This document shows, one piece after another, positions 1-64,000 of a stretch of 64,000 nt of DNA. Origin of the DNA: an uncultured Pelagibacteraceae bacterium (GTDB lineage Bacteria; Pseudomonadota; Alphaproteobacteria; Pelagibacterales; Pelagibacteraceae); contig CACKGK010000004.1 in the NCBI GenBank assembly GCA_902599665.1, positions 45,664 to 109,663 of the forward strand, given 5' to 3'. Position 1 is the stretch's first letter, and the number at the start of each line of letters is the position of its first letter. Under the pieces are notes generated by a model. The model searched no databases and was not told the DNA's origin. It was given only the letters and a program-made list of their open reading frames with translations. The position numbers were made by a program, and so were the translations under genes.

Positions 1-2
1 AT

Positions 3-887
3 CTAATATTGAAAAAGAAAAAAAATAATTTACCGGACAGAACAATTCAATATTCGAATCCAAGACAACCAGCAACGTATTGTAGAAATGTTGGTAGACG
101 TAGAAGATGGGAATTTGCAATTAAGAAAAATCATAGTGATAAAAAAGTTTTATCAGAAAATTATATTTGGAATTTTCTAAAACCTTGGCTAAATAAAAGT
201 GATGCAATTATTGAGAGAAAAACAATTTATACATTTGAATCTGCTATTGCTAGAAAATGGCGAAAAGGTAGAGTTTTTATAGCTGGTGATGCCGCTCATT
301 TAATGCCACCATTTATGGGTCAAGGAATGTGTGCTGGAATTAGGGATGCATCAAATTTAGCATGGAAAATTGCCACCTGTATAAGAAATAAATTAAATGA
401 AACACTTTTAAACACATATCAATCAGAAAGGTCACTCAATGTTAAAGAATATATTGAAACTACTATGAGGATGGGAGAATTTGTAAATGCTGTCGAGTCC
501 ATTCAAATAACTGACAATATAAAGTCTGATAACAAAGGCGTTAAAAGTATGCAGTCAATTAAGCCTAAACTAGGTAAAGGTTTAGGCAACCTAAAGGATA
601 AAAATAGAGGAAAAACTTTTCCTCAATTCAAACTTAATAATAATAAAAACCTAGATGATTTTTTTTCAAAAAAAGGAATGATGATTTTATCTTCAGTAAT
701 AAATCCCAAAAACTCAAAAAATTACTCTTTATTGAGAGCAAAGAATTTGAGCAATGTATCAAAATATTTAAAAAATATTAATTCAAAAGCTATTTTAGTA
801 AGACCAGATAGATTTATTTTAGCTTCAGCTAGATCAAATAAAGAAGTTAGCTTATTATTAAAAAAATATTCTTCGATTTTACGATAA
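3..887 (+). CDS. FAD-dependent aromatic-ring hydroxylase (MhpA/PheA-type), C-terminal part, 5' end outside window
   Basis: GDAAHLMPPFMGQGMCAGIRDASNLAWK FAD-binding motif; frame is open to the window edge. Confidence 0.8.
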   Translation, partial: LILKKKKNNLPDRTIQYSNPRQPATYCRNVGRRRRWEFAIKKNHSDKKVLSENYIWNFLKPWLNKSDAIIERKTIYTFESAIARKWRKGRVFIAGDAAHLMPPFMGQGMCAGIRDASNLAWKIATCIRNKLNETLLNTYQSERSLNVKEYIETTMRMGEFVNAVESIQITDNIKSDNKGVKSMQSIKPKLGKGLGNLKDKNRGKTFPQFKLNNNKNLDDFFSKKGMMILSSVINPKNSKNYSLLRAKNLSNVSKYLKNINSKAILVRPDRFILASARSNKEVSLLLKKYSSILR

Positions 888-1664
888 CTTGAACATTTCA
901 TTTACAGCTAATATTTTTGAATGATTGTTTGGAGCAATTTCTCCATTCGGCATATATAAGGAATTTTCAAATCCTACTCTAATTTTACCACCTAGGCTTA
1001 TAGCTTTTTCTAAACAAATCATTTCTTCTTTTGCAAAAGCGCATATTGACCAATCTAAATTAACATTATTATCTTTCATTACTTTTAAGAATTCTGGAAT
1101 TTTTTCTGGATAACTAATTTTACCTGTGTAATGACCAATTACAAATAAACACCAAGCTCCTTCAATTGGAATTTCTGCTTTATTTAAAAGGTTCACTAAT
1201 AAGTCTACATCCTGTGGATTATACAAAATATGCTGTATTTTAGTTCCTGCTTCTGTCAAATATTTATATAATTTTATATCTTCCTCGTTTGGGTTTCTGG
1301 AAGGTATTAATTCAGCTGTACCAATTGATGTCCCTGGAGGAGTTACATCATATGCAAGTTTCCTCATTTCTTCAGGAGAATATTTTCCGACTGCTTCAGT
1401 AGTGACCTGAATATGCATTTTAGGAACCTGGTACTCTAATTCATTTAATGCTTCTTTATATAATCCAGCATCCAAAACATGTTCTCCTTTATTATTTCTT
1501 ACATGTAGATGAATAGCTCCTGCTCCAGCTTTAAAACAGTTTTTAGCAACTTCAACAGTTTCCTTAATTGTTAAGGGAACTTCTGGGTGATCTTTCTTGA
1601 CTTTTCTTGCTCCATTTGGAGCTACCATTAAGTTTGGTAATTTATCTGGTTGAAAAAAAGACAT
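879..1664 (-). CDS. beta-keto acid cleavage enzyme (BKACE, DUF849)
   Basis: PNGARKVKKDHPEVPLT, AGAGAIHLHVRN and GTAELIPSRNP motifs of the BKACE family. Confidence 0.85.
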   Translation of the reverse strand: MSFFQPDKLPNLMVAPNGARKVKKDHPEVPLTIKETVEVAKNCFKAGAGAIHLHVRNNKGEHVLDAGLYKEALNELEYQVPKMHIQVTTEAVGKYSPEEMRKLAYDVTPPGTSIGTAELIPSRNPNEEDIKLYKYLTEAGTKIQHILYNPQDVDLLVNLLNKAEIPIEGAWCLFVIGHYTGKISYPEKIPEFLKVMKDNNVNLDWSICAFAKEEMICLEKAISLGGKIRVGFENSLYMPNGEIAPNNHSKILAVNEMFKLS

Positions 1665-1709
1665 AAATTCAATCTAATAAAAATTAAAAAACTAGTATAC
1701 TTAAATAAT

Positions 1710-2339
1710 ATGAATTCATCAAAAAAAGAAGTTATTAAATTTGCCAAAATGCTTAACGATAAAAAACTATCAGCATTAAGATCTGGTAATATTTCATTAA
1801 GATATAAAAATGGTTTTTTAATAACTCCTTCAGGACAAAAATACTCTTCATTAAAAGCAAAGGATATTGTTTTTATAAACCTTCATGGAGATTATAATAA
1901 ACATCAAAAACCATCATCTGAATGGAGATTTCATCAAGATATATATATTTCAAAAAAAAAAGCTAAAGCGATTGTTCATTCTCACTCTATAAATGCAACA
2001 GCATTATCAACTCACAAGAAGAAAATACCTCCATTTCACTATATGGTGGCTTTAGCAGGGGGTATAGATATAAAGTGTGCAAAGTATGCAACTTATGGAA
2101 CTCGAGAGTTGTCAAAAAATATTCTTAAAGCCTTAAAAAATAGATCAGCATGTTTAATAGCAAATCATGGACAAATTGCATTTGGAAGAAGTCTAGAGGA
2201 TGCATTTGAACTTGCCGAGGAAGTTGACAATCTTGCCAAACAATATATCAAAGCTCTTGTTTTAGGGCAGCCAAAACTTTTAAGTTTAAATGAAATGAAA
2301 AAAGTTTTATCTAAAAGTAAAACGTATAAAAGAACTTAG
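1710..2339 (+). CDS. class II aldolase/adducin family protein
   Basis: SGNISLRYKNGFLITPSG, HSHSINATALS, ANHGQIAFG motifs; ATG at 1710 preferred over ORF start 1650. Confidence 0.85.
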   Translation: MNSSKKEVIKFAKMLNDKKLSALRSGNISLRYKNGFLITPSGQKYSSLKAKDIVFINLHGDYNKHQKPSSEWRFHQDIYISKKKAKAIVHSHSINATALSTHKKKIPPFHYMVALAGGIDIKCAKYATYGTRELSKNILKALKNRSACLIANHGQIAFGRSLEDAFELAEEVDNLAKQYIKALVLGQPKLLSLNEMKKVLSKSKTYKRT

Positions 2340-2340
2340 T

Positions 2341-3384
2341 ATGAATACAAAAGTTGGTGAACATATTACACTTGATATTATAGGCACTAATAAAGAGTAT
2401 GATCCCGTTTTTTTTGAAAAATTAGTTTACAAGATTGCAAAAATTGCAAAAGTAACAGTATTAGAAATATCTAAATATAAATTTGAACCACAGGGATTTA
2501 CTCTAGTTGCGCTTCTTGCTGAAAGTCACATCAGTTTTCATACCTTTCCCGAAAAAGGTATTATTAGTTTTGACTTTTTTACATGTGCAAAAATTTCACC
2601 ATCAGTAGCAATAAATGTAATTAAAGAAGAAATTGAACATAGTAGAATAGTTAAAAAAGAATTTAATAGAGATACAGTTGATCTTTATCATGACATTTAT
2701 AGCTCGCCAGGTTTAAAAAAATCATATGTAGTAAATAAAGTGTTAGAAAATTTTAAATCAAATGTTGGACAGCATATTGAAATATTAGAATTAGAACAAT
2801 TTGGAAAAGCATTATTTATAGATAATGAAATTCAAGTAGCTGAAAAAGATGAACATCTTTATAGCTCTACTTTTGTTAATGCTGGATTAGATTTGAACTC
2901 TAATAAGGATAAAGCTGCAATAATTGGTGGAGGTGATGGAGGCGTGGCTAGAGAATGTATATCTAAAAATTTTGGTTTTATTGATTGGTATGAATTAGAC
3001 CCAGAAGTCGTAGATGTATGTGATAAACATCTTGGTAAAATTGGTGATAAAGCAACTGAAAAAAATTCAGTAAAATGTGTTTGGGGAGATGCATTTGAAA
3101 GCATCAAATCAGTCAAAGATGATACATATGATCAGATATTTGTTGATCTAAATGATGATCAATATTGCATAGATTTGGCTTCTAAAAATATGCATTCACT
3201 TGTGAGAATTTTAAAACCGAAAGGAGTTATTACTACACAAGTTGGCAGCCAAGATAAAAAACCGAAACAAGTTGAAAGTTGGCTAAATGTATTCAATGAA
3301 AATTTTGGGAATACAAAACTATCAAGAGTTTATATCCCAAGCTTTGATTGTTCTTGGAATTTCTCATCATCTATAAATCATTAA
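2341..3384 (+). CDS. fused S-adenosylmethionine decarboxylase (SpeD-like) and spermidine synthase (SpeE-like)
   Basis: N-terminal ESHISFHTFPEKGIISFDFFTC pyruvoyl-AdoMetDC motif, then GGGDGGVARE aminopropyltransferase motif in one ORF. Confidence 0.88.
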   Translation: MNTKVGEHITLDIIGTNKEYDPVFFEKLVYKIAKIAKVTVLEISKYKFEPQGFTLVALLAESHISFHTFPEKGIISFDFFTCAKISPSVAINVIKEEIEHSRIVKKEFNRDTVDLYHDIYSSPGLKKSYVVNKVLENFKSNVGQHIEILELEQFGKALFIDNEIQVAEKDEHLYSSTFVNAGLDLNSNKDKAAIIGGGDGGVARECISKNFGFIDWYELDPEVVDVCDKHLGKIGDKATEKNSVKCVWGDAFESIKSVKDDTYDQIFVDLNDDQYCIDLASKNMHSLVRILKPKGVITTQVGSQDKKPKQVESWLNVFNENFGNTKLSRVYIPSFDCSWNFSSSINH

Positions 3385-3442
3385 TTTTCTTTTTAATTAC
3401 TAAAATTTGTGAAATAATATTATTTAATATTTTGGAGGTGAA

Positions 3443-4270
3443 ATGAGTAAAATAACTAAATTTGGATTAGGATTATTAATATCTTTATTGTTAACTTTGG
3501 GTGCTAATGCTGGCTCAATAAAGATTGGAACAGAGGGAGCTTATCCCCCTTGGAATTCTAAAGATGCATCAGGAAAACTTATTGGTTTTGAAGTAGAGTT
3601 AGCTAATGCACTGTGTGAGATAATGAAACATAATTGCACAATTGTAGAGCAAGATTGGGATGGGATGATTCCTGCTCTGACTTCAAAGAAATTTGATGCA
3701 ATAATGGCAGGCATGTCGATTACTGCAGAAAGAATGAAAACTATTAACTTCTCACAAGGTTATGCAGATGAGGTAGCATCATTAGCCGTAATGAAAGGTT
3801 CAATTATTGCAAATATGAATACACCTGCAGGAATAAATTTAAGTATTGGTGGATCAGATGTTGATAAGGCACTTAAGACTATAAGCAGTTCTTTATCAGG
3901 GAAAACAGTATGTACACAAATAGGAACCATACATCAAAACTTTTTAGAGTCCGGAGATGTTGGCAAGATTAATCTTAAAACTTACAAAACTCAAGACGAA
4001 GTTAACCTAGATTTAACAAATGGTAGATGCGACGTTGCTTTAGCTGCAGCATCTTCTTTTGATGATTATGCAAAGAAATCAGGTGAGGCAGTTGTTTTAA
4101 CTGGCCCTACTTTTTCTGGTGGAGCATTTGGAAATGGTGTTGGAGTAGGAATCAGAAAAGGAGATTCTAAACTTCTTAATGATTTTAATGCAGCAATTGA
4201 TAAAGCAAGAGATGAAGGAATTATAAGCAAACTAGCCATTAAATGGTTCGGTTTCGATTCTTCTATGTAA
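3443..4270 (+). CDS. polar/basic amino-acid ABC transporter substrate-binding protein
   Basis: signal peptide; GTEGAYPPWNSKDASGKLIGFEVELANAL, DWDGMIPALTSKKFDAIMAGMSIT; strong SD GGAGGTG. Confidence 0.9.
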   Translation: MSKITKFGLGLLISLLLTLGANAGSIKIGTEGAYPPWNSKDASGKLIGFEVELANALCEIMKHNCTIVEQDWDGMIPALTSKKFDAIMAGMSITAERMKTINFSQGYADEVASLAVMKGSIIANMNTPAGINLSIGGSDVDKALKTISSSLSGKTVCTQIGTIHQNFLESGDVGKINLKTYKTQDEVNLDLTNGRCDVALAAASSFDDYAKKSGEAVVLTGPTFSGGAFGNGVGVGIRKGDSKLLNDFNAAIDKARDEGIISKLAIKWFGFDSSM

Positions 4271-4283
4271 ATTATTTTAGATA

Positions 4284-4308
4284 TGGCGACTATAATATAT
4301 AGTCGCCA
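4284..4308 (+). promoter_or_regulatory. intercistronic hairpin between SBP and permease genes (no U-tract)
   Basis: perfect 11-bp inverted repeat TGGCGACTATA-ATA-TATAGTCGCCA. Confidence 0.8.
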
Positions 4309-4314
4309 GTCTAT

Positions 4315-5007
4315 ATGGAACTTCTATCATTTGGAGATAATGGTTGGGGAGATGAGCTTTTCTTTGCAACCCTAATGACAATTGCTGTTTCAATTACAGC
4401 AATGGCAATTGGGTTTTTATTCGCTTTAATTTTTACTCCATTAAAATTATCTAAAAATAAAACATTAAATTTTATTGGTAATTGTTACACTACAATTATT
4501 AGAGGCGTTCCAGAACTATTAGTAATTTATCTATTATTTTTTGGTGGTACAGGAGCTGCTATGTATGTAGCATCCATTTTTGGATACGATGGTTATATCG
4601 AGATAAACTCATTTATAACAGGTGCTCTTGCAATAGGAATTATATCAGGAGCATATTCTACAGAAGTTTTTAGGGGTGCAATATTATCAATTGATAAAGG
4701 TCAATTTGAAGCCTCAAAAGTTTTAGGAATAAAAAAAAGTATTCAATTTTACAAAATTATTTTACCGCAAATGTTGAGGCTATCAATTCCAAACCTTAGC
4801 AATGTTTGGCAAATAACTTTAAAAGATACTTCTTTAATTTCTGTAACAGGATTAGTGGAGATAATGAGGCAATCTTATATTGCCGCTGGTTCAACTAGAG
4901 ACCCTTTATTTTTTTATTCAGTGGCAGCAGTCATATATTTAATGCTTACCTTCTTAAGTATGAAATTAATTAATAAATTAGAAGTAAAATATAGTAAAGG
5001 ATACTGA
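4315..5007 (+). CDS. amino-acid ABC transporter permease (HisQ/OccQ-type)
   Basis: multi-TM; EVFRGAILSIDKGQFEASKVLGIKKSIQFYKIILPQMLRLSIP permease loop. Confidence 0.9.
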   Translation: MELLSFGDNGWGDELFFATLMTIAVSITAMAIGFLFALIFTPLKLSKNKTLNFIGNCYTTIIRGVPELLVIYLLFFGGTGAAMYVASIFGYDGYIEINSFITGALAIGIISGAYSTEVFRGAILSIDKGQFEASKVLGIKKSIQFYKIILPQMLRLSIPNLSNVWQITLKDTSLISVTGLVEIMRQSYIAAGSTRDPLFFYSVAAVIYLMLTFLSMKLINKLEVKYSKGY

Positions 5008-5684
5008 TGGATATAAATTTAATGATTAGCATCTTCCCCAACTTGATAAGTGGTGCAGCTATCACTCTTCAACTTTTAGTAACTTCAATGTTTTTTGGAT
5101 TAATAATAGGTTTTTTTTTTGCAATTTTAAGAATTAATAAAAATTCAATAATTAATAAGTTTGCTTATGGCTATTCTTATTTTTTTAGAGGAACACCTCT
5201 ACTTGTTCAATTATATTTAATATATTATGGATTAGCTAACATAGAGTTATTAAGAAATTCATTTTTTTGGGTAATAATAAAGGAACCATATTGGTGTGCA
5301 ATAATTGCATTTTCTTTAAATACAGGAGCTTATACATCTGAAATATTGAGATCAGCATTTCAGACAATTAAAAAAGGTTATATTGAGGCAGCTAAAAGTT
5401 TAGGTGTAACAAAAAAAATAACGTTTTACAGAATTCAATTACCTATAGCCATAAAACAGTCACTTCCAGCCTATGGAAATGAAATAATATTAATGCTGAA
5501 AGGCACTTCACTTGCAAGCGTTATAACCATCATGGATTTAATGGGTGAAGCTAGAAAAGTAAATGTTTTAACTTTTAAGCCTTTTGAAGCATTTATAACT
5601 GCAGGAATTATTTACTTATTTATTACATTTATAATTCACAATATTATAAAATATTTTGAAAAAAAATATGGATTTCAAACATGA
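5007..5684 (+). CDS. amino-acid ABC transporter permease (HisM/OccM-type)
   Basis: FRGTPLLVQLYLIYYG; EILRSAFQTIKKGYIEAAKSLGVTK permease loop. Confidence 0.9.
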   Translation: MDINLMISIFPNLISGAAITLQLLVTSMFFGLIIGFFFAILRINKNSIINKFAYGYSYFFRGTPLLVQLYLIYYGLANIELLRNSFFWVIIKEPYWCAIIAFSLNTGAYTSEILRSAFQTIKKGYIEAAKSLGVTKKITFYRIQLPIAIKQSLPAYGNEIILMLKGTSLASVITIMDLMGEARKVNVLTFKPFEAFITAGIIYLFITFIIHNIIKYFEKKYGFQT

Positions 5685-6466
5685 AAGTAGCCTGTATTCA
5701 GTTATCTAGTGGGGAAGATTATAATAAAAATTTAAAAGATATTGTAAAATATATTAATCAAGCAATTACAAATAAAGCAGACTTAATAATTACACCAGAA
5801 ACTTCATCATTGATGTCTGCTGACAAAAATAATTTATTTAAATATTCATATGAAATGAAACATGATCCAATAATAAAAAAAGTAAAATTTTTGGCCAAAA
5901 CAAATAAGAAATGGATACTTCTTGGTTCAATGTGTATTAAAGAAAAAAGCAAATTAAGAAATAGATCTATTCTTATTGGACCTACTGGTAAAATAAATAC
6001 CTATTACGATAAAATAAATATGTTTGATGTTAAAGTTTCAAAAAAAGAACAACATAAAGAAAGCAAAGTATTTAAGGCAGGTAAAAAATTGGTATCAGCT
6101 AAATTACCCTGGGGAAAAATAGGTCTTTCAATATGTTATGATTTAAGATTTCCAGAACTTTATAGAAACTTATCAAAAAGAAATCTAAGTTTTATAACTG
6201 TTCCATCTGCATTTACTAAAACAACTGGTCAAAGACATTGGTTGACTTTATTAAAAGCAAGAGCTATAGAAAATTTTTGTTATATTTTCGCTCCTAATCA
6301 AACTGGAAAAAATACGATTAAAAGAGAAACTTTTGGACATACGGTTATTATTTCACCCGATGGTAAAATAATGGCGCTCAAGAAATTTGGAAAAGGAATT
6401 ATCTATTCAAATATAAAGCCAAAAATAGCTATGGATTTGAGAAAAGTTATCCCTAGTATGCTTTAA
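5681..6466 (+). CDS. carbon-nitrogen hydrolase (Nit1/Nit2-like, nitrilase superfamily)
   Basis: Glu-Lys-Cys triad contexts: TPETS, YDKINMFDV, GLSICYDLRFPELYR; VPSAFTKTTGQRHWLTLLKARAIEN. Confidence 0.87.
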   Translation: MKVACIQLSSGEDYNKNLKDIVKYINQAITNKADLIITPETSSLMSADKNNLFKYSYEMKHDPIIKKVKFLAKTNKKWILLGSMCIKEKSKLRNRSILIGPTGKINTYYDKINMFDVKVSKKEQHKESKVFKAGKKLVSAKLPWGKIGLSICYDLRFPELYRNLSKRNLSFITVPSAFTKTTGQRHWLTLLKARAIENFCYIFAPNQTGKNTIKRETFGHTVIISPDGKIMALKKFGKGIIYSNIKPKIAMDLRKVIPSML

Positions 6467-6852
6467 TAATTTGTATATTCCTTAATTTCTTTAATTTTTG
6501 AACCAGTATGATTATTAATATCTAATTTAATTTTAGCTCTTGTATCATTAAGAAAATGTACATCTCTAGACAATCTTATAAAATTTTCTCCAAAATCTGA
6601 ATCTTTTTCACATTTTCTTTTATCATCTTCAATTATCCATAGTTTTGAATTTACATTTTTTAAAGCTGTAAAAAATTTTGCTATTTTTTGATCTATTTTT
6701 ATATTCTTATCTAATTCTTTTTTAAGAACTTCATATTCCTCATTTATAAATTTAAGTTTATTAGAATCTTTAATTCTATCTTTTTTAATTTCAAGAATAG
6801 AGATTTTATCCAAAAGTTCTCCAGCGGATACTTCTACTAAAATTTTATTCAT
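6463..6852 (-). CDS. DUF6165-like hypothetical protein
   Basis: VSAGELLDKISILEIKKDRI N-terminus; next to a GT9 glycosyltransferase. Confidence 0.6.
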   Translation of the reverse strand: MNKILVEVSAGELLDKISILEIKKDRIKDSNKLKFINEEYEVLKKELDKNIKIDQKIAKFFTALKNVNSKLWIIEDDKRKCEKDSDFGENFIRLSRDVHFLNDTRAKIKLDINNHTGSKIKEIKEYTNY

Positions 6853-6884
6853 AAAATTCTATAGTATGTTAAGTTGTTATAAAA

Positions 6885-7826
6885 ATGTCAAACATTCTTA
6901 TAATTAAGCATGGGTCATTGGGAGATATAGCTCAGGCAAGTGGAGCAATTCAAGATATTTCTGATTTTCACAAAAATGATAAAATCTATTTATTAACATC
7001 AGAGCCTTTCATTGATCTTTTCAAAAAAAATCCATATTTAGAGGACATAATTTTGGATAAGAGATTATCAAGATTTAATCTGATTTATTTATTTAATCTC
7101 ATGCGCAAATTAAAAAAATACAAATTTATAAAAGTTTTTGATTTACAAAATTCCTCAAGATCAAGCTTTTATAAAAGAATACTATTTCCAAGTGCAGATA
7201 ACGCAATTTGGTCATCATCAGAAACAACTTTACCAAAGGATGGGTCAAAAGAGAAATTTGATAAAAATCCTGTTTTAGACAGATTTAAACATCAATTAGA
7301 AACATCTGGAGTTAGTTCTAAATACACAATGTTTCCTGATTTTAATTGGGCTTGTTCCAATATTGAAAATATAAAAAAAGAATTTGATTTAAATAAATAC
7401 ATAATTTTATTTCCTTTTTGCTCTCCACATTTGAAGATTAAAAAATGGCCTAGTTACAATAAACTCATAGATTTAATTAGGGATAAATTTAAAGATGAAT
7501 ATAAAATTATACTAGCCCCAGGTCCAAATGAAATTAATAAGACAAAAGAAATTAATGCTATTCCAATTTTAAAAAAAAACAAATCTTTAGACATCTCTGA
7601 ACTTGCTAAATTAATAAAAGATAGTGCTTTCGTTGTAGCAAATGATACTGGACCTGCTCACATGGCTGCACATTTAAATGTAAAAGGAATAGCTTTATTC
7701 GGTTCTCACACTACAGCATATAAAGTGAGCATAGAGAGAGAAAATTTTAAAGCAATTCAAGTAACAGACTTAAATAAATTATCCCCTGAAAAAGTTTTTG
7801 AATATTTAACAAAATCATTAAAATAA
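6885..7826 (+). CDS. glycosyltransferase family 9 (heptosyltransferase-like)
   Basis: IIKHGSLGDIAQASGAIQDI; VVANDTGPAHMAAHL. Confidence 0.85.
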   Translation: MSNILIIKHGSLGDIAQASGAIQDISDFHKNDKIYLLTSEPFIDLFKKNPYLEDIILDKRLSRFNLIYLFNLMRKLKKYKFIKVFDLQNSSRSSFYKRILFPSADNAIWSSSETTLPKDGSKEKFDKNPVLDRFKHQLETSGVSSKYTMFPDFNWACSNIENIKKEFDLNKYIILFPFCSPHLKIKKWPSYNKLIDLIRDKFKDEYKIILAPGPNEINKTKEINAIPILKKNKSLDISELAKLIKDSAFVVANDTGPAHMAAHLNVKGIALFGSHTTAYKVSIERENFKAIQVTDLNKLSPEKVFEYLTKSLK

Positions 7827-8569
7827 TGGAAATAAATTTCCTTTTTTTTATAAGTGTTGTTCCTGCAATTATTTTGTACGGCATTGCAAAGTCTGGTTTA
7901 GGTGGCTCTATATCATTAATATCAGTCCCATTGATGACAGTTGTAATGTCATTACAGCAGGCATTAGCAATTATTCTACCTATTTTAATTTTTTCAGACA
8001 TGATTGCTGTTTACAGATTTAGAAGAGAGTTTAATTTTAGTATATTGAAAGTAATTGTACCATTTGCTGCAATAGGGATTGTAATTGGTTCCTTAACTTT
8101 CAATCATTTTTCCGAAGATTTACTTAAATTAATAGTTGGAATAATGGGATTTATATTTGCTGGGCACTACTTTCTGTTTAAAAAAGAAAAAACAGTTCCA
8201 GCCAAGCAAAATTTTTTGAAGGGTGCAATTTGTTCATCTATTGCTGGATTTTCTAGTTTTTGTGTTCATGCTGGTGGAACACCTACAAGTCTTTATTTAC
8301 TTCCATTAAGATTGAAAAAAGAAATTTATGTAGGAACCAGAATTATCTTTTTTTGTTGTGTTAATTTAATAAAGCTACCTTTGTATATTTATCTATCGAT
8401 GATGAACTTTGATACTTTATTTCAATCTGTCTCGCTTTTTCCATTGGCTTTAATTGGAATATTTATTGGTTATCAATTGCTTAAAATTATAGAGGAAAAT
8501 TTGTTTTATAATATTATTTATGGATTAATTCTTGTGAGTAGCACAAAGTTAATACTCGATTTTATTTAA
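7826..8569 (+). CDS. TauE/SafE-family sulfite exporter-like membrane protein
   Basis: multi-TM; AKSGLGGSISLISVPLM and GFSSFCVHAGGTPTSLYLLP. Confidence 0.85.
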   Translation: MEINFLFFISVVPAIILYGIAKSGLGGSISLISVPLMTVVMSLQQALAIILPILIFSDMIAVYRFRREFNFSILKVIVPFAAIGIVIGSLTFNHFSEDLLKLIVGIMGFIFAGHYFLFKKEKTVPAKQNFLKGAICSSIAGFSSFCVHAGGTPTSLYLLPLRLKKEIYVGTRIIFFCCVNLIKLPLYIYLSMMNFDTLFQSVSLFPLALIGIFIGYQLLKIIEENLFYNIIYGLILVSSTKLILDFI

Positions 8570-9654
8570 TTCCAATCTTTTTTAATCGAATTATTACCAA
8601 ATTTTTTTAGCAAAAATGGAAGAAAAGCTACGATTATTAATATCCTTAAGAAATGATGATAGCTTACAAAAATTGGATCAATATTATAGGCAACGCTAAT
8701 AACAACCATTTCATGAATTCCTCCTGGTGCAAAACTTAAAAATGTTGGAATAAAATCAAAACCTAAATACTGGAGAAAGTAAGCTGTAATCATCGCAACA
8801 ACAACTAATATTGAGCACACAATTATTCCATGAAAAATATAAAAAAATAATTCTTTAAGTTTTAATCCATTTAATCTACTTCCAAGAGCTGTACCTAAAA
8901 AAATAAATGCTATATTTATTACTGTGTCTGGAAATCTAGAATTAACAATCTCAAAAGTATAAAATAAACCTGATAAAGCCATAGCGCCAACAAGTATAGG
9001 TGAAGGGATATTAAATTTTTTTAACAATTTAGAAAACAAATAACAAATAACTATTAAAAAAATAATTTCTAAAAAATATCTTAAATCGTAAATATTTTCA
9101 TAATTATATCCTGCAATTTCAGAAAATCCTAACTTGCTAATAAATAATATAGGTACAAAACTTACAATAAATATAACTCTTGTAGCCTGAGGAATTAAAA
9201 CTTGTTTATGATTTTCTTTTTTCCCATACTCTAAAAGTGCAGCAGCTATTGGGACAAATGCACCTGGTAGAGCAGCAAGTGTTGCAATAAACTTATCAAA
9301 TTTACAAATTTTAACAAAATAATATCCTGCCAAAATAGTACTCACTATAGTGCAAACAACCATTGCCATAGACGAGAAAATCCATAAATGAATTTTATAT
9401 AATAAAGATACATTTAATGTTCCACCCAAAATAATACCAACCATCAGAAAAACTGGATTGAGTAATTTTGTTGAAAATTCAATTTTAAAATTAGTAAAAG
9501 CAATGCAAAGATTTAAACCTAAAGCACCTAGCAACCAAGGTAAAGGAAGACCAATTAGAGTTCCAATATAACCCCCAATTACTCCAATAATTAAAGCTTT
9601 ATAACTAATGTTAAGTTCATTTAATAATCGTTTAAATGTTATTACGTTTAACAT
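8566..9654 (-). CDS. AbrB-family (ammonia monooxygenase-like) membrane protein
   Basis: duplicated TM module; GTLIGLPLPWLLGALGLNLC and LSFAPGGIHEMVVISVA. Confidence 0.8.
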   Translation of the reverse strand: MLNVITFKRLLNELNISYKALIIGVIGGYIGTLIGLPLPWLLGALGLNLCIAFTNFKIEFSTKLLNPVFLMVGIILGGTLNVSLLYKIHLWIFSSMAMVVCTIVSTILAGYYFVKICKFDKFIATLAALPGAFVPIAAALLEYGKKENHKQVLIPQATRVIFIVSFVPILFISKLGFSEIAGYNYENIYDLRYFLEIIFLIVICYLFSKLLKKFNIPSPILVGAMALSGLFYTFEIVNSRFPDTVINIAFIFLGTALGSRLNGLKLKELFFYIFHGIIVCSILVVVAMITAYFLQYLGFDFIPTFLSFAPGGIHEMVVISVAYNIDPIFVSYHHFLRILIIVAFLPFLLKKFGNNSIKKDWN

Positions 9655-9672
9655 ATAAGTGATAAATCCTCA

Positions 9673-9701
9673 TTGACACTGAATTTTAATTTATGTTTAA
9701 T
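9673..9701 (+). promoter_or_regulatory. sigma70-type promoter for tctC
   Basis: TTGACA (9673-9678), 17-nt spacer, TTTAAT (9696-9701); about 32 nt upstream of the ATG. Confidence 0.65.
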
Positions 9702-9733
9702 AACTGATTATAATTATAATAGGAGAGAAAATA

Positions 9734-10714
9734 ATGAAACTAATTAAATCAATAATTTCAGTTTTATTTTCAGCAATTCTTATACTTTCAGCAACAACAA
9801 CTAGTTCAATAGCAATTGATAAATTGCATTTTGTAATTGGTGGTGGTGCTGGTGGTGGTTGGGATGGAACTGCTAGAGGTACTGGAGAAGCTTTAACAAA
9901 AGCAGGTATGTTAAAAAGTGCATCATTTGAAAATATGTCAGGTGGTGGTGGTGGAAAAGCATTAGCTTACATGATTAATAATAAGCCAGCAAATACAGTC
10001 TTAGTTCAATCAACACCATTAGTATTAAGATCAATTACAAGACATAAAGGTTATGTAAGTGGAAGTGGAACTCTATCATACAAAGATGTTGTGCCAATAG
10101 CTGGTGTTATTGGAGATTATGGTGCTATAGCAGTTGCTAAAAATTCACCTTATAAAAATTTTAAAGACGTAGTTGATGCATATAAAAAAGATGCAAGCTC
10201 TATTAAAATGGCAGGTGGATCAGTAAGAGGAAGTATGGACCATTTAATTGGTGCTTTAGCTTTCCAAGCTGCTGGTGCTAATCCTAATGATGTTGCTTAT
10301 ATTCCATATGATGCTGGCGGAAAAGCTTTAGCTGGACTTTTATCTGGGGAAACACAAATTATCTCTACTGGTTTAGGTGAGCTTATGGGTGCAAGAGACC
10401 AAGTAAGAATTATTGGCATTACAGCACCTTCAAGAGTTTCTGATGCTCCAGATGCACCAACTCTTAAAGAACAGGGTTATGATGTACAATTTGTTAACTG
10501 GAGAGGTTTCTTTGGACCTCCAGGAATGAGCAATGCAGATAAATCTAAAATTGCAAAAATGTTAGGCGATGTACAAAAGACTTCTGAGTGGGAAACTGTC
10601 AGAGCAAGAAATGCATGGGTTAATATTTACAATCCAGAAGGTAAGTTTGTATCTTTCTTAGAAAAACAAACTGAAGAAATGACGGCTCTTATGAAGAAAT
10701 TAGGAGTTATATAA
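9734..10714 (+). CDS. tctC: tripartite tricarboxylate transporter substrate-binding protein (TctC family)
   Basis: signal peptide; FVIGGGAGGGWDGTARGTG; SD AGGAGAG. Confidence 0.88.
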   Translation: MKLIKSIISVLFSAILILSATTTSSIAIDKLHFVIGGGAGGGWDGTARGTGEALTKAGMLKSASFENMSGGGGGKALAYMINNKPANTVLVQSTPLVLRSITRHKGYVSGSGTLSYKDVVPIAGVIGDYGAIAVAKNSPYKNFKDVVDAYKKDASSIKMAGGSVRGSMDHLIGALAFQAAGANPNDVAYIPYDAGGKALAGLLSGETQIISTGLGELMGARDQVRIIGITAPSRVSDAPDAPTLKEQGYDVQFVNWRGFFGPPGMSNADKSKIAKMLGDVQKTSEWETVRARNAWVNIYNPEGKFVSFLEKQTEEMTALMKKLGVI

Positions 10715-10735
10715 TCTTAACGATTATTAAATATT

Positions 10736-10783
10736 AGAGCAGTGAATATAAATACTACAAAAGTTATATCACTGCTCTTTTTT
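10736..10783 (+). terminator. intrinsic terminator/attenuator between tctC and tctB, overlapping the tctB start
   Basis: AGAGCAGTG (10736-10744) / CACTGCTCT (10770-10778) stem followed by a T-run. Confidence 0.75.
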
Positions 10784-11212
10784 ATATTTTCCGCATTTTA
10801 TTTATATACAGCTTATCAAATTCAAGTCTTTGCATTCGATGAAAATGCTCCCTTTAATGCAAGAACATTCCCAATTTATTTAGGATACACAGGGCTTTTT
10901 TTTTCAGGATTAAAAATAATTTTACCAGATCCTAATACAATAAAAGTACAACATAAAACTCTAGAATATAAAAAAACAGCAATACTTATTGTTATTGCAA
11001 TAATTTATGGTTCTACAATCTTAAAAGTTGGTTATTTTTTAACTACATCATTATTTTTGTTCTCATCATATTATTTTTTAGGAGAGAGAAGATGGGTCTT
11101 AATGTTTTTATTGTCTTTTCCTTTTGTGGCAGCCTTTATGTATTTGCTTCATGGTGTTCTTGATATTTATTTAAGAGATCCATTCTTACAATCAATTGGA
11201 GTAATGGGATGA
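10742..11212 (+). CDS. tctB: tripartite tricarboxylate transporter small membrane subunit (TctB family)
   Basis: 4-TM protein between TctC and TctA; GTG start at 10742. Confidence 0.8.
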   Translation: MNINTTKVISLLFFIFSAFYLYTAYQIQVFAFDENAPFNARTFPIYLGYTGLFFSGLKIILPDPNTIKVQHKTLEYKKTAILIVIAIIYGSTILKVGYFLTTSLFLFSSYYFLGERRWVLMFLLSFPFVAAFMYLLHGVLDIYLRDPFLQSIGVMG

Positions 11213-12705
11213 TAGAGGGAATACTAATTGGTTTAACAACAGCTCTTACTTTTCAAAATATTTTAATGGTAATGGTTGGTTGTTTTTTTGGAACAATTAT
11301 TGGAATGTTACCAGGACTTGGTCCAATGACCGCGATAGCTTTAATGATACCAATTACTTATGGTTTTGATCCTGCAACTGGTTTAATTTTAATGGCAGGA
11401 GTTTACTATGGTGCAGTATTTGGAGGTTCTACGTCATCAATTTTGTTAAACGCACCTGGTGTTCCAGGAACTGTCGCAACATCATTTGATGGTTACCCAA
11501 TGGCTCAACAAGGTAAAGCGGGAAAAGCTTTAGCAATTGCTGCTTGGAGTTCTTTTGCTGGTGGAACATTATCTGCCATTTATCTATTATTTATGGCTCC
11601 AAGTTTATCAAAAGTAAGTTTATCATTTAGATCACCAGACTACTTTGCTTTAATGATTTTAGGTTTAACTGCAATCGCAGCTTTTTCCTCAAAAGGTCAA
11701 TTTTTAAAAGCAATGATGATGGTAGTGCTAGGATTAATGTTAGCTTCTGTTGGTCAAGATAGCTTATCAGATATTACAAGATTTACATTTAATAATATGA
11801 ACTTAACTGATGGTATTAGTTTCGTTCTTGTTGTGATGGCAACATTTGCAATGAGTGAAGCTTTAACAATTATTTTAAAAAGAAATGATCCAACGAGTGC
11901 TGCTAAACAGGTTTCTTTAACAGAGCTTGGCTCAATTAAAATTAACAAAGAAGAAAGAACCAAAATGTACAAGACAATTCCAAGATCATCAGTAATTGGT
12001 TTTTTAATTGGAGTTTTGCCAGGGGCAGGGGCAACAATCGCTTCTTTTTTAGCATATGGGATGGAAAGAAATGTAGTTAACGACGAGGAAAAAGAAAAGT
12101 TTGGCAAAGGAAGTGTTAATGGTTTGTCTGCTCCAGAAACTGCAAATAATGCAGCTTGCTCAGGATCATTTGTACCTATGCTTACTTTAGGTATACCAGG
12201 CAGTGGAACAACTGCAGTTATGTTGGGGGCTTTATTAGGATTTGGTGTTCAGCCTGGTCCAAGACTTTATATGACTAATCCAGAAATATTTTGGTCAATT
12301 ATAATGTCTATGTATATTGGAATGGTAATTTTATTAATTTTAAATCTTCCTTTGATTCCATATATTGCAAGAATCCTTGCTGTCCCAAAAAATTATTTAA
12401 TTCCTTTAATATTATTTTTTTCAATTACTGGAATTTATGTAATGTCATTTAATAACTTTGACATTTATTTAATGATTGGAATTGCAGTTGTTGCAACTTT
12501 TATGCGGCTTTATGATTTTCCAATGCCACCGCTAATACTTGCCTTTGTGCTGGGAGGGTTAATGGAAGAAAATTTAAGACGATCTTTGCTATTAAGTAAT
12601 GGATCATGGGAGTTTCTTTGGGATAGAACACTTACTTTGTGTATTTTATTAACAACAATTTTAATAGTTGTCTGGCATTTTTATAAAACTATAATAAAAA
12701 AATGA
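11209..12705 (+). CDS. tctA: tripartite tricarboxylate transporter large permease (TctA family)
   Basis: GTIIGMLPGLGPMTAIALMIP; YGAVFGGSTSSILLNAPGVPGTVATSFDGYPMAQQGKAGKAL. Confidence 0.93.
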   Translation: MIEGILIGLTTALTFQNILMVMVGCFFGTIIGMLPGLGPMTAIALMIPITYGFDPATGLILMAGVYYGAVFGGSTSSILLNAPGVPGTVATSFDGYPMAQQGKAGKALAIAAWSSFAGGTLSAIYLLFMAPSLSKVSLSFRSPDYFALMILGLTAIAAFSSKGQFLKAMMMVVLGLMLASVGQDSLSDITRFTFNNMNLTDGISFVLVVMATFAMSEALTIILKRNDPTSAAKQVSLTELGSIKINKEERTKMYKTIPRSSVIGFLIGVLPGAGATIASFLAYGMERNVVNDEEKEKFGKGSVNGLSAPETANNAACSGSFVPMLTLGIPGSGTTAVMLGALLGFGVQPGPRLYMTNPEIFWSIIMSMYIGMVILLILNLPLIPYIARILAVPKNYLIPLILFFSITGIYVMSFNNFDIYLMIGIAVVATFMRLYDFPMPPLILAFVLGGLMEENLRRSLLLSNGSWEFLWDRTLTLCILLTTILIVVWHFYKTIIKK

Positions 12706-14051
12706 TATCTAGAAGGCGATTTTTAAAAACATCACTATCAGCATTAGCATTTGCAGCCATACCAAAAATTTCATTTTCACAATCAAATCCAGATGTTGTG
12801 GTAATTGGTGGTGGTTCCTCGGGATTATCAGTAACAGCTGAATTAATGAAAAAAGGAAAATCAGTATTATGTGTTGACGCTATGAGTAGGAAAGGTGGAA
12901 GATGTTTTACAAATACTTCAATATTTGGTGTTCCTTATGATCTTGGAGCGCATTGGTTACATAATTTTAATTTTAATCAAATTGCACAGTATGGAAAGAA
13001 ACAAAAAGATATATTTGATATTTATAAAGATCCAGACACAGTCATGATTTATGATGGTCAAAAAAAAATTAAGGGAATGAAACTTTATGGATTGTACAAG
13101 AAGTTAGGAAAGTTAAAAAATAAAACAAAAGATGACATTCCTTTAAGTAATAAAATAAAAGAAAAATGGTTAGAAAATGAATGGTTTGCAACAGCACATC
13201 AAATAAGATTTCCTTGTGAGTCTGGAAAAGATATAGATCAATATACAGCTGCTGATGGTAAACTTAATTGGGAAAGTTATGGCGAAGGTAGTCAGGGTGG
13301 TGATGGATTTGTAAAACAAGGATATGGCGCTTTACTTGCTCATTATAGACAAAATGTGCCAGTTCAACTACAAACAACTGTTAATGAGGTTAAATGGGAT
13401 GGCAATGGAGTTAAGGTAGTCACAAACAAAGGAACTATAAGTGCAAAAGCCTGCGTTATAACAGTTTCTACCTCAGCATTTAATTCAGGAAAAATTAAAT
13501 TTACACCGGCACTACCTATTGAAAAGTACGAAGCTTATGATGCTTTTTCCTGTTCAAATTATAATCATGTAACATTACAGTTAAAAGATGATTTTTATAA
13601 AGAGTATAAAGTTAAACCAGACATGTATTTTACTCCAAAAATCACAACTAAAGGCCTTAAATCTCCAGAGGGGTACTGTTCAACAATGAATTTGCATGAC
13701 TCTAAAATATCATATTTTGATGTGGGAGGACAATTTGCAAAAGATTTAGAAAAAGCAGGAAGCAAGGCAGGTATAGATTTCGTTTTACAAACCTTACGAA
13801 ACACTTTTGGATCCGACTTTGATAAATTTTATATAAAAGGACATATGACTACTTGGGGTAAAAATCCATTTGTACTTGGTGCTTGGGCCTCAGCAACGCC
13901 AGGAAAAGCTGATTTAAGAAAGAATATTAAAACTTCAGTTGCAGATAAACTTTTTTTTGCAGGAGAAGCTACAGCAAAAAATTATGGAACGGTCCACGGA
14001 GCTGATAGAAGTGGAGCAAGGGTAGCAAAAGAAGTATTAAGTTTTGTTTAA
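12702..14051 (+). CDS. Tat-exported FAD-dependent amine oxidase-like oxidoreductase
   Basis: twin-arginine SRRRFLK, then VVVIGGGSSGLSVTAELMKKG; C-terminal FAGEATAKNYGTVHGADRSGARVA. Confidence 0.88.
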   Translation: MISRRRFLKTSLSALAFAAIPKISFSQSNPDVVVIGGGSSGLSVTAELMKKGKSVLCVDAMSRKGGRCFTNTSIFGVPYDLGAHWLHNFNFNQIAQYGKKQKDIFDIYKDPDTVMIYDGQKKIKGMKLYGLYKKLGKLKNKTKDDIPLSNKIKEKWLENEWFATAHQIRFPCESGKDIDQYTAADGKLNWESYGEGSQGGDGFVKQGYGALLAHYRQNVPVQLQTTVNEVKWDGNGVKVVTNKGTISAKACVITVSTSAFNSGKIKFTPALPIEKYEAYDAFSCSNYNHVTLQLKDDFYKEYKVKPDMYFTPKITTKGLKSPEGYCSTMNLHDSKISYFDVGGQFAKDLEKAGSKAGIDFVLQTLRNTFGSDFDKFYIKGHMTTWGKNPFVLGAWASATPGKADLRKNIKTSVADKLFFAGEATAKNYGTVHGADRSGARVAKEVLSFV

Positions 14052-14467
14052 GTAATATAAATTTTATCTGATAAACCGTAACAAAGTATAGCCATCATAA
14101 TTAAAAAGACTGTAGGCGCTATAATCCCTTCATTTGTAACTTTTTCATTAAGACCTGTCTTATCAATCTTAAGTGAGTAAAAATTTGTCCCCAAAACACA
14201 TGCATGTATGATAAATATTAAATTAAAAAATGCCCAAGTACCTTCAACTCCATTTGGTCTTACAAACATTATATAAATAGCCATTATTACCCAACCAAGC
14301 ATTAGTGCTCCAACAAATCTAACCATTACAGCTGCACTATGATCTATACCAAACTTATCCATAAACTTTTTGGTTCCAACAATTGTTTGAAAACAATATG
14401 CAGCTATCCCTATAAAATGTGCAAGAAAGATAATTAAGTAAAAAATGTTATTAAACTTTGCAATCAT
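14048..14467 (-). CDS. 4-TM membrane protein of unknown function
   Basis: complete ORF with four hydrophobic segments. Confidence 0.6.
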   Translation of the reverse strand: MIAKFNNIFYLIIFLAHFIGIAAYCFQTIVGTKKFMDKFGIDHSAAVMVRFVGALMLGWVIMAIYIMFVRPNGVEGTWAFFNLIFIIHACVLGTNFYSLKIDKTGLNEKVTNEGIIAPTVFLIMMAILCYGLSDKIYIT

Positions 14468-14476
14468 ATTTCTATT

Positions 14477-15559
14477 TTATAAGATTCTCTTATATTTTTC
14501 AATTATTTTATCCCATAGAAAGTTTGTAGAATTAATTTTTGCTTCTTTGCCATACTCTACATATTTATTTTCTTTAAAAAGTTTATCTATACTTGCGTAA
14601 ATATCTTCAAGATTGTTACCATCGCATATCAAGCCAGTTTTTTCATGAATAATTGCATCCGAAGCTCCTCCATCTTTACCTCCAATAGATGGAATACCAT
14701 ATTGGGCTGCCTCAACATAAGCTATACCAAAACCCTCTACAGATTTTTTGTGAATTATAGATGGCATTACAAAAATGTTTGATTTTGCAATAAGAGCATT
14801 TTTTAAATCGATTGGTATATCTTTTAAAAAAGTTACCTGATTATTAAGATTAAGTTCTATAACTAATTTTTTCAATTTTTCTTCCTCATCTCCATACCCG
14901 ATGCATGTATAAATTATGTCTGGATAAATTTCTTTTAGGTTTCTAACAGCCATAATTACTTTTTCATGATTTTTTCTTTTATCAAACCTTGCAACTGTAA
15001 TTAGTCTATTTCTCTTTCTTTTTAATATTTCTTCAGCTTCATCTAAATATTTTTTTGGAATTTCAATCACTGGATCTACGCCAGGATTAATAACAACTAT
15101 TTTTTTTTCATCCACTCCCAAGTCTATAGCTAAGTTTTTTGTATAATTTGAATTAGCAACAACATGATCAACATTGTTTAAAACTGTTAAAACTTTTTTA
15201 TTTAATCCTGAGCCTTTAGTATGGTTTATTTCCTTTGAGTGAATTAAACAGATTTTTTTTTTATTTGTTTTTATAAGTTCTAAGCTTTTCCAATGATCAG
15301 CAATTAAACACTCTACATTTTTATTATTTTCAAGATAATCATTTATCAAATAAGATTTTCGATATTTTCTAATTAGCTTCATTCCACTAACTCTTTCAAT
15401 TGAAAATGAAACAGATTTATCAAATTCTTCGTGATTTTCATGGTAATCTGCAAATACTTTTATTAAATTAAGTTTTGCAAGAGATCTTGCCAATCCCCAC
15501 ATGAGATTTTGCATACCACCTAACTCTGGTGGAAAAGTTCTAGTAATTAATAAATACAT
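14477..15559 (-). CDS. glycosyltransferase family 4
   Basis: TRTFPPELGGMQNLMWGLARSL; ARFDKRKNHEKVIMAV; VEGFGIAYVEAAQYGIPSIGG. Confidence 0.9.
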   Translation of the reverse strand: MYLLITRTFPPELGGMQNLMWGLARSLAKLNLIKVFADYHENHEEFDKSVSFSIERVSGMKLIRKYRKSYLINDYLENNKNVECLIADHWKSLELIKTNKKKICLIHSKEINHTKGSGLNKKVLTVLNNVDHVVANSNYTKNLAIDLGVDEKKIVVINPGVDPVIEIPKKYLDEAEEILKRKRNRLITVARFDKRKNHEKVIMAVRNLKEIYPDIIYTCIGYGDEEEKLKKLVIELNLNNQVTFLKDIPIDLKNALIAKSNIFVMPSIIHKKSVEGFGIAYVEAAQYGIPSIGGKDGGASDAIIHEKTGLICDGNNLEDIYASIDKLFKENKYVEYGKEAKINSTNFLWDKIIEKYKRIL

Positions 15560-15565
15560 TATTTA

Positions 15566-16117
15566 TTAAAACCACTTAATACTGCAGCCCATACTTGGAA
15601 ACTGTTCATTTGGACCTTTATTGGATTTTGCAATTATTTTCATAGCTTTTTTAAGCTCACTGTCTCCATTTTCAGTAGGTTTTAAATCTTGTAACTCTCT
15701 TATTCTTCCTCTGTATTGAAGCTCAAGATCTTTATTGTATCCAAAAAAATCAGGAGTGCAGACTGCACCATAAGTTTTTGCTACCTCTTGAGTTTCATCT
15801 ATTACATATGGAAAATTAAAATTATAATTTTTTGAGAATTTAACCATATTATCGAATGAATCTTCCTCATATCTTTTTGGATCATTTGACATTATTGCAA
15901 TAGATCTAATTCCATCATTTTCTAATTCTATACAGTCCTCAACGATATTTTTTATAACTGCTAAAACATAAGGGCAGTGATTACAAATAAACATTATTAA
16001 TGTTCCATTTTCACCTTTTACATCATTCAATGAAATTATTTTATTATCTATTGATTTAAGTTCAAAGTAATCGGCTTTTTTACCAAAGTCACAAATTGGT
16101 GTTTTTGTTAATGCCAT
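15566..16117 (-). CDS. thioredoxin-like/AhpC-TSA family protein
   Basis: GTLIMFICNHCPYVLAV; GAVCTPDFFGYN. Confidence 0.88.
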   Translation of the reverse strand: MALTKTPICDFGKKADYFELKSIDNKIISLNDVKGENGTLIMFICNHCPYVLAVIKNIVEDCIELENDGIRSIAIMSNDPKRYEEDSFDNMVKFSKNYNFNFPYVIDETQEVAKTYGAVCTPDFFGYNKDLELQYRGRIRELQDLKPTENGDSELKKAMKIIAKSNKGPNEQFPSMGCSIKWF

Positions 16118-16137
16118 GATAAAAGACTATATAATTT

Positions 16138-16650
16138 ATGTTTTACGATTTAAAAGATAAAAAACCAAAAAACCTTGGCGAAAATTGGGTAGCACCAAAT
16201 GCAGTTATAATTGGAGATGTAACATTAGAGAAAAACTCTAGTGTCTGGTTTAATGCAACATTAAGAGGTGATATAGAAAATATTCATTTAGGAGAAGGGT
16301 CAAATGTTCAAGATGGAAGTGTTTTACATACAGATCCAGGTTATCCATTAAAAATTGGAAAGAATGTAACTATAGGCCATTTAGTAATGCTCCATGGCTG
16401 TAGAATTGATGATAATTCTTTAATTGGCATTGGAGCTGTTGTACTTAATAAAGCCAAAATAGGAAAAAATTGTATTATTGGTGCAAAATCATTAATTACA
16501 GAGAATAAGGAAATTCCTGATAACTCGTTAGTAATGGGTTCACCTGGAAAAATTATTCGTCAGTTAACTGATGATGAAATTGAAGCAGTAAAACAAAATG
16601 CTATTAGATATCAACAAAACTGGAAAAAATATTCAAAATCTATATTTTAA
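16138..16650 (+). CDS. gamma carbonic anhydrase family protein (left-handed beta-helix)
   Basis: NSSVWFNATLRGDIENIHLGEGSNVQDGSVLHTD; IGHLVMLHGCRI. Confidence 0.9.
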   Translation: MFYDLKDKKPKNLGENWVAPNAVIIGDVTLEKNSSVWFNATLRGDIENIHLGEGSNVQDGSVLHTDPGYPLKIGKNVTIGHLVMLHGCRIDDNSLIGIGAVVLNKAKIGKNCIIGAKSLITENKEIPDNSLVMGSPGKIIRQLTDDEIEAVKQNAIRYQQNWKKYSKSIF

Positions 16651-16654
16651 AAAA

Positions 16655-17524
16655 ATGAAAAAAATAATTATATTTTTTATAATATTTTTATATTCCTCCT
16701 TCTCTTTTGCCTCAGACGAAAAACCTGGAAGATTTTTTGAAGATCAACCAGATGTTACTGATGAACCTCAAGTTCATTTTATTTATCTATTAAACAAAGA
16801 TAGCGAGGATAGAGAATGGGATATCAATGGAAAAATGGAGAAAGACTTATTAGAGGCAAATGAAAAAATGTTTGAAATGACAAAAGGTAAACAAAAATTT
16901 AGGTATGATATGAGGGAAGATGGCAAAATGGATATTTCTTTTGTTAGATTTGATAAAAAATACAAAGGTAATTATGGTATGAATTATCCTGATGCCTATT
17001 TAACTAAATTGGGTTTTAATGATCCAAATAAATTATATTTCGCATGGGTCGATGTGGGTCATAGAGATGGCGGGCAAGGATCTGTGCACCATGGATATAT
17101 ATTTTTAAAAAGTAAACATATACGTGGCAGTCACAAAAGAATTTTAATGACACTTCATGAATTAACACATGTAGCAGGTTTTGCTTGGGAATGTACCAAA
17201 GGAAACTCAAAAAGTCATGTTGGCAATACAATTATCGGGGGCCCGAGCACAGGTGATAAGTTTAGCCTTGGAAAAAGTTTGTATGATCATGGTGATCCTA
17301 CTTGTCCAGACATGAAAGATTTAGTTTTTTTAGAGCCAACTTCTGACAAACCTTTTAATCCAGTATATTTAAAATGTGCAATGGCTGCTGAGGTAGGTAG
17401 AGGGATTGCTCCTGATAATAATTATGATTGGAGAAGCAGATATTCTCATAAAAAGCTTCAAAAAATTAAAAAGAAAAGAACTTGGTGCACTTATAATAGA
17501 TACAAAGATTTCAATAACTTTTAG
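16655..17524 (+). CDS. secreted HExxH zincin-like protein of unknown function
   Basis: signal peptide MKKIIIFFIIFLYSSFSFA; LMTLHELTHVAGFAWEC; ATG at 16655 preferred over 16598. Confidence 0.65.
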   Translation: MKKIIIFFIIFLYSSFSFASDEKPGRFFEDQPDVTDEPQVHFIYLLNKDSEDREWDINGKMEKDLLEANEKMFEMTKGKQKFRYDMREDGKMDISFVRFDKKYKGNYGMNYPDAYLTKLGFNDPNKLYFAWVDVGHRDGGQGSVHHGYIFLKSKHIRGSHKRILMTLHELTHVAGFAWECTKGNSKSHVGNTIIGGPSTGDKFSLGKSLYDHGDPTCPDMKDLVFLEPTSDKPFNPVYLKCAMAAEVGRGIAPDNNYDWRSRYSHKKLQKIKKKRTWCTYNRYKDFNNF

Positions 17525-17721
17525 AAAAGGAAATCATTAATCGAGTAAATAATTAATCCTAAAATAATTATAAAAAATATTATAAAAGCTAGTTGCTCAC
17601 TAACTTTTTTTTTGACTTTAGTCTCTCCCTTTTTAAATTTTCTGATTTGAAAAATGCCAAATCTCATTACAGCTAAGCCACCCAAAACAAGTGCTACAGC
17701 AATAATAAATCCACTTAACAT
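17521..17721 (-). CDS. small membrane protein, unknown function
   Basis: 66-aa ORF with two TM segments, 4-nt overlap with convergent neighbour. Confidence 0.55.
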   Translation of the reverse strand: MLSGFIIAVALVLGGLAVMRFGIFQIRKFKKGETKVKKKVSEQLAFIIFFIIILGLIIYSINDFLF

Positions 17722-17723
17722 TT

Positions 17724-18329
17724 TTACGGAATTAGCCAGCTTTGTTTATTACTTGTAATATCAAATCTTGCTCTTCTATGACCTTTTGCTGCAAGATAAA
17801 GCCACTCAATACTTTCAATGTTGCATTGAATTACGGTAAAGTTTTTATAACCTTCCTCACTTTGTTCCATGTTGAAGCCTGATTTTTCTATTTCATCATC
17901 TAAACCAGAACCCGGTTCATCAATTTCTGTTCCAGGACCATTATTTACTAAATAACATTTACGACTTACATGAGCTGTTTTTGACCATGATTGTTCTGTG
18001 ATTTCATTGTCATGATTGACAATACATTTAACTTTTACTCTAAGCTGAATCTTTTCTTCTTTGTCATAGAATATGAGCGCTGCAATGCTGTTTTTTTTTA
18101 ATTTTGGAATTTTATCTGATCTAATATCACTATGAAACTGAAGAAGATTATTCGATTGGTCAGATTTTCTAAGAACTACAATTCTTCCATCAAATTCTGA
18201 TTGATCTCCACAAACAAATACTGGAATTCGAAAAGGTGATGATCTATTCGTCACAGCATCATCAAGCATCGACCATATTTTTTTCTTTATTTCAGAAAAG
18301 TCCTCATAGTATGGGACGGTATTTGACAT
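17724..18329 (-). CDS. pyridoxamine 5'-phosphate oxidase-family flavin protein
   Basis: FDGRIVVLRKSDQSNNLLQFHSDIRSDKIPKLKKN; WLYLAAKGHRRARFD C-terminus; start at MSNTV preferred. Confidence 0.82.
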   Translation of the reverse strand: MSNTVPYYEDFSEIKKKIWSMLDDAVTNRSSPFRIPVFVCGDQSEFDGRIVVLRKSDQSNNLLQFHSDIRSDKIPKLKKNSIAALIFYDKEEKIQLRVKVKCIVNHDNEITEQSWSKTAHVSRKCYLVNNGPGTEIDEPGSGLDDEIEKSGFNMEQSEEGYKNFTVIQCNIESIEWLYLAAKGHRRARFDITSNKQSWLIP

Positions 18330-18333
18330 TAGA

Positions 18334-19209
18334 TTATTTCTTTTTTTTAAGCCTAGCAATCAGACTAGAACTATCCCAACGGTTACCACCCATTTTTTGA
18401 ACATCAGCATAATAGTTATCAACAATTTCAGTGATAGGAACAGGTGAACCATTTCTTTTAGCTTCTTCAATTACAATCTTTAAATCTTTTCTCATCCAAT
18501 CTACTGCAAAACCGTAATCAAATTTGTCTTCAACCATAGTTTTATATCTATTTTCCATTTGCCAAGATTGAGCTGCGCCTTTTGATATTGTTTCCATTAC
18601 TTTATCAATATCTAAACCAGCATTTATTCCAAAATTGATAGCCTCTGATAGGCCTTGAACAACACCTGCAATGCACATTTGGTTCATCATTTTTGTAAGT
18701 TGACCACTTCCTGATGGACCAATTAATTTAACTTTTTTACTATAGCAATCAATCACTGGCTCTGCTTTTTTGAAAACTTCTTCATCACCACCGACCATAA
18801 CTGTAAGAATTCCCCCTTCAGCTCCAGATTGTCCTCCAGAAATTGGTGCATCTAAAAATGCAAATCCTTTTTCTTTCGCTTTACCATAAAGTTCTCTTGA
18901 TACTTCTGCTGATACAGTTGAATTATCTACGTAGATTGAACCCTCTTTAGCGCTATGAAATAATCCGTTTTCACCTAAAGTAACTTGTTTCAAATCTTCA
19001 TCGTTACCCACACAAGTAAAAATAAAATCAGCACCTTCCACAGCCTCTTTTGGTGTTGAAGCCATTTTACCTTTGTATTCAGTTATCCATTTCTCAGCTT
19101 TAGCAGTTGTTCTATTAAAAACAGTTACATTGTGCCCAGCTTTTGATATATAACCAGCCATCGGATAACCCATTACCCCGAGACCTATGAAAGCAACATT
19201 ACAAGTCAT
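18334..19209 (-). CDS. NAD(P)-dependent beta-hydroxyacid dehydrogenase (3-hydroxyisobutyrate dehydrogenase family)
   Basis: VAFIGLGVMGYPMAGYISKAGH; DAPISGGQSGAEGG; GSGQLTKMMNQ. Confidence 0.9.
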   Translation of the reverse strand: MTCNVAFIGLGVMGYPMAGYISKAGHNVTVFNRTTAKAEKWITEYKGKMASTPKEAVEGADFIFTCVGNDEDLKQVTLGENGLFHSAKEGSIYVDNSTVSAEVSRELYGKAKEKGFAFLDAPISGGQSGAEGGILTVMVGGDEEVFKKAEPVIDCYSKKVKLIGPSGSGQLTKMMNQMCIAGVVQGLSEAINFGINAGLDIDKVMETISKGAAQSWQMENRYKTMVEDKFDYGFAVDWMRKDLKIVIEEAKRNGSPVPITEIVDNYYADVQKMGGNRWDSSSLIARLKKKK

Positions 19210-19220
19210 AAATTATTTAT

Positions 19221-20429
19221 ATGTTTAAAAATTTAAGTTTTAAAGTAATTATTTTTGGATTCATTTTTACATTTTTTTCATGTTTTGGACAGAGTTTTTT
19301 TATAGGTTTATTTAATTCAAGTATCAGAGAAACACTTTCTATTACACATGGACAATTTGGCACGATTTATGCATCAGCCACTTTATTTAGTAGTTTACTT
19401 CTAATATGGGTTGGAAAAAAAATTGATGATGTAAATGTACTTAAATTTGCAATTTTTGTTACTATACTTTTATCATTTTCTTCTTTTTTCTTTTCCAAAA
19501 CATCATCAGTAGCTTTTCTATTTATTGCAATTTTTTTAATGAGGTTTTCTGGACAAGGTTTAATGTCTCACACAGCTTCAACCACTATTTCAAGATACTT
19601 TACAAAATCGAGAGGTAAAGCATTAAGCATTATTTGGTTTGGTTTATCCTCTGCAGAGTTCATAATGCCTGTATTAATTGTTTATCTTTTAACTCTCTTT
19701 ATTTGGCAAGAACTATGGGTAATCTTTTCTTTAATAGTTTTAATTTGCCTACCTTTGGCATCTTATATTTTAGTTAAAGATGTCAAATTAGATACTAGAG
19801 AGAGTGGCCAAAACAAAATTTTGAAAGAAGAAAATATTAAAAACTGGAAAAGAATAGAGGTTCTTGGAGATTATAGATTTTACATTGTCTCATTAAATAT
19901 GTTGGCAATGCCCTGGATAGCTACAGGAGTATTTGTGTATCAATCATTCGTCACTAATTCAAAAGGGTGGGGTGAATATACAATTGCGCAATCTTTTATG
20001 TCTTACTCAATTTTTTCTGTAATTACTTTAATTGTTGCTGGTTATTTAATTGATAAGTTTACAAGTAGAAAATTACTAATTTATATGAATATTCCATTAT
20101 TCTTAGGAACTTTAGTCATCATGTATTTTGATGCTCCACAAACTGCTTTTTTATTTCTTGGATTGATAGGAATATCAAACGGTCTAGCAAACTTATTAGG
20201 ATCATCAACGTGGGCAGAAATTTACGGGGTAAAATATATTGGATCTATTAAAGCTTTGACTACTGCTTTAATGGTATTTGCAACTGCTTTTGGTACTGCA
20301 TTATTTGGCTTTTTTATAGATGCTGGATTTTCAATTGAAAAAATCTCATTTATTGCAGCAATTGCTATAGCATTCTCTATAGCCTTACTTTTCACTATAC
20401 GAAAAAAATTAAATCCAGTTTATCTCTAA
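19221..20429 (+). CDS. MFS transporter
   Basis: 12-TM pattern with typical MFS organisation. Confidence 0.85.
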   Translation: MFKNLSFKVIIFGFIFTFFSCFGQSFFIGLFNSSIRETLSITHGQFGTIYASATLFSSLLLIWVGKKIDDVNVLKFAIFVTILLSFSSFFFSKTSSVAFLFIAIFLMRFSGQGLMSHTASTTISRYFTKSRGKALSIIWFGLSSAEFIMPVLIVYLLTLFIWQELWVIFSLIVLICLPLASYILVKDVKLDTRESGQNKILKEENIKNWKRIEVLGDYRFYIVSLNMLAMPWIATGVFVYQSFVTNSKGWGEYTIAQSFMSYSIFSVITLIVAGYLIDKFTSRKLLIYMNIPLFLGTLVIMYFDAPQTAFLFLGLIGISNGLANLLGSSTWAEIYGVKYIGSIKALTTALMVFATAFGTALFGFFIDAGFSIEKISFIAAIAIAFSIALLFTIRKKLNPVYL

Positions 20430-20471
20430 TACTGCTTGATTTTTTTATGATCGAGGTGTATCTAACCGACC

Positions 20472-20990
20472 ATGGCAAGAGTTACTGTTGAAGATTGTAT
20501 AGATAAAGTTGATAGCCCTTATGAATTAGTATTAGTTGCAAAGGAGAGAGCAACGCAACTTAATTCAGGTTTGGAACCTACATTAGATAGAGATAATGAT
20601 AAAAACACTGTCATAGCATTAAGGGAAATAGCTGAGGAAACAATCAAAGTTCCTGATTTAACAGATGCTGCAGTTTATAAGTTAAGAAAACATGTCGAGC
20701 AAATTGATGATACTTCAGAGGACGAAGATGATATCGGCGATGATTTCGAAAATCTTTACAAAGGTGAAATTTCTAAAAGTGGTGTACCAATTCTTCCATC
20801 TAAGAGAGCTAGAAAAATTCCAGAAAAAATTCAAGTTTCTAAAGATGATTTAGCTGAGTTACAAAATACAGCTGAACAACCCTTATCTGAACCTGTTGAG
20901 GACATGCAAGAAGAAGAGACTGATGTTTCGTTGGACGAAATGAAAGATCAAGAAGAGACTGTATCAGACGAAACAGAAAACCAAGAATAA
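20472..20990 (+). CDS. rpoZ: RNA polymerase omega subunit with long acidic C-terminal extension
   Basis: [34 protein letters not shown]-terminus. Confidence 0.9.
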
Positions 20991-20991
20991 A

Positions 20992-22134
20992 TTAACCAAA
21001 TTCCTTTATTATTTTTTCCCTGTGCTCATCTAAATCAGGAATATTACCCCTAGTATTTTCATCTTTGTAGGTAGACATTTTGATAGGGTTTCCTGCAGAT
21101 TTAAATTCTCCAATAATTTTATGGTATGATTTTACAATCATATTTCTTTCTTGAATTTGAGGATTTTCTACAGCTTGTTTTATATTAAAAATTGGCCCGC
21201 ATGGAATTTTCAATTCTTCCATTTCTTTAACCCATTCATCTGTAGATTTGGAGCTTAATTGTTTTTCAAAAATTTCTTTTAAGTGATCCATGTTTTCACA
21301 TCTTAGTGAATTAGAATTAAATCTTTCATCATTTGCAGTTTCAGGAATTTTTAATACGTCACAAAGTTTTGTAAAAAGTTTATCATTTCCTGCAGCAATA
21401 ATTATATAACTATCTTTCGTTTTAAAAGCTTCAAAGGGAGCAATAGATGGATGTCTTGAACCCATTGGTCCTGGAATTTCATTTTTGGAAAGATATCTTG
21501 CAATTGCATTTTCTAAAATTGCTATTTGGCAATCTAACATTGAGACATCTATAAAAGCTCCTTTACCTGTTTTTTGTCTATCGTATAAAGCTGCATTAAT
21601 TCCAATTGCTGTAAACAGACCTGCTGTGATATCACCAATAGAGGTTCCAACTCTTGTTGGTACTGAGTTTGGATGGCCAGTTACACTCATCAAGCCTCCC
21701 ATACCTTGAACGACCATGTCATATGCTGGTAGCTCTTTTAAAGGTCCAGTTTGGCCAAAACCTGATGCCGATGCATAAATTAATTTGGGATATTTTTTAC
21801 TTACATCTTTCCAGCCAAAACCCCATTTTTCTAATGTACCAGGTTTAAAGTTTTCTACTAAAATATCTGCCTTAGATAAAATTTTGTCAAAAATTTTTTT
21901 ATCTTCATTATTCTTTAAATTTAGAGCGATACTTTCTTTTCCTCTATTTAACGACATAAAGTACGCAGAATAATCTTTAACAAAAGGCCCAAATTTTCGC
22001 GAGTCATCACCTGTTTCAGGTGCTTCAATTTTTATAACTCTCGCACCTAAGTCTGAGAGTATCATAGTGCAATAAGGTCCTACTAAAACCCTTGTTAAAT
22101 CAACAACTAATAAATTTTTTAGTGGCCCATCCAT
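20992..22134 (-). CDS. CaiB/BaiF class III CoA-transferase
   Basis: LVVDLTRVLVGPYCTMILSDLGARVIKIEAPETGDDSR; SLNRGKESIALNLK. Confidence 0.93.
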   Translation of the reverse strand: MDGPLKNLLVVDLTRVLVGPYCTMILSDLGARVIKIEAPETGDDSRKFGPFVKDYSAYFMSLNRGKESIALNLKNNEDKKIFDKILSKADILVENFKPGTLEKWGFGWKDVSKKYPKLIYASASGFGQTGPLKELPAYDMVVQGMGGLMSVTGHPNSVPTRVGTSIGDITAGLFTAIGINAALYDRQKTGKGAFIDVSMLDCQIAILENAIARYLSKNEIPGPMGSRHPSIAPFEAFKTKDSYIIIAAGNDKLFTKLCDVLKIPETANDERFNSNSLRCENMDHLKEIFEKQLSSKSTDEWVKEMEELKIPCGPIFNIKQAVENPQIQERNMIVKSYHKIIGEFKSAGNPIKMSTYKDENTRGNIPDLDEHREKIIKEFG

Positions 22135-22160
22135 AATAAAATATACGACATTTCCTTATA

Positions 22161-22189
22161 TTGACTCTTACTAATAAGTTCAATTTAAT
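22161..22189 (+). promoter_or_regulatory. sigma70-type promoter for TRAP dctP
   Basis: TTGACT (22161-22166), 17-nt spacer, TTTAAT (22184-22189). Confidence 0.6.
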
Positions 22190-22222
22190 ATCATTATTAA
22201 ATTAATTTAAAGAGGGGAAAAC

Positions 22223-23233
22223 ATGTTAAAAAAAATAAGTTTTTATTTCACAACATTATTTTTAGCTTTCTCATTAATTGGATCAGCATACGCTGTGACA
22301 CTAAAAGCAAGTCATCAATGGCCTGGAACGCCTAGAGCTGATGGCTCTTATGATCCAAGACATGAAATGGTTCAAATAATTGCAGATGAAGTTAAAAAAG
22401 CAGGAGTAGATTTAGATATTAGAATTTATCCAGCAAAATCATTATATAAACCTAAAGAGCAGTGGAAACCAATGACAACTGGTCAGTTGGATATTTCAGC
22501 ATTTCCATTAGCGTACGCATCAAAATTCCATCCAGAATTTGATGCAACTTTAATGCCAGGAACAGTTAAAAATCATGACCATGCACTAAGATTTAATAAG
22601 GGTCCAATGATGACTGAAATTAAGAGAATTATAAATGATGCTGGTGTTGTTGTTCTATCTGATGCTTGGCTTGGTGGAGGTTTTGCATCTAAGTCAAAAT
22701 GTATTAAAAATCCATCAGATGCTAAAGGACAAGTAATGAGAGCAGCTGGTAAAGCTTTTAACCAAATGTTAGAGGCAGCTGGCGCTGGTATTCAAAGTAT
22801 GCCTTCATCAGAAATTTATACTGGATTGCAAACTGGAGTATTAACAGGTGCAAATACTAGCTCAGGAAGTTTTGTTAGTTATAAAATTTATGAGCAAGTA
22901 ACGTGCGCAACTCCTCCAGGTAAGTTTGGATTGTGGTTTATGTATGAGCCAATTTTGATGTCAAAAATGAGCTTTGATAAATTAAATTCAAAACAACAAG
23001 ATGCTTTAATGAAAGCTGGTAAAGTTGCTGAAAAATATATGACTGCGCAAGTTGAAAATTTAGATAAAAAATTTGAAGACGCTTATAAAGCAGCAGGAGT
23101 AAAATTAGTATATATGGATGCAAACGACCATGCGGCTTGGGTTGAGATTGCTAAACAATCTTCACATAAAGCATTTGCTGAAAAAGTTCCAGGTGGCGAT
23201 AAGCTAATGGAAATGGCTTTAGCAGTTAAATAA
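22223..23233 (+). CDS. TRAP transporter substrate-binding protein (DctP family)
   Basis: signal peptide; EMVQIIADEVKKAG..DIRIYPAKSLYKPKEQWKPMTTGQLDISAFP. Confidence 0.9.
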   Translation: MLKKISFYFTTLFLAFSLIGSAYAVTLKASHQWPGTPRADGSYDPRHEMVQIIADEVKKAGVDLDIRIYPAKSLYKPKEQWKPMTTGQLDISAFPLAYASKFHPEFDATLMPGTVKNHDHALRFNKGPMMTEIKRIINDAGVVVLSDAWLGGGFASKSKCIKNPSDAKGQVMRAAGKAFNQMLEAAGAGIQSMPSSEIYTGLQTGVLTGANTSSGSFVSYKIYEQVTCATPPGKFGLWFMYEPILMSKMSFDKLNSKQQDALMKAGKVAEKYMTAQVENLDKKFEDAYKAAGVKLVYMDANDHAAWVEIAKQSSHKAFAEKVPGGDKLMEMALAVK

Positions 23234-23247
23234 AAAGATATATAAAG

Positions 23248-23283
23248 AACCCCTATTTAAAATATTAAATAGGGGTTTTTTTT
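23248..23283 (+). terminator. intrinsic terminator/attenuator between TRAP SBP and small permease genes
   Basis: perfect 13-bp stem AACCCCTATTTAA-AATA-TTAAATAGGGGTT running into a T-tract that ends at the downstream ATG. Confidence 0.88.
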
Positions 23284-23778
23284 ATGAAACAAAAATATTT
23301 AAAATTCTGTAACTTTAGCTCACAAGCATGTGGTGCTTTTGCTGTTTTAGCTCTACTCCTATCAATCTTGGTTATTGTCGAATTAGTTTTTGAAAGATAT
23401 TTCTTTCAAAGAGCAATCACTTGGCAAACAGAGCTAGTAACAATGCTTTTAGTTGCTTCAACTTTTATAGGAAGCGCGTATGTTTTAAGTGAAAAGGCAC
23501 ATGTTAGCATGGAATGGATTTATGACTTTTTATCAAAGAAAAACATTCTTAGACTTAAAATTTTCACATCACTAATAAGTTTATTATTTTTTTTAATCTT
23601 ATTTTATTTTGGATATTTAATGGTTGAGGAAGCGTTTACAAAAAACTATTCAACAGGAACTGTTTGGGATCCTCCTTTATGGATACCTTATTCTTCAATG
23701 ATGATTGGGGCAGCCTTGATGATCCTTCAATATATTGCCGAAATAATCAAACTTATCGACGAAGAGGGTGGTCACTAA
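23284..23778 (+). CDS. TRAP transporter small permease (DctQ family)
   Basis: 4-TM; WQTELVTMLLVASTFIGSAYVLSEKAHVSMEW. Confidence 0.88.
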   Translation: MKQKYLKFCNFSSQACGAFAVLALLLSILVIVELVFERYFFQRAITWQTELVTMLLVASTFIGSAYVLSEKAHVSMEWIYDFLSKKNILRLKIFTSLISLLFFLILFYFGYLMVEEAFTKNYSTGTVWDPPLWIPYSSMMIGAALMILQYIAEIIKLIDEEGGH

Positions 23779-25109
23779 TGGATCCATTATTAATAGCAAT
23801 CATCGTTGCTGTTTTCACTTTAGTAGTTTTATTTTCTGGAATACCAATTGCATTTGGTTTGAGCTTTGTCTCTATAACATTGTTAGTTGCATTTGAAGGT
23901 TTTCAAATGCTAGATGTTTTTGCCGAAACATTTTACGCAGGACTAAACTCTTTTGTTTTGCTTTCAATTCCTATGTTTATTTTAATGGGAATGGCAGTTG
24001 CCAACTCACCAGCAGGAAAAGATCTATATACAGGATTAGATAGATGGCTTTGGAGAGTACCAGGCGGATTAGTAATTTCTAATATAGGTGCTTGTTCAAT
24101 ATTTGCAGCTTTAAGTGGATCAAGTCCTGCAACATGTGCAGCAATTGGAACTATGGGAATACCTGAGATGAGAAAAAGAGGGTATTCAGATCAAATTGCA
24201 ACAGGAACAATAGCAGCTGGTGGTACGCTAGGAGTTTTAATTCCTCCTAGCATTGTTTTAATTGTTTATGGAATTGCTACAGGAACATCAATTGGAAGAT
24301 TATTCTTAAGTGGCTTGATACCTGGATTTATGTTAGCAGGTATGTTTGCTATATGGGCTCTCATACATAGTTATTTCATTGATAAAGATTCAGCAAAAGC
24401 CTTAAAGAACAGAACACCTCCAACTTTTAAAGAGAAAATTGAAGTCTTGCCAAGAATATTACCTTTCTTAGCAATCATAGCTGGTGTTCTTTATGTTTTG
24501 TATGGTGGAGTAGCCACACCTTCTGAGGCATCTGGTGTTGGAGCTTTTTTGGTTTTTGTATTAATAGCTGTAGTTTACAAAATTTATCAACCAAAGAAAA
24601 TCTGGAACATTGTTAAAGTATCCATGAAAGAAAGTGTGATGATAATGTTTATCATCGCTGCATCTTATCTATTCGCATTCACATTATCTCAGCTTTATGT
24701 AACTCAATCATTAGCACAAAGCATGGTAGAACTAAGTTCTAATAAATGGGTTGTATTTATTTTAATTAATATTTTTCTATTAATAGCGGGTTTCTTTTTG
24801 CCTCCTGTTGCTGTTATTGTGATGACTTCAGCAATATTGCTCCCGGTTATAACTACTTTGGGCTTCGACCCTTATTGGTTTGCAATTGTATTTACAATAA
24901 ATATGGAAATTGGTCTTATTACGCCACCTGTTGGATTAAACCTTTACATAATCAAAGGCATTACACCAGACGTAAGTCTGTCAGAAATATTAAAGGGATC
25001 TATACCATTTATGATAATTATGGCTCTAGCTATATTAATTTTGTGTATTTTTCCCGAAATAGTTACTTGGTTGCCAGATAAAATAATGGGTAAAAGTTTA
25101 GGTTTTTAA
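23778..25109 (+). CDS. TRAP transporter large permease (DctM family)
   Basis: SIPMFILMGMAVANSPAG; GTLGVLIPPSIVLIVYG; ATG at 23778 used instead of ORF start 23664. Confidence 0.92.
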   Translation: MDPLLIAIIVAVFTLVVLFSGIPIAFGLSFVSITLLVAFEGFQMLDVFAETFYAGLNSFVLLSIPMFILMGMAVANSPAGKDLYTGLDRWLWRVPGGLVISNIGACSIFAALSGSSPATCAAIGTMGIPEMRKRGYSDQIATGTIAAGGTLGVLIPPSIVLIVYGIATGTSIGRLFLSGLIPGFMLAGMFAIWALIHSYFIDKDSAKALKNRTPPTFKEKIEVLPRILPFLAIIAGVLYVLYGGVATPSEASGVGAFLVFVLIAVVYKIYQPKKIWNIVKVSMKESVMIMFIIAASYLFAFTLSQLYVTQSLAQSMVELSSNKWVVFILINIFLLIAGFFLPPVAVIVMTSAILLPVITTLGFDPYWFAIVFTINMEIGLITPPVGLNLYIIKGITPDVSLSEILKGSIPFMIIMALAILILCIFPEIVTWLPDKIMGKSLGF

Positions 25110-25124
25110 TATATAAAAAACACC

Positions 25125-26432
25125 ATGCTAAATATAAAAAGAATTTTTGAAACTATTGCTGATGCTGGCCAAAAGATTTTAGAAAAAAAATCCCTTAAAA
25201 GTATTACAAAAAAGAGAGATTTGATCGATCTTTGTGATGACTTGTTATCTACAAAAGGTGCAGCATTTGGAATTACGTTGGCAAGAGATATATTATTTAG
25301 ATATCAAAATCTATCTATAGAGGAAAAAAATAAATTCTTAATTCAGGTTAATCAAAAATATAAACCTGACCCATTAAAAATTGATGAGGCAATAAAAAAA
25401 TATAGTGATAATCAAGATGACTATTCAATCTTAAATTTATCAAGAGTTGCTTCTGGAATTAGAAAAGAGTTGTTTGTAAGACTAAATATGGCTCCAAACG
25501 GAACCTCAGAGATTGTATCACTAAGAGAAGACCTACTTAGATTGATGAAAGAAAATCCAGAATTAAAAAGTTTAGATTATGATTTGATAGATATTTTTAA
25601 AAATTGGTTCAATCCAGGTTTTTTAAAACTAAGAAAAATAACTTGGGATACAAAAGCTGCAATCTTAGAAAAATTATTGAAATATGAAAAAGTTCATTCT
25701 ATGAAAGATATGAATGAGTTAAAAAGAAGACTTGGTAAAGATAGGAGATTTTTTGCTTATTTTCACCCTGCATTAGAAGACGAACCAGTCATTTTTGTTG
25801 AAATCGCATTAACAAAAGGACTAAGTCAATCTATACAAGAATTAACTAGACCCTCTGAAGAAAAAATTAAAAATTATGACACAGCAACATTTTACTCAAT
25901 CAGCAACTGTCAAGATGGACTATCTAGAGTAACACTTGGAAACTTTCTTATAAAAAGAGTTGTATATGAACTTCAAGAAGAGCTTCCTGATGTAAAATAT
26001 TTTGGAACATTATCACCAATGGTTGGCTTTGCAGATTGGTTTAAAAATATGGAAAGTTCCGAAGCAGCTGAAATACTTAGTGAGGCAAATAAAAATAGTT
26101 TAGATTTTTTGAAATCATCTGATTTAAAAATTGGTGATAAAAGAATTGCAGATAATAAAGCTTTGATTAGCAAATTAGCTGTGAATTATTTAGTAAAACA
26201 AAAAAATGATTTTGGATTTCCAATTAATGATGTATGTAGATTTCACCTAAAAAATGGAGCTGATATCGATGACATTGCCATAAATGCAAACGTTTCAGAG
26301 GTAGGTTTTAAAAGGTCTTTTGGTGTAATGGTTAATTATAGATACGAATTGGGAAAAATTGAAAAAAATCACCAAGAATATGTAAACGAGAAAAAAGTTA
26401 ATATATCCAATAAAGTTAAAAAATATGTCTAA
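25125..26432 (+). CDS. malonyl-CoA decarboxylase
   Basis: FAYFHPALEDEPVIFVEIALTKGLS; FYSISNCQDGLSRVTLGNFLIKRVV; LSPMVGFADW. Confidence 0.93.
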   Translation: MLNIKRIFETIADAGQKILEKKSLKSITKKRDLIDLCDDLLSTKGAAFGITLARDILFRYQNLSIEEKNKFLIQVNQKYKPDPLKIDEAIKKYSDNQDDYSILNLSRVASGIRKELFVRLNMAPNGTSEIVSLREDLLRLMKENPELKSLDYDLIDIFKNWFNPGFLKLRKITWDTKAAILEKLLKYEKVHSMKDMNELKRRLGKDRRFFAYFHPALEDEPVIFVEIALTKGLSQSIQELTRPSEEKIKNYDTATFYSISNCQDGLSRVTLGNFLIKRVVYELQEELPDVKYFGTLSPMVGFADWFKNMESSEAAEILSEANKNSLDFLKSSDLKIGDKRIADNKALISKLAVNYLVKQKNDFGFPINDVCRFHLKNGADIDDIAINANVSEVGFKRSFGVMVNYRYELGKIEKNHQEYVNEKKVNISNKVKKYV

Positions 26433-27426
26433 AATTAATAGATTGGTGTCAGTTGCCCCTATGATGGATTGCACTGATAGGCACGAAAGATACTTTTTAA
26501 GATTGATAAGTAAACATGTGCTTCTTTACACAGAAATGGTGGTTTCCGAGGCAATTGATAAGGGGGATAAAGATAAACTGCTATCATTTGATTTAAGAGA
26601 AAAACCAGTTGCTTTACAATTAGGTGGGTCCACGCCAAAATTATTAGCAAATGCTGCCAAAATTGGTGAGGATTATGGTTATGATGAAATTAATTTAAAC
26701 TTAGGCTGTCCAAGTAAAAAAGTTCAAAAAAATAGATTTGGCGCATGTTTAATCAAAGAGCCAAATTTAGTGGGAGACTGTTTATTAGAAATGATTAATT
26801 CAACAACTTTGCCAGTCACAGTTAAGACTAGAATTGGTTATGACGATGTTGAGGATTACGAACATTTTTATAATTTTATAAAAACTTTAAAGGAGACGGG
26901 GGTTAAAACTTTTATAATACATGCAAGAAAAGCTATGTTGGGTAAATTTACACCTAAGCAAAACCTTAATATACCTCCTTTAAAATATGATTATGTGTAT
27001 AAACTAAAGCAAGATTTTAAAGACCTTGAAATAATTATTAATGGTGGTGTCACTTCAGTGAAAGAAGTAAAAGATCATTTAGATAAAGTGGATGGAGTAA
27101 TGATTGGAAGATCTGTTTATCATTCTCCTTATCTTTTAGCTGATATAGAAAAAGAGATATTCAATAATCATGATATTAAAGAACGGAAAGAAATTGTTGA
27201 GGAGTTAATTGATTATGTTAAGGCTCAAGTACAAATGGGCACAAGAGTAAATCAAGTTATGAGACATACACTAGGTTTATTCCATGGACAAACAGGTTCA
27301 AGCCATTGGAAAAGATATTTAAGTGAAAATATGTGTGTAAGAGATGCGGATGTAAAAAAAATCGATCATATTATGGATAAAGTTAGACTTTCTCCTAAAT
27401 TACATTCGGCAGGTCAAATTGATTAA
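26425..27426 (+). CDS. dusA: tRNA-dihydrouridine synthase A
   Basis: VSVAPMMDCTDRHERYFLRLIS; EINLNLGCPSKKVQKNRFGACLI. Confidence 0.93.
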   Translation: MSKINRLVSVAPMMDCTDRHERYFLRLISKHVLLYTEMVVSEAIDKGDKDKLLSFDLREKPVALQLGGSTPKLLANAAKIGEDYGYDEINLNLGCPSKKVQKNRFGACLIKEPNLVGDCLLEMINSTTLPVTVKTRIGYDDVEDYEHFYNFIKTLKETGVKTFIIHARKAMLGKFTPKQNLNIPPLKYDYVYKLKQDFKDLEIIINGGVTSVKEVKDHLDKVDGVMIGRSVYHSPYLLADIEKEIFNNHDIKERKEIVEELIDYVKAQVQMGTRVNQVMRHTLGLFHGQTGSSHWKRYLSENMCVRDADVKKIDHIMDKVRLSPKLHSAGQID

Positions 27427-28249
27427 TACTATTCTTTCTAATCAGTATTATCTTTTAATTTTATTAATGATAATAACTGCATTTCCAGTTGGATTTTTTG
27501 CAGGTTATTTTGGGATAGGTGGAGGCCTAATTTCTGTACCTGTACTTTTTTTTATTTTTGAAACAGCAGATGTCGATAAATCTTATTTGATGCATCTTTC
27601 AGTAGGAACAGCTTTTTCTATTACAATTTTTACTGCTTTTGTTTCAGTTATGACTCATAGAAAACATAAAGCTGTAGATACGAATATTTTAAAAACTTAT
27701 GGTTTATTTGTAATATTTGGAGTTTTGCTTGGTACATACATGGCAGCATTATTAAATACAAAATCTTTAGTTTTATTTTTTGCTGTGGTTGTATATTTTT
27801 TTGGTGGATATTTATTACTAGTAAAACAGGAATTAAAAAAAAATAAAAAGTTTAAGTTTCTGCCTAGAGTAACGTTTGGTTTCATTTCTGGATTTATATC
27901 TGCACCTATGGGTATTACAGGAGCTATGATGAATGTTCCAATCCTTAGATATTTTGGATATCCTATAAGTAGAGCAATTGGAAGTTCTGCTGCAATTGGG
28001 TTTATAATAGCATCTATTGGCTCAATTGGTTTCTTGACATCTGGTTTTTTACTAAATGCAAATCTTCCTTTAAGCATAGGTTTTGTAAATATTCCTGCAT
28101 TTTTGATTTTCATTCCAATTACATCTTTAATGGCTAGAATTGGAGCAAATATGGTACACACCACCGATAAAAATAAAACTCAAAGAATGTTTGGGGTATT
28201 TTTATATGTAATAGGTACTCTCTTTTTAATTAGGTTCTTAGATCTTTAA
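27419..28249 (+). CDS. TauE/SafE-family membrane protein
   Basis: GFFAGYFGIGGGLISVPVL; GFISAPMGITGAMMNVPIL. Confidence 0.88.
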   Translation: MINTILSNQYYLLILLMIITAFPVGFFAGYFGIGGGLISVPVLFFIFETADVDKSYLMHLSVGTAFSITIFTAFVSVMTHRKHKAVDTNILKTYGLFVIFGVLLGTYMAALLNTKSLVLFFAVVVYFFGGYLLLVKQELKKNKKFKFLPRVTFGFISGFISAPMGITGAMMNVPILRYFGYPISRAIGSSAAIGFIIASIGSIGFLTSGFLLNANLPLSIGFVNIPAFLIFIPITSLMARIGANMVHTTDKNKTQRMFGVFLYVIGTLFLIRFLDL

Positions 28250-29704
28250 TTAAATCTTTTGATCGTATTCGCCTATTTTACCAGTTTTTTGCAGTAAATC
28301 GTCAATAAATTTGAAAATTTTTTTCTTTCTTTCATCAGATGTTGGACTTTCGGTAACGACTACTAACGAAGGTTTATTAGATGAGGCCCTTATTAAACCC
28401 CAAGAGCCGTCTTTAAAAGAAAATCTGATACCATTTACTGTAAGTATGTCATCAATTTCTTGATTATCAATTTGAACATTATTTGTTTTTAAATCCTCAA
28501 TTTGTTTAATTATTTCCTCAACAACTTGATATTTTTCATTATCTTCACAAAAAGGAGCCATGGTAGGTGATTGATAGGTATTAGGTAATTCACTTATGAT
28601 CTCACTCATTTTTTTGTTATTATTATTTAGTAAATGGCAAACTTGAATAGCTGAATTTATACCATCATCATATCCATAACCTAAAGGTTTGTTAAAAAAG
28701 AAATGACCACTTTTTTCAAAACCTGCAAGTGCTTTTTCATTATTTACTTTTCTTTTGATATGGGAATGTCCAGTTTTCCAATACAATGTTTCACACGAGT
28801 TATTTTTCAAGACTTCATCTGTTGAATACAGCCCAGTTGATTTAACATCAACAACAAATTTAGACCCCTTGTGGTTTGAAGATAAGTTCCTTGCAATCAA
28901 TAATCCAATTTTATCTGAAAAAATTTCATTACCATCGTTATCTATTACACCTACACGATCACCATCTCCATCAAATCCAAATCCTATATCAGCATTATTA
29001 TCTTTTACAGATTTACTTATTGCATGTAACATTTCAAGATCTTCAGGATTAGGATTGTACTTTGGAAAAGTATAGTCCAAATTACAATCTAGTTCTATCA
29101 CTTCACATCCTATTCCTCTTAATATGTCTGGCGCAAATATTCCTGCTGTCCCATTACCACAAGCAACTACAGCTTTAATTTTTTTCTTAATTTTGTTCTT
29201 ATCTATAAGATCATTTTTATAAATGCTTTGAAAATCAATAATTTCTTTTTCATTTCCATGACCTTTAATAAATTTGTTATTTAAGGTTATATTTTTTAAT
29301 TCTTTCATTTCTTCTGGCGCATGAGTCAATCCTTTTTTGATCCCCATCTTTACACCTGTCCAACCATTTTCATTATGACTTGCTGTCACCATTGCAACAG
29401 CATCACTTTCTAGATTGAATTGTGCAAAATAAACCATTGGCGATAATGCTAATCCTACATCTTCAATATAACAACCTGTTGACACAAGTCCTTTTTTCAA
29501 AGCTGATTTTATTTCTTCACTATAAGATCTGTAATCATGACCAACTATGATTCTTGGATTTTCTTTTTTTGTGTGATTAATAACCTGAGTTCCTAAACCT
29601 TTCCCCAAATTTGTCACACCTGCTAAATTGATATTATCAGGGTACAACCATCGCGCGTCGTACTCTCTAAAGCCAAAAGGATCAATTTTTATTGAATTAT
29701 TCAT
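28250..29704 (-). CDS. phosphomannomutase/phosphoglucomutase
   Basis: VTASHNENGWTGVKMG; FGFDGDGDRVGVID; GFEKSGHFFF. Confidence 0.92.
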   Translation of the reverse strand: MNNSIKIDPFGFREYDARWLYPDNINLAGVTNLGKGLGTQVINHTKKENPRIIVGHDYRSYSEEIKSALKKGLVSTGCYIEDVGLALSPMVYFAQFNLESDAVAMVTASHNENGWTGVKMGIKKGLTHAPEEMKELKNITLNNKFIKGHGNEKEIIDFQSIYKNDLIDKNKIKKKIKAVVACGNGTAGIFAPDILRGIGCEVIELDCNLDYTFPKYNPNPEDLEMLHAISKSVKDNNADIGFGFDGDGDRVGVIDNDGNEIFSDKIGLLIARNLSSNHKGSKFVVDVKSTGLYSTDEVLKNNSCETLYWKTGHSHIKRKVNNEKALAGFEKSGHFFFNKPLGYGYDDGINSAIQVCHLLNNNNKKMSEIISELPNTYQSPTMAPFCEDNEKYQVVEEIIKQIEDLKTNNVQIDNQEIDDILTVNGIRFSFKDGSWGLIRASSNKPSLVVVTESPTSDERKKKIFKFIDDLLQKTGKIGEYDQKI

Positions 29705-29862
29705 GTTAATATTTTTATAATTTTTTTATTTTTTTATTGATTAATTTTTTTCAAGTTCTATAAATGTTCTATTGATTTGTTGGTCATATAGTATATTTAC
29801 CAAACCATCATACAACATCTAGTTGTTTTACTAAATTAAGTATAGTACAAAAAAGGAGCTAA

Positions 29863-31800
29863 ATGAACAAGATTTTATCACAAGCTATCAGGAAAGCTGT
29901 CTCCGATTATACACCACAAATGAATCAAGATCCTAAAGATAAAAGACTAGATTTATTTTCTCTTAATAGTGAAACAGAATTATTTCAAAATTCAAAAGGC
30001 ATAACAATTAAAATTGACAGAAGCAGAGATGACAATTTAACTGACTTTGGAAAAGCTACTCTTAAAGATAGATATTTAGGAGCCAACGAATCTTTCCAGG
30101 ATTTATTTGCTAGGGTTGCAAGTCATTATGCTGATGACAACTTACACGCTCAAAGATTATACAATTACATTAGTAATCTTTGGTTTATGCCAGCAACACC
30201 AGTTTTATCAAATGGAGGAACTACAAGAGGATTGCCAATTTCTTGTTTTCTAAACGAAGCTAGCGATAGTCTTAACGGTATTCTTGACCTATGGAGCGAG
30301 AACGTTTGGCTCGCAGCACGAGGTGGAGGTATTGGAAGCTACTGGGGAAATCTTAGATCAATAGGAGAGAAAATTGGAAGGGTTGGTAAGACTTCAGGAA
30401 TAATTCCATTTATAAAGGTAATGGACTCTTTAACAATGGCAATCAGCCAAGGCTCATTAAGAAGAGGTTCAGCTGCTTGTTATATACCAATAGATCATCC
30501 AGAAATTGAAGAGTTTATTGAGATGAGAAGACCAACTGGGGGAGATCCAAACAGAAAATCATTAAATTTACACCACGGTGTTTTAGTTTCTGATGCTTTC
30601 ATGAGAGCTGTTGAATTGGACGAGCAGTGGGGACTAAAAAGTCCAAAAGATGGAGTAGTTCAAGCAACTGTATCTGCAAGAAATTTATGGATAAGATTAT
30701 TAACAGCAAGAATTGAAACAGGTGAACCATATATTGTTTTCATAGATACTGTTAATAGACAAATACCCCAACATCACAAACTTGCTGGTCTTACTGTTAA
30801 AACCTCGAACCTATGTAGTGAGATTACACTTCCAACAGGAATTGATAAAGATGGAAGAGATAGGACTGCAGTATGCTGTTTATCTTCATTAAATGTAGAA
30901 AAGTACGATGAGTGGAAAGATGATGAAAACTTTATTCAAGATGTAATGAGATTTCTAGATAACGTTATGACTGATTTCATTGAAAATGCACCAGAGCAAT
31001 TTAGCGATGCAACATATTCAGCTATGAGAGAACGAAGTGTGGGATTGGGTGTAATGGGACTACATTCTTATTATCAAAAAAAGATGATACCAATCGAATC
31101 TGTTATGAGCAAAGCTTGGAACAAAAAGATCTTTGAACACATTCATAAAAAGGTAGATATAGCTTCTAAAGATTTAGCAGAGGAGAGAGGGCCATGTCCA
31201 GATGCAGCAGATTATGGTATTATGGAGAGGTTTTCTAATAAGACTGCAATAGCTCCCACAGCATCTATATCTATTATATGTGGCGGAACTTCACCTGGTG
31301 TAGAACCAATTGCTGCAAATAGTTTCACACATAAAACGCTTTCAGGATCTTTTAATGTGCGTAACAAATATTTAAGAAAATTGTTAGAAAAACATGGAAA
31401 AGATACAGATGAAGTTTGGTCAAGTATTACGACTAATCAAGGATCTGTTTCACATTTAGATTTTTTAACTCAAGACGAAAAAGATGTTTTCAAAACGGCT
31501 TTTGAGTTAGATCAAAGATGGCTTGTAGATTTAAGTGCTGATAGAACACCTAATGTTTCTCAAGCTCAATCTATTAATTTATTTTTACCTGCAGATGTGC
31601 ACAAAAGAGATTTACATCAAATTCACTTCCAAGCTTGGAAGAAAGGATTGAAGAGTCTTTATTACTGCAGGTCTAAATCAATACAACGTGCTGAGAATGT
31701 TAATGATGCTAATTCAACAGACATTGCAGCAAACGTTTATAAATCAAAAGAAGAAAGTAATAACCAACAAGATTATGAGGAGTGTTTATCGTGTCAGTAG
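29863..31800 (+). CDS. nrdA: ribonucleoside-diphosphate reductase alpha subunit (no N-terminal ATP-cone)
   Basis: NLWFMPATPVLSNGGTTRGLPISCFLN; C-terminal ECLSCQ; SD AAGGAG. Confidence 0.92.
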   Translation: MNKILSQAIRKAVSDYTPQMNQDPKDKRLDLFSLNSETELFQNSKGITIKIDRSRDDNLTDFGKATLKDRYLGANESFQDLFARVASHYADDNLHAQRLYNYISNLWFMPATPVLSNGGTTRGLPISCFLNEASDSLNGILDLWSENVWLAARGGGIGSYWGNLRSIGEKIGRVGKTSGIIPFIKVMDSLTMAISQGSLRRGSAACYIPIDHPEIEEFIEMRRPTGGDPNRKSLNLHHGVLVSDAFMRAVELDEQWGLKSPKDGVVQATVSARNLWIRLLTARIETGEPYIVFIDTVNRQIPQHHKLAGLTVKTSNLCSEITLPTGIDKDGRDRTAVCCLSSLNVEKYDEWKDDENFIQDVMRFLDNVMTDFIENAPEQFSDATYSAMRERSVGLGVMGLHSYYQKKMIPIESVMSKAWNKKIFEHIHKKVDIASKDLAEERGPCPDAADYGIMERFSNKTAIAPTASISIICGGTSPGVEPIAANSFTHKTLSGSFNVRNKYLRKLLEKHGKDTDEVWSSITTNQGSVSHLDFLTQDEKDVFKTAFELDQRWLVDLSADRTPNVSQAQSINLFLPADVHKRDLHQIHFQAWKKGLKSLYYCRSKSIQRAENVNDANSTDIAANVYKSKEESNNQQDYEECLSCQ

Positions 31801-32798
31801 CAAAAAAAATTAATAAAGAAATAATTCAACCAAAAAAAATGGGTTTATTAGTTGAGAACCCAGTCTATAAACCTTTTAGATATCCATGGTGTTATGATGC
31901 GTGGTTAACTCAACAAAGAATTCATTGGCTACCTGAAGAAGTTCCGTTAGGTGATGATGTAAGAGATTGGCAAAAAAATTTATCACAACCAGAAAAAAAT
32001 TTATTAACTCAAATTTTTAGATTTTTTACTCAAGCCGATGTTGAGGTTAATAATTGCTACCTAAGGCACTACACGACTGTATTTAAACCAACCGAAGTAT
32101 TAATGATGATGACTGCATTCGCATCTATGGAAACTGTTCACGTTGCAGCTTATTCTCATCTATTAGACACTATTGGAATGCCCGAGTCTGAATATTCAGC
32201 CTTTATGAAGTATAAAGAAATGAAAGATAAATATGATTACATGCAAAACTTTAATGTAAATTCAAAAGAAGATATTGCAAAAACAGTTGCAGTATTTAGT
32301 GCATTCACAGAAGGTCTACAATTATTTGCAAGTTTTGCAATTTTACTTAACTTTCCTAGACACAATAAAATGAAAGGAATGGGTCAAATTGTTACTTGGT
32401 CAGTAAGAGATGAAACGCTTCACTGCAACTCAATGATCAGAATCTTTAAGGAATTTATTAAAGAAAATCCAGAGATTTGGACACCTAAACTTAAAAAAGA
32501 ACTTTATGAAGCATGTAGAACTATTGTCGAGCACGAAGATTCTTTTATTGATTTAGCCTTTGAAATGGGTCCTATGGAAGGTTTAACAGCAAAAGAAGTT
32601 AAAGATTATATAAGGTTTATAGCTAACAGAAGATTAGACCAGCTAGGACTAGAACCTATTTATGATGTTCAAAAAAATCCATTAACTTGGCTTGATACAA
32701 TGCTAAATGCTGTTGAACATATGAACTTTTTTGAAGGTAGAGCAACAGAATATTCAAAAGCATCTACAAGAGGATCTTGGACAGAAGCGTTTAGTTAA
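31791..32798 (+). CDS. nrdB: ribonucleoside-diphosphate reductase beta subunit
   Basis: FASMETVHVAAYSHLL (ExxH plus radical Tyr), RDETLHCNSM; GTG start 31782 or 31791. Confidence 0.92.
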   Translation: MSVAKKINKEIIQPKKMGLLVENPVYKPFRYPWCYDAWLTQQRIHWLPEEVPLGDDVRDWQKNLSQPEKNLLTQIFRFFTQADVEVNNCYLRHYTTVFKPTEVLMMMTAFASMETVHVAAYSHLLDTIGMPESEYSAFMKYKEMKDKYDYMQNFNVNSKEDIAKTVAVFSAFTEGLQLFASFAILLNFPRHNKMKGMGQIVTWSVRDETLHCNSMIRIFKEFIKENPEIWTPKLKKELYEACRTIVEHEDSFIDLAFEMGPMEGLTAKEVKDYIRFIANRRLDQLGLEPIYDVQKNPLTWLDTMLNAVEHMNFFEGRATEYSKASTRGSWTEAFS

Positions 32799-32915
32799 GA
32801 AAAGATACGTGCTGAAGAAAGTAGCTTAATAAGCATAATAGATAATTTTTACTTGAAAAAGAATTTAAGTTTTAACAATAAATAGTAACATTAAATATAA
32901 AATGTTATAAGAGTA

Positions 32916-33494
32916 TTGTTAAGATTCATGGATATAATATTAAATAATCCGATAATAAGCTTTTTACTGTTAATTATATTTCTTGTTTTTTTTATTTTAT
33001 CAAAAAAAATCTTAAAATTTCTTTTTATTTTAATAATTGGATCTATTTTAATTTTTGCTTTTACAGGATGTTCAAGTGGAAATTTAAATATGAATAACAA
33101 TATGGAAAATATTGAAGAGAATACTCTAACTAGAATCCAAGATCTACCCTTTGTGAAGAATTCTAAAATTGATATTGAAAAAAGCTTGATTCTTGGAGAG
33201 GGAAAGTCCTGGAGTGGCCAATTGTTTATAAAAATACCTGAGCCTAAACCAGATGTTTTCAATTTTTATATAAAAAATCTAGATGAATTTGGATGGAAAG
33301 AACAAACAACTATAAGAGGAGAAACCAGCGTAATGAATTACGTTGGTGAAAATAATCGTGTAGCAATAATAACAATTGTTGATGGAGCGTTTAATAGTTC
33401 TGAAGTTTTAATTTCTGTTTCCCCATATACAGAGGAATTTGAAGATAAGGTAAGTGATTTTATAAACGAAAAATATTTAGAGTTAAAAGATTAA
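32916..33494 (+). CDS. membrane-anchored/lipoprotein-like hypothetical protein
   Basis: hydrophobic N-terminus followed by lipobox-like FTGCSSG. Confidence 0.55.
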   Translation: MLRFMDIILNNPIISFLLLIIFLVFFILSKKILKFLFILIIGSILIFAFTGCSSGNLNMNNNMENIEENTLTRIQDLPFVKNSKIDIEKSLILGEGKSWSGQLFIKIPEPKPDVFNFYIKNLDEFGWKEQTTIRGETSVMNYVGENNRVAIITIVDGAFNSSEVLISVSPYTEEFEDKVSDFINEKYLELKD

Positions 33495-33500
33495 AGTTTT

Positions 33501-34625
33501 TTATCTCTGATTTAGTTGAAGAACTTTTCTGTGTTTATTGCCTTTGTAACTAGCTAAAGGTCTGATTAATTTATTTGCAGCATGTTGTTCGATTATATGA
33601 GCTGACCAACCTGTAATTCTTGAAATTACAAAAATTGGTGTGAAGAAATCAGTATCAAATCCCATTAAGTGATAAGTAGGCCCAGTAGGATAGTCTACAT
33701 TTGGATGAATATTTTTCCTGTCTATCATCACTTTTTCAACAATATCATATATTTTTTCAAATTTTTTATCTTTTTTGATTTTAGCAACTTTTCCAAAATA
33801 TTCTCTCATTGTAGGAACTCTTGAATCTCCATTTTTATAAACTCTATGGCCAAATCCCATTACAACATCTTTATTATCTAGAGCTTTATTTATCCATTTA
33901 AGTGCATTCTCTGGTTTTTTGATTTTATTCATCATAAGCATGACTTCTTCATTAGCGCCTCCATGAAGAGGTCCTTTTAAACTTGCTATTGCACCAGTGA
34001 TTGCGCCATGAATGTCCGATAGACTACTTGTTATTGTTCTAGCTGTGAAAGTTGAAACATTAAAACTATGTTCTGCATATAAAATAAGAGATACATCAAA
34101 TGCTTTTACTATCTCTTTGTTTGGAACTTTTCCAAAGCACATATGAAAAAAGTTTTCAGAAAATGAAAGTTTGTTTTTTGGAGGTATGATTCTCTTTCCT
34201 TTTCTTGCCCTATAAAATGCAGCAAGTGCAACAGGCATTTTTGCGAAAATTCTCATTACTTTTCTCATATTTGCTTTAGGGGAGTTATCTTTTGTTTCTT
34301 TATCCTCTAGTCCCATAATACTTACTGCTGTTCTTGCTACATCCATTGGATGTGCTTTCTTTGGAAATTTTTTTATATCATCTAATAATGTTTTAGATAA
34401 TTTTCTTTCTTTTCTCTCTTCTTTTTCAAATTTTTTTAATTGTTTTTTACTTGGAAGTTCACCATTTAAAATTAGATAGGCTACTTCCTCAAATTTACAT
34501 TTTGCACATAGATCTTGAGCAGCATACCCTCTGTAAGTCAAAGAGTTGATTTCAGGCATAACTTTAGAAACTTCTGTTTCATCAACAACTATTCCAAGTA
34601 ATCCTTTTTTTATTTCTTCACTCAT
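33501..34625 (-). CDS. prpC: 2-methylcitrate synthase/citrate synthase
   Basis: GLLGIVVDETEVS; LHGGANEEVMLMM; GFGHRVYKNGDSRVP; next to prpB and prpD. Confidence 0.92.
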   Translation of the reverse strand: MSEEIKKGLLGIVVDETEVSKVMPEINSLTYRGYAAQDLCAKCKFEEVAYLILNGELPSKKQLKKFEKEERKERKLSKTLLDDIKKFPKKAHPMDVARTAVSIMGLEDKETKDNSPKANMRKVMRIFAKMPVALAAFYRARKGKRIIPPKNKLSFSENFFHMCFGKVPNKEIVKAFDVSLILYAEHSFNVSTFTARTITSSLSDIHGAITGAIASLKGPLHGGANEEVMLMMNKIKKPENALKWINKALDNKDVVMGFGHRVYKNGDSRVPTMREYFGKVAKIKKDKKFEKIYDIVEKVMIDRKNIHPNVDYPTGPTYHLMGFDTDFFTPIFVISRITGWSAHIIEQHAANKLIRPLASYKGNKHRKVLQLNQR

Positions 34626-35521
34626 TAATCATGCCCATCCGTGTTAAAATTATAAATCTTTTCGTCTAAAGAATTATATTTTTCGTATTCAACTAAATCA
34701 TATAACCTTTTCCGCGTTTGCATTTTATCAATAATATTATTTTGATGTCCATCAGCAAAAATGGCACGCAAACCATCTTCAACATTTTTCATTGCCAATC
34801 TTTGAGTGGAGACTGGATAAATGACTATATTATATCCTAAGTCTTGAAGCTGTTTATAATCAAGTAATTTGGATTTGCCAAATTCAGTCATATTGGCTAA
34901 AAGATAACAATCTAGAGACTTTCTCACTAATTCAAATTCTTTTTCATCTTTTAAAGCTTCTGGGAATATTACTTCAGCCCCAGCATCAACATATGCTTTG
35001 CATCTGTCTAACATGCTATCTATTCCCTCCACACTATTTGCATCGGATCTTGCTATAATCTTAAAATTTTTATCTTTTTTAGCGCTCACACATTCTTTTA
35101 TCTTATCAACCATTTTCTCTTTTGAGATAAGCTCTTTGTTATCCAAATGACCACATCTTTTCTGTTCAATTTGATCTTCCAAATGAACAGCAGCAACTCC
35201 AAATTCTTCAAATGTCTCAATTGTCTCTTTGCATGATTTAAATCCAGTATCAATATCAACAATTGTTGGAAGATTTGTTACTCTAGAAATTAAATAGGAT
35301 CTTGTGCTTACATCTTGCAGAGTTGTTAAACCAATATCTGGAAATCCCAAATCATTTGCCATAACTCCACCTGACACATAGACCGCATCATAACCAATTT
35401 CTTCAATTAATTTTGCAGTTAATGGATTGTAAGCACCAGGCACCCTTAGAATTTTGTTAGATTTAAGTTTAGTATCTAAGTCAATTCTTTTTTGAGCCAA
35501 ATCTTTTTCTACAAAATGCAT
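34625..35521 (-). CDS. prpB: methylisocitrate lyase
   Basis: RVPGAYNPLTAKLIEEIGYDAVYVSGG; VHLEDQIEQKRCGHLDNKELI. Confidence 0.92.
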   Translation of the reverse strand: MHFVEKDLAQKRIDLDTKLKSNKILRVPGAYNPLTAKLIEEIGYDAVYVSGGVMANDLGFPDIGLTTLQDVSTRSYLISRVTNLPTIVDIDTGFKSCKETIETFEEFGVAAVHLEDQIEQKRCGHLDNKELISKEKMVDKIKECVSAKKDKNFKIIARSDANSVEGIDSMLDRCKAYVDAGAEVIFPEALKDEKEFELVRKSLDCYLLANMTEFGKSKLLDYKQLQDLGYNIVIYPVSTQRLAMKNVEDGLRAIFADGHQNNIIDKMQTRKRLYDLVEYEKYNSLDEKIYNFNTDGHD

Positions 35522-37024
35522 TTAAAAAATACCTCTTCTATTATTATTTTTTAAATATTTTCTACTCACTTCAATATTTAATTTATTAAGATTACCTTTT
35601 TTCAATTTTTTTAATTTTTGTACAGTTTTTAAAAATCTATTACTTTCTTTTTTTGAAATAATATTATTAGTTAAAGTTAAAAATTTTTTAATGTAATTTT
35701 TTCTTTCAAAAGGTCTAGCTCCATACGGATGTGCATCAGCTCTTTCTAGTTCTTCAGATACTTTTTTACCATTATTTAAAGTAATAACAACTTTTGCACC
35801 AAATGATTTCTTTTTAGGATCAGGGTGATGATATTTTTTAGTCCACTTTTTATCTTCATGAGTTTTTATAGATCTCCATATTTTAATTGTACTCTTTCTA
35901 TTGGCTCTTGATTTTGTATATGACTTTACATGATGCCAATCAGCATCCTCTAAAGCTACAGCAAAAATATACATTATTGAGTGATCTAATGTTTCTCGAG
36001 AAGCATTTGGATCCATCTTTTGTGGATCATTCGCTCCAGTACCAATTACAAAATGTGTATGATGGCTAGTAAAAATATCAATTTTTTTAATATTATTTAA
36101 ATTTGAAATTTTTTTATTTAATTTTTTACCAATATCAATGAGTGCTTGCGCTTGATATTCTGCTGAGTATTCTTTTGTATATGTTTCTAAAATAGCTTTT
36201 TTAGGCTCATTTTTTTTTGGCAAAGGAACATAATATTTTGCGTTCTTTCCGTCTAAAATTCTTGCAATAACACTGTCTTCGCCTTCATATATAGGACTAG
36301 GTGCACCTTCGCCTCTCATTGCTCTATCAACTGCTTCTATCGCTAATTTACCAGCATGAGCAGGCGCGTATGCTTTCCAACTTGAAATTTCACCCTTTCT
36401 TGATTGACGTGTTGAAATTGAAACATGAAGAGCTTGTTGAACTGCTTGATAAATAGTTTCAGTATTTAGTTTTAGCATTGAACCTATTCCTGCAGCAACG
36501 CTTGGTCCTAAATGTGCAATGTGATCAATTTTATGTTTATGAAGACAAATTCCTTTTACTAAGTTTACTTGAACTTCATAAGCAGTAATAATTCCTCTTA
36601 AAAGATCCAATCCACTTTTTTTAAGTTTTTCCCCAACAGCTAAGATTGGAGGAATGTTGTCACCTGGATGACTATAGTCAGCTGCTAGAAAAGTATCATG
36701 AAAATCTAATTCTCTAACTGCCGTTCCATTTGCCCAGGCTGCCCATTCAGGATCAAATTTTACTTTAGAATTAATTCCAAAAATTGTTGATCCTGACTTT
36801 CTTAAATGACCTTTAGCCATTTCTCTTGCAGATATAACTGGTTTTCTGTTTAATGAAGCAATAGCAACTGACGCATTATCAATTATTCTATTGATAACCA
36901 TATCTATTGAGTCTTTATTTAACTTTGAATTATCACTTGCAATTTCTGCAATTTTCCACGCAAGCTGTCTCTTCTTTGAAAGATTTATTTTTGATGGGTA
37001 TACTTTAATAGTGTTTAACAACAA
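35522..37024 (-). CDS. prpD: 2-methylcitrate dehydratase (MmgE/PrpD family)
   Basis: [47 protein letters not shown] start with AGGAG upstream. Confidence 0.92.
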
Positions 37025-37077
37025 AATGTCTCCTAGCTTATGATTTTGTTTTAATAGTTAAAATAAATTAATCAATA

Positions 37078-37743
37078 TTAAAGATATTCAGTTATAATTT
37101 TCTCAATACCCACGAAATCTTTAACTAAGTGATTATGATATATTTCACTAGATTTCTTTTCAGTATATCCATATTTTAGCAAAATTATTGGAATTTCTGC
37201 AGCTTTAGCTGCGTTTGCATCTGTTTCACTATCACCAATCATAAGTGATTTATTTATGTCACCATCCAAAATTTCAATAGTAGTAGTTAAATGCCTAGGA
37301 TCTGGTTTACAATATTCAAAAGTATTGTACCCAGCAACATATTCAAAGTAATCATAAATTCCAATTTTTTTTAAAAGATCAACTGCTAAATGCTCAGTCT
37401 TATTAGTGCATACTGCCATAGAAATATTTTTTTTTTTACACCAATTTAAAAATTCCTTTACTCCATTTATTAACTTACTTTCATGAAATATATTTTCTCC
37501 ATAATAAGATAAAAATTCACTTGTCATCTCGTTTTGAATTTTTTCATCAAACCATTTCCATTGACCATTAGCTTTTGCCATCATTGCTTTTGCACCTCTA
37601 CCAACGGCATTTTTCAATTCACCTAAAGTTTTTGTTGGATATCCAAATTTTTTCATAACATGATTATGAGCACGAATTAAATCTGGAGCTGTATCAATCA
37701 AAGTGCCATCTAGATCAAAAAGAATGGTAAATTTTTGTGTCAT
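37078..37743 (-). CDS. HAD hydrolase, phosphoglycolate phosphatase-like
   Basis: ILFDLDGTLIDTAPDLIRAHN; MIGDSETDANAAKAA. Confidence 0.88.
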   Translation of the reverse strand: MTQKFTILFDLDGTLIDTAPDLIRAHNHVMKKFGYPTKTLGELKNAVGRGAKAMMAKANGQWKWFDEKIQNEMTSEFLSYYGENIFHESKLINGVKEFLNWCKKKNISMAVCTNKTEHLAVDLLKKIGIYDYFEYVAGYNTFEYCKPDPRHLTTTIEILDGDINKSLMIGDSETDANAAKAAEIPIILLKYGYTEKKSSEIYHNHLVKDFVGIEKIITEYL

Positions 37744-37811
37744 TTAAAAGTATTATTAAGAAATATATTGTGAATTAATTAAACTAATACTCAAATATAT
37801 AAAAATATCAA

Positions 37812-38432
37812 ATGAAACAAAAAAAATTAACTAATATTCAATTAAAATTAAGAAACAAATTTTTAAGAAATGGTGTCAAAATGATTGCTCCAGAGACAGT
37901 CTTTTTTTCTAAAAGTACAAAAATAGGAAAAAATGTAACTATTGAACCTTATGTAGTAATTTCTGATAAAGTTTCAGTAGGAGACAATGTTAGAATTTTA
38001 TCTTTCTCTCATTTAGAAGGAGTTAAGATTGAAAATAATGTAAATATTGGACCATATGCAAGATTAAGACCAGGAACAATTCTTAAATCAGGATCTAAAG
38101 TTGGAAATTTTGTTGAGGTGAAAAAAAGTATTATAGGCAAAGACTCTAAATTAAATCACCTTTCTTATATAGGTGATTCAAATTTAGGTAAAAAAGTAAA
38201 TATTGGTGCAGGAGCAATTACATGTAATTATGACGGTATTAAAAAAAGCAAAACAACAATTGGTGATGAAGTTTTTGTTGGTTCAAATTCATCCCTGGTT
38301 GCCCCAATTAAACTTGAAAAAAAAAGTACAATTGGTGCAGGATCAGTTATTACAAAAAAAGTTTCTAAAAATACATTAGCCTTAACAAGAGCTGAGCAAA
38401 TTGAAGTAAAAAACTATAAGAGAAAAAAATAA
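37812..38432 (+). CDS. stand-alone GlmU C-terminal acetyltransferase domain protein
   Basis: GPYARLRPGTILKSGSKVGNFVEVKKS, NHLSYIGDSNLGKKVNIGAGAITCNYDG; no nucleotidyltransferase domain. Confidence 0.9.
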   Translation: MKQKKLTNIQLKLRNKFLRNGVKMIAPETVFFSKSTKIGKNVTIEPYVVISDKVSVGDNVRILSFSHLEGVKIENNVNIGPYARLRPGTILKSGSKVGNFVEVKKSIIGKDSKLNHLSYIGDSNLGKKVNIGAGAITCNYDGIKKSKTTIGDEVFVGSNSSLVAPIKLEKKSTIGAGSVITKKVSKNTLALTRAEQIEVKNYKRKK

Positions 38433-40253
38433 ATGTGTGGAATAATTGGAATAATAAGCACAAAAGAAGTTTCTAATAGAATAATTAATTCATTAAAAAA
38501 ACTAGAGTATAGAGGTTATGACTCTGCAGGAATTGCAACTCTAGTTGATGGAAATATTAATGAGGTAAAGTGTGAAGGTAGAGTTGATGTATTAGAAAAA
38601 GATATATCAAATTTAAATCTTAAAGGAGATATCGGTATCGGACATGTTAGATGGGCAACTCACGGTAAACCGAGTAAAATTAATGCTCACCCACATTCAT
38701 CAGATCAGGTTTCAGTTGTACATAATGGCATTATAGAAAATTCAACAATTTTAAAAAAAATTTTAGAGAAAAAGGGATATATATTTAAATCACAAACTGA
38801 CACAGAGGTAATAGCTCATCTTGTTACAGACTATTTAAAAAAAAATTCTTTGAAAGATACTATTATAAAAGTACTGAAAAAACTTCATGGTAGTTTTGCT
38901 TTAGGTATAATTTTTAAAGATAGAAATGATTTAATGATTGGCGCTAGAAGAGGATCACCTTTGGCTGTTGGATATGGACCAAATGAAAACTACCTAGGAT
39001 CAGATTCATACGCACTGAAATCTATGACAAATAAAATCTCTTATTTAGATGATGGAGAATTTTGTATCATTAAAAAAGATCAAATAGAGTTTTTTGAAAG
39101 TAACGGAAAAAAAATAAACAAAAAAGTAATGAATTTATCTAAAGAAGAAATTCAATATGACAAAGGTGACTATAAATATTTTATGGAAAAAGAAATAGAT
39201 GAACAGCCGTCTACTATTAATGATTGCATAAATGAGTATGTTGATAAATACAATAAACAGATAAATATTTATAATTTTCCTTGGAAAATAAATTCTTTTC
39301 AATCAGTTGTGCTTATTGGCTGTGGTACAGCCTATCACTCTTGTTTAGTGGCAAAGTATTGGCTGGAACAAAATACAAATCTAGATGTGAGTATAGATAT
39401 AGCTTCAGAATTTAGATATCGAAAGGTTAGGTTTAAAAAAGATTGTTTGTATGTGTTTGTTTCTCAATCAGGTGAAACTGCAGATACTTATGCAGCTTTA
39501 GAATTATGTAAAAAAAATAAAATGAAAACTTGCGCAGTTGTAAATGTTGTTGAAAGTTCAATAGCGAGAGATGCTGATTTAGTTTTACCTATTTATTGTG
39601 GTCAAGAAATTGGTGTTGCCTCCACAAAAGCGTTTCTTGGACAAATGTTAGTGCTATATATTTTGTCTATAAAAATTTCATTCGATCAAAAATCTATTAC
39701 AAAACAAGAATATCAATCTAAAATTAAAAATTTACTATTACTGTCTAATTCAGCAAAAAAAACACTTAAATTAGATGATAAACTTTTAAATATTGGTAAA
39801 GTTTTTGCACATGCTAAAGGATGTATGTTTTTAGGAAGAGGCTATTCTTTTCCTATTGCCTTAGAGGGTGCTTTAAAGTTAAAAGAATTAGCCTATGTAC
39901 ATGCTGAGGGTTATCCTGCTGGCGAAATGAAACATGGACCTTTAGCCTTAATAGAAGAGGGTATGCCAGTAGTTGTTATAGCCCCTAGAGATGATCATTA
40001 TAAAAAAACGATGTCTAATATGCAGGAAGTTATTGCAAGAGGGGCAAAGGTTTTACTAATAACAAATAAAAATAAAGATGAAGTTGTTTCTGAAAATATT
40101 TGGGAGCAAATAGAAGTTGATAAATTACATGATGAATTAATTCCGTTTCTAGTAACTATACCTCTACAAAAACTTGCTTTTTATTCAGCACTTGAAAAGG
40201 GTTATGATATAGATAAACCAAGAAATTTAGCAAAATCTGTTACTGTTGAATAA
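38433..40253 (+). CDS. glmS: glutamine-fructose-6-phosphate aminotransferase (isomerizing)
   Basis: MCGIIGIIS N-terminal Cys; LEYRGYDSAGIA; two SIS domains; C-terminal LAKSVTVE. Confidence 0.97.
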   Translation: MCGIIGIISTKEVSNRIINSLKKLEYRGYDSAGIATLVDGNINEVKCEGRVDVLEKDISNLNLKGDIGIGHVRWATHGKPSKINAHPHSSDQVSVVHNGIIENSTILKKILEKKGYIFKSQTDTEVIAHLVTDYLKKNSLKDTIIKVLKKLHGSFALGIIFKDRNDLMIGARRGSPLAVGYGPNENYLGSDSYALKSMTNKISYLDDGEFCIIKKDQIEFFESNGKKINKKVMNLSKEEIQYDKGDYKYFMEKEIDEQPSTINDCINEYVDKYNKQINIYNFPWKINSFQSVVLIGCGTAYHSCLVAKYWLEQNTNLDVSIDIASEFRYRKVRFKKDCLYVFVSQSGETADTYAALELCKKNKMKTCAVVNVVESSIARDADLVLPIYCGQEIGVASTKAFLGQMLVLYILSIKISFDQKSITKQEYQSKIKNLLLLSNSAKKTLKLDDKLLNIGKVFAHAKGCMFLGRGYSFPIALEGALKLKELAYVHAEGYPAGEMKHGPLALIEEGMPVVVIAPRDDHYKKTMSNMQEVIARGAKVLLITNKNKDEVVSENIWEQIEVDKLHDELIPFLVTIPLQKLAFYSALEKGYDIDKPRNLAKSVTVE

Positions 40254-40288
40254 TATCTAAACTCTGCTAGAACACTCGTAGGTTGAAT

Positions 40289-41668
40289 ATGAAAAAATGG
40301 AAAGTTAATAGTTGGCGAAATTATCCAGTCAAACACATCCCTGAATATAAGGATGTGGGTGAACTAAATTTAGTTTTAAATAAATTAAAAAATTTTCCTC
40401 CATTAGTATTTGCAGGTGAAACAAGACATCTTAAAGATCAACTAGCTAATGTTGTAGATGGAAAAGCATTTTTGTTGCAAGGTGGAGACTGCGCTGAGAG
40501 TTTTGCAGAGTTTCATCCAGATAATATAAGAGACTATTTTAAATTAATGTTACAGATGTCTCTGGTACTTACATATTCAGCATCCTTACCTGTTGTTAAA
40601 CTTGGAAGAATTGCTGGTCAATTTTCTAAGCCAAGAAGTGCACCAACAGAAAAAATTGGAGATGTAGAACTTCCTAGTTATCTTGGAGATAATATTAATT
40701 CCATAGAATTTACTGAAAAAGGTAGAGCTTATGATCCAAAGAGATTATTTAGAGCTTATTCACAATCTGCTTCAACTTTAAATTTATTAAGAGCATTTTC
40801 AAATGGTGGTTTTGCTGATTTAAAAAATGTTCATATGTGGAATTTAGGTTATATTAAATCTGCAGCTCAAGCTAAAAAATTTAAGGAATTAGAGGATAAA
40901 ATAGCTGATGCCCTAGCTTTCATGGAAGCTTGTGGAATCACATCTGACTTTAATAGAAGGCTATACACTGTTAATTTCTGGACTTCTCATGAAGCTCTAC
41001 ATTTACCATTTGAAGAAGCTATGACTAGGATAGACTCAACCACAGGCGAATACCATGATACTTCAGCACATTTTGTTTGGATAGGTGATAGAACAAGACA
41101 AATTGATGGTGGACATGTTGAATTCTGTAAAGGAATTGAAAACCCAATTGGAATTAAATGTGGACCAACCTCTAAGCCCGAGGAAATTGCTAAAATTTGT
41201 GAATTAATTAACCCTAAAAATGAAAAAGGAAAAATTACTTTAATTTCTAGATTTGGTCATGATCAGGTAGAAAAATATTTACCAAAACTAATTAGAGGAA
41301 TTAAAAAAGAGGGGCTAAACGTGATCTGGTCATGTGATCCAATGCATGGAAATACAATTAAATCAACTACTGGATTTAAAACAAGACCTTTTAATAATGT
41401 TTTAAATGAAGTTAAAAATGTATTTGGTGTTCATCAAAGTGAAGGTTCATACGCTGGTGGTCTTCACATCGAAATGACTGGACAGAATGTGACAGAATGT
41501 ACTGGTGGAGCTCAAAAAATATCAGACACGGATTTATCAAGTAGATATCACACACAATGTGATCCAAGACTAAATGCTAATCAAGCTCTTGAGTTAGCTT
41601 TTTTAATATCAGATGAGATTAAAAAGAATACCTTGTATGCTAAAAACGGTATTAGAGCGGCATCTTAA
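40289..41668 (+). CDS. class II 3-deoxy-7-phosphoheptulonate synthase
   Basis: LLQGGDCAESF; RIAGQFSKPRSAPTE; WSCDPMHGNT. Confidence 0.95.
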   Translation: MKKWKVNSWRNYPVKHIPEYKDVGELNLVLNKLKNFPPLVFAGETRHLKDQLANVVDGKAFLLQGGDCAESFAEFHPDNIRDYFKLMLQMSLVLTYSASLPVVKLGRIAGQFSKPRSAPTEKIGDVELPSYLGDNINSIEFTEKGRAYDPKRLFRAYSQSASTLNLLRAFSNGGFADLKNVHMWNLGYIKSAAQAKKFKELEDKIADALAFMEACGITSDFNRRLYTVNFWTSHEALHLPFEEAMTRIDSTTGEYHDTSAHFVWIGDRTRQIDGGHVEFCKGIENPIGIKCGPTSKPEEIAKICELINPKNEKGKITLISRFGHDQVEKYLPKLIRGIKKEGLNVIWSCDPMHGNTIKSTTGFKTRPFNNVLNEVKNVFGVHQSEGSYAGGLHIEMTGQNVTECTGGAQKISDTDLSSRYHTQCDPRLNANQALELAFLISDEIKKNTLYAKNGIRAAS

Positions 41669-41705
41669 TCATTTAATTTTATAAATTAATTATTATACTT
41701 TAATT

Positions 41706-42443
41706 ATGGAACCGAGCAAAAAAGTCATATTTATTAAAGATTGGATATTGAATTACGTAAATTCAATGCCTAAAAAAGCTGAATCTTTAGTAATAGGAAT
41801 TTCTGGTGGAATAGATTCATCTGTTTCGAGTACGTTGAGTGCAATGACGGGTCTTAAAACAATAGTTTTATCAATGCCTATAAAACAAAAAAGCGCACAA
41901 CATGATTTAAGTTTAAAGCACCAAGAGTGGCTAAAACAAAATTTTAAAAATGTTGAGGGCATTACAGTAGAGCTAGATGACCTTTTTTCTACATTTGAAA
42001 ATACTTTAAAAAATTTTAATAGTTTGCATGGCATGGCAAACTCTAGAGCGAGATTAAGAATGACTACTCTTTATCAAGTTGCTGCAGCAAATAATGGAAT
42101 AGTAGTTGGCACAGGAAATAAAGTTGAAGACTTTGGCGTAGGTTTTTACACAAAGTATGGTGATGGTGGCGTTGATATATCACCAATAGCTGATTGCAAT
42201 AAAACAGAAGTTTGGCAATTAGGAAAAGAATTAAAAATTTTACAAGAGATCATAGATGCGCCCCCAACAGATGGTTTGTGGGACGACGGTAGAACTGATG
42301 AAGGTCAATTGGGTTTAAGTTATAAAGAACTTGAAGAAGCAATGGAAAATGAAAATTCAAAAAATAGAGAAAAATATATCCAAATAAGAAACGCAAATTT
42401 GCATAAAATGGATCCAATTCCTGTTTGCAAGATTCCTAACTAA
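41706..42443 (+). CDS. nadE: ammonia-dependent NAD+ synthase
   Basis: VIGISGGIDSSVSSTL; GTGNKVEDFGVGFYTKYGDGGVDISPIAD. Confidence 0.93.
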   Translation: MEPSKKVIFIKDWILNYVNSMPKKAESLVIGISGGIDSSVSSTLSAMTGLKTIVLSMPIKQKSAQHDLSLKHQEWLKQNFKNVEGITVELDDLFSTFENTLKNFNSLHGMANSRARLRMTTLYQVAAANNGIVVGTGNKVEDFGVGFYTKYGDGGVDISPIADCNKTEVWQLGKELKILQEIIDAPPTDGLWDDGRTDEGQLGLSYKELEEAMENENSKNREKYIQIRNANLHKMDPIPVCKIPN

Positions 42444-42488
42444 TCAAATAGATTCACAAATCTATAATTTAAGTATATTCCTACAATA

Positions 42489-43850
42489 ATGAATAAAGAT
42501 ATTTTTTTAACAAATAGCTACGGTGGAAAAAAAGAAAAATTCCTACCAATTGATGAAAATAATATCAAAATGTATGTTTGTGGCCCAACTGTTTACGATG
42601 ATCCACATATAGGGAATGCAAGGCCATTAGTTATATTTGATTTACTTTTTAAAGTCCTTAAGTGTAAATATGGAAATGATAAAGTTACATATGTAAGAAA
42701 TATTACAGATATTGACGATAAAATAATTCAGTCTGCAAAAGATAATAAAATTTCAATCAAAGATTTGACCACTAAAATAAATAATAATTTTCAAGAAGAT
42801 TGTAATTATCTTATTTGTGAAAAACCAAGCTTTCAACCTAAAGCAACTGAAAATATTAAAGAGATGATAGAGATGATTAGTATTTTAGTTGAAAAAGGTT
42901 TTGCATATGAAAGCAAGAACCATATCTACTTCGAGGTAAATAAATTTAAAGATTATGGAAAATTATCGAATAAAAAGATAGATGATTTAATATCTGGATC
43001 TAGAGTAGAGGTATCAAGTAATAAAAAAAACGCTGAAGATTTTGTATTATGGAAACCCTCAAATGATGACGAGCCTAGCTGGGCATCACCCTGGGGTAAG
43101 GGCAGACCTGGTTGGCATTTAGAATGTTCATCAATGTCAAAAAAATATCTTGGTGATAAATTTGATATTCATGGTGGTGGTAGAGATTTATTATTTCCAC
43201 ACCACGAGAATGAAATTGCACAATCATGTTGTGCCAATGGAACGGATGTTTTCTCTAATTACTGGGTTCACAATGGATTTATTACGCAATCAAATGAAAA
43301 AATGTCTAAATCGCAAGGCAATATTTTAAAAATAAGTAGTTTTAAAGAGAATGTTAATGGTCAAGCTTTAAGATTGGCTTTAATCAGTACACATTACAGA
43401 CAGCCACTAGATTGGAGTGATAAACTTTTAGAAGAAAGTAAAAGAACAATTGATAAATGGTACAATGGCTACATTGAATTAGATAAACCAAAATTAATTT
43501 CTGATGATGATCTACATCCTTTGTATGATGATTTAAATACGCCTAAGTATATAGCTAATCTTCATAAACTTTATGAAAAATCACAATCAGGAAATTTAGA
43601 AGATAAAAAAGTATTTGTATCTGCATGTAACTTCGTAGGACTACTTACTGAAACAAGAGAGGAATGGAATAATTTTAAAAAAAATAAATCGCCCTTAAGC
43701 AATGAGTTAATTGAAATAAAAATTAAAGAGCGAAATAAGGCTAGAGACAACAAAAATTACGAATTAGCTGACAAAATCCGTAATGAGCTTTTGGAAAAAG
43801 GAGTTCAAATAGAAGATAAAGATGGTAAAACCTCGTGGAAATTTAAGTAA
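42489..43850 (+). CDS. cysS: cysteine-tRNA ligase
   Basis: MYVCGPTVYDDPHIGNAR; GWHLECSSMS; EKMSKSQGN. Confidence 0.97.
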   Translation: MNKDIFLTNSYGGKKEKFLPIDENNIKMYVCGPTVYDDPHIGNARPLVIFDLLFKVLKCKYGNDKVTYVRNITDIDDKIIQSAKDNKISIKDLTTKINNNFQEDCNYLICEKPSFQPKATENIKEMIEMISILVEKGFAYESKNHIYFEVNKFKDYGKLSNKKIDDLISGSRVEVSSNKKNAEDFVLWKPSNDDEPSWASPWGKGRPGWHLECSSMSKKYLGDKFDIHGGGRDLLFPHHENEIAQSCCANGTDVFSNYWVHNGFITQSNEKMSKSQGNILKISSFKENVNGQALRLALISTHYRQPLDWSDKLLEESKRTIDKWYNGYIELDKPKLISDDDLHPLYDDLNTPKYIANLHKLYEKSQSGNLEDKKVFVSACNFVGLLTETREEWNNFKKNKSPLSNELIEIKIKERNKARDNKNYELADKIRNELLEKGVQIEDKDGKTSWKFK

Positions 43851-45448
43851 TGCCAGACAAAATATACATATTTGATACCACTTTACGTGATGGTGCTCAG
43901 ACACAAGGTGTTGATTTTTCCTTAGATGATAAAGAAAAAATTTCACTAGCATTAGATAATCTAGGAGTTGACTATATCGAAGGTGGTTGGCCTGGAGCAA
44001 ATCCAACAGATACAGAATTTTTTAATAAAAAGCACAGTTTTAAGAATTCCATATTAACAGCATTTGGTATGACTAAAAAGTCTGATCATAGTGCTGAAAA
44101 TGATCCAATGATATCATCACTAATAAATTCTAAGGCAAATTCAATTTGCTTGTTTGGAAAATCTTGGGATTTTCACGTTGACGTTGCTTTAGGTATTTCA
44201 AAAGAGCAAAATTTAAAAAATATAAGTGAAAGCGCAAAACACATTATTAATTCTGGAAAAGAATTTATGTTTGATGCAGAACATTTCTTTGATGGTTATA
44301 AATCAAATAAAGAATATGCTTTAAATTGTATTAAATCTGCATATGACCAAGGAGCAAGATGGATTATTTTATGTGATACCAATGGTGGAACATTACCACA
44401 TGAAATATCTAAAATAGTTACAGATGTTACAAAACATATCCCTGGCAAAAACTTAGGAATTCACGCACACAACGATACAGAAAATGCAGTTGCTAATTCA
44501 TTGGTTGCAATCCAAGCTGGTGTTAGACAAGTGCAGGGAACTATTAATGGTTTAGGAGAAAGATGTGGTAATGCAAATTTAATGTCATTAATTCCATCTT
44601 TATATTTAAAACACGAATTTTCTAATAATTATGAAATAAATATAAATAAAGAGAATATTAAACATATTACACAATGCTCTAGATTATTAGATGAAATTTT
44701 AAATAGAAAACCAAATAAACATTTGCCTTATGTTGGTGCTGCAGCATTTTCGCACAAGGGTGGAATGCATGTTTCAGCAGTACAAAAAGACCCAAAAACC
44801 TACGAGCACATTGATCCCAGAGATGTTGGGAATACAAGGAATATTGTAGTTTCAGATCAAGCGGGACAATCTAATATTTTATCTAGATTAGAAACTATAG
44901 GAATTGATATAAAAAAAAATGATCCAAAAATTAAACAACTCTTAGAAGAAGTTAAAGGAAGAGAATTTATTGGTTATAGTTATGATGGTGCAGATGCTTC
45001 TTTTGAATTATTGGCTAGAAGAATAGTAGGTGAAATTCCAAGATATTTAATAATTAAAGCTTACGATGTTTCTGTTAAGAAAAACTCATCTGGAGAAATT
45101 GTTTCGTCAGCAAAAGCAGAGTTAGAAGTTGATGGTGAAACAATTATTTGTGAAGGTGAAGGTAATGGCCCAGTTAATGCACTAGATAACGCTATCAGAA
45201 ATAACATAAACAAAATTTCTAAATATTCTGATTATCTTAAAGATTTAAGATTAGTTGATTATAAAGTAAGAATATTAAATACTGGAACAGAAGCTGTAAC
45301 TAGAGTTTCAATTGAAAGTACAGACTCCCAAGGGAAGAATTGGTTTACAATAGGTGTATCACCAAATATTATTGATGCTTCATTTAAAGCATTAATAGAT
45401 AGTCTTGATTATAAGTTATTTAAAGATAATGCACCAGCAAGTGCTTAA
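43850..45448 (+). CDS. cimA: citramalate synthase
   Basis: IFDTTLRDGAQTQGVDFSLDDK; GIHAHNDTENAVANSLVA; GLGERCGNANL. Confidence 0.93.
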   Translation: MPDKIYIFDTTLRDGAQTQGVDFSLDDKEKISLALDNLGVDYIEGGWPGANPTDTEFFNKKHSFKNSILTAFGMTKKSDHSAENDPMISSLINSKANSICLFGKSWDFHVDVALGISKEQNLKNISESAKHIINSGKEFMFDAEHFFDGYKSNKEYALNCIKSAYDQGARWIILCDTNGGTLPHEISKIVTDVTKHIPGKNLGIHAHNDTENAVANSLVAIQAGVRQVQGTINGLGERCGNANLMSLIPSLYLKHEFSNNYEININKENIKHITQCSRLLDEILNRKPNKHLPYVGAAAFSHKGGMHVSAVQKDPKTYEHIDPRDVGNTRNIVVSDQAGQSNILSRLETIGIDIKKNDPKIKQLLEEVKGREFIGYSYDGADASFELLARRIVGEIPRYLIIKAYDVSVKKNSSGEIVSSAKAELEVDGETIICEGEGNGPVNALDNAIRNNINKISKYSDYLKDLRLVDYKVRILNTGTEAVTRVSIESTDSQGKNWFTIGVSPNIIDASFKALIDSLDYKLFKDNAPASA

Positions 45449-46161
45449 TGAGTTTTAATAATATTTCATTTATTCTTCACAAACCTCAGCTATCCGAAAA
45501 TATTGGATTATGCGCAAGAGCTATGAAAAATTTTGGTTTTAAGAATTTATCAGTAATAGATCCAAAGCCAATATTTCCAAATGATAAAATTATAGCAACT
45601 TCTGTTGGTGCTAAAGATATAATAAAACAAACTAAAGTTTTTACAAACTTAGAAAAATCATTAACTAAGACTGATATTTTAATTGCAACCTCAGCAAGGT
45701 TTAGAAATAAAAATGTCAAGCATATTACTTTAGATGAGTTAAAAAAAATAAACTTTACAAAAAAAGTAAGTTTTTTATTTGGTTCAGAGGCTTCTGGACT
45801 AACAAATAATGAAGTCAGTTATTCTGATTATACTTTACAAATTCCAAGTAATAGTAAATTTAGATCATTAAATTTATCACATAGTCTAGTTATTGTAGCC
45901 CAAACAGTTTCATACTTAATCAGAATTAATAAAGTCAATTTTCAAAAGTCAAAAAAAATACAAACTGCCACCAAGAAGGAAATATCAAGCATGATGAACT
46001 TCTGTCTATCTACGTTAGAAAACCAAAATTTTTTTAAACAAAAGGCCAAAAAACCTATTATGGTTGAAAATTTAAGAAGCATTTTTTATAAAATGGAACT
46101 TTCAAAAAAAGAAATACGCATTTTATCAAGCGTATTTGCTGGTCTAAGTAAAAAACCTTGA
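45448..46161 (+). CDS. RNA methyltransferase (TrmJ/TrmH family)
   Basis: LSENIGLCARAMKNFGF; FLFGSEASGLTNNE; SLNLSHSLVIVAQ. Confidence 0.9.
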   Translation: MSFNNISFILHKPQLSENIGLCARAMKNFGFKNLSVIDPKPIFPNDKIIATSVGAKDIIKQTKVFTNLEKSLTKTDILIATSARFRNKNVKHITLDELKKINFTKKVSFLFGSEASGLTNNEVSYSDYTLQIPSNSKFRSLNLSHSLVIVAQTVSYLIRINKVNFQKSKKIQTATKKEISSMMNFCLSTLENQNFFKQKAKKPIMVENLRSIFYKMELSKKEIRILSSVFAGLSKKP

Positions 46162-46204
46162 TTGACAAATATAATTTGATGTCTATAAAGCCCCTAACCA
46201 CAAT

Positions 46205-46822
46205 ATGACAAAACGTTTAAACTCAAAACATAAAGTAGATAGAAGACTTAAAGTGAATTTATGGGGTAGACCCAAAAGTCCTTTTAATACGAGGGCATAT
46301 CCCCCAGGACAACATGGACAAACAAAATCTTCTAAACCATCAGATTACGGTATTCAGCTTCAAGCTAAACAAAAACTTAAATGTTATTATGGCAATATGA
46401 ATGAAAGACAATTTCGAAATATGTATAAGAAGGCCATTATGAAAAAAGGTGATACGGCAGAAAATTTAATTGGTTTGCTTGAGAGAAGGTTAGATGCAGT
46501 AATTTATAGATCAAAATTATCAAATACTATTTTTTCATCTAGACAATTAATTAACCATGGACACGTTAGAGTTAATGGAAAAAAAGTTAATATTTCTAGC
46601 TATCAAGTAAGAGAAGAAGATACAATTGAAATAAGAGACAAATCAAAACAATTAGCTTTGATAGATATTGCTCTTGCTAACAAAGAAAGAGAAGTTCCTG
46701 AGTATTTACAACTAGATGAAAAAAATAAAAAAGTTAAATTTGTAAGAATTCCGAAATTTGAGGAGGTTCCTTACCCTGTTGTAATGGAACCTAATCTTGT
46801 AATTGAATATTACTCTAGATAA
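46205..46822 (+). CDS. rpsD: 30S ribosomal protein S4
   Basis: PPGQHGQTKSSKPSDYGIQLQAKQKLK; RLDAVIYRSKLSNTIFSSRQLINHGHVRVNGKKVNI. Confidence 0.97.
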   Translation: MTKRLNSKHKVDRRLKVNLWGRPKSPFNTRAYPPGQHGQTKSSKPSDYGIQLQAKQKLKCYYGNMNERQFRNMYKKAIMKKGDTAENLIGLLERRLDAVIYRSKLSNTIFSSRQLINHGHVRVNGKKVNISSYQVREEDTIEIRDKSKQLALIDIALANKEREVPEYLQLDEKNKKVKFVRIPKFEEVPYPVVMEPNLVIEYYSR

Positions 46823-46840
46823 TTATTTTTAAGCTTATTA

Positions 46841-47185
46841 TTACTCTTGGCTTTTCTTTTTAAATTCTATTCCATTTTCTTCAAGCAGTTTTGTTAACTC
46901 TCCACTTTCGTACATTTCTTTAACTATATCACAACCACCAATGAATTCATTTTTTACATATAGCTGTGGGATTGTAGGCCAGTCACTATAAACTTTAATA
47001 CCTTCTCTAAGACTTTGATCTGCTAAAACATTTACACCCTTAAAATTTACTTCAAGCATTTTTAGAATGTTTGTAACAGCCATAGAAAATCCACACTGAG
47101 GAGCGTCTGGTGTCCCTTTCATGAATAAGCATACTTCGTTACTTTTAATTTCATTATTAATTAGTTCATTAGTTTGATCATCCAT
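46841..47185 (-). CDS. monothiol glutaredoxin (Grx4 family)
   Basis: FMKGTPDAPQCGFSMAV; WPTIPQLYVKNEFIGGCDI; SD AAGGAG. Confidence 0.95.
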   Translation of the reverse strand: MDDQTNELINNEIKSNEVCLFMKGTPDAPQCGFSMAVTNILKMLEVNFKGVNVLADQSLREGIKVYSDWPTIPQLYVKNEFIGGCDIVKEMYESGELTKLLEENGIEFKKKSQE

Positions 47186-47416
47186 CTAGTTCTCCTTAGT
47201 TTTAACTGCTAGAGCATGTAATTCGTTGCCCATTTTTCCTTTAAGTGAATTATATACCATTTTGTGTTGTTGAATTTTACTTTTTCCTGCAAATTGCGAC
47301 GAAATTACTGTGGCAGAGTAATGATTACCATCTCCTGCGAGATCTTGAATTTCTATTTTAGCATCTGGTAATGCTTCTTTTATTAAGCTTTCAATTTCTT
47401 TTAAATCCATTGCCAT
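47186..47416 (-). CDS. BolA-family protein
   Basis: IESLIKEALPDAKIEIQDLAGDGNHYSATVIS; ATG at 47416 forms a TAATG overlap with the purL stop. Confidence 0.9.
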   Translation of the reverse strand: MAMDLKEIESLIKEALPDAKIEIQDLAGDGNHYSATVISSQFAGKSKIQQHKMVYNSLKGKMGNELHALAVKTKEN

Positions 47417-49611
47417 TAGTTGACCATATATTCCTTTAGCCATTTTTTATAGCCTTCTTTGATTTCGTCAATTGATAATTTTATATCATTTTCTAATGTA
47501 ATTTTATCACCTTCCACTAAACCTAATTTATCGAAATGAATGGAGTCCTTTTTAAGTATATTTTCCACATTTTCTAAATTTTCTGGTTTAATTTCAATTA
47601 TATATCTTCCTTGATCTTCACCAAAAAAATACTCAAATTTATTTACCAAGCCCTCTAATGGAAATAATTTAACGCCCTTACCACTCTTTATACCCATTTT
47701 AGATATAGCTGTTAAAATTCCTCCTAAAGATACGTCATGACAGGTTTCTATTAAATTTTTATTTTTCAAATTCAAAATACTATTTCCATTTTGTTTTTCG
47801 TTAAACAAGTTAACTTCTGGTGGAGGACCATTAAATTCAGATAATATATTTCTTGCAAATATTGATTGATCTAAATGTCCTTCAGTTTTTCCAATCACTA
47901 AAAGATAATTGCCGTCATTCTTTAATTCCATTGTCATCATTTTTTTATAATCAGATAATAGTCCTATGCCTCCAATTGAAGGTGTGGGTTTAATTCCTTT
48001 ATCTTTTGTTTCATTATAAAAAGAGACGTTTCCTGAAACTACTGGGTAATTTAAATATTTAGAAGCTTCTGTAATCCCCTGAACACACTCAACAAATTCA
48101 CCCATATTTTTCTCTTTTTCTGGATTGCCAAAATTAAGGCAGTTTGTAATTGCTATTGGTTTTGCACCTACAGAAATCATATTTCTCCAGCTTTCACAAA
48201 CCACTTGTTTACCACCTGTTAGTGGATGTGCATGACAATAATTAGCAGAAGAGTCTACAGATGCTGCAATAGCTTTATTTGTGCCATGAACTCTTACAAC
48301 ACCAGCATTCCCTCCGGGTTTTTGTATGGTATCAGCCATAACTGTATGATCATATTGATCCCAGATCCATTCTTTATCTGCAATATTTGGATCAATTAAA
48401 ATTTTTTTTAAACAATCACCAAGTTTTAAAGGTTTAAATTGATCCTTTGAAAAATTATTTTTTTTTGGAAGTTTTGCTTTTACCCATTTTCGATCATAAA
48501 TAGGTGCATTGTCTGCTAAAAAATCAATTGGAATTTCAGCAACTTTTTCATTGTTGAAAAATAACTCTATATTTTTACTGTTTGTTGTCTTTCCAATAAT
48601 TGCAAAGTCTAAATTCCATTTATCAAATATTTTTTTTGCCTCATTTTCTTTTCCTTCCTCTAAAACAATTAGCATTCTCTCTTGGCTTTCTGAAAGCATT
48701 ATCTCATAAGGTGACATATTTTCTTCTCTACAAGGAACTTTTGTTAAATCTATTTCAATACCTAAATCACCTTTAGATGCCATCTCAATACTAGAAGATG
48801 TTAAACCAGCAGCACCCATGTCTTGAATTGATATTATTGATTTACCAGCCATAAGTTCAAGGCAGGCTTCTAAAAGAAGCTTTTCTGTAAATGGATCACC
48901 AACTTGAACGGTAGGTTTTTTTTCTTCTATTTTGTCATCAAAAATAGCTGACGCCATACTTGCACCATGTATCCCATCTCTTCCTGTCTTTGAGCCAACA
49001 TAAATTACTGGTTTGTTAATTCCTGCAGCTTTTGAATAAAAAATTTTATTTTTATTTACCAAACCTAATGTCATTGCATTTACTAAAATATTTCCATTAT
49101 AAGATTCATCAAAACAAGTTTGACCAGCAATTGTTGGAACCCCAATACAGTTACCATACCCACCAATGCCTTTAACGACTCCTCTTAATAGATTTCTTGT
49201 TTTTTCATGGTCTGGAGAGCCAAAATGAATAGAATTTAGATTAGCAATAGGTCTGGCGCCCATAGTGAATACATCTCTCATTATTCCACCAACACCTGTT
49301 GCTGCTCCTTGATAGGGCTCAATAAATGAAGGATGGTTATGACTTTCTATTTTAAATACAATTGCATCATCATCTTCAATATCAACAACTCCAGCATTTT
49401 CACCAGGACCTTGAATAACTTGATCACCTCTGGTATGTAATTTTTTTAAATGTTTTCTGGATGATTTATAAGAACAATGTTCATTCCACATTGCTGAAAA
49501 AACACCTAATTCAGTAATATTTGGCGTTCTCTTTAAAAGTTCACAAATTTTCTTATATTCATCACTTTTTAATCCGTGTTCAACTGCTATTTTCTCATTA
49601 ACTTCACTCAT
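47416..49611 (-). CDS. purL: phosphoribosylformylglycinamidine synthase subunit PurL
   Basis: [41 protein letters not shown]. Confidence 0.97.
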
Positions 49612-50321
49612 TATAAACTTTCAATTAAAGTTTTAAAAAATATTGATCCATCCTCACCAGATAGAAATGGATCTATCATTCTTTCTGGATGAGGCATCAT
49701 ACCTAAAATATTTTTGTCTTTATTAAATATACCAGCTATATTCTTTAAAGCTCCGTTTGGATTATTTTTTTCATCTTCAATTCCTTTGTGATCACAATAG
49801 GTAACAGCAATTTGACCATTATCTTCGATGGATTTTAACTCATTGCTTGAACAAAAATAATTTCCTTCATTATGTGCAATATGAAGCTCTAAAACTTCTT
49901 TTTTAATTTTTTTAAAATATTTATTTTCTTTATTTTTAATTTTAACAAAAACATTTTTACAGATAAAATTTAAATATTTATTTTGCTGAAGTATACCTGG
50001 TAATAAACCTGTTTCAGTTAATATTTGAAATCCATTACAAATTCCAAGAACTAGTCCACCTGAGTTTGCAAAATCAATTACAGATTTGATTATTTTTGAT
50101 TTTCCAGCAATGCTTCCACATCTAAGGTAATCGCCATAAGAAAAACCACCTGGCAAAACAATAAGATCACTTTTAGGTATTTCAGCATCATTGTGCCAAA
50201 CCATTTGATTTTTAAAACCAAATTTTCTTAGAGCCACATCCATATCTCTATCACAATTTGAACCAGGAAATATAATTACAGATGATTTCATTAAGTAGTT
50301 ACAAGATTTTAAAATCCTCAA
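49611..50321 (-). CDS. purQ: phosphoribosylformylglycinamidine synthase subunit PurQ
   Basis: [37 protein letters not shown]. Confidence 0.96.
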
Positions 50322-50532
50322 TAACTAGATTTGCTAAAAGTTTTTTACACATTTCTTCTACTTGAGATTTTGCTTTACTCTCATTATTTTCGTTTACCTC
50401 AATTTCAAAATACTTTCCTTGTCTAACTTCCGAAACATTATCAAAAGTCATCCCATTTAATGTTTGCTGTATAGCTTTACCTTGTGGATCAAGTACACCG
50501 TTTTTTAAAGTGACTATTACTTTTACTTTCAT
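50299..50532 (-). CDS. purS: phosphoribosylformylglycinamidine synthase subunit PurS
   Basis: VIVTLKNGVLDPQGKAIQQTL; between purC and purQ. Confidence 0.94.
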   Translation of the reverse strand: MKVKVIVTLKNGVLDPQGKAIQQTLNGMTFDNVSEVRQGKYFEIEVNENNESKAKSQVEEMCKKLLANLVIEDFKIL

Positions 50533-51314
50533 TTTTTTTTAATTTTTACAGCTTTTGGTTTAGGATAAGTTAATGGTCTTATGTTTGATTGTTCGTGTAA
50601 TATGTTTAATCTAACAGCTACTTCTTGATAAGCTTCTACTAAGTTGCCTAAGTTATTTCTAAATCTGTCTTTATCTAGTTTTTTATCCGTACGTATGTCC
50701 CAAAGTCGGCAAGTGTCGGGGCTAATTTCGTCAGCAAGCAAGATTTCTCTTTTGTTATCACTTTCACTTCTTCCAAATTCAACTTTAAAATCTACTAACT
50801 TAATTCCAACGCCTCTAAACATGCCTTGAAGAAAATCATTTATTCTTCTTACTTCTTCATAAATAAAATCTAATTCGAAAACATCCATCCATTTAAATGC
50901 TAAAATATGTTCTCTGCTTACTAATGGATCTCCTAAATCATCATTCTTTAAGCAATATTCAACTAATGGATAATCCAATACCGTTCCATCTTCTATTCCC
51001 AATCTTTTCGTTAAAGAACCTGTAGCAACATTTCTTACAATAAATTCAATTGGAATTACTTCTACCAACTTTACAAGCTGTTCTCTCATATTAAGTCTTT
51101 TTACTAAGTGATTTTTTATTCCAACATTACTTAATTGAGTAAGAATATGTTCTGAAATTCTATTGTTTAAAATTCCTTTCCCTTCAATTATATCTTTTTT
51201 TTGATTGTTGAAAGCTGTTGCATCATCTTTAAAGTGTTGTATTACTAAATTCTTGTCATTAGTTGCATAAATTATTTTTGCTTTACCTTCATATAATTTT
51301 TTACCTTTTTTCAT
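50529..51314 (-). CDS. purC: SAICAR synthetase
   Basis: LYEGKAKIIYATND; FIVRNVATGSLTKRLGIEDG; DEISPDTCRLWD. Confidence 0.97.
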   Translation of the reverse strand: MKKGKKLYEGKAKIIYATNDKNLVIQHFKDDATAFNNQKKDIIEGKGILNNRISEHILTQLSNVGIKNHLVKRLNMREQLVKLVEVIPIEFIVRNVATGSLTKRLGIEDGTVLDYPLVEYCLKNDDLGDPLVSREHILAFKWMDVFELDFIYEEVRRINDFLQGMFRGVGIKLVDFKVEFGRSESDNKREILLADEISPDTCRLWDIRTDKKLDKDRFRNNLGNLVEAYQEVAVRLNILHEQSNIRPLTYPKPKAVKIKKK

Positions 51315-52606
51315 TATTTAAATACTCTGTTAAAAATTAAATTAACATTTTTAAAGTGTGAGGAGTAATCAAATATTTTTTTCATTTTTTTACTTGATAC
51401 CCTAGATGTAATGTTTTTATCACTCATCACAACATCAAAAAGGTTAAGATTATCTGCTATGCATTTTTTAGCGTGCGCTTGGACTAATTTGTAGGAATTT
51501 TCTCTAGTTAAACCTGATTTAGTTAATTCAAGCATCAATTCTTGTGAGAAAATAGTACCCTTTGTGATATTAATGTTATTAAGCATTTTCTTTGGATAAA
51601 CTATCATTCTATCTAAAACTTTAGCTAGCCTCACTAAAGCAAAATCTAATGTTATATTTGCATCTGGCCCGATATTTCTTTCTACACTTGAATGAGAGAT
51701 ATCTCTTTCATGCCAAAGTGCAATATTTTCTAAAGCTGGAATAGTATAGCTTCTAACCATTCTAGCTAGTCCAGTTAAGTTTTCACTTAATATTGGATTT
51801 TTTTTATGCGGCATTGCACTTGAACCTTTTTGTTTTTTTGAAAAAAATTCCTGCAATTCATAAACTTCAGTTCTTTGTAGGTGTCTAATTTCAGTTGAAA
51901 CTCTTTCAATGGATCCAGCTATAATACCTAAAACCGAAAAATAATAGGCATGTCTATCTCTTGGAATAACTTGTGTAGATACTGGCTCAACTTTTAATCC
52001 TAATTTTTTAGCAACATGTTTTTCTACATTGGGATTAATATTTGCAAAAGTACCAACAGCACCAGAAATTGCACACGTAGATATTTCATCTATTGCACTA
52101 ATTAATCTTTTTCTATTTCTTTTAAATTCTTCATAATAAGAGGCTAATTTAAGTCCAAATGTAATAGGTTCTGCATGAATACCATGACTTCTGCCCATAC
52201 ATGGGGTAAACTTATATTTTTTGGCTTTTGATTTTAAAACTTTTAATATTTGATCAATATCTTTAACTAATATTTTACCAGACTGGACTAATTGAATATT
52301 AAAACTTGTATCTACTACATCTGATGAGGTCATCCCTTGGTGTAAATATCTTGCTTTAATCCCAACTTTTTCAGTAACTGATGTTAAAAAAGCAATGACA
52401 TCATGTTTAACTTTAGCTTCAATATTGTGGATTCTTTTAACATTGATTTTGGCCTTTTTCTTAACAGCACTTGCAACACCTTTTGGAATAGTTCCTAATT
52501 TTTCCATGCCTTCAGCTGCAGCAATTTCTACATCAAGCCAGATTTGATATTTATTATATTCGGACCAGATATTCGTAAGTTCTTTTCTAGAGTATCGTAT
52601 TATCAT
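51314..52606 (-). CDS. purB: adenylosuccinate lyase
   Basis: LHQGMTSSDVVDT; GRSHGIHAEPITFG; QKGSSAMPHKKNPILSEN. Confidence 0.97.
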   Translation of the reverse strand: MIIRYSRKELTNIWSEYNKYQIWLDVEIAAAEGMEKLGTIPKGVASAVKKKAKINVKRIHNIEAKVKHDVIAFLTSVTEKVGIKARYLHQGMTSSDVVDTSFNIQLVQSGKILVKDIDQILKVLKSKAKKYKFTPCMGRSHGIHAEPITFGLKLASYYEEFKRNRKRLISAIDEISTCAISGAVGTFANINPNVEKHVAKKLGLKVEPVSTQVIPRDRHAYYFSVLGIIAGSIERVSTEIRHLQRTEVYELQEFFSKKQKGSSAMPHKKNPILSENLTGLARMVRSYTIPALENIALWHERDISHSSVERNIGPDANITLDFALVRLAKVLDRMIVYPKKMLNNINITKGTIFSQELMLELTKSGLTRENSYKLVQAHAKKCIADNLNLFDVVMSDKNITSRVSSKKMKKIFDYSSHFKNVNLIFNRVFK

Positions 52607-53376
52607 TAATTATATGGAGGCCTCTTATAACCTTTAACAGATTCTGTAAAAATTTCATAAGAGTCTTCCGTAATTCCTATTGTATGCTCAAATTGTGCAG
52701 ATAAAGACTTGTCCTTTGTAACTGCTGTCCACCCATCATTTAGAACCTTTACATCTAATTTTCCAACATTTATCATTGGTTCTATTGTAAATGTCATACC
52801 TGGTTTTAATTCATGACCAGTATTTTTCTTACCATAATGAAGAATATTAGGAGGTTCATGAAAAGTATTACTAATACCATGTCCACAAAAATCCCTTACT
52901 ACTGAAAAACCTCTTTCTTCAACAAAGGATTGAATTTCGTATCCAACATCACCTAGTTTTATTCCTGGTTTTAAAATTTTTATCCCTCTCATCATCGATT
53001 CGTAAGTTGTTTCAATTAAATTTTTTGCTTTAACTGGTATATCTCCAATTGTGAACATTCGACTAGTATCACCATAATATTCATTTACTATTGCAGTTAC
53101 ATCTATGTTAACTGCATCACCATCATTTAATACTCTTTCAGAAGGAATGCCATGACAAACCACATGATTTAAAGATGTACATAAAGATTTTTTAAAACCT
53201 CTGTAGTATAGCGGAGCAGAATGACCACCATTATCTCTAATGAACTCATATCCAAGCTGATCAATTTTATTTGTGGAAACACCTTCCTTAACTTCATTTG
53301 TAAGCATATCTAAAGTTTGAGATGCAAGTTTCCCAGCAATTCTCATTTTCTCAAATTTTTCTGAATAATTACTCAT
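52606..53376 (-). CDS. map: type I methionyl aminopeptidase
   Basis: NHVVCHGIPSERVLNDGDAVNIDVTAI; GDTSRMF; CGHGISNTFHEPPNI. Confidence 0.96.
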   Translation of the reverse strand: MSNYSEKFEKMRIAGKLASQTLDMLTNEVKEGVSTNKIDQLGYEFIRDNGGHSAPLYYRGFKKSLCTSLNHVVCHGIPSERVLNDGDAVNIDVTAIVNEYYGDTSRMFTIGDIPVKAKNLIETTYESMMRGIKILKPGIKLGDVGYEIQSFVEERGFSVVRDFCGHGISNTFHEPPNILHYGKKNTGHELKPGMTFTIEPMINVGKLDVKVLNDGWTAVTKDKSLSAQFEHTIGITEDSYEIFTESVKGYKRPPYN

Positions 53377-54055
53377 CTAAAATTTTTATTTTTTTTTCAA
53401 TTTTTATTTCTTTAGAATTTAAACTGCATCTGTAAGCAAGAAAGCTTACACCAGATTTTTTAGCATCTAAATATTCTTTATAATAATTAGAGTCTATATC
53501 TTTTGCTATTCTAAAATTATTTATACCCTGAATTTGAGTTAAAAATAAGACATAAGGTTTGTATCCTTTTTTAATAGATTCCCTTAATTTTCGAAGGTGT
53601 TTTGTGCCCCTAGAGGTAATAGCATCAGGAAATTCAGCTAAATCATCCTCTCTTATAAGTGTTGTATTTTTTACCTCTAATATTTTCTTATCACACAAAA
53701 AATCAAATCTAGTATCATCAGAATACTTAAATTCTGCTCTTATATTTTTAATCGCACTAAATTCTTTTATTAATTTATTCTCTAATGCATGCTCAACAAT
53801 CCTATTGGCTCTATGAGTATTTACTCCAATTATTCTTTTTTTTACTTTTATCAATTCTAGGGTAAATTTTAATTTACGTTTAGGATCATTATGCTCACTA
53901 ATCCAAGCTTCATTTTCCTTATCTAATAAACCCATCATAGAACCAGTATTTGGACAGTGCGCCACAACAATTTTATTATTTACTTCTATATCAGTGAAAA
54001 ATCTCTTATATCTCCGGATAAATTTGCCTTTTAATAAAGTATTGGTAAATTTCAT
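53369..54055 (-). CDS. sfsA: sugar fermentation stimulation protein A homolog
   Basis: GKFIRRYKRFFTDIEVNNKIVVAHCPNTGSM; FPDAITSRGTKHLREL-like. Confidence 0.9.
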   Translation of the reverse strand: MKFTNTLLKGKFIRRYKRFFTDIEVNNKIVVAHCPNTGSMMGLLDKENEAWISEHNDPKRKLKFTLELIKVKKRIIGVNTHRANRIVEHALENKLIKEFSAIKNIRAEFKYSDDTRFDFLCDKKILEVKNTTLIREDDLAEFPDAITSRGTKHLRKLRESIKKGYKPYVLFLTQIQGINNFRIAKDIDSNYYKEYLDAKKSGVSFLAYRCSLNSKEIKIEKKIKILDE

Positions 54056-54077
54056 ACTATTTTATTTATATTTAGAA

Positions 54078-54830
54078 ATGACTAATAAAAAAGAAATATC
54101 TGCATCAATTATCATCATAGGTAACGAGGTCTTATCAGGCAGAACTAAAGATCTAAATACAAGTACACTTGCAACCTGGTTAAATTCATTAGGAATTATG
54201 GTAGGAGAGGTTAGAGTTATACCCGATATTGAACAAACAATAATAGATACTGTTCATGAATTAAGAGTTAAATACAACTATGTGTTTACTACTGGTGGTA
54301 TTGGACCAACTCATGATGATATTACTGCAGAATCAATTTCAAAGGCATTTAATATTGAATATGGGTTCCATAAAGAAGCATTTGCTATTTTAGAGAAGTA
54401 TTATGAACCTGGTAACTTTAATGATGGACGTCAAAAAATGGCAAAGATGCCAGTTACTGCTAACTTAATTTTAAATCCCTCAAGCGGTGCTCCAGGATTT
54501 TATGTTGAAAATGTTTTCTCTCTTCCAGGTGTTCCATCAATTTTAAAAGCGATGATAGGTGGATTAAACAATGTTTTAGTGAGCGGAGATCCAATTTTGA
54601 GTAAAACAATTAATTTAAGAACGTATGAAAGTGAAATTGCTAGTTCATTAACAAATGTTCAAGATAATAATAAAGATGTTGAAATTGGAAGTTATCCTTT
54701 TTTTAGACAAGGTAAATTAGGTGTATCAATTGTTTTAAGATCTAAACATCAGGATAAAATAGATTTATGTAATTCGTTAATACTTGAATTTGTAAAAGCA
54801 AAAAATATTGAAGTAGTTGAATTAGAATAA
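54078..54830 (+). CDS. molybdopterin-binding/CinA N-terminal-like protein
   Basis: IIIIGNEVLSGRTKDLNTSTLA; TTGGIGPTHDDITAESIS; ATG at 54078 preferred over 53994. Confidence 0.88.
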   Translation: MTNKKEISASIIIIGNEVLSGRTKDLNTSTLATWLNSLGIMVGEVRVIPDIEQTIIDTVHELRVKYNYVFTTGGIGPTHDDITAESISKAFNIEYGFHKEAFAILEKYYEPGNFNDGRQKMAKMPVTANLILNPSSGAPGFYVENVFSLPGVPSILKAMIGGLNNVLVSGDPILSKTINLRTYESEIASSLTNVQDNNKDVEIGSYPFFRQGKLGVSIVLRSKHQDKIDLCNSLILEFVKAKNIEVVELE

Positions 54831-55234
54831 TGTTGTATTTTGCTTACGGGAGTAATCTTAATCTTTTTCAAATGAAAAGAAGATGTAAAGACTCTGTTTT
54901 TTTGAAGAAATATTTGCTTAAAGGTTATAAGTTAAACTTTAGAAGCAAATATAGAGCAGCGGACATTGAAAAGTGTAAAAATTCACTTGTTCCAGGTGCT
55001 TTGTTTGAAATATCAAAAAGTGATGAAAAAAAACTAGATGTATACGAGGATTATCCAATTCTTTATAAAAAATTATATTTTACTTATTATAATAAAAAAG
55101 TAATGACTTATATTATGGTAAATAAAACAGAATTTAGATATCCAACAGAGAGATATCTTAATGTTGTAAAGCAAGGCTATAAAGATTGTAAGTTAAATTT
55201 TGATTATTTAACTCAAGCTTTAAACAAATTTTAA
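54830..55234 (+). CDS. gamma-glutamylcyclotransferase-family protein
   Basis: YFAYGSNLNLFQMKRRC; PGALFEIS; DVYEDYP. Confidence 0.85.
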   Translation: MLYFAYGSNLNLFQMKRRCKDSVFLKKYLLKGYKLNFRSKYRAADIEKCKNSLVPGALFEISKSDEKKLDVYEDYPILYKKLYFTYYNKKVMTYIMVNKTEFRYPTERYLNVVKQGYKDCKLNFDYLTQALNKF

Positions 55235-56188
55235 TACGTCCTCTTCATTTATTGTTTCAATATCATCTGAATTATTAAGAATTTTAGAGTCTAGAATTTC
55301 AATATTGTCAATTTTAGGTGCAAATTTTTTAGAATTCGTAGGACCAAATAATACAATCATAGGAATATTTGCAAGACCAATCATGTGCATTATTCCATTG
55401 TCTATCGAGATAGCTTTTTCTAGTCTAGTGGCCATAGTAGTTATTAATGCTGGACAAGACAAATTTGTTTCGAGTTCAGGGAATAAAGCTGAATTTATCT
55501 CTAATTTAATTTTATCTATCAACTTTTTATCATTATCGTTTAAAAAGAATACTGGTTTGTAACCTTTATTAGTTATTGATTTTGACAAATTAATAAATTT
55601 ATTTAAAGACCAAGTTTTTTTTCTATAAGCATTACCTTGGGTCAAGGATATTCCTATATATTTGTTTTCAGGTAATAATCTTTTAGCTTCTTCAAAATAC
55701 TTTGAGTTTATATTTTTTATATTGTATTTCTGAATAGTTATTTCTTTATCAATTAATTTTCCAACATTATTTAAAATCAAATTTAAATTATTTTTTGTAC
55801 TTACATAATTATTTTTATTTGTAGAAAAAAAGTAATTAAGTGTTGATGAGTAAAAATACTTGTTAGGAATTCTTTTAAGTATTAATGTATTTCTAATTTT
55901 TGATTGAAGGTCTATTATTAGGTCAAATTTATCTATTGAATTTTTATTAAATAATTTTTTTGCTAAAAATAAATGTTTCCATCTAAAACCAAAATATTTA
56001 AGGTTTATTTCCAATGTTGGTATGTCAATACCATATTCTTTTAATTTTCCTTGAAAGTGGTTCTCGTGTGCACCTAAATAGAATACAGAAGCATCTTTAA
56101 AATTAATTTTTAAATTTGTAACAAGATCAAACAATTGGATGCTATCTCCAAGCCCACCACCAGAATTATAAATGAGAATATTTTTCAT
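55220..56188 (-). CDS. glycosyltransferase family 9
   Basis: YNSGGGLGDSIQLFDLV; AISIDNGIMHMIGLANIPMIVLFGPTNSKKFAP. Confidence 0.85.
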   Translation of the reverse strand: MKNILIYNSGGGLGDSIQLFDLVTNLKINFKDASVFYLGAHENHFQGKLKEYGIDIPTLEINLKYFGFRWKHLFLAKKLFNKNSIDKFDLIIDLQSKIRNTLILKRIPNKYFYSSTLNYFFSTNKNNYVSTKNNLNLILNNVGKLIDKEITIQKYNIKNINSKYFEEAKRLLPENKYIGISLTQGNAYRKKTWSLNKFINLSKSITNKGYKPVFFLNDNDKKLIDKIKLEINSALFPELETNLSCPALITTMATRLEKAISIDNGIMHMIGLANIPMIVLFGPTNSKKFAPKIDNIEILDSKILNNSDDIETINEEDVLKFV

Positions 56189-56246
56189 TTTTTAATAATT
56201 AAAGATATAATTTAAAAAAAAAATAATATAATTTCCTCTATCAAAA

Positions 56247-56933
56247 ATGCTTACAAAAACACAACTATTTTCAAAGGGTTTTCTAGCTGTTGCACCACAC
56301 ATGTTTTCAGTTATTCCATTTGGCATAATATGTGGAGCGATAGGTATAGAATTAGGTTTTGACCCTGTTTTAGTTTATGCAATGTCCATTATTATCTTTG
56401 GTGGTGCATCACAAATAGTATTTCTTCAGTTGTTATCAGGTGGTGCTTCAGCCTTGATCGCTATTACTTCAGTTGGTGTCATAAATTCAAGGCATTTATT
56501 GTATGGCGCAGTTTTATCTGAATACCTTGAAAAATTATCATTTATTAAAAAATTATTAATTTCTTACATTGTGGTTGATCAAGGTTTTGCTGAAAGTAAT
56601 AAATTTTTTATGAAAAATAAAACCGAGCAATATTTACATTATCATTTAATTGGGAGTGGTGTCACACTGTGGATTTTTTGGCAGTTATCAACTTTAGCAG
56701 GTATAGTTTTAGGATCATTTGTACCAGAAGAATTAGGTTTAAAATTTGCAATTCCTTTAACCTTTATAGCAATTGTTGTTCAAGATTTTAAAAAATTAGA
56801 TCACGTAATAGTAATGATTACATGTGGGTTAAGTTCATTATTATTTTTTGATGCACCCTTTAAATCATACATAATCATTTCACCTATAATTGCATTATTT
56901 GTTGCAGCTTTAGTTTTGAGGTTAAAAAAATGA
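56247..56933 (+). CDS. azlC: branched-chain amino-acid exporter large subunit (AzlC family)
   Basis: VIPFGIICGAIGIELGF; FGGASQIVFLQLLSGGAS; INSRHLLYGAVLS. Confidence 0.92.
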   Translation: MLTKTQLFSKGFLAVAPHMFSVIPFGIICGAIGIELGFDPVLVYAMSIIIFGGASQIVFLQLLSGGASALIAITSVGVINSRHLLYGAVLSEYLEKLSFIKKLLISYIVVDQGFAESNKFFMKNKTEQYLHYHLIGSGVTLWIFWQLSTLAGIVLGSFVPEELGLKFAIPLTFIAIVVQDFKKLDHVIVMITCGLSSLLFFDAPFKSYIIISPIIALFVAALVLRLKK

Positions 56934-57241
56934 CTTGGTTAACAATCATAATTGCAGGAATAATTACTTACTTTACCAGAATGACCATGGTTGCTTTAGT
57001 GGATAGAGATTTATTGGGAGAGAGTGTAAAAGCAGTTTTAGCATATGTACCATCAGCCGTGTTTCCAGCAATAATATTTCCAGGAATATTCATAAATGAT
57101 TATGGAACATTTATAGAAATGAATGATCCTAAAATTTTTGGCGCAATAGTTGCTATATTAGTTGGATATTTTTCAAGAAATGTAATAGCTACAATATTAT
57201 CTGGATTATTTTCGTATTGGATTATTATATTTTTATTATAA
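56930..57241 (+). CDS. azlD: branched-chain amino-acid exporter small subunit (AzlD family)
   Basis: TYFTRMTMVAL; KAVLAYVPSAVFPAIIFPGI; follows azlC with 4-nt overlap. Confidence 0.9.
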   Translation: MTWLTIIIAGIITYFTRMTMVALVDRDLLGESVKAVLAYVPSAVFPAIIFPGIFINDYGTFIEMNDPKIFGAIVAILVGYFSRNVIATILSGLFSYWIIIFLL

Positions 57242-57250
57242 AATTCATTG

Positions 57251-58150
57251 ATGAGCATCACTAGATCTGAGTGTAACTTCTATAAAAAGAATGGCTACTT
57301 ATTAAAAGATGAACTTATTTCAAATAAAGAAATCAAGAAGTTAAATTCACTTATTAATAAAATTATATCAAAAGAAAAGAATAGTAAAAAAAAAGTAAAA
57401 GACCAGGGAGGAACCCAAAGTTACAATAATTATCATTTCGTATTCAACAGCAACTCATCAAAAAATAAAGAAATATTAAGATTAAACAACCCTCAAAATA
57501 ACAATAGATTATTTTATAATTTATCAAGAAACAAAAAGATAATTGATATAGTAAAAAAGTTAATTGGTGGGACAGTAAGATTTCATCTTGGAAAATTAAA
57601 CTTTAAATTACCTAATAAGAGAAGAGGAAGCTTAGTTGAATGGCATCAGGATTTTGCTTTTTACCCACACACAAACGACGATTTAATTACAGTGGGTATT
57701 TATCTAGAAGATTGTCATGAAAAAAATGGTCCTTTAAAAGTTATAAAAGGTTCTCATAAAAAAGAACTATTTAGTCATCATAATAATGACAACTATTTTG
57801 TGGGCAAAATTAATACTAAAAAAAACAAGATTAACTTAAAAAAATCAGTTTCCTTAACTGGAAAAGCAGGCTCTGTTGTATTCTTTCATTGTCGAACAAT
57901 TCATGGCTCTGGATTAAATCACACTAATGGATCAAGACCTTTAATATTATTTGGTTATAGAGCCTGTGATGCATGGCCTATTATTAATGATGGCAATCCT
58001 CATCCAGAAACAAACTTTGAAAATTATGACGCAAATATCATTTATGGAAAAAAATCAATAGTACCAAGATGTACTGATGTACCTGTAATTATCCCATTAC
58101 CTAAAAAGAAACATTACGTTTCTATTTATCAACTTCAAAAAAGTAATTAA
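57251..58150 (+). CDS. phytanoyl-CoA dioxygenase (PhyH)-family protein
   Basis: VEWHQDFAFYPHTNDDLITVGIYLEDCHEKNGPLKVIKGSHK; HGSGLNHTNGSRPLILFGY. Confidence 0.9.
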   Translation: MSITRSECNFYKKNGYLLKDELISNKEIKKLNSLINKIISKEKNSKKKVKDQGGTQSYNNYHFVFNSNSSKNKEILRLNNPQNNNRLFYNLSRNKKIIDIVKKLIGGTVRFHLGKLNFKLPNKRRGSLVEWHQDFAFYPHTNDDLITVGIYLEDCHEKNGPLKVIKGSHKKELFSHHNNDNYFVGKINTKKNKINLKKSVSLTGKAGSVVFFHCRTIHGSGLNHTNGSRPLILFGYRACDAWPIINDGNPHPETNFENYDANIIYGKKSIVPRCTDVPVIIPLPKKKHYVSIYQLQKSN

Positions 58151-58203
58151 AATATTATTCCAAAAAGACTTAGAATAATTAAGGCTTCCATTCCAACAAA
58201 CAT
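58147..58203 (-). CDS. putative 18-aa hydrophobic micro-ORF (MFVGMEALIILSLFGIIF)
   Basis: ATG 3 nt after the stop of the 46-aa ORF on the same strand; single hydrophobic segment; read by hand, absent from supplied track. Confidence 0.25.
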   Translation of the reverse strand: MFVGMEALIILSLFGIIF

Positions 58204-58205
58204 AA

Positions 58206-58346
58206 TTAATTTTTAAAAGTAATATAGGTTAAGTTTTTTTCATGCTTTTCAATTATCCATCCATCATCAGCACGAGCATGTGGATGGACAATTAAGAGGA
58301 TTACAAAAGCAACTAAATGAAGAAAAAAAAATAATGATAATTTCAC
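58206..58346 (-). CDS. putative 46-aa secreted/membrane small protein
   Basis: GTG start; MKLSLFFFLHLVAFVILLIVHPHARADDGWIIEKHEKNLTYITFKN with signal-peptide-like N-terminus and ARA-DD cleavage-like site. Confidence 0.45.
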   Translation of the reverse strand: MKLSLFFFLHLVAFVILLIVHPHARADDGWIIEKHEKNLTYITFKN

Positions 58347-58455
58347 GATTCTATTTCTACAATAATGATTTGTTTTAATTAGGTTCTAATTTCGTTATGA
58401 TTATGAAAATATATCACATTTTAAACATAGATTATTTTAGGTATAAGATTAATAT

Positions 58456-58524
58456 ATGAAATATATTTTATTAGGTGCAGCTTTAGCTTTTGCAATGTAT
58501 TTAGGTGATAAATACATTCTTTAA
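58456..58524 (+). CDS. putative 22-aa membrane micro-ORF
   Basis: ATG..TAA encoding MKYILLGAALAFAMYLGDKYIL, in otherwise empty intergenic DNA. Confidence 0.35.
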   Translation: MKYILLGAALAFAMYLGDKYIL

Positions 58525-58529
58525 AAATT

Positions 58530-59441
58530 TTAAAAGTTTAAATTTTTAACTAAATTTTCCTTAACAACTATAAAATTTCCACAAACCTGATGATTTCCCT
58601 TAAGGTTATCCAACATTGAATGAATGTTATCTAAAGTAAGATGTTTTCCTGATATATCTAAGATACTTAGTTCATTTTCTTTTAAAAAGTTATCAAAATC
58701 ATTTTTTGAGTATATTTCGCTAGCAACAGCCATTTTAGAGAACTCTACTAGAAATACTGAAAAGTAATTTTTTAATATATTTTTTGATCCATAAACAGCA
58801 TTTATATCATAACCTTCTAGATCAATCTTAATAAATAATTTTGTATCGCTAGTGATGTCTAATTTACGATCATTTATAAATTTGTCTAATGTTGTAACAT
58901 CAATCATTTTGATTTCTTTTGTTTCATTATCATCTTCAATGATCAATCCACCCTTTGTTGAGTTTTTTTCTAAATTATCATTTTTAAATTTGAAAGAACC
59001 TTCTTTATCTCCAATACCTAAATATGAGGTTTCAATATTTTCAATATTGTTTAATGAAATATTTTGATTTAAGTACTCCATTTCTTGCACAGAAGGCTCA
59101 AAAGCTATTACCTTACAATTTTTATTCGAGGCTGCTATTGGTATAGTGTAAAAACCTTGGTTTGCACCACAATCAATAAATACAGAATTGTCATCGATAT
59201 TCTTTATAAAAAAATTGATTTCTCTTTCATCGTGTAAATTAACTTTACTAAGTAATGATCTACTATAATTTTTTCTTTGTGGGTAAGAATAGAAAAAAAA
59301 ATTTCCAAAATTTAGTTTAATTGGCCCATTTATAAATGATTTAAAGAGTGTAAAAATAATATAAAAGATTTTTTTTTTGATCCTGGTATTTATTCTATAA
59401 TGAGGATAAAAATCACATATTTTTTGAAATATTTTGTCCAT
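58530..59441 (-). CDS. FkbM-family methyltransferase
   Basis: VFIDCGANQGFYTIPIAAS; KVIAFEPSVQEMEYLNQNI; FIKIDLEGYDINAVYGSKNIL. Confidence 0.9.
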   Translation of the reverse strand: MDKIFQKICDFYPHYRINTRIKKKIFYIIFTLFKSFINGPIKLNFGNFFFYSYPQRKNYSRSLLSKVNLHDEREINFFIKNIDDNSVFIDCGANQGFYTIPIAASNKNCKVIAFEPSVQEMEYLNQNISLNNIENIETSYLGIGDKEGSFKFKNDNLEKNSTKGGLIIEDDNETKEIKMIDVTTLDKFINDRKLDITSDTKLFIKIDLEGYDINAVYGSKNILKNYFSVFLVEFSKMAVASEIYSKNDFDNFLKENELSILDISGKHLTLDNIHSMLDNLKGNHQVCGNFIVVKENLVKNLNF

Positions 59442-59547
59442 TTGAGAATATTTTTACTACTTATTTAAAGTATTATCTTTATTTTTAATCATTTTATACG
59501 TCAATATTATACAACAATTACTAATAAAAATTTGATAGGAACGAAAT

Positions 59548-59991
59548 ATGAGTACTGAAACTTTTAAACTTAATTGGAATTGTAAACACACCTGGAAAAG
59601 AAGTGCTAAAAATACAGCTTGGTGCTTGTTGGGGTGTGCTATTGGTGATTTTGGAACTATATTATTTTTTCAAATAACCAAAATCCCTTTCCCGATTTTA
59701 AGCATTATGATTTTAGCAATAATTAACGGTTTAATAACTAGTGTAATATTAGAGACATTTATTCTAATAAAACAAAAGTTTACTTTTCAAAAAGCACTAA
59801 AGACTGCATTGGGAATGAGCTTTATCTCTATGATTAGTATGGAAGTTGCAATGAATATTACAGATTATGTATTAACAGGAGGTGCAATGCTTACTTGGTG
59901 GGTTGTGCCTATAATGTTAGCAGTTGGATTTGTTACTCCATGGCCTTACAATTATTGGAGACTTAAAAAGCATAACCAAGCCTGTCATTAA
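59548..59991 (+). CDS. DUF4396-like integral membrane protein
   Basis: CKHTWKRSAKNTAWCLLGCAIGDFGTI and 4 TM segments. Confidence 0.7.
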   Translation: MSTETFKLNWNCKHTWKRSAKNTAWCLLGCAIGDFGTILFFQITKIPFPILSIMILAIINGLITSVILETFILIKQKFTFQKALKTALGMSFISMISMEVAMNITDYVLTGGAMLTWWVVPIMLAVGFVTPWPYNYWRLKKHNQACH

Positions 59992-60018
59992 ATTAAATTA
60001 ATTAACCAAAGGACTAAA

Positions 60019-60204
60019 ATGAAAATATTAAAAGAATTAGAAGATGTAAAATTAGTTATCGTTGATTTAGAAGTAAGATTAGGTGAAGAAGTTAGAAGTG
60101 CACCAACTTTATGTGCAAAATATAAAGGTAAAATTATACCTCTTAACACTGCACATGATGGAAGACCGATTTTAATGAAAGAAGAAAATGCAATAGAAAA
60201 TTAA
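60019..60204 (+). CDS. small hypothetical protein (61 aa)
   Basis: AAAGGA SD, complete ORF in a compact + strand run. Confidence 0.6.
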   Translation: MKILKELEDVKLVIVDLEVRLGEEVRSAPTLCAKYKGKIIPLNTAHDGRPILMKEENAIEN

Positions 60205-60207
60205 ATT

Positions 60208-60597
60208 ATGATTGAACAAATTAGTATTTACTTAACAGCAATGATTTTAGGAATTATGTTATTTTTCTCCTTTGTTATTGCACCTGTTGTATTTACCACT
60301 TTAGATGAAGAGAATGCTCGAAAGTTCATAAGAAGAATATTTCCTTTTTATTATAACGTTAATTTAGGAATAAGCTTTATTGTTCTATTAACATATATAT
60401 TTTTGAGCAACTTAGGAATCGATTTCTATTTAATTTTAGCGATCACACTTTTGTTTGCTACTTCAAACTATTTACTAATGCCTTTGATTAATAAATATAG
60501 AGATGAAAGGCAGGATAAAAAATTTAAATATTCACACTTTATATCTGTTGTGATTAATTTTATTCAGATGGTATTTTTAGTTGTTTTACTTATTTAA
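60208..60597 (+). CDS. DUF4149-like 4-TM membrane protein
   Basis: ISIYLTAMILGIMLFFSFVIAPVVFTTLDEENARKFIRRIFPFYY. Confidence 0.7.
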   Translation: MIEQISIYLTAMILGIMLFFSFVIAPVVFTTLDEENARKFIRRIFPFYYNVNLGISFIVLLTYIFLSNLGIDFYLILAITLLFATSNYLLMPLINKYRDERQDKKFKYSHFISVVINFIQMVFLVVLLI

Positions 60598-60663
60598 TGA
60601 GTAACTTATCTTCAAAAGAATTATATCTATATTCACTTTTGGTGATGTAACCTTAACATTTAT

Positions 60664-61884
60664 TTAAATGTAACGCATGTTATCTTCGTTAACTGCTTTT
60701 TCTAATCTTATTAAAAAATCTGGTATTGCACTTTTAACCCTACTCCATGTGGGAATAAAAGGTGTGTCCATTGGATTTTGGTAAAAAGCATCGCCTGCTT
60801 TCATAATATTTGCAGCAAATAATTCTACTGCCTTTTCCTCTGTATGAGAGTCAAATTTTAAACCATTCATTTGTGCATCATTTCTATACGCATCTATTAA
60901 ATCTAAAGCTGCTCTATAATATGTTGCTTTTAAAGATCTAAATTGTTCTTTACTAAATGAGTGACCCTGGGTTGCTAGTTTCTTTATAAATGTTTTAATT
61001 ATATCAATAGACATTCTTGATAAACCTTGCTTTTCATCATTTATAGATAAGTTTTGATGTTTGTGATCATAAGTATCTGCTAAATCTACCTGACATATAT
61101 TTTGTGGAGAAAAGTTTCTTTGCATTTCAGACAAAATTCCAATTTCTATTCCCCAATCTGAAGAAATTCTTAATTCTGGGAGAATATTTCTTCTAAATGA
61201 AAATTCTCCCGCTAGAGGATATTTAAAAGATTTCATAAAGTTAAGATAATCACTGTTACCGATAGTTTTCTCTAATGCATTTAATAATGGAAATACAAGT
61301 AATCTTGCAACTCTTCCATTCATTTTGTTATCTGCGACTCTTGGATAAAAACCCTTACAAAATTCAAAATTAAATAGTGGGTTTACAACAGGATAAAATA
61401 GTTTTGCTAACATTCTTCGATCATAAGTTTTGATATCACAATCATGTAATGCTACAGACCTTGCACTGTCTCTTGCTATAGACATACCAATGCAATACCA
61501 AACATTTCGACCTTTTCCATATTCATTAGGAGCAAGGCCTAATTTTTTTAACTCTTTATCTAATTTTTTTAGGCCAGGTCCATCATTCCAAAGAATAGTA
61601 AATGGTGTTTCTAATTTCTCAAAAAATGTCCAAGCCTTTCTTGCTTGAGCTTCAGTTGCTTTATCTAGACCTATAATTATATGATTTAGATAATTAGTTT
61701 TACTTATTTCACTGACAATTTTTGGTAAAGCGTCACCTTTTAATTCTGAATAAAGACATGGCAAAATAAGTTCCATTTTTCTCTCTTTTGAAAAATTTAA
61801 TAGATCTCTTTCTAGATCTTTAGTTGACTTAGTGCCAAAGTCATGAAGCGTTGAAATAGTGCCATCTTGATAGAAATCACTCAT
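60664..61884 (-). CDS. glucosyl-3-phosphoglycerate synthase-like glycosyltransferase
   Basis: LILPCLYSELKGDALPKIVSEI; IARDSARSVALHDCDIKTYDRRML; EFSFRRNILPELRISSDWGIEIG. Confidence 0.82.
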   Translation of the reverse strand: MSDFYQDGTISTLHDFGTKSTKDLERDLLNFSKERKMELILPCLYSELKGDALPKIVSEISKTNYLNHIIIGLDKATEAQARKAWTFFEKLETPFTILWNDGPGLKKLDKELKKLGLAPNEYGKGRNVWYCIGMSIARDSARSVALHDCDIKTYDRRMLAKLFYPVVNPLFNFEFCKGFYPRVADNKMNGRVARLLVFPLLNALEKTIGNSDYLNFMKSFKYPLAGEFSFRRNILPELRISSDWGIEIGILSEMQRNFSPQNICQVDLADTYDHKHQNLSINDEKQGLSRMSIDIIKTFIKKLATQGHSFSKEQFRSLKATYYRAALDLIDAYRNDAQMNGLKFDSHTEEKAVELFAANIMKAGDAFYQNPMDTPFIPTWSRVKSAIPDFLIRLEKAVNEDNMRYI

Positions 61885-61898
61885 GGCGGAAACCTATC

Positions 61899-62702
61899 CT
61901 AAGTTTTAATTTTTTGTATAGCCGTTTTGATCACATCAGACCATCCTCTAGGTGATGGCTCTGAAGATTTGATTAAATCATCTATATTTATCAATGAACT
62001 GTTAAAATTATCATTTTTTACTAAACATGGGTAATTAGACTGTTTTATCATTTCTATATCATTTTCATTGTCCCCGACACCAATTGTTATGATCTCATCA
62101 TCTAATTCTTTGCTAATTAACCGAAGGGCTTTGGTCATGGCTTGTGATTTATTTACATTGTCACAAATATTCATTATTCGCCCTCCGGTTTGAACTGTTA
62201 ATCCAACATCATTGATAATTTTAAAAAATTCATTTTTTTCAATTTCATTTCCCATAAATTGAATTGGTAATGAATAGTTTCTTTTTGTAGCCAACATCAT
62301 TTTATTCGATGGAAGTCCAAAAATTTTTTCTTGTTCTTCATGTTTTAATTTTAGAATAAAATTAATTTTTTGATTTAAATTATCTGGAATAATTTCATTA
62401 TATATTGAAATGATTTGATGAGCAGGTCTACTTATTGATATTTTATTTGGTAATTCCTTGTGTATTAAATTAAGTCCATGAATAGAAGATCCATTCTCTG
62501 AAATAAAAGGTAAATTTAAATTATGTTGTTTATTAAAATCTAATAATTCAGCTTCTGTTTTGCTAGAGTTTGGGATTATTTTAATACCCTCAGAAATCAG
62601 ATCTTTAAAATAATCCTCAATTTCGTCAAACTTAAATGTATCTTTGTCTAATAGAGATCCATCCAGATCAGTAAAAATTATAATTTGTTTTTTTTGTTTC
62701 AT
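61899..62702 (-). CDS. mannosyl/glucosyl-3-phosphoglycerate phosphatase-like HAD-IIB hydrolase
   Basis: IIFTDLDGSLLD; NSSKTEAELLDF; GVGDNENDIEMIKQ; start MKQKKQ preferred over ORF start 62720. Confidence 0.82.
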   Translation of the reverse strand: MKQKKQIIIFTDLDGSLLDKDTFKFDEIEDYFKDLISEGIKIIPNSSKTEAELLDFNKQHNLNLPFISENGSSIHGLNLIHKELPNKISISRPAHQIISIYNEIIPDNLNQKINFILKLKHEEQEKIFGLPSNKMMLATKRNYSLPIQFMGNEIEKNEFFKIINDVGLTVQTGGRIMNICDNVNKSQAMTKALRLISKELDDEIITIGVGDNENDIEMIKQSNYPCLVKNDNFNSSLINIDDLIKSSEPSPRGWSDVIKTAIQKIKT

Positions 62703-62743
62703 TAAAGTAAGTATTAGCATAAATACTCATGAAAATAACTCAT

Positions 62744-62782
62744 GCCCTCGTGGTGAAATTGGTAGACACAAAGGACTTAAAA
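62744..62782 (+). pseudogene. tRNA-Leu(UAA) 5'-half remnant (acceptor 5' strand, D-arm, anticodon stem 5' strand and loop)
   Basis: GCCCTCGTGGTGAAATTGGTAGACACAAAGGACTTAAAA; following sequence cannot pair with AAGGA and no T-arm follows. Confidence 0.75.
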
Positions 62783-62805
62783 GACATAGTGTAGAGCAAT
62801 TAGAT

Positions 62806-62830
62806 AGTCTCATACAGTCTCATACAGTCT
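62806..62830. repeat. short tandem repeat AGTCTCATAC x2.5
   Basis: AGTCTCATACAGTCTCATACAGTCT directly readable. Confidence 0.85.
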
Positions 62831-62952
62831 TAAATCCCATTAAATCCTATACTTTAAAAAAACCTTTAATTATTTTTATTGGAAAATATGAATAATAAAT
62901 TCTTTCAAACTAGAAGTAGACTAGAAGTCAATATGATATTGTAATAGTATTT

Positions 62953-63492
62953 TTGATTATGAAATTTATTTTAAAAATTGTTTTTTTCATTTTAATTTTG
63001 CCTAGCATGTCATATGCAGCAACTCCGTTTACTTACTTATCATGTAAAGCTATTGTTATGGAAAATAAAACAGAAGATGGCCCCTTTAAAAATAACGATA
63101 AGTTAAAGAGTGGAACAAATATCGGGTATTTTTTTTACAAATACAAAGAAATTAAAAAAAAATCAAAAGTTATGATACATGAGCAAAGTTTTCTTAACCA
63201 TGGCTGGGATTGGAAAGGAAAAAAACCTGAAAAATATACATTACAATCTACAAAATGGGATAGTTACTCAAATGAAGACCAAATTTATACATTTGTTGAT
63301 AAAGCTAAAGTTGAAGGCACCACAGTTACAATGGGGTTTGCGGTCCAAAAAATAGATAATAACTATCACAATAGTGTAACATTTTCGATGTTTGAAAATA
63401 ATAAAAGCACTCTCGACATTGTTATGGATCAAGTTTGTGAAAAGATTGATAAAACAGATTATAGAGATTTAATAAAAAACGGAGTTAAATAA
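62953..63492 (+). CDS. secreted hypothetical protein
   Basis: signal peptide KFILKIVFFILILPSMSYA; complete ORF; start could be internal ATG at 62959. Confidence 0.65.
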   Translation: MIMKFILKIVFFILILPSMSYAATPFTYLSCKAIVMENKTEDGPFKNNDKLKSGTNIGYFFYKYKEIKKKSKVMIHEQSFLNHGWDWKGKKPEKYTLQSTKWDSYSNEDQIYTFVDKAKVEGTTVTMGFAVQKIDNNYHNSVTFSMFENNKSTLDIVMDQVCEKIDKTDYRDLIKNGVK

Positions 63493-63520
63493 ATCATCTT
63501 TAAAACAACTTATTAAAAAA

Positions 63521-64000
63521 ATGAAATATTTTATTAAAATAATACTCTTGTTAATTTTAATTAAACCCAATGCATTTGCAGAGTCCAAATGGGGAAGAGG
63601 TGAGATAAATCTGCATCCTGGTGTTGCCGCAAAGTTTGTTGAGTATGTCAAAGGATCAACAACATCTAAAGCACCTTATTTGTTTGCTGTTTCTATGGAT
63701 GGTAATGCGTATAGCTATTTATACTGCTCTGCTGGAATGAATAATTGCAAAGGTGGAGATAGTAACATTCTTCAAAATTGTGAAAGATCTGGAAATGGAG
63801 TTGAATGCAAATTATTTGCAAGAAACAGAACAATCAAATGGGATAATGGAATTAATACCGGAAAAGGGAAAAAATCAAAAATTAATAGCAAGTTGTCTGA
63901 AAAAGAAATTTTTGCAAGACTGACTGAATTGGGTTTTTTAGGTGATATAAAAAATTCTAACAATAATCAAGAATCCTCAAATAAAAATAATTCAAAAAAA
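63521..64000 (+). CDS. secreted hypothetical protein, 3' end beyond window
   Basis: ATG at 63521 opens MKYFIKIILLLILIKPNAFAESKWGRGEINLHPGVAAKFVEYVKGS..., open to window end; missing from track because it has no stop here. Confidence 0.7.
   Translation, partial: MKYFIKIILLLILIKPNAFAESKWGRGEINLHPGVAAKFVEYVKGSTTSKAPYLFAVSMDGNAYSYLYCSAGMNNCKGGDSNILQNCERSGNGVECKLFARNRTIKWDNGINTGKGKKSKINSKLSEKEIFARLTELGFLGDIKNSNNNQESSNKNNSKK

Follow-up and report, generated by a model that had tools for sequence, protein, structure and literature searches.

Hairpins at the 3' ends of substrate-binding protein genes in a Pelagibacteraceae lineage, and a terminator-like example between dctP and dctQ

What an apparent intrinsic terminator does inside an operon is the question raised by the TRAP transporter genes of an uncultured Pelagibacteraceae bacterium, in which a hairpin and a T-run separate the substrate-binding protein (SBP) gene dctP from dctQ. 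In the initial annotation of the window (the whole 64-kb stretch of DNA analyzed), this junction was described as a perfect 13-bp stem with an AATA loop and a T-run touching the ATG at 23284, and the sequence is exactly so. The operon and the elements of the junction are as follows:

22223–23233, + strand: dctP, TRAP transporter substrate-binding protein, 336 aa (NCBIfam NF037995 TRAP_S1, E 3e-35; PF03480)
23231–23233, + strand: dctP stop codon TAA
23248–23260, + strand: 5' arm of the hairpin, AACCCCTATTTAA, starting 14 nt past the dctP stop
23261–23264, + strand: hairpin loop AATA
23265–23277, + strand: 3' arm of the hairpin, TTAAATAGGGGTT, containing AGGGG, 8 nt upstream of the ATG, a possible Shine-Dalgarno-like stretch
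23276–23283, + strand: T8 U-tract, directly abutting the dctQ ATG at 23284
23284–23778, + strand: dctQ, small TRAP membrane subunit, 164 aa (open reading frame and position; N terminus conserved from the 23284 ATG in orthologues)
23778–25109, + strand: dctM, large TRAP membrane subunit (position and sequence appearance)

The identities of DctP and of the ABC SBP are profile matches, while DctQ, DctM, TctA and TctB were assigned by position and sequence appearance. The dctM ATG overlaps the dctQ stop codon (TAATG).

Structure and conservation of the dctP-dctQ hairpin

The perfect 13-bp stem folded at −21.6 kcal/mol, compared to −7.1 ± 2.6 kcal/mol for 200 dinucleotide shuffles (z = −5.64), none of which folded as well. 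The same element was returned by an inverted-repeat search (21 nt, 90%, 4-nt loop), and a simple scan listed it on the minus strand only. Two residues of the T8 are paired within the stem and six lie beyond it; at least 7 T within the 8 nt upstream of an ATG were found for just 6 of 454 genes. The 3' arm ends 6 nt from the ATG, with nothing else to serve as a leader; the initial annotation had described the dctQ leader as the terminator itself. The terminator also leaves no space for a promoter between itself and the ATG.

Apart from the window's own genome, 18 genomes out of 60 relatives have an orthologous dctP (78 to 100% DctP identity). The hairpin, the T-run and the ATG were kept at all 19 junctions of the genus, with the ATG placed directly after the T-run or, in two cases, a few bases later. 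The T-run varies in length among the orthologues regardless of frame and is therefore not coding. When 18 of the 19 orthologous junctions were aligned, 98.5% of the cells paired, three stem pairs showed compensatory double changes, and the GGGG of the 3' arm was invariant across all aligned orthologues. Pairing fell to 31 to 65% when the partners were slid by one to three columns. In a shuffle control, the covariation score and the fraction of paired cells were matched in 0 of 500 shuffles, while the count of doubly changed pairs gave a weaker result (29/500).

On the sense strand the wobbles read U-G; on the other strand they would be A-C, indicating that selection acts on the sense RNA. On the same grounds, an antisense or DNA-level function of the hairpin was rejected. 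A REP-type repeated palindrome was rejected as well, since a genome search with an 801-bp query returned no second copy of the hairpin sequence other than its own reverse complement; further, the hairpin sequences of SBP genes differ between families. No Rfam family was matched within the 64-kb window.

Hairpins after SBP genes in the genus and beyond

The initial annotation had further suggested that hairpins behind SBP genes are a general rule in this lineage. SBP genes belonging to six families, with PstS and PhnD among those left out, were collected in 41 genomes of the genus, which are assigned to SAR11 by their small size, AT richness and gene content. For comparison, we took the non-SBP genes of these loci and of the window, along with those in 400 kb of one complete genome sampled as evenly spaced stretches. 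A hairpin was counted at ≤ −10 kcal/mol within 80 nt of the stop codon. The energy thresholds were fixed before the control counts and after the window had been seen; genes were called by a simple script, and many of the genomes are incomplete.

Within the genus, a hairpin followed 216 of 226 SBP genes, compared to 27 of 841 other genes. When only co-directional neighbors 20 to 120 nt apart were considered, the frequency was 97% for SBP genes (194/201) and 3% for non-SBP genes (5/181), far higher after SBP genes than after other genes within operons, and this contrast was stable for thresholds from −8 to −16 kcal/mol. Terminator-like hairpins were present at 137 of the 201 gap-matched SBP genes and at 4 of the 181 non-SBP genes. 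Non-SBP co-directional genes in the same loci carried a hairpin in just 3 of 408 cases, and the median shuffle z-scores were −4.75 for SBP genes and −0.02 for the others. As orthologues are not independent, a count by family is safer than a count by gene; 46 of 50 SBP families (50% identity) carry the hairpin.

The suggested rule therefore holds strongly, and it extends to a sister family of the order, in which 35 of 36 SBP genes carried a hairpin compared to 12 of 281 others, at least 3 of these 12 looking like SBP genes missed by detection. Elsewhere in the Alphaproteobacteria, a significant hairpin (z ≤ −3) was found at 16 of 48 DctP genes and, by crude gene calls, at about 4% of neighboring genes. 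With a hairpin at about a third of these DctP genes, the SAR11-type pattern appears as the extreme of a wider tendency.

Several of the exceptions without a hairpin did not look like transport SBPs by eye. Examples are Peripla_BP_6-fold genes, possibly LpoA-like, that sit beside an RsmI-like gene, an SBP_bac_3 protein that lacks a signal-like start, and another, short SBP_bac_3 protein with no obvious permease following. One real TRAP SBP family (EIVGRLSVHWSPKHHSAKHA; L024, L026, L031 and L234) had no hairpin before dctQ in any of its four members.

The other two importers of the window had been credited with the same order of SBP gene, hairpin and permease:

4284–4294 and 4298–4308, + strand: 11-bp hairpin with loop ATA at the SBP/permease junction of the amino-acid ABC importer; no U-tract; permease ATG at 4315
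10736–10783, + strand: hairpin after tctC of the TTT importer (10736–10778), then T6, lying in the opening codons of the predicted tctB (GTG at 10742)

This layout is true of all three importers, with two corrections: the ABC hairpin lacks a U-tract, and the TTT hairpin is not intergenic but falls within the predicted start of tctB. The ABC hairpin was retained in all 29 members of its SBP family, a U-tract being scored in 3 of them. At orthologous amino-acid ABC junctions of two families of the order (4284–4308 in the window; L274–L298), the hairpins are unrelated, without a U-tract in the window's genus and with a long U-tract in the sister family. Judged by its sequence, the TTT hairpin with its U-tract is a terminator-like element inside a predicted coding sequence. 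Two different TTT systems have a hairpin and a U-tract within the first 20 to 25 codons of the predicted tctB (for example MNNVQKQKRANKSLPFFF); the loci concerned are 10736–10783 of the window, L069, L071, L075, L080, L087 and L089, and the frame is open across orthologues.

U-tracts and possible modes of action

The U content past the stem is bimodal among the SBP families. In 23 of 46 families, the 10 nt that follow the GC core contain at least 7 T (as do 7% of background windows), while 18 families average 5 or fewer; overall, a U-tract accompanies about half to two thirds of the SBP hairpins. Additionally, a hairpin was found at 13 of 15 SBP genes that have no co-directional gene after them and face a convergent neighbor. 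Among the 18 non-SBP convergent genes with a hairpin, 10 are the partners of convergent SBP genes and read the same hairpin. As hairpins occur both without a U-tract and without a co-directional gene behind them, the shared element is the 3'-end hairpin of the SBP message and not the U-tract, and lowering the permease cannot be the sole function. In the 64-kb window, no strong intrinsic terminator was found at any convergent gene end, so that most termination there is probably Rho-dependent; the genus has a rho gene, and thus both routes to 3' ends exist.

On the observed structure, conservation, covariation and SBP specificity, we consider it likely that the dctP-dctQ hairpin is a 3'-end element of the dctP message and at the same time a leaky intrinsic terminator. 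From this we infer partial termination, read-through, protection of the mRNA and the resulting protein ratio. The hairpin would form just past the footprint of a ribosome finishing at the dctP stop, and the U-tract would release most transcripts right before the dctQ ATG, leaving a dctP mRNA whose 3' end is protected. The smaller share of transcripts that reads through would supply dctQM, and on these the re-formed hairpin, ending 6 to 8 nt before the ATG, should also lower the translation of dctQ. The outcome would be more binding protein than membrane subunits. Read-through has to be assumed here, as a 13-bp stem with six free U might terminate so well that dctQM starves. Almost every SBP gene of the lineage may reach the same outcome, about half to two thirds of them through a hairpin of the terminator type and the others through a protection or processing type that lacks a U-tract.

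Partial termination had been put forward as the source of high SBP and low permease levels, and for the TRAP junction, with its U-tract kept in 19 of 19 orthologues, the sequence makes this a good reading. As a general mechanism it falls short, given near-background U content in about half of the SBP families, the ABC junction without a U-tract and the hairpins of convergent SBP genes. Partial termination would fit the TRAP and TTT junctions and 3' protection would fit all of them; either would give SBP excess. The function common to all is best seen as safeguarding the 3' end of an abundant message, to which partial termination is probably added where a U-tract exists.

The strongest competitor is selective stabilization, in which the whole of dctPQM would be transcribed, an endonuclease would cut in dctQM and the hairpin would block 3'-5' exonucleases, so that the dctP part survives as in the malE and puf systems and the U-tract is incidental. 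It draws on the same families with near-background U content, including the window's ABC junction, on the orthologous ABC junctions at which the hairpin persists while the U-tract comes and goes, and on the E. coli ABC-importer operons with differential decay, in which the SBP gene is invariably the stabilized one (PMC5927463). The expected 3' hairpin on the favored gene is present at dctP, and a hairpin without a terminator-type U-tract is found at the ABC junction. The T8 at dctP-dctQ departs from this expectation, the T-run is kept in every TRAP orthologue and U-tracts are in clear excess across families, whereas a pure stabilizer needs none. The junction instead has what is expected of an intra-operon terminator, namely a stable G+C-containing stem-loop directly after the SBP gene with a co-directional permease, and a U-tract immediately 3' of the stem at above-background level. 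As the U-tract is kept throughout at the TRAP junction, leaky termination is the leading reading there, and we regard stabilization as its sole explanation as rather unlikely.

The position of the 3' arm, 6 nt before the ATG in the only leader available, together with its invariant GGGG, would also suit a hairpin that hides the dctQ ribosome-binding site (AGGGG), with DctQ made weakly or through coupling to dctP translation. This is improbable: the Shine-Dalgarno signal is weak in the lineage, the ABC hairpin also adjoins a start codon yet has no G-rich 3' arm, and hairpins are present where no co-directional gene follows. Even less credit is due to complete termination, by which dctP would be monocistronic and dctQM would be transcribed from a promoter inside the 3' end of dctP. 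The strong predicted stem and U-tract speak for it, but none of the listed sigma70-like sites falls on the + strand between 22.2 and 23.5 kb (the SAR11 consensus may differ), and a transcript beginning within dctP would meet the terminator all the same.

Beyond the leaky terminator proposed for this junction, SBP excess over the transporter may be hard-wired gene by gene in SAR11-type bacteria. In ABC, TRAP and TTT importers alike, the SBP:permease ratio would then be set by the stem and U-tract of the 3' hairpin that each SBP gene carries, and these hairpins would be nearly the only class of strong gene-end hairpin in the genome. We give this broader proposal an even chance.

Known systems and significance

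An intercistronic stem-loop in the puf operon of Rhodobacter capsulatus was reportedly recognized as an mRNA decay terminator by Chen et al. in 1988. Both puf and dctP-dctQ have an alphaproteobacterial intercistronic hairpin; puf, however, is not an importer operon.

A close likeness is with cellulolytic Clostridia, in which a hairpin also follows the SBP gene of importer operons and SBP excess over the translocator by partial termination has been measured, the internal intrinsic terminators after ABC SBP genes having efficiencies of 20.7 to 96.1% (Wu et al. 2022, PMC9045158). The clostridial cases are confined to ABC importers and their hairpins tend to a lower U content, whereas the present lineage includes TRAP and TTT importers, full T-runs that abut or enter the next gene, and near-universality. 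Differential decay of malEFG in E. coli likewise favors the SBP, protected by a 3' structure whatever its position in the operon, but that study left out gene pairs separated by an intrinsic terminator motif (Dar and Sorek 2018, PMC5927463), and dctP-dctQ has a terminator-type U-tract. Stem-loops of selective RNA processing and stabilization operons have been divided into stabilizers, stabilizer-terminators and terminators (PMC8219983). These classes match the kinds of SBP hairpin seen here, and by the rules of that scheme the poly(U) tail of dctP-dctQ points to the terminators, not the stabilizers. The principle is thus already known for ABC importers from Clostridia and E. coli; new, as far as the open-access papers searched show, are its extension to TRAP and TTT importers, its near-universality in a lineage and U-tracts that form the leader or the first codons of the next gene. 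Those papers likewise contained no SBP-hairpin rule for SAR11, nor one for importers of the TRAP or TTT type.

A published model of SAR11 uptake predicts that nanomolar affinities are reached through a high ratio of binding protein to transport units (about 7 at 1 nM), and its authors ask for binding-protein abundance to be studied experimentally (PMC8168909). A 3' hairpin that is SBP-specific and nearly universal would be a genetic device producing this ratio, and one that can be read from the sequence. In uncultured genomes, it could also assist in spotting SBP genes and in ranking their expression against that of the permease.

A few non-SBP genes in the evenly spaced stretches also have a strong 3' hairpin (L217:14098–14866 on the + strand; L233, L215 and L229 on the − strand). 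By eye, these look like genes for proteorhodopsin, a porin, Hsp20 and a lipoprotein, which are probably highly expressed and their products abundant.
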